Shown: in pieces, positions 1 to 36,970 of the stretch
Layout of the letters: every line of letters starts with the position of its first letter
How positions within the stretch are numbered: position 1 is the stretch's first letter
DNA from: an uncultured Oxalobacteraceae bacterium
Lineage (GTDB): Bacteria; Pseudomonadota; Gammaproteobacteria; Burkholderiales; Burkholderiaceae_D
Reading direction: 5' to 3'
NCBI GenBank assembly: GCA_903862415.1
Contig: CAIOYD010000076.1
Coordinates: forward strand, 1-36,970
Length of the DNA: 36,970 bases
The notes under the pieces: model-generated
The model's database searches: none
What the model was told of the DNA's origin: nothing
The model's input: the letters and a program-made list of their open reading frames with translations, nothing else
Made by a program: the position numbers and the translations under genes

Positions 1-1
1 T

Positions 2-106
2 ACGCACCATTGCGACATCTTGGAAACTGGGAACGATTCTTACCGATTTAAGCATAGTAAAAATCGTTCTGAACAAGCCGATAAAGTGGAAAAATTTGGG
101 CGCTGA
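2..106 (+). CDS. istB: IS21 helper ATPase IstB, C-terminal fragment
   Basis: A reading frame is open from base 2 to a TGA at 104-106. Its 34 residues contain HHCDILETGNDSYRFKHS, the typical IstB C-terminus (H-HCDI-ETGN-S-RFK). IstB is the AAA+ helper that assists the IstA transposase during target selection and strand transfer. Only the tail is present because the window starts inside the gene. The assignment rests on recognition of the C-terminal motif and is supported by the adjacent terminal repeat and by the IstA start at the other edge of the window. Confidence 0.75.
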   Translation, partial: THHCDILETGNDSYRFKHSKNRSEQADKVEKFGR

Positions 107-109
107 CAG

Positions 110-136
110 GTGGTAAATATTGGACGCTGTTTGACA
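110..136 (+). repeat. IS21 right terminal inverted repeat
   Basis: Read on the minus strand this begins TGTCAAACAGCGTCCAATAT and matches the left terminal repeat at 36831-36857 at about 24 of 27 positions. A second, internal copy of the same motif lies at about 86-107 (minus strand GTCAGCGCCCAAATTTTTCC). Multiple terminal repeats of this kind are typical of IS21-family ends. Confidence 0.85.
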
Positions 137-868
137 GTTAAAGGAGTTGGATTCAGTTACGGTATTTCTGGGAAAAGTGCTGAGGATGCTGAGTTTGGAC
201 TTCGGGAGGCTAAACGAGTCAGGAAAAATTCTCCCGTAGTTGTCAATGATGATATAGCGCCTTCAAACATTCGTACCGACGTGATCAGTTGCGATGAGGA
301 TAGTCGCCAACTTTCCCCTATGCGTGTGGCTGATTACTTCAACGATCCCGGCAGCATGGGATCGGAAGAATTGATTGCTTCATTGGAGAGTTTTCAGAAA
401 AATGGGCGGAAAAATCCCTTGACTGGCTTGCCAGTCAGAGAGTTGTGGCTTGCCCGTGAAGCAGAGGGTTTGCTTGGAACCTATAAGGCAAATATAGATG
501 TCGATTCTCTGAAGTGGGTTAATGATGAATTGGGGCACGCGCAGGGAGATAAATTATTGGGGCAGGTTGGCAAAGCATTGGGAATGGTGCAAATTAATGC
601 GCATCATATCAGTGGTGCTGAATTTTATGCTTTTCACGATGATCGTGATTATTTAAAGACGCAATTAGAAAAAGCGCGCTATATTTTGAGGGACGTCGAG
701 TTTGGCAATGCGCAGTGGTATTTCAGAGGGGCTGGTTTCAGTTACGGTATTTCTGAAAAAAGTGCCAGGGATGCGGAATATGGACTCCACGCAGATAAAT
801 GTGCCAGAGTAGAATCGGGTGAGCGGGTTGAACGTGGCAGTGTTCCTTCAGGCGCCTTTAAAAAATGA
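137..868 (+). pseudogene. IS-truncated gene remnant with a degenerate GGDEF-like domain
   Basis: The frame runs from the IS junction (137 falls on a codon boundary) to the TGA at 866-868. A GTG at 110 lies inside the IS and is unlikely to be a native start. The 243 residues contain two related tails, GVGFSYGISGKSAEDAEFGL and GAGFSYGISEKSARDAEYGL, which suggests two tandem modules of which the first is cut by the IS. The second module reads NPLTGLP, then DVDSLKWVNDELGHAQGD, then SGAEFY where an active cyclase has GGDEF. It has the fold signature of a diguanylate cyclase but lost signature residues, so it is probably catalytically dead. Similar degenerate GGDEF domains occur in large proteins of phages and integrative elements, so this may be debris of a mobile element. 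Assignment to the GGDEF superfamily is fairly secure; function is unknown. Confidence 0.65.
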
Positions 869-969
869 TCGGATGTGTTGCAATTGGGCAGTGATTGTAA
901 CAGGATGGATCTTCACAAAGTGCCTTTGAGCGATTGTTGAGTGCAACGGCAGTGATGATTTAAATAAAA

Positions 970-995
970 ATGCCACCCTTATAAAAGGGTGGCAT
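970..995. terminator. Bidirectional rho-independent terminator
   Basis: A perfect 11-bp stem, ATGCCACCCTT (970-980) paired with AAGGGTGGCAT (985-995), encloses the loop ATAA. T-rich tracts follow on both strands (TTTTATTTT on plus; TTTTTATTTA on minus). It lies between the end of the GGDEF remnant and the 3' end of rpmG, and most likely ends the rpmB-rpmG transcript. Confidence 0.88.
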
Positions 996-1068
996 TTTTA
1001 TTTTCCCGCCTTGTAAAATCAATATACTTATCAATGATACAGTCGGGATTTTTTGAAGCCGGAATCAA

Positions 1069-1236
1069 TTACTTGATTTTGGTTTCTTTGTAGATCACAT
1101 GCTTGCGTGCCTTGGGATCAAACTTCATGATCTCCATTTTTTCAGGCATGCTACGCTTGTTTTTTGATGTAGTATAGAAATGACCTGTACCAGCAGTCGA
1201 TTCTAACTTGATTTTGTCACGCCCAGATTTAGCCAT
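1069..1236 (-). CDS. rpmG: 50S ribosomal protein L33
   Basis: Read on the minus strand, 55 codons begin [18 protein letters not shown] and end [13 protein letters not shown], the classic bacterial L33 pattern (AxKxRxKIxLxSTAGTG, [23 protein letters not shown]). L33 is a small zinc-ribbon-fold protein of the large ribosomal subunit. This version lacks the CxxC pairs, so it is the zinc-independent C- form. A TAGGAAAA ribosome binding site lies just upstream of the ATG. It follows rpmB by 25 bases, the usual rpmB-rpmG order in proteobacteria, and is probably co-transcribed from the promoter at 1540-1568. A perfect hairpin terminator lies about 75 bases downstream. Confidence 0.96.
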
Positions 1237-1261
1237 GATATTTTCCTAAAATAGTGTCCGC

Positions 1262-1498
1262 TTAGACTTTTTCGCCACGGGCGCGTAAATCAACTAATAC
1301 AGCATCGATACCGATCTTGTCGATGATGCGTAAGCCAGCGTTAGACAAACGTAAAGAAACCCAACGGTTTTCGGATTCCACGAAGAAACGACGATTTTGC
1401 AAGTTAGGCAAAAAACGGCGTTTTGTTTTGTTATTTGCATGGGAAACATTATTGCCGACCATCGGCTTTTTCCCAGTGACTTGGCATACACGAGCCAT
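1262..1498 (-). CDS. rpmB: 50S ribosomal protein L28
   Basis: 78 residues beginning [20 protein letters not shown], with the L28 signature [20 protein letters not shown]. The length equals the usual 77-78 residues. An AAGGAG-like site lies just upstream of the ATG. It is a structural protein of the large ribosomal subunit and the first gene of the rpmB-rpmG operon on the minus strand, with a near-consensus sigma70 promoter about 40-70 bases upstream. Confidence 0.97.
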
Positions 1499-1539
1499 GG
1501 CACACTCCTTAAAAGTTTTCCGTGATTGGAAAAAACGTG

Positions 1540-1568
1540 AGTATATCTAAAATCTGATGAAATATCAA
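1540..1568 (-). promoter_or_regulatory. Sigma70 promoter of rpmB-rpmG
   Basis: On the minus strand, TTGATA (plus 1563-1568) and TATACT (plus 1540-1545) are separated by exactly 17 bases. This is a near-consensus housekeeping promoter. The expected start of transcription is near 1533, about 35 bases ahead of the rpmB ATG. Confidence 0.72.
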
Positions 1569-1640
1569 CGACTTGCTGAAATTAATTGTGACATGTGCGT
1601 TTAATTAATTTAACAATTCGGATTGATGACACATTCTCCT

Positions 1641-2315
1641 TCATATCAAACCATGTTCAGCAAATGAGTAAGCTTTATTGCCCGTTACCACGATATGGTC
1701 GAGAACTTTGACATCCACTAATTTCAGGGTATGAATTAACTCATGGGTCAAAGTGAGATCGGCCTTGCTGGGATCTGGCACGCCGGAAGGATGGTTGTGT
1801 GCCAGAATCACCGCAGCAGCATTATAGTGCAGGGCGCGTTTAATAATTTCTCGTGGATAAACACTGGCATGAGTGAGGCTGCCACGAAACAGTTCCTCGG
1901 CCTGCAGCAAGCGGTTTTTAACATCTAAAAACAGCAGCGTGAACGATTCATGCGGCTTATCACCGATAAGCAGTTGCAGGTACTTCTGTACTGTTTGTGT
2001 AGAGTTGAGACAAATATTGTCCTTCAGGTCTTCTTCCAGTACACGTAGTGCCAGTTCGAGGATGGCTTGAAACTGCGTGAATTTGGCCATACCGATGCCC
2101 TTGATATGAGAAACGCTCTCATAGGAGGCATGGCATAAGGCGCGAATCGAGCCGAAATGCAGGATTAATTCATGTGCCAGATCGATAGCACTTTTTCCTT
2201 TGATACCAAATCGCAGGCAAATGGCGAGTAATTCTTCGTTTGATAGCGTTCCGGCTCCGTTTTTGATCAATTTTTCTCTGGGCCTGTGATCAATCGGCCA
2301 GTGTTTGATAGGCAT
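1641..2315 (-). CDS. radC: RadC/JAB-domain (MPN+) protein
   Basis: 224 residues, the usual RadC length. The N-terminal part (about 1-90) starts MPIKHWPIDHRPREKLIKNG and contains a helix-hairpin-helix-like segment (HIKGIGMAKFTQFQA). The C-terminal JAB/MPN domain carries the complete metal motif AHNHPSGVPDPSKAD near residues 170-185, that is, H-x-H-P-S-G-x8-D, as in JAMM metalloproteases. RadC was once linked to DNA repair, but its cellular role is unresolved and the protein is probably not a repair factor in the original sense. The position next to rpmB-rpmG and ahead of a divergent FKBP-ispH pair is conserved in many betaproteobacteria. The family call is secure; the biochemical role is not known. 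Confidence 0.93.
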   Translation of the reverse strand: MPIKHWPIDHRPREKLIKNGAGTLSNEELLAICLRFGIKGKSAIDLAHELILHFGSIRALCHASYESVSHIKGIGMAKFTQFQAILELALRVLEEDLKDNICLNSTQTVQKYLQLLIGDKPHESFTLLFLDVKNRLLQAEELFRGSLTHASVYPREIIKRALHYNAAAVILAHNHPSGVPDPSKADLTLTHELIHTLKLVDVKVLDHIVVTGNKAYSFAEHGLI

Positions 2316-2432
2316 AATATTAAATATAAAAGAAAATGCAGGTTTAATTCATGCGGGGTAAAAAATACGAATCCGCGCATGTGCGCACAAAGGTACAATA
2401 CACACTTACTAAAATCAGCTCCTGTGAATTTT

Positions 2433-2918
2433 ATGCCAACATTATCAGATTCCAAATCAGTTCCGCCAGTAGTAAATTCCCTAGAAGTTTTACCAAGCTC
2501 TTATTTAACACTTCATTACCGCTTGGCCAGCAAGGATGGCAATGAGATTATTAGTACCTTCAAGGAAAATCCTGCCACATTGCAACTTGGTATGGGACAG
2601 CTGGCTCCTTATCTGGAAGCCTGTTTGATTGGCTTGCCTGAGGGGACGCGGCGAACTTTTGCCTTGCCGCCTGAGCAAGCTTATGGACCGCGAAATCCAG
2701 ATTTGATTCAATATGTTTCGCGCGCCACCCTGCAGGAAAATTCTGCCATGGATGCAGATTACGTGGTGGGTGATCTGGTGGAATTTACCGCCCCTGCCGG
2801 TGGCCGCTTTGCCGGCATATTGCGCAGTATCGACGATGAGGCTGGTTTGTTTGATTTTAATCATCCGCTGGCGGGACAGGAACTGGTATTTGAAGTTCAT
2901 ATCATCGGTATTTTATAA
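2433..2918 (+). CDS. fkpB: FKBP-type peptidyl-prolyl cis-trans isomerase (SlpA/FkpB-like)
   Basis: 161 residues from the ATG at 2433. The frame is open further upstream, but only from here does the sequence resemble the family. It has the FKBP core ([60 protein letters not shown]) with an inserted-in-flap domain, as in SlyD/SlpA enzymes, and ends with [16 protein letters not shown]. These cytoplasmic proteins catalyse prolyl isomerisation and act as folding helpers. SlyD's His-rich metal-binding tail is absent, which favours SlpA/FkpB. The ribosome binding site is weak, and a GTG at 2424 is an alternative start. ispH starts 11 bases downstream, a conserved fkpB-ispH pairing. Confidence 0.9.
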
Positions 2919-2929
2919 AGCACTTATTT

Positions 2930-3853
2930 ATGAGTAAAGAAATTCTTCTGGCGCAACCGCGCGGGTTTTGCGCTGGCGTAGATCGGGCGATTGAAATCGT
3001 AGAGCGTGCTCTGAAACAGTTTGGCGCGCCGATTTATGTTCGTCATGAAATTGTTCACAATGCCTATGTGGTAAATGATTTGCGCCACAAGGGCGCGGTA
3101 TTCATTGAAGAGCTCTCTGATGTTCCGGCAGGTCATACGGTTATATTTTCGGCACACGGAGTTTCACTGGAAGTGCGCCGTGAGGCTGAACAGCGCGGCC
3201 TGAAAATTTTTGATGCTACCTGTCCGCTGGTGACTAAAGTGCATGTCGAAGTCACCAAAATGCGTCGTGAAGGACGTGAAATCATTATGATTGGGCACGA
3301 GGGGCATCCTGAAGTCGAAGGCACCATGGGCCAGGCTGAAGAAGGGATGTATCTGGTCGAAACTCTTAAGGATGTGGCTGCTCTGCAGGTGCGTTTCCCT
3401 GAGATGCTGGCCTATGTTTCTCAGACCACCCTGTCGGTGGATGATACAGCCGAAATTATTGCTGCCTTAAAACAGCGTTTCCCGACCATTGCAGAACCCA
3501 AGAAAACCGATATCTGCTATGCCACGACCAATCGTCAGGAAGCGGTGAAATTTATGGCTCCGCAGGTTGATGTGGTCATCGTGGTCGGCAGTCCGAACAG
3601 TTCCAATTCCAACCGTTTGCGTGAAGTAGCGGAAAAAAAGGGCGCTGCTGCTTATATGGTTGACAATGCACAGCAAATTGATCCGGTCTGGCTGGCACAT
3701 TCTCATCGTATTGGCGTTACCGCGGGCGCTTCGGCGCCGGAAATTCTGGTTCAGGATGTGATTACAGCCTTAAAACAGTTCGGCGTCAAACATGTCCGTG
3801 TGCTCGATGGTGTGGAAGAGCATGTCGCTTTCCCTATGCCTAAGGGCTTGTAA
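2930..3853 (+). CDS. ispH: 4-hydroxy-3-methylbut-2-enyl diphosphate reductase
   Basis: 307 residues, close to the usual ~310. IspH (LytB) is the last enzyme of the non-mevalonate isoprenoid pathway. It reductively dehydroxylates HMBPP to IPP and DMAPP using an oxygen-sensitive iron-sulfur cluster. The three cluster cysteines are present: C14 ([11 protein letters not shown]), C98 ([12 protein letters not shown]) and C196 ([10 protein letters not shown]). The substrate-contacting histidines (H43 in RHEIVHN; H126 in GHEGHPEV) and the [13 protein letters not shown] and TAGASAPE motifs are also present. The start ATG follows fkpB by 11 bases, so the two are probably co-transcribed. Isoprenoid supply also feeds the ubiquinone made with UbiUVT elsewhere in the window. 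Confidence 0.97.
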
Positions 3854-3928
3854 TTTCGAAACATTAAGAATTCAATTTGTATACAGTTTAACTGTGTGGC
3901 ATATGTCGCATTTGTTGTGCTTAGGAAT

Positions 3929-3956
3929 TTGTCGCTGGGAAAAATCACCGTATAAT
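3929..3956 (+). promoter_or_regulatory. Candidate sigma70 promoter of livHMGF
   Basis: TTGTCG (3929-3934) and a perfect TATAAT (3951-3956) are separated by 16 bases, about 190 bases ahead of livH. It implies a leader of roughly 185 bases. The assignment rests on motif match only. Confidence 0.5.
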
Positions 3957-4047
3957 CACGCCTTTGCATGATGGACTAGCGATGGTTGTTGTGGATTGCC
4001 GGTATTGTTAGGCTTGTATGGGGTAATTATTCTTACTTCAATTGATT

Positions 4048-4074
4048 CGGCACTTCATTTCAATATGAGTGCCG
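4048..4074 (+). other. Leader hairpin upstream of livH
   Basis: CGGCACT (4048-4054) pairs with AGTGCCG (4068-4074). CAT/ATG can extend the stem past a one-base bulge, and TTTTGATT follows. It lies in the presumed livH leader, between the candidate promoter and the start codon, and could be an attenuator or a weak terminator. No leader peptide was recognised. Confidence 0.4.
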
Positions 4075-4148
4075 TTTTGATTATGTATTCTGTATAAAGC
4101 AGTACGCCTTTTGACCGCGGCCACTATTTTCAAAAAAAGAGAGACACT

Positions 4149-5078
4149 ATGGATACGTTTATCCAACAAATAATCAATGGTTTGGTACTCGGCAGTATGT
4201 ATGCCTTAATAGCGCTGGGTTATACAATGGTGTATGGCGTTTTGAATCTGATCAATTTTGCACATGGCGATGTGCTCATGATCGGCGCCATGGTGGGATT
4301 GTCCATCGTGAATCTGTTAAACCTGTTTGCGCCGGATTTACCTGGTATGGTGAAGTTACTCATTGCCATCGCAGGAACGATTCCGGTCTGCATGCTGGTC
4401 AATATCATTATTGAACGGGTAGCCTATCGTCGGCTACGCAATGCGCCGCGTCTGGCCCCCTTGATTACCGCCATTGGCGTGTCAATTTTATTAAAAACCT
4501 TTGCCATGATGATTTGGGGCCGCAGCCCGATTTCCTTTCCACAGGTGCTGTCGTCGGAGCCGATTGAAATTGGTGGTGCGGTCATTTCACCTACTCAGGC
4601 AACGTTGTTGGTGATGGCCACAGTGGCCATGTTTGGTCTGGTGTTGTTGGTAGAAAAAACCAAACTCGGACGCGCCATGCGTGCCACGGCTGAAAACCCG
4701 CGGGTTGCCGGCCTCATGGGGGTGGATACCAATAAAGTCGTTGTCGCCACTTTTGGAATTGGTGCTGCACTCGCTGCCATTGCCGGCGTGATGTGGGGTG
4801 CGAATTATTCTTCGGCCCAGTTTGCCATGGGCTTTGTCCCTGGCCTGAAGGCTTTTTCAGCTGCCGTACTCGGTGGGATCGGCAATATTTATGGCGCCAT
4901 GGTGGGCGGGATTATTCTCGGTTTGATTGAGAGTTTTGGCGCCGGTTATATTGGCGACCTGACCGATGGCATGTTTGGCAGTAATTATCAGGATATTTTT
5001 GCCTTCATCGTGTTAATTATTGTTCTCACTGTACGACCATCCGGCATCATGGGTGAACGTGTTGCTGATCGCGCTTAA
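4149..5078 (+). CDS. livH: Branched-chain amino acid ABC transporter permease LivH
   Basis: 309 residues with about eight hydrophobic segments. The N-terminus (QQIINGLVLGSMYALIALGY) followed by MVYGVLNLINFAHGD is diagnostic of LivH, the first permease subunit of high-affinity branched-chain amino acid importers. The cytoplasmic coupling region TKLGRAMRATAENPRVAGLM and the AVLGGIGNIYGAMVGG motif are intact. It starts a four-gene operon (livH-M-G-F). A GAGAGA ribosome binding site precedes the ATG. Substrate range cannot be told from the permease: LIV-type systems also carry amides, urea or short-chain amides. Confidence 0.94.
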   Translation: MDTFIQQIINGLVLGSMYALIALGYTMVYGVLNLINFAHGDVLMIGAMVGLSIVNLLNLFAPDLPGMVKLLIAIAGTIPVCMLVNIIIERVAYRRLRNAPRLAPLITAIGVSILLKTFAMMIWGRSPISFPQVLSSEPIEIGGAVISPTQATLLVMATVAMFGLVLLVEKTKLGRAMRATAENPRVAGLMGVDTNKVVVATFGIGAALAAIAGVMWGANYSSAQFAMGFVPGLKAFSAAVLGGIGNIYGAMVGGIILGLIESFGAGYIGDLTDGMFGSNYQDIFAFIVLIIVLTVRPSGIMGERVADRA

Positions 5079-5090
5079 GGAGAACAACAT

Positions 5091-6308
5091 ATGTCGACCG
5101 TTTTCAATGTAAAAACCAATCCGCTGCGTGCCTACAGCAGTTTTGCCGTACTAACGCTGGTGCTGATTCTGTTTCCTTTTGTCGCGGCTAATTTTGGTAA
5201 TTCCTGGGTTCGAATTATCGATATTGCGCTGTTATACATCATGCTGGCACTGGGTTTGAATATTGTGGTGGGTTTTGCCGGACTGCTCGATTTGGGGTAT
5301 ATCGCTTTTTATGCCGTCGGTGCTTACATGACTGGTTTGCTGGCGTCACCTCAATTTGCAGCAGTGATTGAATCGTTTATCAATACTTATCCGGTGGTGG
5401 GCGAGTTTCTGGTCCAGGTTTGTGGCCCGGAAATTGTGCAGAACGGGATTCATTTATCGGTCTGGGTTATTGTGCCGCTCGGGGCCGCTCTGGCCGGTTT
5501 GTTTGGCGCCCTGTTGGGTGCGCCAACGCTCAAGTTGCGCGGCGATTATCTGGCCATCGTCACTCTCGGGTTTGGTGAAATTATTCGCATTTTCATGAAT
5601 AACCTGAACGCACCGGTGAATATCACCAATGGCCCTCAGGGAATTAATTTGATTGATCCGATCAGAGTGTTTGGAGTTTCGCTTGCCGGTGAAGAGGGCT
5701 CTAAAGCCACTGTTTTTATCGGTCAGTTTTCCATGCCTTCGGTGAATGCGTATTACTTTTTGTTTTTGCTGCTGTGCGTAGCGATCGTGTTTGTCACGGC
5801 GCGTCTGCAGCATTCGCGCCTGGGACGTGCCTGGGTGGCGATCCGCGAAGACGAAATCGCCGCCAAGGCGATGGGTATCAATACCCGTAATATTAAATTG
5901 CTCGCCTTTACCATGGGCGCCTCCTTTGCCGGTGTGGCTGGAGCCATGTTCGCTGCTTTTCAGGGCTTTGTGTCTCCTGAATCCTTCTCGCTGGATGAAT
6001 CGATTGCTGTGCTGGCGATGGTGGTGTTGGGTGGCATCGGCCATATTCCCGGAGTGATTTTAGGTGGGGCCTTGCTGGCGGCCTTGCCCGAAGTGCTGCG
6101 CCATGTGGTCGAACCGCTGCAAATGACGCTGTTTGGCAAAGTGCTGATCGAAGCAGAAGTGTTGCGCCAGCTGTTATATGGTTTGGCTATGGTGCTCATC
6201 ATGCTCAATCGCCCGGCTGGATTATGGCCTGCGCCCAAGCATGAAGACCGGATGGATGCCGAACCAACGCCAGCGATCAAACCTGACGTCAACAGTGTGG
6301 CAGGATAA
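5091..6308 (+). CDS. livM: Branched-chain amino acid ABC transporter permease LivM
   Basis: 405 residues with about ten membrane segments. The core motifs ALGLNIVVGFAGLLDLGY, GAPTLKLRGDYLAIVTLGFG, NITNGPQGI, RLGRAWVAIREDEIAAKAMG and VVLGGIGHIPGVILGG identify LivM, the second permease of the LIV importer. It follows livH by 12 bases with an AAGGAG ribosome binding site. The C-terminal stretch after residue ~385 is polar and extends past the last helix. The transporter would need a periplasmic binding protein that is not encoded in this window. Confidence 0.94.
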   Translation: MSTVFNVKTNPLRAYSSFAVLTLVLILFPFVAANFGNSWVRIIDIALLYIMLALGLNIVVGFAGLLDLGYIAFYAVGAYMTGLLASPQFAAVIESFINTYPVVGEFLVQVCGPEIVQNGIHLSVWVIVPLGAALAGLFGALLGAPTLKLRGDYLAIVTLGFGEIIRIFMNNLNAPVNITNGPQGINLIDPIRVFGVSLAGEEGSKATVFIGQFSMPSVNAYYFLFLLLCVAIVFVTARLQHSRLGRAWVAIREDEIAAKAMGINTRNIKLLAFTMGASFAGVAGAMFAAFQGFVSPESFSLDESIAVLAMVVLGGIGHIPGVILGGALLAALPEVLRHVVEPLQMTLFGKVLIEAEVLRQLLYGLAMVLIMLNRPAGLWPAPKHEDRMDAEPTPAIKPDVNSVAG

Positions 6309-6317
6309 GGAAACAGC

Positions 6318-7091
6318 ATGAGCGAACAAATTATGTTGAATATAGAAGGCGTCAATAAAAGCTTTGGTGGTTTGCAGGCTTTGTCGAATGTCAGTATCCA
6401 AATTAAGCAGGGTCAGATATACGGCTTGATCGGTCCTAACGGTGCGGGTAAAACCACGTTGTTTAATGTGATTACCGGCTTGTATCAGCCCGACAGCGGC
6501 ACGTTTGAGCTGGCTGGCAAACCCTATTCACCTTCTGCGCCGCATGAAGTGGCCAGAGTCGGTATTGCCAGAACTTTTCAGAATATCCGTTTATTCGGCG
6601 AGATGACGGCGCTGGAAAATGTCATGGTTGGACGGCATGTGCGCACGCATCAGGGCGTATTCGGTGCGGTATTTCAGCATGCAGCAGCGCGCCGTGAAGA
6701 ACGTGAAATCAAACAGCGCGCACAGGAATTACTCGACTTTGTCGGCATAGGTCAGTTTGCCGGCCGTACGTCCAAATTTTTATCTTACGGCGATCAGCGC
6801 CGACTGGAAATTGCCCGTGCACTGGCTACCGATCCGCAATTGCTGGCGCTTGATGAACCGGCGGCCGGTATGAATGCCACTGAAAAACTGGCGCTGCGTG
6901 AGTTGCTGGTCAAAATTCGTGCCGAGGGTAAAACTGTTTTATTAATTGAACACGATGTGAAATTGATGATGGGGTTGTGTGACCGCCTGACCGTGCTGGA
7001 TTATGGCAAGCCAATTGCCGAAGGCATACCAGCAGATATCCAAAAAAATTCAGCCGTGATCGAAGCCTATCTGGGAGGTGGTCACGCATGA
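6318..7091 (+). CDS. livG: Branched-chain amino acid ABC transporter ATPase LivG
   Basis: 257 residues. Walker A is GPNGAGKTT, the signature is LSYGDQRRLEIARALA and Walker B is LLALDEPAAGMN, with the His switch in LIEHDVKLMM. The GIARTFQNIRLF motif and the C-terminal VIEAYLGGG are characteristic of LivG. It supplies ATP hydrolysis on the cytoplasmic side of the LivH/LivM pair together with LivF. It starts nine bases after livM and its last four bases overlap the livF start (ATGA), which indicates translational coupling. Confidence 0.95.
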   Translation: MSEQIMLNIEGVNKSFGGLQALSNVSIQIKQGQIYGLIGPNGAGKTTLFNVITGLYQPDSGTFELAGKPYSPSAPHEVARVGIARTFQNIRLFGEMTALENVMVGRHVRTHQGVFGAVFQHAAARREEREIKQRAQELLDFVGIGQFAGRTSKFLSYGDQRRLEIARALATDPQLLALDEPAAGMNATEKLALRELLVKIRAEGKTVLLIEHDVKLMMGLCDRLTVLDYGKPIAEGIPADIQKNSAVIEAYLGGGHA

Positions 7092-7810
7092 GTGATTCGA
7101 TATTAAAAATCAGCGCTTTGAAAGTCGCCTACGGCGGCATTAAAGCAGTTAAAGGGATAGACCTGGAAGTCAATCAGGGTGAGTTAATCACTCTCATCGG
7201 AGCCAATGGTGCCGGTAAAACCACGACACTGAAAGCCATCACGGGTACCTTGCCCTCCTGTCGGGTGGAAGGTGAAATCAGCTATCTGGGCAATAGTTTA
7301 AAGAATGTGCCGTCGTTTGAATTAATTCATCGCCATCTGGCCATGGTGCCGGAGGGGCGGGGTGTGTTTACCCGGATGTCGATTCATGAAAATCTGATGA
7401 TGGGCGCTTTTATTCGCAACGATAAAGACGCCATTCTGGAAGACATAGAAAAATGGTACCGGGTGTTTCCGCGCTTAAAAGAACGCTCGGCGCAACTCGC
7501 TGGTACCTTGTCGGGCGGTGAACAGCAAATGCTGGCGATGGCGCGGGCACTGATGAGTCATCCGAAACTACTGTTACTCGATGAGCCTTCGATGGGGCTG
7601 TCACCGCTGATGGTGGAGAAGATTTTTGAAGTCATACGTCAGGTTTCGGCCGAAGGCGTCACCATTCTGCTGGTCGAACAAAATGCCCGGCTGGCTTTGC
7701 AGGCGGCGCATCGCGGGTATGTCATGGATTCCGGAGCGATTGCCTTCAGTGGTAATGCGAAAGATTTGCTCGATGATGACAGAGTCAAGGTCGCATATCT
7801 GGGTGAGTAA
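7088..7810 (+). CDS. livF: Branched-chain amino acid ABC transporter ATPase LivF
   Basis: 240 residues. Walker A is GANGAGKTT, the signature is LSGGEQQMLAMARALM and Walker B is LLLLDEPSMGLS, with the switch region VEQNARLALQAAHRGYVM. The VPEGRGVFTRMSIHENLMMG motif separates LivF from LivG. It is the second ATPase subunit of the LIV importer and overlaps livG by four bases. It ends the operon; the strong hairpin at 7849-7878 lies about 40 bases downstream. Confidence 0.95.
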   Translation: MSDSILKISALKVAYGGIKAVKGIDLEVNQGELITLIGANGAGKTTTLKAITGTLPSCRVEGEISYLGNSLKNVPSFELIHRHLAMVPEGRGVFTRMSIHENLMMGAFIRNDKDAILEDIEKWYRVFPRLKERSAQLAGTLSGGEQQMLAMARALMSHPKLLLLDEPSMGLSPLMVEKIFEVIRQVSAEGVTILLVEQNARLALQAAHRGYVMDSGAIAFSGNAKDLLDDDRVKVAYLGE

Positions 7811-7848
7811 GTTCAGTTATGTTTAACGCAATCTCTTGCAGCGCGTAG

Positions 7849-7878
7849 GGTGTATTAGTCCAAAAGGCCTGATACACC
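7849..7878. repeat. REP-like palindromic hairpin between livF and a GNAT gene
   Basis: GGTGTATTAG (7849-7858) pairs with CTGATACACC (7869-7878) with a single G.U. CC and GG then pair inside around an AAAA loop. No T-tract follows, so it is not a standard terminator. The form (TAGGGTG-x-ATTAG, loop, complementary arm) recalls short palindromic intergenic repeats common in proteobacteria. Only one clear copy was seen here; a similar 5' half, TAGGGTGTATG, occurs near 8899. Confidence 0.5.
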
Positions 7879-7888
7879 ATGGAGTCGT

Positions 7889-8356
7889 GTGGTGGAAAAT
7901 ACCTTTAGTATTCGCTTGTTGGAAGAGCGCGACCTTGGTCAGGTGGCGCAGCTGTTTGATGCCTACCGGCAGTTTTATGAACAACCATCTGATCTGGAAC
8001 TGGCGCAACGCTATATTTCTGAACGTCAGCAACAGCGGCAGTCGGTGATTCTGGTGGCAGCGAATGGAAACGCGCAGCTGGCCGGATTTTGTCAGTTGTA
8101 CCCGACATTCTGTTCGCTCGAAGCTAAGCCGGTGTATGTGCTGTACGATCTGTTCGTGGCACCACAGGCGCGCGGCCAGGGTATTGCCAGCAAGCTCATG
8201 AGCGCTGCTGCCGTGCAGGCCAGAACCGCTGGCATGGTACGTCTGGATCTTTCCACCGCCAAAACTAATCTCCCGGCACAGGCTTTATATACCGCACAGG
8301 GTTGGAAGCGGGATAATGAATTTTATACTTACAGTTTAGGAGTCAAACTTGACTAA
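7889..8356 (+). CDS. GNAT family N-acetyltransferase
   Basis: About 155 residues with a GNAT fold. The acetyl-CoA pyrophosphate loop is seen in LFVAPQARGQGIASKLM (R/Q-x-x-G-x-G/A), preceded by the beta4 strand KPVYVLYDLFV and followed by VRLDLSTAKTNLPAQALYTAQGW. The most likely start is a GTG (7889 or 7892), with GGAG at 7881 as the ribosome binding site; there is no in-frame ATG nearby. Such small enzymes transfer an acetyl group to amines, amino acids or protein N-termini, but the substrate cannot be told. The gene overlaps the next, also GNAT-like, gene by eight bases, so the two are likely co-translated. Confidence 0.85.
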   Translation: MVENTFSIRLLEERDLGQVAQLFDAYRQFYEQPSDLELAQRYISERQQQRQSVILVAANGNAQLAGFCQLYPTFCSLEAKPVYVLYDLFVAPQARGQGIASKLMSAAAVQARTAGMVRLDLSTAKTNLPAQALYTAQGWKRDNEFYTYSLGVKLD

Positions 8357-8837
8357 GCTTACTGTTGTTACCGCCGATCTGGCATTGCCTGCGCATGCCG
8401 AGGCGCTCATTACTTTGCTCGATCATTATGCGCACGATCCTATGGGTGGGGGCGATGGCCTGTCTGAGCATGTGAAAGTGAATCTGGTGCAGGCTTTGCG
8501 CCAGCGCCCGACTGCCCATGTAGTACTGGCTTTCGATGGTGCCATACCGGCTGGAATGATCATCAGTTTCGAAGGGTTTTCAACTTTTTCCTGTCAGCCA
8601 TTGCTTAATTTGCATGATGTGGTGGTGCATCAGGATTATCGTGGTCAGGGCGTGTTTCGTCTGTTGCTGACACAGCTCGAAGTGATTGCCCGGCAAATCG
8701 GGTGTTGCAAACTGACGATGGAAATTCTTGAGGGCAATCAGGCGGCATTAACTGCTTATCGGGCCAATGGTTTTGCTGGTTATGAACTCGATCCGGCCAT
8801 GGGGAAAGCCATTTTCTGGCAAAAAAAGCTAGCTTAA
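8349..8837 (+). CDS. GNAT family N-acetyltransferase
   Basis: 162 residues. The GNAT core is seen as NLHDVVVHQDYRGQGVFRLLLTQLE (acetyl-CoA loop YRGQG) followed by CKLTMEILEGNQAALTAYRANGF, the beta5/alpha4 segment. It begins with an ATG that overlaps the preceding GNAT gene, with TTTAGGAG upstream as ribosome binding site. Despite the tandem arrangement the two proteins are only distantly alike, so they are not a fresh duplication. Substrate is unknown. Confidence 0.85.
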   Translation: MTKLTVVTADLALPAHAEALITLLDHYAHDPMGGGDGLSEHVKVNLVQALRQRPTAHVVLAFDGAIPAGMIISFEGFSTFSCQPLLNLHDVVVHQDYRGQGVFRLLLTQLEVIARQIGCCKLTMEILEGNQAALTAYRANGFAGYELDPAMGKAIFWQKKLA

Positions 8838-8959
8838 CTAGTTACGATTTAAAATTTTATTTTTCCGGCTGGCTTGCATAGTTGGCGACAGGCCCCATAG
8901 TAGGGTGTATGTTTTTGATCCATGGTGTTTTGTTTGTTTAACCCCGAAGGAGTGACGGA

Positions 8960-9784
8960 ATGTTGATGAAATCCGTAGTGCAATCCATGTTGTTATCTGT
9001 AGCACTTGTTTGTTCTGTGGCCACGGCGGCAGAAGATCCTTCCATGCAGCAAGTCTATGATACGGCCCGCGCGGGCAAGCTTGAAGAAGCGCAAACGATG
9101 ATGCAAAAAGTATTGCAGGATCATCCGAACAGCGCCAAGGCACATTTTGTGGAGGCCGAACTGCTGGCCAAACAGGGTCGTTTTGCCAGTGCTGAAGCTG
9201 AACTCAATAATGCCGATCGTTTGGCTCCTGGTTTGCCGTTTGCCAAGGCAGATGCGGCTGACAATCTGCGTCGCCTGATTGCTAACGCCAAAATGCATCC
9301 TTCTTCCGTTGTCAGGTCCGCTGGCGGCGTGCCTTCCGGAGCGACTGCAGGAGCACCATCGGGTCCGCCGTGGGGATTGTTTTTGGTATTAGCTGCTCTG
9401 GTGGGCTTTATTATTATGGCGGTCAAGTTTATGAGTAACCGCAACCCACCTCAGCAAATGATGATGCAGAATGGCATGCCGATGCAAAATGGTATGCCGA
9501 TGCAACAGCCGTACCCGGGGCAGATGATGGGTGGCGGCATGGGTGGTGGCGGTTCCGGTTTGATGGGCAGTCTGGCCACAGGTGCCGCCCTCGGTGTGGG
9601 CATGGTGGCAGGTGAAGAGTTAATGCATCATTTTACCGATGGTGAACGTCGCCCCAATGGCAACTATTCTGATCGTGACAGTAATATTCCGAATGATATG
9701 GGCGGCAATGATTTTGGCGTCTCTGACAGTTCATCGTGGGATAGTGGCGGCGGTGGCGGTGACAGTGGTGGTGGCGACTGGTAA
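8960..9784 (+). CDS. Exported TPR protein with one membrane helix and Met/Gln/Gly-rich C-terminus
   Basis: 274 residues from the ATG at 8960, with AAGGAG as ribosome binding site. Residues 1-24 form a signal peptide ending ATAAED. Residues ~30-100 look like two TPR-type helical repeats (QQVYDTARAGKLEEAQTMMQ; SAKAHFVEAELLAKQGRFA). A Pro/Ala/Gly linker leads to a membrane helix, WGLFLVLAALVGFIIMAVKF, near 135-155. A Met-Gln-Pro-Asn segment follows (repeat of MQNGMP), then a Gly-rich stretch and a short amphipathic segment. The tail is built of Ser, Asp and Gly and ends SGGGDW. Proteins of this layout are common in Burkholderiales but I know of no established function. The tail suggests surface or envelope assembly, but this is speculation. 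Confidence 0.8.
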   Translation: MLMKSVVQSMLLSVALVCSVATAAEDPSMQQVYDTARAGKLEEAQTMMQKVLQDHPNSAKAHFVEAELLAKQGRFASAEAELNNADRLAPGLPFAKADAADNLRRLIANAKMHPSSVVRSAGGVPSGATAGAPSGPPWGLFLVLAALVGFIIMAVKFMSNRNPPQQMMMQNGMPMQNGMPMQQPYPGQMMGGGMGGGGSGLMGSLATGAALGVGMVAGEELMHHFTDGERRPNGNYSDRDSNIPNDMGGNDFGVSDSSSWDSGGGGGDSGGGDW

Positions 9785-9801
9785 GTCGTTGGATTGATTT
9801 G

Positions 9802-9828
9802 AAAACCGCAAATTTATTTTGCGGTTTT
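9802..9828. terminator. Bidirectional rho-independent terminator
   Basis: AAAACCGCAAA (9802-9812) pairs with TTTGCGGTTTT (9818-9828) around a TTTAT loop, followed by TTTTA on plus. On minus the stem is followed by CAAAT, a weaker U-tract. It ends the TPR gene transcript and may also serve the convergent response-regulator operon. Confidence 0.82.
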
Positions 9829-9874
9829 TTTATATCGAATGTTTTAGGGTGGCAGGCGGGGGGCTACCCCCGAC

Positions 9875-11269
9875 TTACTGATGCTTATCCAAATCAATCA
9901 ACAACCCAAACGATTCAAATTCTTCCAGCTTGCGGTACAGGCTGGATAAACCGATGCCGAGCTTTTGCGCTGCCAGACGGCGGTCGCCACAGACTTCGTT
10001 GATGATATTGTTGATGATGCCGAATTCAAATTGTCTGACCTGATCGCGCAGCAAAGCACTTGCGTTACTGTTATCTGGCAATACCCGGGGCGATATCCGG
10101 CTGATTTGGGCTGGCATGTCGGCAAACGTGATCCGGCCGGCATCAGCGAGAATCAGCGCGCGGTCGATGATATTTTCCATTTCGCGGATGTTGCCTGGCC
10201 AGTCGTAGCTTGCCAGGGCTTCTTCCACCTCGGAGTCAACGCTGATCAAGGTAGTGGTTTTCATGGCAGACGAGCCGCGTCCGATTAAAAATTGCATCAG
10301 TGCCGGGATATCCTGGCGGCGCTCGCGCAGAGGTGGCGCGTGGATATGGAAGACGCTCAGGCGGAAAAATAAATCCTGACGAAATTTCCCTTCGGCGACC
10401 ATTTGTGCCAGGTCGCGATTGGTGGCAGCTATGATGCGTACGTCGGCCTGACGCATTTGTTCACTGCCAACGGGGCGCACTGATTTTTCTTCAATCACAT
10501 GCAGCAGTTTGACTTGCAGCAGCAGCGGCAGTTCGCCAATTTCATCAAGAAAAATCGTGCCCTTGTCGGCTTCCATGAATAAGCCTTTTCTTGCTTTGTC
10601 GGCACCGGTAAAGGCGCCCTTGGTGTGGCCAAACAATTCGCTTTCCATCAGATTTTCCGGCAGAGCGCCGCAATTGACCGGAATAAAAGGTTCATTTGAA
10701 CGTGGACTGAGCTGATGAATGCGGCGTGCAATCACGCCTTTGCCGGTACCACTTTCACCGGTGACCAGTACCGTGCTGTCTGTGGGCGCTACTTTGCAAA
10801 TCAGCCGGTCCAGGTCGCGCATGGCGGCTGAATTGAACGCGAAAAAATCTTCTTTCTTGCCTTGCACCAGACTGCGTAATACCTGGTTTTCTGCGCGCAG
10901 GCCGCGTAAGTCTGCCAGTTTTAATAAGCGATGCATGACTTCCTGATTGCGCACCGGCTTGATCATGTAATCTGAGGCGCCAGCCTGTATGGCTTCGATG
11001 GCGGTGTCGACGGAGGCAAACGCGGTCATCATAATAAAATTGGTGTCGATGCCGGCAGCACGTACGCGCTGCACCAGCTCAATGCCGCTGATGTCGGGCA
11101 TTTTAATGTCGCAGATAGCGATTTCAATATCACCCTGTGACAGGCGTGCATAGGCATCAAGACCGTTAGGGGCGGTATGTACGTTGCAGCCAGCCTTGCT
11201 CAGGTAGGCGCTTAATATCTGACGGATGGCCGGCTCATCGTCGATGACCATGATTTCGAGAGATTTCAT
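9875..11269 (-). CDS. NtrC-family sigma54-dependent response regulator
   Basis: 464 residues with three domains. The receiver (1-120) has acidic pocket D10/D11, phospho-acceptor D54 (ICDIKMPD), T82 and K104 (MIKPV). The AAA+ domain (~145-380) has Walker A GESGTGKG (171-178), the sigma54-contact loop GAFTGA (218-223) and Walker B FLDEIGE. The C-terminal Fis-type helix-turn-helix is [25 protein letters not shown]. It is a canonical enhancer-binding activator of sigma54 RNA polymerase. The start overlaps the 3' end of the upstream kinase gene by four bases, so the two form a cognate pair. A perfect -24/-12 promoter in front of the cytochrome operon (14390-14405) is the obvious local target; this link is inference. 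Confidence 0.95.
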
Positions 11270-12783
11270 AGCTGATTGGCCTGGTTGTAGGAGATGTCGT
11301 CAGTCGGTAATACAATGTGCACGCAGGTGCCTACATTCACCGTCGAATCGATTTCGATGCTGCCGCCATGCATTTTGGTAATCGAGTAGCACAGCGACAA
11401 ACCCAGTCCGGTGCCTTTGCCGGCCGGTTTAGTGGTGAAGAAAGCGTCAAAAATGCGATGCAATACCTGCGGATCAATACCATGGCCATTGTCCGCAATT
11501 TTCAGGCTGACCTTATTGGCCAGAGGTTGTGTGGTAATGGAAATGGTGGCCGGGCGATCCTTGATGCCTTCGAGTGCGTCCATGGCATTGATGAGTAAAT
11601 TCATGATCAGCTGGGTGAGTTGATCAGCTACACCATACACAGCGGGTAACTGGGTATCCAGATGCAGTTCCAGATGGACGCCGCGCAAGCGTTTATCGTA
11701 ACGGATCAGATTGCTGGTATTGCGCAGTTGCTGATTTAAATCCAGATATTCGGCCACAGCAGCCTGAGGTGAGGCGAATTCGGCAATTTCGCGCGTGATG
11801 GCGGCGAGTCGTTTGGTTTGCTCGTAAATCAGTTCGGGCTGACAGTTATGGCAATTGGTCTGGTTGCAGGCAACTTGGCCCTGCGCGCGCCGATCAACCA
11901 TTTCCTGAGCAATGCCGGAAATGGCGGCGATCGGGTTGCCAATTTCATGCGCCACGCCTGCGGCGAGGGTACCAATGGCGGCCATTTTTTCTTGATGGAA
12001 GTATTTTTGCCGTTCCAGCATGAGTTCATTTTCACGTTGATCCAGCGCGCTGGCCATGTCATTGACTGCGATCATTAGCTGTCCGACTTCATCATGGCGG
12101 CTGATCTGGATCGGGTCGCCGCGAAAACCTTCCACAATTGCCAATGCTCGTGCCTGCAGCAGGCGGATATCGTCGGTGAGGCGGCGGAAAAATAGCCCGA
12201 TGATGGCCCCTAATAATCCCAGGCCAAGAAAACCCAGCAGGAAGACGGTAACGGCGACGGAATCGCTCTGAGTGCGATAATGATCGGACAGGGTTTTGCG
12301 GCGCTCCTGCATGGTTTCCATCAGGCGGGCAATGTCATCCTTGGTTTTGATGAGCTCGACACTCAGTTTATCCAGACTGGCTTTGGAAACATGCTGAGTC
12401 ATTTCCTCCCAGGCGTTATTGAGTGGTTGGAGATTTAATTCACCCTCTGTCAGACGGTCGGCCAAATCAGCTTGCGTATCGATTAAGGATTGGTAGTGAA
12501 TTTGCAGTGTCTGTAAATTGGTGCTGGGATTTTCTGCGTTGGCAAATATCGCCATCACCGCATGAAAAGCCGAAATTTCTGCCTGCTTCAACATAGTTTC
12601 GGTTTCCAGTGTGGTTTGAATTTCTTCAAAGTCATTCAGTAACAGGTTCTTTTGATGGAAGGCAAAAATGGCGATCAAAATCGAATAAATGATCAGCACA
12701 GAAAACACGATCAATCCTTTGGCTCGGATCGATAAGGATAACCCTGATTGAAACCAGAACGGCGATTTAAAAAGTGTGTTCAT
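11266..12783 (-). CDS. HAMP-domain sensor histidine kinase with Cys-rich insert
   Basis: 505 residues. TM1 is at ~23-43, a helical periplasmic sensor at ~45-172 and TM2 at ~176-198, followed by HAMP (~199-255). The dimerisation/phospho-acceptor segment is MAAIGTLAAGVAHEIGNPIA (H279). The HATPase_c domain has the N box (QLIMNLLINAMDAL), G1 box (DNGHGID), F box and G2 box (GKGTGLGLSLC). It resembles NtrB/AtoS-type kinases that pair with NtrC regulators. Unusual is C306-x4-C311-x2-C314 (ACNQTNCHNC) just after the catalytic His helix, which could bind a metal or sense redox state. The signal is unknown. It lies with the regulator on the minus strand, upstream of the regulator. Confidence 0.95.
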   Translation of the reverse strand: MNTLFKSPFWFQSGLSLSIRAKGLIVFSVLIIYSILIAIFAFHQKNLLLNDFEEIQTTLETETMLKQAEISAFHAVMAIFANAENPSTNLQTLQIHYQSLIDTQADLADRLTEGELNLQPLNNAWEEMTQHVSKASLDKLSVELIKTKDDIARLMETMQERRKTLSDHYRTQSDSVAVTVFLLGFLGLGLLGAIIGLFFRRLTDDIRLLQARALAIVEGFRGDPIQISRHDEVGQLMIAVNDMASALDQRENELMLERQKYFHQEKMAAIGTLAAGVAHEIGNPIAAISGIAQEMVDRRAQGQVACNQTNCHNCQPELIYEQTKRLAAITREIAEFASPQAAVAEYLDLNQQLRNTSNLIRYDKRLRGVHLELHLDTQLPAVYGVADQLTQLIMNLLINAMDALEGIKDRPATISITTQPLANKVSLKIADNGHGIDPQVLHRIFDAFFTTKPAGKGTGLGLSLCYSITKMHGGSIEIDSTVNVGTCVHIVLPTDDISYNQANQL

Positions 12784-12823
12784 GGCAGAGTCAGTTAAGC
12801 AGGGAATGTTGAAGCATAAAATA

Positions 12824-12840
12824 TAACTTTCTTGAAGTTA
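12824..12840. promoter_or_regulatory. Inverted repeat upstream of the kinase gene
   Basis: TAACTT (12824-12829) and AAGTTA (12835-12840) form a perfect 6-5-6 inverted repeat 41 bases ahead of the kinase start. A second one, AGATTA (12861-12866) and TAATCT (12875-12880), lies further up. Either could be an operator; no binding factor can be named. Confidence 0.3.
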
Positions 12841-12930
12841 ATATTTTAAGGAGTTTTCCCAGATTAACACGAGCTAATCTCAGGCAACGGATCTGTTTTG
12901 AGTTGATTTAACTGTTTAGCTGCTGATTGT

Positions 12931-12944
12931 TTGATTTAAATCAG
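12931..12944. promoter_or_regulatory. FNR/ANR-like box upstream of the two-component operon
   Basis: TTGATTTAAATCAG matches the FNR/CRP-type consensus TTGAT-N4-ATCAA at nine of ten fixed positions. It lies about 150 bases upstream of the kinase start and could place the sensor-regulator operon under oxygen control. Promoter elements around it were not clearly identified. Confidence 0.5.
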
Positions 12945-13007
12945 ATAACTTTCAGTGTAGAAACATTGAGGTGATGAGGTTAAGGGGCCTCGGGCGGGGC
13001 AATTGCA

Positions 13008-13850
13008 TCAGCCATAAAAATGCAAACCAGAAAAAAATAAATTGACGGCCAGTGAACCTACTGCCGTCAGAACAAAGCCTGTAATCGCCCACCAGGCCAT
13101 GCGTCTTCCATGCCAGCGGTAACTTTGCTGCATCACTACATAAGCGGCATACCAAATCCAGATGAACAGTGTCCAGAGTTCCTTGGGGTCCCAGCCCCAG
13201 TTTTCCCCCCAGGTTTTATCCGCAAAGTAAATGCCCAGTGCCTGTGCCAGGGTGTACAGCACAAAACCGAGTTTCACCGATTGATGCATCAACAGTTCAA
13301 TTTCGGACAGGTTGTGGCGCAGCAAAATCGGTCCACCGGTTTGTTCCTGAAAAAAATGTTTGAAGGAGCGCCAGCTATACATGGCGCCGAGTGCGGCTGC
13401 GGCTGCGAAGGCGCTGTAAGCCACCAGATTGGCCAGTACATGGGCATGAATCCAATAACTGTGTAACAGCTGACTCGATTCCTTGCCCGACGTGGTGGCG
13501 GTGCCGAAGGATTGAAACAGAATTGCCACCGCCACGATCGGCATGACAAAAGCACCGGCGGAGCGGGTGCGATAACAGTATTCCATGATCAGGTAAGCCA
13601 GAACGGTGATGGCGCTAAACAGCGACAGCACATCAGGCAGGGTGGTCAGCGGGATATAGCTCGGGGGCTGGCCGATCAGTTTTAATATCAGTCCGCCTAT
13701 CAGGCCGAGGGCGCCGGTCGCCGATAAACCCATCGCCCACAGTCCCACGCCACCCTGTCTGAATTTAAGGTGCGCAATATACAGCAGCGTTGCGACCAGC
13801 AGCAGCAAATTGGCATAGCTGATGATGTTGTTTGAAAAAACCGGTTCCAT
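13008..13850 (-). CDS. ccsA: CcsA/ResC-type cytochrome c biogenesis protein
   Basis: 280 residues with about eight membrane helices. The C-terminal WWD domain is present (TWGENWGWDPKELWTLFIW), flanked by conserved histidines (HSYWIHAHVLANLVAYSAF; LLMHQSVKLGF). It ends SLAVNLFFSGLHFYG, the normal CcsA/ResC end. In System II, CcsA works with ResB/CcsB to export heme and ligate it to apocytochrome c; no resB is in this window, and System I (ccm) is encoded 6 kb away. The gene is on the minus strand, divergent from the multiheme cytochrome operon and upstream of the kinase/regulator genes. It may help mature the multiheme cytochromes or act in a heme-handling side role. Family call is secure; role is inferred. 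Confidence 0.88.
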   Translation of the reverse strand: MEPVFSNNIISYANLLLLVATLLYIAHLKFRQGGVGLWAMGLSATGALGLIGGLILKLIGQPPSYIPLTTLPDVLSLFSAITVLAYLIMEYCYRTRSAGAFVMPIVAVAILFQSFGTATTSGKESSQLLHSYWIHAHVLANLVAYSAFAAAAALGAMYSWRSFKHFFQEQTGGPILLRHNLSEIELLMHQSVKLGFVLYTLAQALGIYFADKTWGENWGWDPKELWTLFIWIWYAAYVVMQQSYRWHGRRMAWWAITGFVLTAVGSLAVNLFFSGLHFYG

Positions 13851-13921
13851 GAGGTCGTCAATCTAAAAACATGCGGCCGAATTGGGTAAGGCAAAGGCGT
13901 GAGTCAATCTCTGTGAGTCTA

Positions 13922-13941
13922 TTAAGCAATTTGCATTCCTG
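13922..13941 (-). promoter_or_regulatory. Candidate sigma54 promoter of the ccsA-like gene
   Basis: On the minus strand, AGGAATGCAAATTGCTT has GG and GC separated by ten bases, with a TTGCT -12 element and a partial -24 element (AGGAAT against TGGCAC). It lies about 75-90 bases upstream of the ccsA-like start. It is a weaker match than the one at 14390-14405. Confidence 0.35.
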
Positions 13942-14059
13942 TTCTACAGGTCGTCGGAATTCAGTGCGCTCGGGAGTATGGGGGAGGGGATAGCAGGGAT
14001 AAATTTTTTTGGGGAATGATGTAGATCCATTTTCTCGTTTCCGGTTATTCCCCGGAATT

Positions 14060-14077
14060 ATTCTCAAATTTGAGAAT
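14060..14077. promoter_or_regulatory. 18-bp perfect palindrome, candidate enhancer/operator
   Basis: ATTCTCAAATTTGAGAAT is a perfect 9+9 palindrome about 310 bases upstream of the sigma54 -24 element of the cytochrome operon and about 210 bases upstream of the divergent ccsA-like gene. NtrC-type activators bind such dyads at a distance, so it is a candidate site for the regulator encoded at 9875-11269. The rest of the 13851-14460 gap is AT-rich. It also holds a spaced repeat, GTATAGT (14156-14162) with ACTATAC (14190-14196), and shows no gene. Confidence 0.45.
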
Positions 14078-14389
14078 TGATAACATGGATTTTCGTCTTG
14101 TGTGGTTTGTTTGATACATAGTCAGAAATTGCTTTATTTATATCTAATTAAGTGAGTATAGTGCTAACTCAATAAGTAATAAATAATTAACTATACGATT
14201 TTAGTGGAATGCGTTATTTAAAAACTTTTCTCAATTAAATCAATTAGTTGTTTGTTTAAATGGAGCAGAAGTGGGTTGTGTTTTTGGTTGGTTTTGAGTT
14301 TATTTTTAAAAAATAAGGATACTTGGAAGGTCGTTGTTTACTCATGTTTTATTGCTATTTTTTGAGGAATTATCCCTGAGCCTATGATC

Positions 14390-14405
14390 TGGCATCGTTC
14401 TTGCA
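14390..14405 (+). promoter_or_regulatory. Sigma54 (-24/-12) promoter of the extracellular electron transfer operon
   Basis: TGGCATCGTTCTTGCA fits the consensus TGGCAC/T-N5-TTGCA at every key position, with GG (14391-14392) and GC (14403-14404) separated by exactly ten bases. Transcription should start near 14415, about 45 bases ahead of the monoheme cytochrome ATG. It implies RpoN-dependent, activator-driven expression. Confidence 0.85.
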
Positions 14406-14460
14406 ATGTAGGGATTGTTCGATACATGACACACAAATTTTTCATACGAAGAGGTAAAAA

Positions 14461-14811
14461 ATGGACATGGCAAAAATTAAAGTTAGTTTGATCGCAGTGG
14501 CAACAGTCATCGGTCTGGGGTTGGTTTCAACAACAGCGTATTCGATGGACCCCAAAGCCGCTGAAGATATGGTGCGTCAGAACGGCTGTTTCAAATGCCA
14601 CTCAGTGACCAAGAAAAAAGAAGGCCCTGCTTATCATGAAGTGGCTGATAAATATCGCGGCAAGCCAGAAGCAGTGGCGCGCCTGACTACGCATATTACT
14701 TCAGGTGAAAAAGCGAAATTCCCTGATGGACATGAAGAAGAACACAAAGTGATTAAAACCAAAGATCCGGCAGAAATCAAAAATGTCGTTGAATGGATTC
14801 TGTCGCTGTAA
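14461..14811 (+). CDS. Periplasmic monoheme cytochrome c (MtoD-like)
   Basis: 116 residues. Signal peptide ~1-28 (ending TTAYSMD), then a class I cytochrome c fold with one heme site, NGCFKCHSV. Downstream motifs GPAYHEVADKYRGKPEAVARL and a C-terminal helix DPAEIKNVVEWILSL match the c-551/c-552 type. The usual distal ligand motif (PMPP) is absent: no methionine follows the heme site, and the region reads KFPDGHEEEHKVIK, so a histidine or lysine must supply the sixth ligand if there is one. The start at 14461 has AAGAGG upstream; ATG at 14467 is possible. It is the first gene after the sigma54 promoter. The likely role is electron shuttling between the inner-membrane and outer-membrane cytochromes, as for MtoD in iron oxidisers. 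Confidence 0.88.
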   Translation: MDMAKIKVSLIAVATVIGLGLVSTTAYSMDPKAAEDMVRQNGCFKCHSVTKKKEGPAYHEVADKYRGKPEAVARLTTHITSGEKAKFPDGHEEEHKVIKTKDPAEIKNVVEWILSL

Positions 14812-14954
14812 TGCTGGCGGGTCGGTCTGGCGATGCACAACATTTCCAGGCTTTTAAGATTGAAGTGGAACTGGAACCAAAATCAGCCATAAAGATAAGT
14901 GAGTAACTGGTTTTTGTTCTCGTGTTGATTAAGCAAGTTCTCGGGAGAGATAAC

Positions 14955-15950
14955 ATGAAGTATTTGCGACATATGCTGGCAGTAGTTGGATTGATCGGAC
15001 TTTTCGGTTACGGGGGCTCTGCGTTAGCGCAGGCAACCACAGCAGCTCCGGCTGCGACAGTAGCCGCTGCAGACCGTACCCGCGCAGGTGATGAAGTTTG
15101 CACCCGCTGTCATGATGAATCAGAAAATAAACCGGTACTTTCTTATTACCAGACCAAACATGGTGTTAAGGGTGATGCCCGCACTCCTGGCTGCCAGACT
15201 TGCCATGGTGCCAGTGCCAACCATCTTAAAGGTAACACCAGTGGTCAGCGTCCGGCTCCGGATGTGATCTTTACCAAAGGCGCGTTTGCAGCTTCGGATG
15301 AAAAAACCCGTGCCGCACAATGCCTGGCCTGCCATAAAGGTACCAACCGTACCCATTGGGAAGGCAGCAAGCATGAAAGTAATCAAGTGGCCTGTAACGA
15401 CTGCCATAAAAATCATGCACCAGCCGATAAAGTGTTGAACAGAAAAACCCAGACCGAAGTGTGCTTCGCCTGCCATAAAGAGCAACGTGCTGATAGTCAC
15501 AAGATTTCTGCCCATCCGATTGCTGAAGGCAAAGTCATCTGCTCTGATTGTCATAATCCACATGGTTCCCCTGCGGCTTCTCTGTTGAAGAAAAATACCG
15601 TGACTGAAACTTGCTATCAATGTCATGCAGAAAAACGCGGTCCATTCCTGTGGGAACATCAGCCAGTGTCAGAAAACTGTGCCAATTGCCACACACCACA
15701 CGGTTCCAATCAGACACCATTGTTGAAATCACGTGCGCCATTCCTGTGCCAGGAATGCCATGACGGTCCACATAACAGTAAAACTCCGTATGCAGGTTCA
15801 GTAGCTGGAATTCAAGGCGGCGTTACTTCAGCCACACCAACGAAAACACCAGTGAACCCAGGTAGTAACCAGGCCGGACGTGGATGTCAGAACTGCCACA
15901 GCATGGTTCATGGATCGAACAGTCCTGCAGGTGCCTTACTGCAGCGGTAA
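14955..15950 (+). CDS. mtoA: Periplasmic decaheme cytochrome c, DmsE/MtrA/MtoA/PioA family
   Basis: 331 residues from the ATG at 14955 (GGGAGA ribosome binding site); an ATG at 14922 would add a non-signal leader. The signal peptide ends GGSALAQA. Ten CxxCH sites are visible in order: CTRCH, CQTCH, CLACH, CNDCH, CFACH, CSDCH, CYQCH, CANCH, CQECH, CQNCH. Length and heme count match MtrA of Shewanella and MtoA of Sideroxydans (about 330 residues, ten hemes); PioA has an N-terminal extension that is missing here. In that family the protein is plugged into an outer-membrane barrel and forms a heme wire across the membrane. The barrel gene follows nine bases downstream. The symbol is by analogy; direction of electron flow is not shown by the sequence. 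Confidence 0.92.
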   Translation: MKYLRHMLAVVGLIGLFGYGGSALAQATTAAPAATVAAADRTRAGDEVCTRCHDESENKPVLSYYQTKHGVKGDARTPGCQTCHGASANHLKGNTSGQRPAPDVIFTKGAFAASDEKTRAAQCLACHKGTNRTHWEGSKHESNQVACNDCHKNHAPADKVLNRKTQTEVCFACHKEQRADSHKISAHPIAEGKVICSDCHNPHGSPAASLLKKNTVTETCYQCHAEKRGPFLWEHQPVSENCANCHTPHGSNQTPLLKSRAPFLCQECHDGPHNSKTPYAGSVAGIQGGVTSATPTKTPVNPGSNQAGRGCQNCHSMVHGSNSPAGALLQR

Positions 15951-15971
15951 TCAAGAAAAATGGAGTTTGAT

Positions 15972-18446
15972 ATGAAAACTTGTAATGCAAAATTGAGCGT
16001 TGGCGTGTTGGCAATCGCGGTGCAAAGTGCCCTGGCAGTGATGTTTTCGATGCCACTGCTGGCCCAGGCGCAAACGGCCGCTACAACCGAGGCAGATGAA
16101 GTTGCTGCCTTGGTTCATCCTGCGAATTTTATCGAAGTCGGTGCCGGAAATGTGTCTGAATCGTCCGCCAAATTCGGTGAATACAACGGTTTAAGCCGCT
16201 CCGGTGGTTATGCCGTGGGTAACTTCAGCTACCGTGGCGGCAGTGCCTACGATGGCGGTGAAGGTGTCTATCGCTGGGGAGTGTCTGGTGTGGATGTCGG
16301 TACCAAGTCGCATGAATTAGGCGCTACTGCGGCCAGTCAGGGACAATGGAATATCGGTTTCCGGTTTGATGAACTTACCCATGCAATTACCGATACTTAT
16401 CAGTCGCCCTTCATTGGTGTCATGGGTGGTAATGTGTTCACTCTGCCAGGCAACTTTGGCATCATTAACACCACGGCCATCACCAACAACAACAGTCAGC
16501 TGGTGGGTACACGGAATCTGAATGCGGCGCAATTGGGTGATTTTAATACCTATAATGTGGGCACTACCCGTAAAACCTCCGCGTTCTCAGCCGGTTACAT
16601 CATTAACCGCCAATGGAATCTGCAGTTTGATTATAGTCATCTTAACCAATCGGGTGCCAAGCTGATTTCCGGTGGATCATCCTCAGTGACAACAGGTATC
16701 GGCGCAGCCGGTATCTGGGCGGCTGAAGACATGATCACACTGATGAATCCGACTGACTATCAGACCGATACCTTTAATCTGGCCCTGAACTGGACAGGTG
16801 AAACGGGATTTTTCAGCGGCAGTCTGTACAGCTCGCTGTTTAATGATGGTACAGCTGGATTGTACTGGCAGAATCCGATGGGTAAAGGCAGCGCCACTAC
16901 TGGTGCCACCACCACGACTCTGGCGGGCGGCTATCAGCCTGATATGTTAAGCACTGCGCCTAACAATATCTTCAATCAGATCAATGCCAAGGGCGGTTAT
17001 TCGTTCACTCCGACCACCAAAGTGGCCGGTGGCGTATCGTACGGTCACAACACTCAGGCCGCAGGTTACACCAGTGACCTGATGATGATGCAGCCTGGCG
17101 GTTTGCCGGAAACTGCGCTTAACGGACTGGTGATTACCAAGAACGTCAACGCCAAGGTGACGGATAGTTCGGTTAAAAATCTGACTCTGAATGCCGGTTT
17201 CAAGTACAACGAACGTGAAAATCTGTCTGATTCACACGTTTATCTGATGTACGATCTGGGTGCTTTGCAACGGCTGGAAATCAACACGCCGTACAGCAAC
17301 AGCAAAACCGAATATGAACTCGCTGCGGCTTATCGCATCACTTCGGCACAGAATCTCAGTCTGGCGTACACCAATGAAGGCATTGAACGCTGGTGCCAGA
17401 ATGTGGCTGGCGCAGTCTCACCAACCTTGAACGGTGGTGTTTCACCGGCCAATGCCCAGTGTGTGATTGTTCCTTCCAGTAAGGAAGATAAACTGGCTCT
17501 GGCTTATCGCTATAAAGTCAGTGGCGACCTGAATCTGAATGCCTCCTACAGTCATGCCAGCCGGAAATCAACTGTCGATCAAAATGCGCTCACACCATTG
17601 AATGATGGTAAGGGCAATAATATGACCGGGTTTATTAATTCGGGCAATTTCCCAGGCTTTGTTTCGTTCTTTGACGCTTCACGTGATCAGGATCTGGCCA
17701 AACTGGGTGCCAACTGGCAGCCTATGGATGTGCTCAGTCTGAGTCTGTCCGGCAAGTACACCAAGGATCAGTACAAAGATGAACCACTGGGTGCACAAAA
17801 AGGTCATTCGTCGAGCGTGAATTTTGATACCAGTCTGAACTTCTCCGAAAACGGCACCATTTCCTTCTATGCGACAGAACAGGACAGATATCGTTATACC
17901 CTGTCTGGCGCATCGGCTGGCAGTGTTCCGAATGCGGTCGGTCAGAACAGCGACAACAACACCGCAGCTTTCCCTGCGCTGATTGCACCATCGAATGTCT
18001 TTAGCAACAGTTTGCACGATAAAGACACCACGGTTGGTCTAAATCTGCAGCAAAAGGGTCTGCTCGATGGTAAGTTGGATATGACTGCCGATGTTTCTCT
18101 GGCGCTGGGTAATACGTATTACACCACCGGTGTGCCTTACTACTACCTGTCACCAGCTTCGACAGCGGTCAATTCAGCGACTTGTGCTAGTTCGGCAGTG
18201 TTGTCCTGCGGTTCGACACCAACGATAACTAACCGTACGCTGCAGTTCAAGCTGACTGGTCAGTATCAGGTCAACAAGCACAGTAAAATAGCGGTGCGTT
18301 ATATGTACCAAAAAGAAAATACCAATGACTATTACTACAATGTCTATCAGTATGGTTTTTCTTCCAGCACCATGTTGCCAACCAACCAGCAGTCACCGAA
18401 CTATAGCGTCAATGCGGTAGCAGCCACTTATATCTACTCTTTTTGA
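15972..18446 (+). CDS. mtoB: MtrB/MtoB/PioB-family outer-membrane beta-barrel
   Basis: 824 residues from the ATG at 15972. The ATG at 15960 lacks a ribosome binding site, while GGAG at 15963-15966 serves the later one. The signal peptide ends MPLLAQAQ. The rest has alternating hydrophobic/polar strands with many Gly, Tyr, Asn and Ser and ends in an aromatic residue (ATYIYSF), as expected of an outer-membrane barrel. Motifs typical of the family include the N-terminal FIEVGAGNVSESSAKFGEYN and GFRFDELTHAITDTYQSPF. The N-terminal CxxC pair of Shewanella MtrB is not seen in the mature N-terminus. The protein sheathes the decaheme cytochrome encoded just upstream and holds it across the outer membrane. 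Size is nearer to MtoB/PioB than to MtrB (~700). Confidence 0.92.
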   Translation: MKTCNAKLSVGVLAIAVQSALAVMFSMPLLAQAQTAATTEADEVAALVHPANFIEVGAGNVSESSAKFGEYNGLSRSGGYAVGNFSYRGGSAYDGGEGVYRWGVSGVDVGTKSHELGATAASQGQWNIGFRFDELTHAITDTYQSPFIGVMGGNVFTLPGNFGIINTTAITNNNSQLVGTRNLNAAQLGDFNTYNVGTTRKTSAFSAGYIINRQWNLQFDYSHLNQSGAKLISGGSSSVTTGIGAAGIWAAEDMITLMNPTDYQTDTFNLALNWTGETGFFSGSLYSSLFNDGTAGLYWQNPMGKGSATTGATTTTLAGGYQPDMLSTAPNNIFNQINAKGGYSFTPTTKVAGGVSYGHNTQAAGYTSDLMMMQPGGLPETALNGLVITKNVNAKVTDSSVKNLTLNAGFKYNERENLSDSHVYLMYDLGALQRLEINTPYSNSKTEYELAAAYRITSAQNLSLAYTNEGIERWCQNVAGAVSPTLNGGVSPANAQCVIVPSSKEDKLALAYRYKVSGDLNLNASYSHASRKSTVDQNALTPLNDGKGNNMTGFINSGNFPGFVSFFDASRDQDLAKLGANWQPMDVLSLSLSGKYTKDQYKDEPLGAQKGHSSSVNFDTSLNFSENGTISFYATEQDRYRYTLSGASAGSVPNAVGQNSDNNTAAFPALIAPSNVFSNSLHDKDTTVGLNLQQKGLLDGKLDMTADVSLALGNTYYTTGVPYYYLSPASTAVNSATCASSAVLSCGSTPTITNRTLQFKLTGQYQVNKHSKIAVRYMYQKENTNDYYYNVYQYGFSSSTMLPTNQQSPNYSVNAVAATYIYSF

Positions 18447-18494
18447 TTAACTTAATCTGAGCCGATAGCAGTTAAACTGCAGCAGGTAACAAAA

Positions 18495-18516
18495 GGGAGC
18501 GAAGTAATTCGCTCCC
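18495..18516 (+). other. Intercistronic hairpin between barrel and CymA-type gene
   Basis: GGGAGCGAA (18495-18503) and TTCGCTCCC (18508-18516) form a perfect 9-bp stem around GTAA, followed by GTTTTC. It may act as a leaky terminator or an mRNA-stabilising structure that sets the ratio between the outer-membrane complex and the inner-membrane quinol dehydrogenase. Confidence 0.7.
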
Positions 18517-18542
18517 GTTTTCACGAACCCAAGGAAGATATT

Positions 18543-19151
18543 ATGAATGATCAGGCAGCAGGCAAATCCATCGTGCGCAAGTGTGTGGATTTTTTAAGGA
18601 AACCGAGCGCTAAATACTCGATATTAACATTGCTGGTTATCGGATTTTTTTCCGGAATTTTCTTCTGGGGTGGCTTTAACACCGGAATGGAAGCCACCAA
18701 TCAGTTGGAATTCTGTATCGGCTGTCACGAAATGAAGGATAACGTGTACCAGGAATACAAGGAAACCATTCATTACACTAATCGTACCGGTGTGCGTGCC
18801 ATTTGTTCGGATTGCCATGTTCCGAAAGACTGGACCCACAAAATGATCCGTAAGGCCAAAGCTTCGTTTGAAGTCTGGGGTAAGCTCACAGGCGCCATCG
18901 ATACCAAGGAAAAATTTGAAGCCAAGCGTATGGAATTGGCGACGCATGAATGGGATCGGATGAAAGCTACCGGTTCACGTGAATGCCGCAACTGTCATAA
19001 TTTTGATGCCATGAATTCTCAAAAGCAAAAACCGCTGGCGCAAAAAAATCATGCTCAGGCAGTCAAAGATGGCAAAACCTGTATTGATTGCCATAAAGGG
19101 ATTGCGCATTTATTGCCAAAAGAGTACCGCGATCCGTCTGAAGATGAGTAA
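18543..19151 (+). CDS. cymA: NapC/NirT-type tetraheme quinol dehydrogenase (CymA-like)
   Basis: 202 residues. One N-terminal membrane anchor (about 25-45, ILTLLVIGFFSGIFFWGG) is followed by a periplasmic domain with four CxxCH sites: CIGCH, CSDCH, CRNCH and CIDCH. The motif NQLEFCIGCHEMKDNVYQEYKETIHYTNRTGVRA is the family hallmark; the later FEAKRMELATHEWDRMKATGSRECRNCHN also fits. NapC/CymA proteins exchange electrons between the quinone pool and periplasmic cytochromes. Here the partner is most likely the monoheme and decaheme cytochromes upstream. AAGGAAG precedes the ATG. In iron oxidisers the homologous protein is thought to run toward quinone; in iron reducers, away from it. Strong terminator after the gene. 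Confidence 0.93.
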   Translation: MNDQAAGKSIVRKCVDFLRKPSAKYSILTLLVIGFFSGIFFWGGFNTGMEATNQLEFCIGCHEMKDNVYQEYKETIHYTNRTGVRAICSDCHVPKDWTHKMIRKAKASFEVWGKLTGAIDTKEKFEAKRMELATHEWDRMKATGSRECRNCHNFDAMNSQKQKPLAQKNHAQAVKDGKTCIDCHKGIAHLLPKEYRDPSEDE

Positions 19152-19188
19152 TTCAACGCTAAATTAGCAGTTAGAGCGTTTTTACTGG

Positions 19189-19217
19189 AATGGCCATAGC
19201 AATATGGCCATTTTTTT
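19189..19217 (+). terminator. Rho-independent terminator of the electron transfer operon
   Basis: AATGGCCAT (19189-19197) pairs with ATGGCCATT (19204-19212) around AGCAAT, with seven consecutive T from 19211. It lies 40 bases after the CymA-type gene and separates that operon from ccmA. Confidence 0.88.
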
Positions 19218-19314
19218 GTGGTTTTGCTTTATCGCAAGGAAACATGGCGTCAGCGTAAGAGTTTCTTTATGAAAACACGCAGTTGTTGTAACATCGCTAT
19301 TCAAGGAGATTCTC

Positions 19315-19950
19315 ATGACTTTGCAGGCGCATCAGCTTGCTTGCACCCGCGGCGAGCGCAAACTGTTTCAAAAAATCAACGTGGATGTGCATCCCGGTGA
19401 TGCCTTGCGTATTGTGGGCAGCAATGGCAGCGGTAAAACCAGTATGTTGCGGCTGCTGTGCGGTTTGTCGTCCCCGGCTGAGGGCGAAGTGCGCTGGATG
19501 GGCAAGCCGCTCTCGGCCGTGCGAGAAGAATTTTGTGCACAGTTGCTCTATCTCGGGCATACCAATGGCGTCAAGGATGATTTGACCGCCTGGGAAAATG
19601 TCGTGATTGCTTCCGTGCTCGCAGGTAATCCCATAACCCGCGATGATGCCTATGACGCGCTTGATCAGCTGGGACTGGATCGCGCCGCTGATCTGCCAAC
19701 CGGTGTGCTGTCACAGGGGCAGCGTAAACGGGTGGCGCTGGCACGATTGGCGTTTGCCGGAAAAACGCCGCTGTGGATACTTGATGAACCGTTTGTTGCC
19801 CTCGATGTGGCGGCGGTAGCCAGTCTGAGTGACACCATCAGTCGTCATCTGGAAAATCAGGGTATGGTGGTGTTTACCACCCATCAGGAAATTGAACTGC
19901 GCGCGCAGCGTTCTCTGTGTCTTGATTTGAATCAGGAAGCCCCATGTTAA
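19315..19950 (+). CDS. ccmA: Heme exporter ATP-binding protein CcmA
   Basis: 211 residues, a minimal ABC ATPase. Walker A is GSNGSGKTS, the signature is LSQGQRKRVALARL and Walker B is LWILDEPFVALD. CcmA with CcmB drives release of heme-loaded CcmE from the CcmC/D/E complex in System I cytochrome c maturation. AAGGAG lies eight bases before the ATG. It is the first gene of a tightly packed ccmABCDEFGHI operon, and its end overlaps the ccmB start by seven bases. Confidence 0.94.
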   Translation: MTLQAHQLACTRGERKLFQKINVDVHPGDALRIVGSNGSGKTSMLRLLCGLSSPAEGEVRWMGKPLSAVREEFCAQLLYLGHTNGVKDDLTAWENVVIASVLAGNPITRDDAYDALDQLGLDRAADLPTGVLSQGQRKRVALARLAFAGKTPLWILDEPFVALDVAAVASLSDTISRHLENQGMVVFTTHQEIELRAQRSLCLDLNQEAPC

Positions 19951-20612
19951 AAGCTTTAAAATGCGTCATCGCGCGCGACTTGTTGCTGGCCTTCCGCCGT
20001 CGCTCTGATGTGTTTACCACACTGTTTTTTTTCATTATCGTCGTTTCCCTGTTTCCTCTGGGTGTTGGTCCTGAGCCAGCGTTATTGCTGACTATGGCAC
20101 CCGGAATACTCTGGGTAGCCGCCTTGCTGGCATCAACGCTGGCACTCGGACGTTTGTTTGCACTTGATTTTGCCGATGGCACGCTGGAGCAGATGTTGTT
20201 GTCTCCTGAACCGTTGAGCCTGATTGTGCTGGGCAAGGTGATTGCCCACTGGATGATTTCAGGTTTGCCCTTAGTCTTACTGGCACCGCTGTTGGCTGTA
20301 CAATACGGTTTGCCTGCGGATGCGGTGCTGGTGCTGTTTTACAGTTTGCTCATTGGTACCCCGGTATTGAGTCTGATCGGTGCGATTGGTGCCGCCCTGA
20401 CGCTGGGTGCCCGAGGTGGTGGAGTGTTGGTGTCGCTGCTGGTGTTGCCGCTGTATATTCCAGTCCTGATTTTTGGTGCTGGCGCGGTGGGTGCGCAGGC
20501 CAGCGGACTGGGAGCTGCCGCGCATCTGTTGTTGCTCGGTGGTGTACTGGCTGGTGCCCTGGCACTGGCACCGTGGTCAACCGCAGCAGCTCTGCGTATT
20601 TCACTGGAATAG
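19944..20612 (+). CDS. ccmB: Heme exporter permease CcmB
   Basis: 222 residues with six hydrophobic segments. N-terminal VIARDLLLAFRRRSDVFTTLFFF, then MAPGILWVAALLASTLALGRLFALDFADGTLEQMLLSP and VLPLYIPVLIFGAGA are diagnostic of CcmB, the membrane partner of the CcmA ATPase. Its start overlaps ccmA. Confidence 0.95.
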   Translation: MLKALKCVIARDLLLAFRRRSDVFTTLFFFIIVVSLFPLGVGPEPALLLTMAPGILWVAALLASTLALGRLFALDFADGTLEQMLLSPEPLSLIVLGKVIAHWMISGLPLVLLAPLLAVQYGLPADAVLVLFYSLLIGTPVLSLIGAIGAALTLGARGGGVLVSLLVLPLYIPVLIFGAGAVGAQASGLGAAAHLLLLGGVLAGALALAPWSTAAALRISLE

Positions 20613-20627
20613 TTTGTTGCGTTATTA

Positions 20628-21428
20628 ATGGAGATCGATCAATTGTCTACGGCTAACTTAAACAGCGCTAAATCTGAAGCCCGGGAAACTCACCGGCTGC
20701 ACTTTTTTAAATACGCCGCACCACAGACGTTTTATTCACTGGCCGGTAAACTGATTCCCTGGTTTGCCGCAGTTGCTTTAATCCTGACGGTGCTCGGTCT
20801 GTATGTCGGTTATTTTGTTGCGCCGACCGACCGGCAACAGGGTGATGCGTACCGGATTATCTTTCTGCATGTACCTGCGGCCTGGATGTCGATGTTTATT
20901 TATATGGTCATGGCGTTCTGGGCCGGTATTGGTCTGGTGTTTAATACCCGTATGTCGTCGATGATGGCCACTGCGCTGGCACCAACTGGCGCGATGTTTA
21001 CCTTTCTGGCTCTGTGGACCGGCGCGCTTTGGGGTAAGCCGACCTGGGGTGCCTGGTGGGTGTGGGATGCACGTCTGACGTCGGAATTGATTTTATTGTT
21101 TTTGTATATCGGCTTTATGGCTTTGCAGGCCTCCATCGATGAGCCGCGCCGCGCTGATAAAGCCGGTGCCGTGCTGGCGTTGGTGGGCGTGATCAACGTG
21201 CCGATTATTTATTTTTCTGTGCAATGGTGGAATACCCTGCATCAGGGTTCTTCGATCAATATGAAAAGCGCTCCGACCATGGCGATGACGATGTTGTTGG
21301 GTATGCTGATCATGGCGCTGGCCTTCTGGGCTTACACGATTGCGATGACTCTGTATCGGGTGCGCTGTATTGTGCTCGAACGTGAGCAGCACACAGACTG
21401 GGTTCAACAGCTTGCGGAGGTCAAATGA
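20628..21428 (+). CDS. ccmC: Heme handling protein CcmC
   Basis: 266 residues with six membrane helices. The WWD motif is LWGKPTWGAWWVWDARLTSELILLFLY, with flanking heme-axial histidines in FLHVPAAWMSMF and NTLHQGSSI. CcmC presents heme to CcmE so that holo-CcmE forms in the periplasm. The ATG at 20628 has no clear ribosome binding site; a TTG at 20643 with GGAG eight bases upstream is a reasonable alternative start. The end overlaps ccmD by four bases. Confidence 0.94.
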   Translation: MEIDQLSTANLNSAKSEARETHRLHFFKYAAPQTFYSLAGKLIPWFAAVALILTVLGLYVGYFVAPTDRQQGDAYRIIFLHVPAAWMSMFIYMVMAFWAGIGLVFNTRMSSMMATALAPTGAMFTFLALWTGALWGKPTWGAWWVWDARLTSELILLFLYIGFMALQASIDEPRRADKAGAVLALVGVINVPIIYFSVQWWNTLHQGSSINMKSAPTMAMTMLLGMLIMALAFWAYTIAMTLYRVRCIVLEREQHTDWVQQLAEVK

Positions 21429-21607
21429 TTTGGGAAAACTGGAGTGATTTTTTTGCCATGGGCGGTTATGCGCTCTATGTCTGGGGATCGTTGCTGGTGG
21501 TGTTTGCATTTATGGCGGGTGAAGTGCTGCTTGTCGGTGCGAGAAAAAAAACCATATTGCAGCAGATTCGCCATGTACGTGAACCACGCAACCGGAGTAA
21601 GTCATGA
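21425..21607 (+). CDS. ccmD: Heme exporter subunit CcmD
   Basis: 60 residues with one membrane helix ([20 protein letters not shown]) preceded by FFAMGGYA and followed by a basic, Arg-rich cytoplasmic tail, the usual CcmD pattern. This small protein stabilises the CcmC-CcmE complex and helps holo-CcmE release. It overlaps ccmC and ccmE by four bases each. Confidence 0.9.
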
Positions 21608-22098
21608 AACCGCGCTATAAACGTTTAATTTTAATCCTTGCCGGACTGGCCGCGTTGGGCCTGGCCGCCGCGCTGGTGTTGTCGGCGTTCCAAAAAAATC
21701 TGGTGTTCTTTTTTACCCCGACCCAGATTCTGGCCGGTGAAGCACCGCATGGTCGCAGTTTTCGCATGGGCGGCATGGTGGAAGCCGGCAGTCTGGTGCG
21801 CCAGCCGGATGGCGTGACGATGCAGTTCAGAGTGACTGACACGGCTAAAACCATACCGGTGACGTATCGCGGCATGCTGCCGGATTTGTTCAAAGAAGGC
21901 AAGGGCGTGGTCGCTCAGGGCAAGCTCGACAGTAACAATGTGTTCGTAGCCGAAGAAGTGCTGGCCAAGCATGATGAAAACTATATGCCGCCCGATGCTG
22001 CTTATGCGATGAAAAAAGCCAAAGAAGCCAAAGAAGCAAATAAATCAGGCGGTGCAGTTGCCGTCCCGAACAGTAACCCGACCAAGAGCGCGCAATGA
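21604..22098 (+). CDS. ccmE: Heme chaperone CcmE
   Basis: 164 residues. One N-terminal membrane anchor (~8-28) is followed by an OB-fold domain ([35 protein letters not shown]). The covalent heme-binding histidine is H123 in [11 protein letters not shown], with the conserved Tyr127. CcmE carries heme from CcmC to the CcmF/H ligase. The C-terminal tail is Lys/Ala-rich and variable, as usual. Overlaps both neighbours by four bases. Confidence 0.95.
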
Positions 22099-24065
22099 TT
22101 CCTGAAATTGGTAATTTTTCTTTAATGCTGGCATTTTGCCTGGCGCTGGTGCAGGGAATTTTCCCGATCGCCGGCTCGTTTACCGGTAATTCGCGCTGGA
22201 TGTCGCTGGCACGACCGGTTTCCTTCGGACAGTTGCTGTTTGTTTCTCTGGCCTTCGGTTGTCTGGTGTATTCGTTTATCGCCAATGATTTTTCAGTCGC
22301 CTATGTCGAAGCCAATTCCAATTCCACACTGCCGGTGTATTACCGTATTGCCGGTACTTGGGGCGGACATGAAGGTTCGTTATTGTTGTGGATTCAGATG
22401 CTGGTGTTGTGGATGTCGGCCGTGGCGCTGTTCAGCCGTCAATTGCCGGATGAAACTGTAGCACGAGTATTGGGTGTGATGGGTTTGATCAGCGTGGGCT
22501 TTTTGAGTTTTATGCTGTTCACCTCCAATCCGTTTGACCGGTTGTTACCAGCGGCCATGGATGGTCGGGACCTGAACCCGCTGCTGCAGGATTTCGGCAT
22601 GATTATTCATCCGCCGCTACTCTACATGGGATATGTTGGTTTTTCTGTTGCCTTCGCGTTTGCACTGGCCGCACTCATGGGTGGTCAGCTCGATGCTACC
22701 TGGGCACGCTGGTCACGTCCGTGGACATTGATGGCCTGGATGTTTTTGACCCTGGGAATTTTCGTTGGCAGCTTCTGGGCTTATTATGAACTCGGCTGGG
22801 GCGGCTGGTGGTTCTGGGATGCGGTAGAAAACGCGTCCTTCATGCCGTGGTTGGTTGGGACTGCGCTGATTCATTCGCTGGCGGTGACGGAAAAACGTGG
22901 CAGCTTTAAAAACTGGACCGTGCTGCTGGCCATTATTGCCTTCTCGCTGTCGCTGTTGGGAACCTTTCTGGTACGTTCCGGTGTGCTGACTTCGGTACAT
23001 GCTTTTGCCACCGATCCGCGCCGTGGTTTGTTTATTCTGGTGTTTCTGGCGATCGTGATTGGCGGCGCGTTAATGCTGTATGCATGGCGCGCTCCGCAGG
23101 TGGGACTGGGTGGCAAGTTCAGTCTGTTTTCTCGCGAAACCATGTTGTTGATTAATAATGTGCTGCTGTTGGCGTCTTCCGGTACGGTTTTGTTGGGTAC
23201 GCTCTATCCACTGTTTCTGGATGCGTTGAATTTGGGTAAAATTTCTGTCGGACCACCGTATTTTGAGGCGGTGTTTGTGCCGCTGATGCTGCCTATTCTG
23301 CTCCTCATGGCGGTAGGGCCGTTCGTGCGTTGGAAGCAGGCTGACCTGAAAGAAATTCTGTTGCGTCTGAAATGGGTGGCGCTGGGTGCGGTCTTGTTGG
23401 GTGGTGGAATCGCACTGTTGCTAGCGACATCGGTCATGGTGTTTGTCGGCGTCACGCTGGCACTCTGGATTTTCCTCGCCACCGGTTCGCATCTGGCACA
23501 AACGTTGCAACATGCGCCGGTCGGTACTTCGCTGTGGAAGCGGATTGCCAGTCAGCCGCGCAGTTACTGGGGCATGATCGTGGCTCACGCCGGTATCGCC
23601 ATTTTTGTGATTGGCGTGACCATGATCAAGGGTACGGAAAGCGCCAATGATCTGAGCATGCATCTGGGTGACACCACCAGTATTGCTGGTTATGATTTCC
23701 GGTTTACCGATATTAAGTCAGTGAAGGGTCCGAATTATGACGCTGCTCAAGGTACCTTTGAAGTCACCCGTAACGGCCAGTTGATTGCTGTGATGAAGCC
23801 GGAAAAACGGCTGTTCTCGGTACAGCAGATGCCAATGACGGAAGCGGCTATTAACCGTGGCTTTACCCGCGATCTGTATGTGTCGCTGGGCAATTCTACT
23901 GCGCAGGATGTCTGGGTAGTACGTGTGCAGCACAAACCGTTTGTCAGCTGGATCTGGACTGGCTGTCTGGTGATTGCCTTCGGCGGTTTGCTGGCGGCAT
24001 CGGATCGGCGTTATCGCATGGCGGGGCGCAAAAAGAAACTGGCTGCAACTACGGTGGCGGGGTAA
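22095..24065 (+). CDS. ccmF: Cytochrome c heme ligase subunit CcmF
   Basis: 656 residues with about 14-15 membrane helices. The WWD motif is [21 protein letters not shown]. Family motifs [55 protein letters not shown] and the periplasmic C-terminal domain are complete. CcmF receives heme from CcmE, reduces it and, with CcmH and CcmI, ligates it to the CxxCH motif of apocytochrome c. At least 15 such sites lie in the operon just upstream. Length is normal. Confidence 0.96.
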
Positions 24066-24068
24066 ATC

Positions 24069-24596
24069 ATGAAACGTTTTATATTGCCACTGAGCGTCTT
24101 TATTATTCTGCTGATGTTTCTGGGCATCGGTTTGCGGCTCAATCCGCGTGAAATTCCCTCGCCCTTCATCGACAAGCCGGCCCCGGAGTTTACCGTCAGT
24201 CAGCTTGGTGATCCGTCAAAAACCATTTCGCCCAAAGACATGAAAGGGCAGGTATGGCTGCTTAATGTCTGGGCTTCGTGGTGTGTTTCCTGCCGCGAAG
24301 AACATCCGGTACTGATGGATTTTTCGCGCGCACATGTGGTGCCGATTTTGGGTTTGAATTACAAGGATACCCGTCCTGAAGGGATGAAAATTCTCAATGA
24401 CGCCGGTAACCCGTATCTGCTGTCGGCGTTTGATGCCGATGGTCGTATCGGCATCAATTATGGCGTCTACGGCGTGCCGGAAACGTTTGTGATCGACAAG
24501 CAGGGCATCATCCGTTACAAATTCATCGGTCCGATTACGCCAGCCGTGATTACCGAAAAACTTATCCCACTGATTAATAAGTTGAATCATGCATAA
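24069..24596 (+). CDS. ccmG: Thiol:disulfide interchange protein CcmG/DsbE
   Basis: 175 residues. One N-terminal membrane anchor (about 5-23), then a thioredoxin fold with the active site WASWCVSCREEHP (C72 and C75), the acidic-loop region and the cis-proline in YGVYGVPETFVID. CcmG keeps the CxxCH cysteines of apocytochrome c (or of CcmH) reduced for heme attachment. The gene follows ccmF by three bases and overlaps ccmH by eight. Confidence 0.95.
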   Translation: MKRFILPLSVFIILLMFLGIGLRLNPREIPSPFIDKPAPEFTVSQLGDPSKTISPKDMKGQVWLLNVWASWCVSCREEHPVLMDFSRAHVVPILGLNYKDTRPEGMKILNDAGNPYLLSAFDADGRIGINYGVYGVPETFVIDKQGIIRYKFIGPITPAVITEKLIPLINKLNHA

Positions 24597-25056
24597 ACTA
24601 TTTTTACTGTTGTCTTTGCTGATGTTTAATCCCGGCGCACAGGCCAATACGGCGCAACCGCTGGCCGCTGATCCGGTGCTGGAAAAACGGGTCATGAATC
24701 TGTCGGAAGAATTGCGCTGTCTGGTATGTCAAAACCAGACGCTGGCCGATTCGCATGCCGATCTGGCGATCGATTTAAAAAATCAGGTACGTGAAAAACT
24801 TGCCACCGGTATGACCGATCAGGAAGTAGTGGATTATATGGTACAGCGCTATGGCGATTTTGTTTTGTATCGTCCGCGTCTGAAACCGGCCACCTGGTTG
24901 TTATGGTTCGGACCATTTTTGTTAATGATAGGTGGCCTGCTGATATTGGGTTTTAAATTGACCCGACGCAAAACCGCCGTTGAATTGTCGGACGCCGATA
25001 TGCAGCGTGCTGCAGGATTGCTCCATACCGCAGCAGATAAAAAGGATACAAAATGA
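24589..25056 (+). CDS. ccmH: Cytochrome c maturation protein CcmH (CycL type)
   Basis: 155 residues. Signal peptide (~1-19), redox motif LRCLVCQNQTLADSHADLA (C44, C47), the helical-bundle segment VREKLATGMTDQEVVDYMVQRYGDFVLYRP, then one C-terminal membrane helix (WLLWFGPFLLMIGGLLILGF). This is the short CcmH with the TPR part split off into the next gene (ccmI). It reduces apocytochrome and belongs to the ligase complex. It overlaps its neighbours on both sides. Confidence 0.95.
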   Translation: MHKLFLLLSLLMFNPGAQANTAQPLAADPVLEKRVMNLSEELRCLVCQNQTLADSHADLAIDLKNQVREKLATGMTDQEVVDYMVQRYGDFVLYRPRLKPATWLLWFGPFLLMIGGLLILGFKLTRRKTAVELSDADMQRAAGLLHTAADKKDTK

Positions 25057-26312
25057 TTGCATTTGCGATAGTTGCCGTCGTCATGGTGGCAGTTGCCCTG
25101 ATCTGTGTGTTGCCAGCGCTGCTGCGCAAACAGGACAGTACGCAACAGCATGTGGAGCGTGATCAGATCAATCTGTCCGTATTGCGCGACCAATTGCAGG
25201 AGCTCGATGCGGATCTGGATCGCGGCACGCTCGATGCGGCCTCGTTTGAAAGCTCGCAGCGTGAAATTGAGCATCGTCTGATTGAAGAGTTGCAACCTGC
25301 TGTTACTCCGGTTGCAGGAAAGCAGCGCTGGGCTGCGGTTGTCGTTGGACTGGCGGTGCCGGTGTTGGCGGTGTCGTTGTATTTCTTGCTCGGTAATGTT
25401 AACGCCTTGGATCCTGCCAAAGTCGCCCTGGCAGAACAAGGTCGTGAAGTGTCGGAAGCACAGATTCAGGCCATGGTGGTCGGCTTGGCGGAAAAATTAA
25501 AAACCCAGCCAGACAATATCGAAGGCTGGAATATGCTGGCGCGCTCGTATAACGCGCTGGGTAAATTCACCGAAGCCACCCAGGCTTACGCCCATCTGGT
25601 GAAGCTGGTGCCAACCAACGCCGATTATCTGGTCAGTTATGCCGACACTCTGGCAGTGACGCTGAACAAAAATCTGCAGGGTGAACCGGAAAAATTACTC
25701 AAACATGCGCTTGAGCTCGATCCGCAAAACGTTCGCGGACTGGCCTTGATCGGCAGTGCCGCGTTTGATCGTCAGGATTATAACGGTGCCATCGCTTACT
25801 GGAAAAAACTGTTGATTCTGGTCCCGCCGGATTCGGAAATGGCACGTTCTATTATGAGCAGTATCGGCGAAGCTCAGGCGTTGATGAGCGGTACGACTCC
25901 GTCTGCTCCGGCAGCATTGTCCGAGGCCGCACCTGTGGCGACTCCGGCAGCGCCCGTTGCTGCCATCGGTGCTCAGGTGTCTGGTATGGTCACGCTGTCG
26001 CCGCAGTTGAAAGCAGCGGTAGCGGATACCGATGTGGTGTTTATTTATGCCAAAGCAGCTCAGGGTCCACAATTTCCACTGGCCGTGTTGCGCAAACAGG
26101 TGAAGGATTTACCAGTCAGTTTTGTGCTCGACGACAGCATGGGTGTGGTGCCGAATGTCAAGTTATCTGATTATCCGCAACTCAAAGTCGGTGCGCGTAT
26201 CTCCAAATCTGGTAATGCGACACCCGCTGCGGGCGATCTTGAAGGCGTGATTGAAGCGGTTGCACTAGGCAGCAATAACCTGAAAATCGTGATCAATACT
26301 CAACGCAAGTAA
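25053..26312 (+). CDS. ccmI: Cytochrome c maturation protein CcmI (TPR apocytochrome chaperone)
   Basis: 419 residues. Two membrane helices (~1-20 and ~92-112) flank a cytoplasmic coiled segment (VERDQINLSVLRDQLQELDADLDRGTL), which is the CcmI N-terminal domain. TPR repeats follow in the periplasm (NIEGWNMLARSYNALGKFTEATQAYAHLV; NADYLVSYADTLAV; NVRGLALIGSAAFDRQDYNGAIAYWKKLL). An Ala/Pro linker leads to a C-terminal beta domain (VSGMVTLSPQLKAAVADTDVVFIYAKA). CcmI binds the C-terminal ends of apocytochromes and hands them to the ligase. It is the last gene of the operon, with a strong terminator after it. Confidence 0.94.
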   Translation: MIAFAIVAVVMVAVALICVLPALLRKQDSTQQHVERDQINLSVLRDQLQELDADLDRGTLDAASFESSQREIEHRLIEELQPAVTPVAGKQRWAAVVVGLAVPVLAVSLYFLLGNVNALDPAKVALAEQGREVSEAQIQAMVVGLAEKLKTQPDNIEGWNMLARSYNALGKFTEATQAYAHLVKLVPTNADYLVSYADTLAVTLNKNLQGEPEKLLKHALELDPQNVRGLALIGSAAFDRQDYNGAIAYWKKLLILVPPDSEMARSIMSSIGEAQALMSGTTPSAPAALSEAAPVATPAAPVAAIGAQVSGMVTLSPQLKAAVADTDVVFIYAKAAQGPQFPLAVLRKQVKDLPVSFVLDDSMGVVPNVKLSDYPQLKVGARISKSGNATPAAGDLEGVIEAVALGSNNLKIVINTQRK

Positions 26313-26335
26313 AGGCCTTACTGCTGCATTAAATA

Positions 26336-26375
26336 AAAGCGCCCGGTGATGAAAGTCAACGGGCGCTTTATTTTT
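26336..26375 (+). terminator. Rho-independent terminator of the ccm operon
   Basis: AAAGCGCCCG (26336-26345) pairs with CGGGCGCTTT (26360-26369) around a 14-base loop, followed by ATTTTTC. It ends the ccm transcript and separates it from ubiU. Confidence 0.88.
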
Positions 26376-26424
26376 CAGAAAAGTGCAACAATTTTCCTCT
26401 TGGCACTGTTCAGCGGCCAAAGTA

Positions 26425-26438
26425 TTGAGGGAGAACAA
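26425..26438. promoter_or_regulatory. Weak FNR/ANR-like box upstream of ubiU
   Basis: TTGAGGGAGAACAA matches TTGAT-N4-ATCAA at eight of ten positions and lies about 37 bases ahead of ubiU. Anaerobic control of ubiUVT by FNR-type regulators is known in other proteobacteria, which makes the weak match worth listing. Confidence 0.3.
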
Positions 26439-26474
26439 ATCGCCCGGGTGCCGATGTGACTACCATCGTTGCTT

Positions 26475-27479
26475 ATGAAAACTATTGATCTGGTAGCCCC
26501 GGCCGGCAGTCTGGTGGCACTTAAAGCGGCCATCGATAAAGGTGCCGATGCGGTCTATCTTGGCCTGAAAAATGCCACTAATGCACGCAATTTTGGCGGC
26601 CTCAATTTTGGTGAGGCCGATATTCGCGCCGGTGTCGAGTATGCCCATGCCCGAAACCGATCGGTTTTGTTTGCCATTAATACCTATCCGCAAACCCGGG
26701 CGGTGCAGGAATGGCGCTCAGCCCTTGATACCGCCGTCAAAATGGGTGCTGATGCAGTTATTCTGGCTGATCCGGGTCTGATGGCCTATGCGCGCGATAA
26801 ACACCCTGAGCTGCGTTTGCATCTGTCGGTACAGGGCTCAGCCACCACGGTCGATGCCATCGAACTCATGCGCGAACAGTTCAATATCAAACGTGCCGTC
26901 TTGCCTCGGGTGCTGACTCTGCCGGAAATTGAAAAAATCGTCCGCCAAACTTCGGTGGAAATCGAAGTCTTTGGCTTTGGCAGTCTGTGTGTCATGGCCG
27001 AAGGCCGCTGTCTGCTGTCGAGTTACGTCACCGGCGATTCACCCAACAACAAAGGGGTGTGTTCGCCCGCACATGCGGTGAGCTGGCAGGAAGAAAATCA
27101 CACCATGTATGCGCGCCTGTCTGGCACCCTGATCGATATTTATGCGCCGGGAGAACCGGCTGGCTATCCCACCCTGTGCAAAGGGCGCTTTGAAGTCGAA
27201 GGCGAGCTCGACTATGCACTCGAAGAACCGACTAGCTTAAATGCGATCGGACTTTTGCCGCAGTTAGTAAATATGGGGATTTCCGCCATCAAGATAGAAG
27301 GACGGCAGCGCAGCCCGAATTATGTCTCGCAGGTCGTGGGCACTCTCAGAGCGGCGCTCGATGCGGCGCTCAAAGATCCGGTGCGTTATTCACCCCGAGC
27401 TGACTGGATGAGCACCTTGGCCAAACATGCCGAAGGATCACAGGTAACCCAGGGTGCTTTTGAACGTCCGTGGAAATAA
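26475..27479 (+). CDS. ubiU: O2-independent ubiquinone hydroxylation protein UbiU (peptidase U32 family)
   Basis: 334 residues from the ATG at 26475. The start MKTIDLVAPAGSLVALKAAIDKGADAVYLG is typical of YhbU/UbiU. The four cysteines that hold the 4Fe-4S cluster are present at C172, C179, C196 and C235 (LCVMAEGRC, GVCSPAH, TLCKGRF), with the same spacing as in E. coli UbiU. UbiU and UbiV together perform the hydroxylation steps of ubiquinone synthesis without oxygen, using prephenate as hydroxyl donor in the known system. ubiV starts two bases after the ubiU stop codon. The C-terminus is normal in length. Confidence 0.94.
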   Translation: MKTIDLVAPAGSLVALKAAIDKGADAVYLGLKNATNARNFGGLNFGEADIRAGVEYAHARNRSVLFAINTYPQTRAVQEWRSALDTAVKMGADAVILADPGLMAYARDKHPELRLHLSVQGSATTVDAIELMREQFNIKRAVLPRVLTLPEIEKIVRQTSVEIEVFGFGSLCVMAEGRCLLSSYVTGDSPNNKGVCSPAHAVSWQEENHTMYARLSGTLIDIYAPGEPAGYPTLCKGRFEVEGELDYALEEPTSLNAIGLLPQLVNMGISAIKIEGRQRSPNYVSQVVGTLRAALDAALKDPVRYSPRADWMSTLAKHAEGSQVTQGAFERPWK

Positions 27480-27480
27480 T

Positions 27481-28383
27481 ATGACCTTACCCAAATTATC
27501 GCTCGCACCGTTGTCCTTTTTCTGGTCCAAGGCCGACACCCAGGCTTTTTACATTGCCATGCTCGACACGCCGGTGGATATTATTTATCTCGGTGAAGTC
27601 GTTTGTTCGCGGCGCCATTTAATGAAACCCGATGACTGGTTTGAGCTCGCCGGTGAACTGACCGCGGCTGGTAAAAATGTGGTCATGTCGAGTCAGATTT
27701 TAATTGACAATGAATCCGATCGGCGCAGCATGCATCGACAGATTGAACGCGCTCAGGCGGCCCAGATCGAGGTGGAAGCCAACGATTTCAGCGCCGTGCG
27801 CGCACTGCATCAGCTGCAGTATCCGTTTATCGCCGGCCCACATCTGAATGTGTATCATGCCGATACACTGAACTGGCTCGCCGGTCTGGGTGCCAAACGG
27901 TTTTCGCCGCCGTTTGAAATGTCCGGTGCCGATCTGGCGTCCCTGCAGCAAACCCGTCCCGAAGGAATCGAAACTGAAGTGCAGGTCTGGGGACGGATGG
28001 CGCTGGCGTTTTCGGCCCGCTGCTTTACTGCGCGCCATCATCGCTTAAAAAAAGACAGCTGCGAATTCCGCTGTGATGCCTATCCGGATGGACTGGCACT
28101 GGCTACGCGCGATGGCAAGCAGTTTTTGAATCTCAATGGTATTCAAACCCAAAGTGCCACCTGTCTGGATCTGGGCGCACAATTACCCGAGCTCGCTGCC
28201 ATGCAGGTCGATATTCTGCGCCTGCAGCCGCAGTCGCAACATATGGCAGAAATTTTGGCCGTATTTGCGGCTGCCCGTAACAGCAAGAGTGCCGCGCACG
28301 TGCCTGACAGTGCACTGCCACCGAATGCCGCCCGCAGCAATGGTTATTGGTTTGATACCGCCGGTATGCAATGGGCATCCTGA
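27481..28383 (+). CDS. ubiV: O2-independent ubiquinone hydroxylation protein UbiV (peptidase U32 family)
   Basis: 300 residues from the ATG at 27481; the frame is open back to 27454, but that region lies inside ubiU. Cluster cysteines C42 (GEVVCSRR), C181, C194 and C198 (ARCFTARHHRLKKDSCEFRC) match the four ligands of E. coli UbiV within one to three positions. It forms a heterodimer with UbiU for anaerobic ubiquinone synthesis. The coupling to ubiU and to ubiT downstream gives the standard ubiUVT set in one run, which fits a bacterium that uses ubiquinone under anoxic respiration. Confidence 0.94.
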   Translation: MTLPKLSLAPLSFFWSKADTQAFYIAMLDTPVDIIYLGEVVCSRRHLMKPDDWFELAGELTAAGKNVVMSSQILIDNESDRRSMHRQIERAQAAQIEVEANDFSAVRALHQLQYPFIAGPHLNVYHADTLNWLAGLGAKRFSPPFEMSGADLASLQQTRPEGIETEVQVWGRMALAFSARCFTARHHRLKKDSCEFRCDAYPDGLALATRDGKQFLNLNGIQTQSATCLDLGAQLPELAAMQVDILRLQPQSQHMAEILAVFAAARNSKSAAHVPDSALPPNAARSNGYWFDTAGMQWAS

Positions 28384-28410
28384 TGAAGATAATGTTGACA
28401 GAGGCAGATT

Positions 28411-28848
28411 ATGCATTTGACTGATTTTCGTTTCCCAGCCCTTTTTGGCCGTCTGGGCAAGTTGATTCCTGCACCACTGGCCAGTGCACCCTTGTTAATC
28501 ATGCTTGACATAGCCCGTCGGCGCGAATGGCTGCTGGCACCCGAGACGCTGTACGGCAAATGCTTTCAGATTCAGATAGAAGATATGGGCTTGACGATTC
28601 AGTTTGTCTGCGATCAGGGTAAATTCAAACCGCGCCGTAGCAACGCTGTTGACGTGGACGTACGCTTATCCGCCATGGCAGCCGATTTCTTCCAGCTGGC
28701 CTCGGGCATGGCTGACGCCGATACGCTGTTTTTTCAGCGCAAACTGAAAATCGAAGGCGATACCGAACTCGGTGTCGCCGTCAAATACTGGCTTGATGCC
28801 AGTGAACGGCCTGAGTGGCTCAATCAGCTGGCTGATAAATTAGCCTGA
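28411..28848 (+). CDS. ubiT: Ubiquinone biosynthesis accessory factor UbiT (SCP2 domain)
   Basis: 145 residues with a SCP2-type lipid-binding fold. YGKCFQIQIEDMGLTIQFVCDQGKF, then VDVDVRLSAMAADFFQLASGMADADTLFFQRKLKIEGDTELGVAVKYWLDA is the YhbT/UbiT pattern. In E. coli UbiT is the anaerobic counterpart of UbiJ and is thought to hold the hydrophobic quinone precursors for the Ubi enzymes. It follows ubiV by 27 bases with an AGAGG-like ribosome binding site. Confidence 0.93.
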   Translation: MHLTDFRFPALFGRLGKLIPAPLASAPLLIMLDIARRREWLLAPETLYGKCFQIQIEDMGLTIQFVCDQGKFKPRRSNAVDVDVRLSAMAADFFQLASGMADADTLFFQRKLKIEGDTELGVAVKYWLDASERPEWLNQLADKLA

Positions 28849-29083
28849 GCTGTCAAATTCTCCCTCTCATGAGTTGCCTTAACGTCAATGAGAAAAATTC
28901 CTGTAGTTACTTTACGTGTTATTACGATTATATGATGAACCGTGAATCGGCATAATTGAAACTGGACTGTTGGCGTGACGCAGTGCCTGCTGACAGAATG
29001 TTGAGCTGAATAAAGTTTGGTGGGAGTGGTCTGTCCTGGTGAGTTTTGTTCCGGCTTGTTTTTTCAGTGTAAAGGAATATACA

Positions 29084-30256
29084 ATGCATTCCATTTCGTC
29101 AAATCTGCCAGCTCCAGCTCCAAGCAACATTCAGTTGGAAAACACCTCGCTCAAGACCCTCATTCGGGCGGCGACCCGTGAGGGAGTTTATGAAAAACAT
29201 GAGAATGCCTATGATGCCGTGGCCGACTATGATAAATCGCTTTCCGCCACGATTGCCGCCAGCACCTCGATATTCAGTGCGTTTACATCATTGATTTTGT
29301 ATGTACTACATCACGGCAGTGTCACCCGCAGCAAGCATACCGATCTGACGACGATTTTCAGGGAAATGTTGGTTAATCAGAAAGATAACGATGAAGTCAT
29401 CCTTGGTAATTTAAAAATAGCCCGGCATCGTAATTATGTGGAGTTTTCCAAACTGGATACTAATGAGGCGCAGCTTATAAATATTTCTATGGAAAAATTA
29501 AGAGAAAATTTTAACAACGATTTTCAAATTTATGTAAAAAGACTTAAGGAATCCGGTCAGGAGCTGCCGGAAAAGGTGCAAAACTTGCAAAGTGAGCTGC
29601 AAAGAATTGCACCCCCAATAAGGGAAGAGAACGTAACTGGTTCTATTATTTTGGACAATGACAATACTATATCCAAATTACAGCAACCAAAAAGCAACGA
29701 CCCGCAAACCAAGACTTACAGTGCGATCTCTGATCCTGAGGTTAACCTCAAGAGCAAAACAACGCCTTTAGATGATGAATTCAGTTGGACAGATTCAGAC
29801 GAAGAATTACTTAAACAAGAATCATTTAATTCAAACCAAAGAGAGTTTAATTATTTGTATCCTCATCAAATATCTCTTGCTTATTCGAAACAAACTATTG
29901 CGGAGGATATTAAAACCGTTAAATTTTTTCAAACAGAACTTGATACAAACCATGGATTTGGATCGGTAATTTTGTACAGTAGTAAATTGTTGAAGGACAT
30001 CGATGATCAAGAGGTAATTGTTGTTGAATTTCCGCAGAATCAAATCGAATCAGTCTGGCAAAAATGCGGTATCTTTGTTGGTAACAATACGGTAGGTAAA
30101 ATCAAACTTCTTTTGCACAATAATTTGCTACTTGAAACCCCCCCGGAGTTTGAAAAACAAGTTTGGAATTTTAAAATCGAATTTTCAGTGGAGTCTGAAG
30201 CGAGTCGGCAGGCTGTGGAAGAATTGAAAAATCAATTTGCAGTTCTTAAAAAATGA
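29084..30256 (+). CDS. Uncharacterised orphan protein
   Basis: 390 residues from the ATG at 29084, chosen because AAAGGAA precedes it; the frame extends upstream to 29039 without a ribosome binding site. I do not recognise a family. Visible features: a Pro/Ser-rich N-terminus, an apparently amphipathic region (LKTLIRAATREGVYEKHENAY), one hydrophobic segment near 54-76 (ATIAASTSIFSAFTSLILYVL), then long charged helical stretches with likely coiled coil, a low-complexity Ser/Asp/Gln region (~200-260), and a more compact C-terminal half. From about 29400 the coding sequence is clearly AT-richer than its neighbours, which suggests recent transfer. It stands alone, without an operon partner, between ubiT and a convergent tetR gene. 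Function is unknown; an effector- or toxin-like secreted role is possible but not supported by any motif. Confidence 0.7.
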   Translation: MHSISSNLPAPAPSNIQLENTSLKTLIRAATREGVYEKHENAYDAVADYDKSLSATIAASTSIFSAFTSLILYVLHHGSVTRSKHTDLTTIFREMLVNQKDNDEVILGNLKIARHRNYVEFSKLDTNEAQLINISMEKLRENFNNDFQIYVKRLKESGQELPEKVQNLQSELQRIAPPIREENVTGSIILDNDNTISKLQQPKSNDPQTKTYSAISDPEVNLKSKTTPLDDEFSWTDSDEELLKQESFNSNQREFNYLYPHQISLAYSKQTIAEDIKTVKFFQTELDTNHGFGSVILYSSKLLKDIDDQEVIVVEFPQNQIESVWQKCGIFVGNNTVGKIKLLLHNNLLLETPPEFEKQVWNFKIEFSVESEASRQAVEELKNQFAVLKK

Positions 30257-30320
30257 GCCTCAAGCGACGATGATTTCAGGACATTTATGTAACGGTTTTC
30301 ACTTTCATAGGTCGTTGTTT

Positions 30321-30356
30321 ACTGTCTATGGGGTCACGTGTGTTTCTATAGACAGT
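30321..30356. repeat. Inverted repeat between the orphan gene and tetR
   Basis: ACTGTCTAT (30321-30329) and ATAGACAGT (30348-30356) are perfect 9-bp arms around an 18-base spacer in the convergent gap. There is no T-tract, so a normal terminator is unlikely. It could be a transcription barrier, an element scar or a factor-binding site. Confidence 0.45.
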
Positions 30357-30397
30357 TCAACGCAAAATCACAATAACTTCATGCATTGTTCAGGCCT

Positions 30398-31120
30398 TTA
30401 TTTTTTTGCGGGCAGGAGTTTTTCTTTAACTCGCTCAATGATGCACTTTTTTTGGAATACCTCAACTTCGGGCAAGGGCTGCAGCTCACCTGTGGCAATA
30501 CGCTGAGCCTCGTCAGCTGAAATTCCCAAAGAGCGCAAAATAAACTCGGCCGTATCCGAACCCGCATCACGCCAGGTTTTATGACCTTCCAGCACGACCA
30601 TCATCGAAGCAATGACGCTGCCGCCTATCATGGCGACGATGCTGGGGAGTTGCTCGGGACGAAATTGATAACGACCGAGCTCTGAACCACTAATCAAATC
30701 CTGCATCGACGGCCCGTTCCAGATATTGCGCAGTGAATCATTGGTGAGTGAAAAGCGAATTAAAAACCGTCCCCAATCCGGTTCGTCATGGGCGCGTCGG
30801 ATAAATAGCCGGATACCATTGGCCAGACGTTCCGCCGGATCCTCAATCGGTTCAAAAAATTTAACCGTGCGGGTTAGCATTTCAACAGCCAGCTGACAGG
30901 CGATTTCTTCAAACAGCAATTCAGGTGAACTCAGGTTGTTATAAATCGTGCCCCGGGCTACGGATGCCGCCTGAGCCAGATCACTGACATTGACCTGACT
31001 GACCCCTTTTTCAGCAAACAGTCGCAGTGCGGCTTTATGTATGCGTTTGCGTGCCGGATTCATCGTGTCCAAAAAATACTCCTGTTGCTTCAGATTCGGT
31101 GATTGAACACTTTTGTTCAT
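30398..31120 (-). CDS. TetR-family transcriptional regulator
   Basis: 240 residues. The N-terminal TetR_N helix-turn-helix spans about 24-70 (RKRIHKAALRLFAEKGVSQVNVSDLAQAASVARGTIYNNL). The C-terminal ligand domain is variable, as usual. A ~20-residue N-terminal extension precedes the DNA-binding domain. It is transcribed away from the adjacent RND efflux operon, with two matching dyads between them, one overlapping its own start codon. This layout indicates a local repressor of the pump and of itself. The inducer cannot be told from sequence. Confidence 0.92.
   Translation of the reverse strand: MNKSVQSPNLKQQEYFLDTMNPARKRIHKAALRLFAEKGVSQVNVSDLAQAASVARGTIYNNLSSPELLFEEIACQLAVEMLTRTVKFFEPIEDPAERLANGIRLFIRRAHDEPDWGRFLIRFSLTNDSLRNIWNGPSMQDLISGSELGRYQFRPEQLPSIVAMIGGSVIASMMVVLEGHKTWRDAGSDTAEFILRSLGISADEAQRIATGELQPLPEVEVFQKKCIIERVKEKLLPAKK
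31102..31120. promoter_or_regulatory. TetR operator 1, overlapping the tetR start codon
   Basis: ATTGAACA-CTTT-TGTTCAT: arms TGAACA and TGTTCA are perfect around a four-base spacer. The right arm runs into the ATG (31118-31120, minus). Same arms and spacing as operator 2. Confidence 0.65.
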
Positions 31121-31161
31121 TTATTGTCAATTATTTTAAAACGGAATGTCATAAATGAAAA

Positions 31162-31185
31162 ATATTGAACACATATGTTCAATAT
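31162..31185. promoter_or_regulatory. TetR operator 2, in the divergent intergenic region
   Basis: ATATTGAACA (31162-31171) and TGTTCAATAT (31176-31185) are perfect 10-bp arms around CATA. It lies between tetR and the efflux operon. A further, related dyad, ATTCAA-N6-TTGAAT, sits at 31214-31231. Confidence 0.75.
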
Positions 31186-31293
31186 AATTCATAATTACGC
31201 TAAATCTCTAATTATTCAATAGTTCTTGAATTGCTCAACAGCAGAGTATAAACATAGTCATAAAACAGTCATTTCATTCTCAGGAACAGTGTA

Positions 31294-32379
31294 ATGCGTA
31301 AACTACCTAATGTGATTTGGATACCGGTGATGCTGGTTTCATTAATCTCTTGCTCTAAAAATCAGGATCAGACCGCTACCGAAATGCCCAGACCGGTGAG
31401 AACCAGTGTGGTGACTAGTGGCACCAATGCCTCGACCTCGGCGTTTTCCGGCGAAGTCAAAGCGCGGCATGAAAATAAATTGAGTTTCCGTGTCGCAGGG
31501 AAGATATTGGCACGCAACGTAGAACTGGGCAGCCATGTCCTGCGCGGTCAGACCTTGCTGAAATTGGATGTCATTCAGGAAGCATTGCAGCTCAGTGCGG
31601 CCAGCGCCGATCTGGTGGCAGCCAAAAAAAGGCAGGAACAACTTGAGTTGGATTTGAGCAGAACCCAGCAGCTGTTGGCCAAAAATTTTGCTTCCCAGGC
31701 CGAAGTTGATCAACAAAAACTGGCGCTGGTCGAAGCCAGGGCGGGCTTGCAGGCAGCCACGGCGCGTTATGACATGAATCAAAATCAGCAGGCATTTGCA
31801 GAATTGAAGGCCGAGCGCAGCGGTGTGGTTTCAGAACTGCTGGTCGAAGCCGGGCAGGTGGTGGCCGCCGGACAGCCTGTCGTGGTGGTGGCCGCCGATG
31901 GTGAACGCGATGTGATCGTCAGTGTTCCCGAATCGCGTATCGATGAAATTCGTCATGCCAGATCAATGACGATTACGCTCTGGGCGCTGCCGGGCAAACA
32001 ATTCGAAGGCTCTCTGCGCGAACTCGCACCCGACACCGAAAGTGCTACCCGAACCTATCAGGCTAAAATCGCCATCAACCATCCGGATGAACAAATCCGT
32101 CTGGGGATGACAGCTTCGGTACAAACAAAAAATACGCTGGCAGACAATGCCATCCGCATTCCGATGACGGCCATCTATGACAATAGCGGGCATGCCACCG
32201 TGTGGGTGTTGAACCGCAAAACCTCACAGGTAACTAATCGCGCCGTAGAAATCGCCCCGGCACAGGGCGAATCGGTGCTGGTGACCAAAGGACTCACTGC
32301 CGGTGAGATCATCATCATCGCGGGTGTGCATTTGCTGCATGAAGGCCAGAAAGTGTTAATGCCAGAGATTGCGCCATGA
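31294..32379 (+). CDS. RND efflux periplasmic adaptor (membrane fusion lipoprotein)
   Basis: 361 residues. A lipoprotein signal peptide ends with lipobox LISC (C20), so the mature protein is anchored by lipid in the inner membrane. The barrel-sandwich/lipoyl halves (FSGEVKARHENKLSFRVAGKI; AERSGVVSELLVEAGQVVAAGQPVVVV) flank an alpha-helical hairpin (~95-160). The beta-barrel domain and membrane-proximal domain follow. It bridges the RND pump and the outer-membrane channel. Its end overlaps the pump gene by four bases. Substrate is unknown. Confidence 0.93.
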   Translation: MRKLPNVIWIPVMLVSLISCSKNQDQTATEMPRPVRTSVVTSGTNASTSAFSGEVKARHENKLSFRVAGKILARNVELGSHVLRGQTLLKLDVIQEALQLSAASADLVAAKKRQEQLELDLSRTQQLLAKNFASQAEVDQQKLALVEARAGLQAATARYDMNQNQQAFAELKAERSGVVSELLVEAGQVVAAGQPVVVVAADGERDVIVSVPESRIDEIRHARSMTITLWALPGKQFEGSLRELAPDTESATRTYQAKIAINHPDEQIRLGMTASVQTKNTLADNAIRIPMTAIYDNSGHATVWVLNRKTSQVTNRAVEIAPAQGESVLVTKGLTAGEIIIIAGVHLLHEGQKVLMPEIAP

Positions 32380-35300
32380 AAAATATCAATTTGTCAGAGT
32401 GGGCCTTAAATCATCGGCAAATGATTATTTTTCTGGGCATCTTATCGGTCGTCTTCGGGCTGTTCGCCTACATGCATCTGGGGCAAAAAGAAGATCCCGA
32501 CTTTACCTTCAAACTAATGATCGTCGAAGCCCGCTGGCCGGGCGCATCAGCCCAGCAAATGGCGGATCAGGTCACCGACCGGTTGGAAAAAAAATTGCAG
32601 GAAATTCCGGAAATTGATTACACCTCCAGCTATATCAAACCGGGAGTTACCCAAATCCGGGTGAGTTTGCGTGAGACGACTCCTGCTGCTGATGTCCACC
32701 AAATCTGGTATCAGGTCAGAAAAAAACTCAGTGATATTCACTATAAATTACCTGAAGGTGTGCAGGGCCCATTCTTCAATGATGAATTTGGCGACACCTT
32801 CGGCAATATGTTTGCCCTTACCGGCGATGGCTTTACCAATACCCAATTGCGCGAATTTTCCGACAGCGTAAGAAATGAATTGTTGCGTATTCCGGACGTG
32901 AATAAAGTCGATCTGTTGGGCGTGCAGGATCAAAAAATTTACGTCGAAATGTCCAACACCAAAATGGCCACACTCGGTCTGGATCCATCGATTATTGCGC
33001 AAACCCTGGCCACCACCAACAGCGTCAAAGCGGCCGGTATCGTGGAAACCAGTGCAGAGCAGATAAGGATGTCGGTGACGGGCGAATTTGAATCGCTGGA
33101 GAGTTTGCGCAATGTCGGCATCCGTTACGGTGGACGCACATTTCGTCTGGGTGACATCGCTGAAATCCATCGCGGACTGATTGATCCGGCAGTCAGTAAA
33201 TTGCGTTTTAACGGTGCCGAGGCGGTTGGTCTGGCCGTCAGTATGCGTAAAGGCGGCGATGTTCTGCGTCTGGGAAAACTGATTGCGGTCGCGATTCATC
33301 AAACCGAGAGTCAATTGCCCGTCGGGGTAGAAATTCATGCCATCTCAGATCAGCCCCATGTGGTGGAAGAATCGGTGCATGAATTCAAAAAAAGTTTATT
33401 TGAAGCCGTGGTGATTGTATTGATGGTCAGCTTCCTGTCTCTGGGCGTGCGTCCCGGACTGGTGGTGGCGTTGTCGATACCGCTGGTATTGATGCTGACG
33501 TTTCTGATCATGTATGTGCTTGGCATTGAGTTACAGCGCATCTCACTCGGTGCCTTGATCATTGCGCTTGGACTGCTGGTGGATGATGCCATTATTGCGG
33601 TGGAAATGATGGTGCTTAAATTGGAGCAGGGCTGGGATAAACTCCGCGCTGCCACCTATGCCTACACCGTGACCGCTTTCCCGATGTTGACCGGCACCCT
33701 GATTACCGCCGTTGGATTCCTGCCCGTGGGTCTGGCCAAATCGAGTTCCGGCGAATATGTTTTTTCGTTGTTTCAGGTGGTGGGGATTTCCTTGCTGCTG
33801 TCATGGATAGTGGCGGTGTTATTTACCCCTTTTATTGGTTTTTATATTCTAAAAGTTCAACCCGCCAGCGCCGCACATCACGATGAAGACGCGGTGTATA
33901 AAACGCCACTGTATGAATGGTTTCGCCGACTGGTCAAACTATGTCTTCTTCAGCGACGCTGGGTCATCGGTGGCACCTTGCTGGTGTTTGTGGCTTCGTT
34001 GTTGCTGTTTCAATTTGTGCCGCAACAGTTTTTTCCGGCCTCGGACCGGCCGGAACTGATTGTCGATTTGTGGTTGCCGCAGGCGGCCACATTGAATGCC
34101 ACCCAGCGTGAAGTGGTGGAGTTTGAACGTCGTCTCAAAAACAATCCGGATGTGATTGCCGTGACCAGTTATCTCGGCGAAGGCAGTCCGCGCTTTTACC
34201 TGCCGCTTGACGTACAGACGCCAAACATTAATCTGGGACAGGTGATGATCATGACTCGCGGTGGAGAGGCGCGCGAACGTGTGCTCACGCTGGTTTCCCA
34301 GTTGTTTGAAAAAGACTTTCCCATGATACGCGGCAGTGTTAAACGGCTCGAAAATGGACCACCGGTCGGCTATCCGATTCAGTATCGCGTGTTTGGGCAG
34401 GATAATGTCAAGATCCAGCTGATTGCTGACCAGATCAAAGCGGTGCTGCGCGCTGAAAAGCATTTGCGCAGAATTAATCAGGATTGGGGTGAATACATCA
34501 AACGCATCCGTGTCGATGTTGACCAGGATAAGGCCCGAGCGTTGGGCATCACTTCACGTCAGATACAGGAATCTTTGCAGGCCACTCTGTCCGGTACCAC
34601 GGTCACGCAATACCGCGAAAAAGATCAGACCGTTGATGTAGTTGCCCGTCTGATCGAATCCGAACGAACCGATCTGGAAAAACTCAAGGATGTGAAAATT
34701 CATCTGCAAAATGGTAAATTTGTCGCGCTCTCGCAATTAGCGACCTTAACCCTGACCAGCGAAGAAAGCATACTCTGGCGCCGCAACCGTATTCCCACCA
34801 TCACTGTGCGGGCCGATATTGTGGGTGCAGAAGCACCGGATATTAATAAGCTGCTGCAGCCTGACATTGCAAAAATCGCCGCCACACTGCCCACAGGTTA
34901 CGGCATTGAAATGGGTGGCACCCAGGAGTCGAGTGAAAAAGCCCAGGCATCCATCTTTGCGGTCATGCCGGTGGCCCTGTTGCTGGTGCTGGTGCTGTTG
35001 ATGTGGCAGTTGCAGGACATCAAAAAAATGGCCATCGTTTTACTGACCGCACCGCTGGGTATGATAGGGGTGAATTTGCTGTTGCTGACCTTTCAGATTC
35101 CGTTTGGCTTTGTCGCCATGCTCGGCGTCATTGCTTTGGCGGGAATGATTATCCGTAACTCGGTAATTCTGGTGGTGCAGATTGACCACGACGTCGCCAA
35201 CGGGCACACCCTGTGGCATGCCATCATCGAATCGGCGGTTCGTCGCATGCGTCCGATTTCTCTGACTGCATTAGCGGCCATTTTAGCCATGATTCCGTTG

Positions 35301-35453
35301 ACCCGCAGTGTGTTCTGGGGGCCGATGGCCTGGGCGATTATGGGCGGCCTGTTCGTTGCGACCGTACTCACGCTGCTGTTCCTTCCGGCTCTGTATGCCA
35401 GTTGTTATGGTGTCCTGCCCGATACAGATGCGTCACCTTCTTTGAAAGCGTAA
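32376..35453 (+). CDS. RND efflux pump permease, HAE1-type
   Basis: 1025 residues with the two-fold RND layout: TM1 (~15-33), a large periplasmic porter loop, TM2-6 (~340-490), TM7 (~540), a second loop, and TM8-12. Proton-relay aspartates D403/D404 lie in TM4 (GLLVDDAIIAVEMM). In TM10 the usual lysine is replaced by arginine (MIIRNSVILVVQ), a substitution I believe is common in this sub-branch. The porter motifs DFTFKLMIVEARWPGASAQQMADQV and the second-half EFERRLKNNPDVIAVTSYLG fit HAE pumps for organic solutes rather than heavy-metal (HME) pumps, but substrate range is not determined. Middle gene of the operon. Confidence 0.94.
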   Translation: MKNINLSEWALNHRQMIIFLGILSVVFGLFAYMHLGQKEDPDFTFKLMIVEARWPGASAQQMADQVTDRLEKKLQEIPEIDYTSSYIKPGVTQIRVSLRETTPAADVHQIWYQVRKKLSDIHYKLPEGVQGPFFNDEFGDTFGNMFALTGDGFTNTQLREFSDSVRNELLRIPDVNKVDLLGVQDQKIYVEMSNTKMATLGLDPSIIAQTLATTNSVKAAGIVETSAEQIRMSVTGEFESLESLRNVGIRYGGRTFRLGDIAEIHRGLIDPAVSKLRFNGAEAVGLAVSMRKGGDVLRLGKLIAVAIHQTESQLPVGVEIHAISDQPHVVEESVHEFKKSLFEAVVIVLMVSFLSLGVRPGLVVALSIPLVLMLTFLIMYVLGIELQRISLGALIIALGLLVDDAIIAVEMMVLKLEQGWDKLRAATYAYTVTAFPMLTGTLITAVGFLPVGLAKSSSGEYVFSLFQVVGISLLLSWIVAVLFTPFIGFYILKVQPASAAHHDEDAVYKTPLYEWFRRLVKLCLLQRRWVIGGTLLVFVASLLLFQFVPQQFFPASDRPELIVDLWLPQAATLNATQREVVEFERRLKNNPDVIAVTSYLGEGSPRFYLPLDVQTPNINLGQVMIMTRGGEARERVLTLVSQLFEKDFPMIRGSVKRLENGPPVGYPIQYRVFGQDNVKIQLIADQIKAVLRAEKHLRRINQDWGEYIKRIRVDVDQDKARALGITSRQIQESLQATLSGTTVTQYREKDQTVDVVARLIESERTDLEKLKDVKIHLQNGKFVALSQLATLTLTSEESILWRRNRIPTITVRADIVGAEAPDINKLLQPDIAKIAATLPTGYGIEMGGTQESSEKAQASIFAVMPVALLLVLVLLMWQLQDIKKMAIVLLTAPLGMIGVNLLLLTFQIPFGFVAMLGVIALAGMIIRNSVILVVQIDHDVANGHTLWHAIIESAVRRMRPISLTALAAILAMIPLTRSVFWGPMAWAIMGGLFVATVLTLLFLPALYASCYGVLPDTDASPSLKA

Positions 35454-35454
35454 G

Positions 35455-36825
35455 ATGACATCCACCACGACTCTGAGCGTAAACTCTGGCCTGGTGCTGG
35501 CATTGGCACTGGTGCTTGCCTGCACAGCCTTTCATGCCGACGCCACCAATTTATCTGACGCCATAGCGCAAACCATGGAAAGCAGCTCAGCCATGCAAAG
35601 TGCCCGTTATGCCCAGCAGGCGGGGCGGGAAAAAGGCAATCAGGGCGACGCGCTGTTGTATCCGCAAGTCGCCCTGACGGCCGGTGTAACGCAAATCCAC
35701 GCCCATGCCGAGGCCCAGCTTCCTGCCCAGTTTGCAAGTTTTTTGCAGCCGGATACTTCGGGCAGTGTCAGACAGGCCGGCTTGCAGCTTTCCCAACCGT
35801 TGTATAACGCCAGTTTATTGGCCAGCAAAAACCAGTTGCATCACGGATCAGAAATCGCTGAACTGATGTGGAGTGCCTCGGTTCAGGATGTAAAACTGCA
35901 TGTCAGCGAAGCGTATTTTTCTGTCCTGTATGCGCAGGAAGCTGTCAGTGTAGCGCAGGCGGCGGTCGATGCGTATGACTTGCAGCGCCAGCGTGCCCAG
36001 GCCAGATTTGAGGTTGGTAAAGCCCAGATCATCGATGTCGAAACCTCGCAGGCCAAACAGGATGAAGCCTTGGCACAACTGGCAGATGCTCAAAATGAGC
36101 TCGACTTGCGCAGCGCACAATTCACAGCACTGACCAATCTTAATGCCAGTAATTTGTCTGCCATCAATGCCAGCTCGCTGAGCCATTTTACCCAGGCAGA
36201 GAATTTAAGTGCATGGCAACAACAGGCGATCAAAAATAATCCGACTTTGCAGATCAGAAAAATTCAATATCAGATCAGCGCGGATGAATTGAATAAATTC
36301 AGCTTACAAGCCCGGCCTACACTCGATCTGGTAGCAGGTTACACCACCAAGTCAGCCACGGGCGATCTGCCTATTTTGATTTCAGCCGAACATGAACGCA
36401 ACGCCTCCATCGGCCTGCAACTTACGATTCCCTTATTCACCGGTGGCATGCTCAATTCCAGGCAACGTGAAGCGGTGGCCAAACATCTGCAGGATGAACA
36501 AGATGTCGAGACCATGCAGCGCGATGCGCTTATACAGGTGCAGGAGGCCTTTTTGTCGATGAAAAATGGCACCCTGCGTATCAAAGCACTGGAAAAGTCC
36601 TTGCAGTCAGCCCAGTCGGCCCTGGCCGCCACCATCATCGGTCGCGACGCCGGTCTGCGCGTACAACTCGACGTACTCGATGCGCAACAACGCGTGTATG
36701 TGGCGCAATTGAATTTATCTAAAAGCCGGATTGATTTTTTACTCAATCGCCTCAGGCTGGCAAGATCGGTGGGCGCGCTCGACCGTGACGTTATTGAGGC
36801 GGTGGATGAGTGTCTTAGCCGTTAG
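35455..36825 (+). CDS. TolC-family outer-membrane efflux protein
   Basis: 456 residues. A signal peptide (about 1-30, ending AFHADAT) is followed by two outer-membrane factor repeats, each with long coiled-coil helices (SEAYFSVLYAQEAVSVAQAAVDAYDLQRQRAQARFEVGKA and TKSATGDLPILI...LQLTIPLFTGG). It would form the trimeric channel for the RND pump encoded just upstream, from which it is separated by one base. The stop codon lies five bases before the IS21 end at 36831, so the normal 3' region and any terminator of the operon have been displaced. Confidence 0.92.
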   Translation: MTSTTTLSVNSGLVLALALVLACTAFHADATNLSDAIAQTMESSSAMQSARYAQQAGREKGNQGDALLYPQVALTAGVTQIHAHAEAQLPAQFASFLQPDTSGSVRQAGLQLSQPLYNASLLASKNQLHHGSEIAELMWSASVQDVKLHVSEAYFSVLYAQEAVSVAQAAVDAYDLQRQRAQARFEVGKAQIIDVETSQAKQDEALAQLADAQNELDLRSAQFTALTNLNASNLSAINASSLSHFTQAENLSAWQQQAIKNNPTLQIRKIQYQISADELNKFSLQARPTLDLVAGYTTKSATGDLPILISAEHERNASIGLQLTIPLFTGGMLNSRQREAVAKHLQDEQDVETMQRDALIQVQEAFLSMKNGTLRIKALEKSLQSAQSALAATIIGRDAGLRVQLDVLDAQQRVYVAQLNLSKSRIDFLLNRLRLARSVGALDRDVIEAVDECLSR

Positions 36826-36830
36826 GAAAT

Positions 36831-36857
36831 TGTCAAACAGCGTGCAATACTTACCAG
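36831..36857 (+). repeat. IS21 left terminal inverted repeat
   Basis: About 24 of 27 bases match the reverse complement of 110-136. An internal second copy of the AAACAGCGT-CAA motif lies at 36869-36881, as expected of IS21 multiple terminal repeats. Confidence 0.85.
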
Positions 36858-36862
36858 ATTAG

Positions 36863-36893
36863 GGGTGGAAACAGCGTCCAAAAGTTTCCACCC
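36863..36893. repeat. Palindromic internal terminal repeat of the IS21 element
   Basis: GGGTGGAAAC (36863-36872) and GTTTCCACCC (36884-36893) are perfect 10-bp arms around AGCGTCCAAAA. The arms overlap the second IstA-binding-type repeat. The structure could block read-through into istA or fold in the transcript. Confidence 0.7.
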
Positions 36894-36943
36894 TAGTGTG
36901 TCACCATCCGGTGTTTTAGCCGGAGGTATCTGGAGTGATTTAT

Positions 36944-36970
36944 ATGGACATCATTTACGAAATAAGAAGA
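36944..36970 (+). CDS. istA: IS21 transposase IstA, first nine codons
   Basis: The frame M-D-I-I-Y-E-I-R-R runs from the ATG at 36944 to the end of the window, with GGAG upstream. This start resembles the N-terminus of several IS21 transposases (MD-x-x-x-EIRR), just before the helix-turn-helix. It is too short to judge alone; the adjacent terminal repeats carry the assignment. Confidence 0.6.

Follow-up and report, generated by a model that had tools for sequence, protein, structure and literature searches.

In our study, the window, a stretch of 36,970 nucleotides from an uncultured Oxalobacteraceae bacterium, was found to carry a cytochrome operon of the mto type which is likely to be governed by a sigma54/NtrC two-component switch, the kinase/NtrC-type pair encoded next door turning on the operon via a palindrome and a sigma54 element at 14390-14405. 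The following elements and genes, in this order, were seen directly in the DNA.

9875-11269, minus strand: NtrC-type response regulator with a receiver, a sigma54-activating AAA+ domain with GAFTGA and a Fis-type HTH
11266-12783, minus strand: sensor histidine kinase with HAMP, HisKA and HATPase domains and, past its phospho-accepting His, a C-x4-C-x2-C motif
13008-13850, minus strand: ccsB-like cytochrome c biogenesis gene, first of the divergent operon (PF01578; TIGR03144 140.9 bits, under the cut-off of 187.6)
13925-13940, minus strand: weak sigma54-like element of the ccsB-kinase-regulator operon, AGGAATGCAAATTGCT (score 8.4)
14032-14047, no strand assigned: candidate second, weaker enhancer (UAS), TTCTCGTTTCCGGTTA, third-best match in the window, its start 29 b away from that of the first
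14061-14076, no strand assigned: candidate enhancer (UAS) for the NtrC-type regulator, TTCTCAAATTTGAGAA, a perfect palindrome and the best-scoring site of the window under a matrix to which the window contributed no training site
14238-14250, plus strand: possible IHF site AATCAATTAGTTG between the UAS and the promoter, weak, an exact match to WATCAANNNNTTR
14390-14405, plus strand: sigma54 (-24/-12) element of the mto operon, TGGCATCGTTCTTGCA, an exact pattern match with a matrix score of 16.1
14461-14811, plus strand: mtoD-like monohaem cytochrome c (PF00034), with homologues ahead of mtoA in many loci
14955-15950, plus strand: mtoA, decahaem cytochrome of the MtrA/PioA/DmsE family (TIGR03508 280.6 bits, cut-off 192.2)
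15960-18446, plus strand: mtoB, MtrB/PioB outer-membrane porin (TIGR03509 392.1 bits, cut-off 240.05)
18543-19151, plus strand: cymA-like NapC/NirT tetrahaem cytochrome (PF03264, 2.5e-76)
19187-19214, plus strand: terminator-like hairpin 3' of cymA, with a 12-pair stem and a T tail

The genes mtoD-mtoA-mtoB-cymA follow each other in this order on the plus strand as one operon, and their products are predicted to form a porin-cytochrome conduit of the MtoAB/PioAB/MtrAB type through the outer membrane; the mtoA product contains ten CXXCH haem motifs. The hairpin behind cymA comes from a scan which gave no overall excess (8 found against a shuffle mean of 6.8). Downstream of it lie the ccm genes and, directly after the ccm cluster at 26469-28848, genes with U32-peptidase, U32-peptidase and SCP2 domains, which are consistent with UbiU, UbiV and UbiT of oxygen-independent ubiquinone synthesis. 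This likely identity suggests that the whole cluster is used at low oxygen.

The ccsB-kinase-regulator operon runs opposite to the mto operon. The initial annotation had placed a kinase/NtrC pair with an intact GAFTGA loop about 1.6 kb from the sigma54 element, and this agrees with the kinase start at 12783, which is 1,607 b away, and with the residues of the regulator, in which receiver D54, K104, Walker A and GAFTGA are all present. The regulator scored under the curated equivalog cut-offs for AtoC (434.6 of 714) and ZraR (355.9 of 760). In the kinase, a cysteine cluster (C306-x4-C311-x2-C314) follows the phospho-accepting His; among 12 kinase orthologues C311 and C314 are invariant and C306 is kept in 10, and the cluster may, speculatively, form a redox or metal sensor. 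The weak element AGGAATGCAAATTGCT is similar to TGGAAY-N5-TTGCT, a pattern which occurs ahead of ccsB or the kinase gene in eight orthologous loci.

The sigma54 consensus is TGGCAC-N5-TTGCW, from which TGGCATCGTTCTTGCA deviates at the sixth base alone (T for C). Its GG at 14391-14392 and GC at 14403-14404 are separated by ten nucleotides on the plus strand, and the mtoD ATG at 14461 follows after a gap of 55 b, which bears out both the GG-N10-GC spacing and the distance to the first cytochrome gene that were given initially. The pattern TGGCAYN5TTGCW has 2 matches on both strands of the window against 0.08 predicted from composition. The other exact match (23494-23509) is inside ccmF and was set aside as a promoter, being intragenic and probably a chance or coding coincidence. 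When two mismatches were tolerated, the window had no excess of the sigma54 pattern (57 found, 57 expected). The matrix used for scoring is reportedly an approximation after Barrios et al. 1999; with it, a score equal to that of TGGCATCGTTCTTGCA arises about 0.0007 times per resampled 611 b intergenic stretch on the same strand (1,500 resamplings). In the whole genome of 3.58 Mb, which also encodes rpoN, the exact pattern occurs 25 times and the reversed pattern 3 times. Context was obtained for 23 of the 25 (L055 and L074, below the score limit, were left out): 17 copies lie within an ORF of at least 60 aa and 6, including the one at mtoD, are intergenic, and the pattern by itself therefore proves nothing. 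Two other intergenic copies precede a pilin gene and a PrpB-like gene, and one copy stands before a NarK-like transporter gene and overlaps an opposite 68-aa ORF (N-termini read by eye in each case). No sigma70-like site was matched on the plus strand between 12700 and 14460.

The candidate enhancer was derived from related loci. Dyads taken promoter by promoter yielded no common motif before EM. The EM analysis of 26 upstream regions picked at regulator-bearing loci, in which a palindrome constraint was imposed, gave TTCYCR-N4-YGRGAA with a log-likelihood of 89.7, compared with 26.7-28.4 in three shuffles, and the motif passed the EM listing threshold in 17 of the 26 promoters. The mtoD upstream stretch supplied to EM stopped short of the window palindrome, and the matrix was built from 12 of the 17 EM sites, leaving out the window's site and four weak ones. 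With this window-free matrix, 14061-14076 ranks first in the window with 19.0, the next match reaching 14.1 and the reversed window 10.3. The exact form of TTCYCR-N4-YGRGAA has a single occurrence in the genome, which falls between mtoD and the ccsB-kinase-regulator operon, where 0.0006 matches are expected in the 611 b intergenic stretch. It is 313 b away from the mtoD element and 120 b from the weak element on the ccsB side, and the stretch that separates it from the mtoD element is 72% A+T. The possible IHF site, which matches the IHF consensus WATCAANNNNTTR, was not relied on as evidence, the chance of at least one such match being 0.06. A palindrome-like match at the ccmF start (22099) was set aside as intragenic. 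Exact palindromes in the source genome are no more numerous than the reversed control (1 and 1), and this count by itself was considered uninformative.

In the relatives, sigma54-type elements at mtoA, mtoD, ccsB, ccmA and other promoters have the palindrome at a distance of 42-309 b. Of 20 regulator loci, 18 have a palindrome scoring at least 15, compared with 1 of 9 regulator-negative family loci, and the reversed sequences of the regulator loci gave none; nine of these 20 had supplied training sites for the matrix, and among the 11 outside training the palindrome was present in 9. A further test of regulator orthologues covered 18 of the 80 named loci, partly selected for having the palindrome. 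Eight of them have a regulator orthologue (57-72% identity) and ten do not. Among the eight, the four loci L110, L112, L128 and L139 have the palindrome ahead of an mto gene; none of the ten does, and the 4 of them that have a palindrome carry it away from mtoA in all cases. At two loci of Ramlibacter, whose genomes contain a regulator orthologue, the palindrome precedes mtoA and no recognisable element was found. Over whole genomes, 140 exact palindromes were counted in 21 regulator-positive genomes (control 38) and 60 in 21 negative ones (control 36).

Comparison with related loci shows that regulator, element and palindrome are associated. For the mtoA loci, 80 were used (79 named mtoA loci and the window) out of 81 candidates, L123 being dropped as it had no scored mtoA ORF, and an element was counted at a score of at least 12 within -250..+60 of the mtoD, cymA or mtoA start. 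This range and threshold were chosen once a wider scan (-1300..+150) had given matches in loci with no activator seen as well. With them, a sigma54 element precedes the mto operon in 7 of the 8 loci where a sigma54 activator is encoded and in 0 of the 72 others (p=2.5e-9); when the window was excluded, the figures were 6 of 7 and 0 of 72 (p=2.5e-8). The reversed sequences of the 80 loci gave 0 elements and the opposite strand 1/72 at score 12, and two of the 72 activator-less loci pass if the threshold is lowered to 11. The wider scan of 107 segments gave 20 sites versus 5 reversed at a score of at least 12, and 14 versus 0 at a score of 13 and above. Some loci are short (4 of the 72 activator-less loci have less than 250 b upstream, and 9 of the 80 named loci are below 8 kb), so that any activator or element past the end of a contig is overlooked.

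In Duganella alba, the element AGGCATCGTTTTTGCT is found 48 b ahead of mtoA, and the activator is the orthologue of the window's regulator. The other activators are of NtrC type, 33-36% identical to that of the window, and belong to Hydrogenophilales, a Terriglobia genome, Sterolibacterium, Rhodocyclaceae and a Sideroxydans MAG. The activator-bearing exception among the 80 loci is L090, which has a GAF-type activator without a receiver and no element. The element and the beginning of the longest ORF overlap at L087 and L088, and a later start must therefore be assumed. An NtrC-type pair is also encoded at L019, a locus not among the 80, where no element was found before mtoD or mtoA (best score 5.9); a strong sigma54-type site in this locus (5989, minus strand) faces the NtrC-type pair and not mtoD. 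A second NtrC-type pair near the mto genes was observed in L019, L087, L108 and L140, alike among these loci and only about a third identical to the window's regulator.

The element was also looked for before haem genes in family genomes, where it was present in 9 of 13 regulator-positive and 0 of 6 regulator-negative genomes, a modest difference (p=0.008) with one match in the reversed control. G739, G484, G505 and G514, all regulator-positive, had no element before haem genes within -250..+60, and in G739 TGGCACATTTCTTGCT is just beyond this range. Recurrent matches of the TGGTGCGATTCTTGCT type inside regulator genes were disregarded as they are in coding sequence. Strong sigma54-type sites (16.1-18.0) were observed before ccmC at L208:14654, L207:16495, L228:1796 and L017:14596, some with palindromes nearby; unlike in several family members, none of the top 20 sites of the window stands before its ccmC.

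Lack of conservation in close relatives, which the initial annotation had named as counting against its proposal, is thus seen in part: the element goes with the regulator and not with mtoA. The mtoA loci closest in sequence (Polaromonas L075 and L076; Sideroxydans L077) do not have it, and conservation by mtoA alone fails, with 0 of 72 loci without an activator having the element. The proposed link between regulator and promoter is strongly supported by co-occurrence, by the presence of the element together with an activator and by the common palindrome; four of the 13 regulator genomes and L019 are without the element and speak against it.

The regulator and the conduit were also found to occur together across the family, which includes Duganella alba. 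The regulator search and the MtrB/PioB search covered 392 family genomes each, which were taken as the same set. A regulator orthologue (68-77% identity) is present in 21 of them, a porin over the cut-off in 17 and both in 13 (p=6.6e-16, uncorrected for phylogeny). Because the genomes share ancestry and are not independent, the genus-level test is the safer figure, with the conduit in 7 of 8 regulator genera (p=2.3e-5). Regulator and porin are on one contig in 10 of the 13 genomes with both, and within 60 kb in 9; eight carriers of the regulator have no MtrB over the cut-off, and four porin carriers are without the regulator. Four further genomes of the source's own genus had neither regulator nor porin. 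The kinase gene is present at 16 of the 20 regulator loci, and at 8 it is preceded by a ccsB homologue; ccm or multihaem genes fall within the fetched stretch at 14 of the 20. In G580 the regulator is beside ccm genes and no MtrB over the cut-off was found. L128, L139 and L143 correspond to G547, G573 and G505, with the same contig places. At L219, L223, L224 and L225, which have a regulator orthologue and no MtrB over the cut-off, a sigma54 element and a palindrome are divergent from the regulator, and in L225 the gene opposite the regulator encodes a PAS-GGDEF-EAL protein.

In the switch that we propose, sigma54 RNA polymerase would transcribe mtoD-mtoA-mtoB-cymA from 14390-14405, and the neighbouring kinase/NtrC-type pair would switch the operon on. 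Here we infer the binding of the regulator, its phosphorylation and the direction of control: the phosphorylated regulator would bind the palindrome at 14061-14076, and perhaps also 14032-14047, and DNA looping, perhaps helped by IHF and the A+T-rich stretch, would bring the GAFTGA loop to the promoter to open it. The palindrome, placed between the divergent operons, would probably act on the ccsB-kinase-regulator operon as well, by way of the weak element at 13925-13940, so that the regulator would promote its own expression in a positive feedback. The kinase is speculated to sense the redox state or a metal through its cysteine cluster.

Other explanations of the same elements were considered. 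The -24/-12 match may have arisen by chance, the mto operon being transcribed from an unrecognised promoter of the sigma70 or FNR/CRP type; the motif is short, the matrix is approximate, and the pio genes of Rhodopseudomonas are under FixK according to the available part of a report (PMC13327599). However, the small number of such matches expected at that place and strand (0.0007), the presence of the element at 7 of 8 activator loci and at none of the 72 others, and the lack of a sigma70-like match upstream on the plus strand all argue against it, and this explanation is considered very improbable. A real sigma54 promoter activated by some other enhancer-binding protein, with the neighbouring pair serving ccsB or something else, is a less remote alternative, and still an improbable one. 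Several members of the NtrC family are encoded in related genomes, with between 2 and 21 matches in each, MtrB does not reach the cut-off in eight of the regulator carriers, the regulator of L219 and L223-L225 is opposite another gene with its own palindrome and element, and the NtrC-type pair of L019 is accompanied by no mto element. On the other hand, element and palindrome track the window's regulator and the conduit, and in genomes with the regulator, sigma54-type elements at mtoA, mtoD, ccsB and ccmA repeatedly have the palindrome close by.

The strongest of the alternatives accepts the regulator as the activator and widens its role, making it a regulator of cytochrome c maturation and low-oxygen respiration in general, for which the conduit would be one of several targets. 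Palindromes and sigma54-type sites at the ccm genes of several relatives, the place of ccsB in the regulator operon and the regulator of G580 beside ccm genes, with no MtrB over the cut-off, are in line with such a role, whereas the strong co-occurrence of the regulator with MtrB/PioB, the location of the genome's sole exact palindrome next to mtoD and the fact that none of the window's top 20 sigma54 sites (score of at least 10.2) precedes its ccm genes are not. We regard this wider role as rather unlikely, although distinctly less so than the two preceding explanations. The dedicated switch acting on the mto operon remains the preferred reading.

If this switch is correct, mto-type conduits gain a candidate regulator, promoter and enhancer sequence, with Duganella alba FT9W and Herbaspirillum sp. 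ST 5-3 as relatives for study, and the conduit and cytochrome c assembly are predicted to be under shared control. A broader and tentative proposal, for which our confidence is low, is that a dedicated switch with its own enhancer code, TTCYCR-N4-YGRGAA, and with redox or metal sensing through the cysteine cluster may serve conduits and cytochrome maturation genes across much of Burkholderiales, and that distant NtrC-type pairs may have been recruited independently elsewhere (including Hydrogenophilales and a Terriglobia genome), sigma54 being the recurrent gate.

The initial annotation had held that RpoN-driven control of an Mto/Pio-type conduit is not known to be established, and this is in keeping with the open PMC literature, where among the matches listed no sigma54 or NtrC-type control of Mto/Pio/MtrAB conduits is reported and no transcription factor is named for mto operons. 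Geobacter sulfurreducens belongs to another phylum and has another conduit family, and FixK is a regulator of the CRP/FNR type. In G. sulfurreducens, RpoN influences the pilin and the cytochromes of extracellular electron transfer, with omcB up in an overexpression strain, and the accessible portion of that work names no Mto/Pio/MtrAB operon (PMC2725144). The pioABC operon of Rhodopseudomonas palustris is a homologous and regulated conduit, but the regulation described in the available text passes through FixLJ-FixK (PMC13327599). Bacteria that live by mineral oxidation or reduction keep their conduits under control; iron oxidation in Sideroxydans is regulated, as stated in the available portion of one report (PMC12442390), and the accessible sections of PMC12016527, PMC8805035, PMC13390432, PMC10734462, PMC5566968 and PMC12316311 make no mention of sigma54/NtrC control of conduits.

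The Mto system of Sideroxydans lithotrophicus ES-1 (MtoA, MtoB, MtoD and CymA/ImoA) resembles that of the window in the clustering of a decahaem cytochrome, a porin, a monohaem cytochrome and a tetrahaem NapC-type protein. Whereas the window has a kinase/NtrC-type pair and a sigma54 element, the main texts of PMC12016527 and PMC13390432, in the parts available, mention no two-component system, kinase or sigma factor for it. Among the Sideroxydans/Sideroxyarcus loci L077, L087 and L094, an activator and an element are found together in L087 only, the activator being about 34% identical to that of the window. In its domain order and sigma54-contacting loop the pair of the window is like AtoSC and ZraSR; it differs from them in scoring under the AtoC and ZraR cut-offs, in having its own palindrome and in the conserved cysteine cluster of its kinase. 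The parts are all of known kinds, and it is their combination, the enhancer code and the recurrence which appear to be new.
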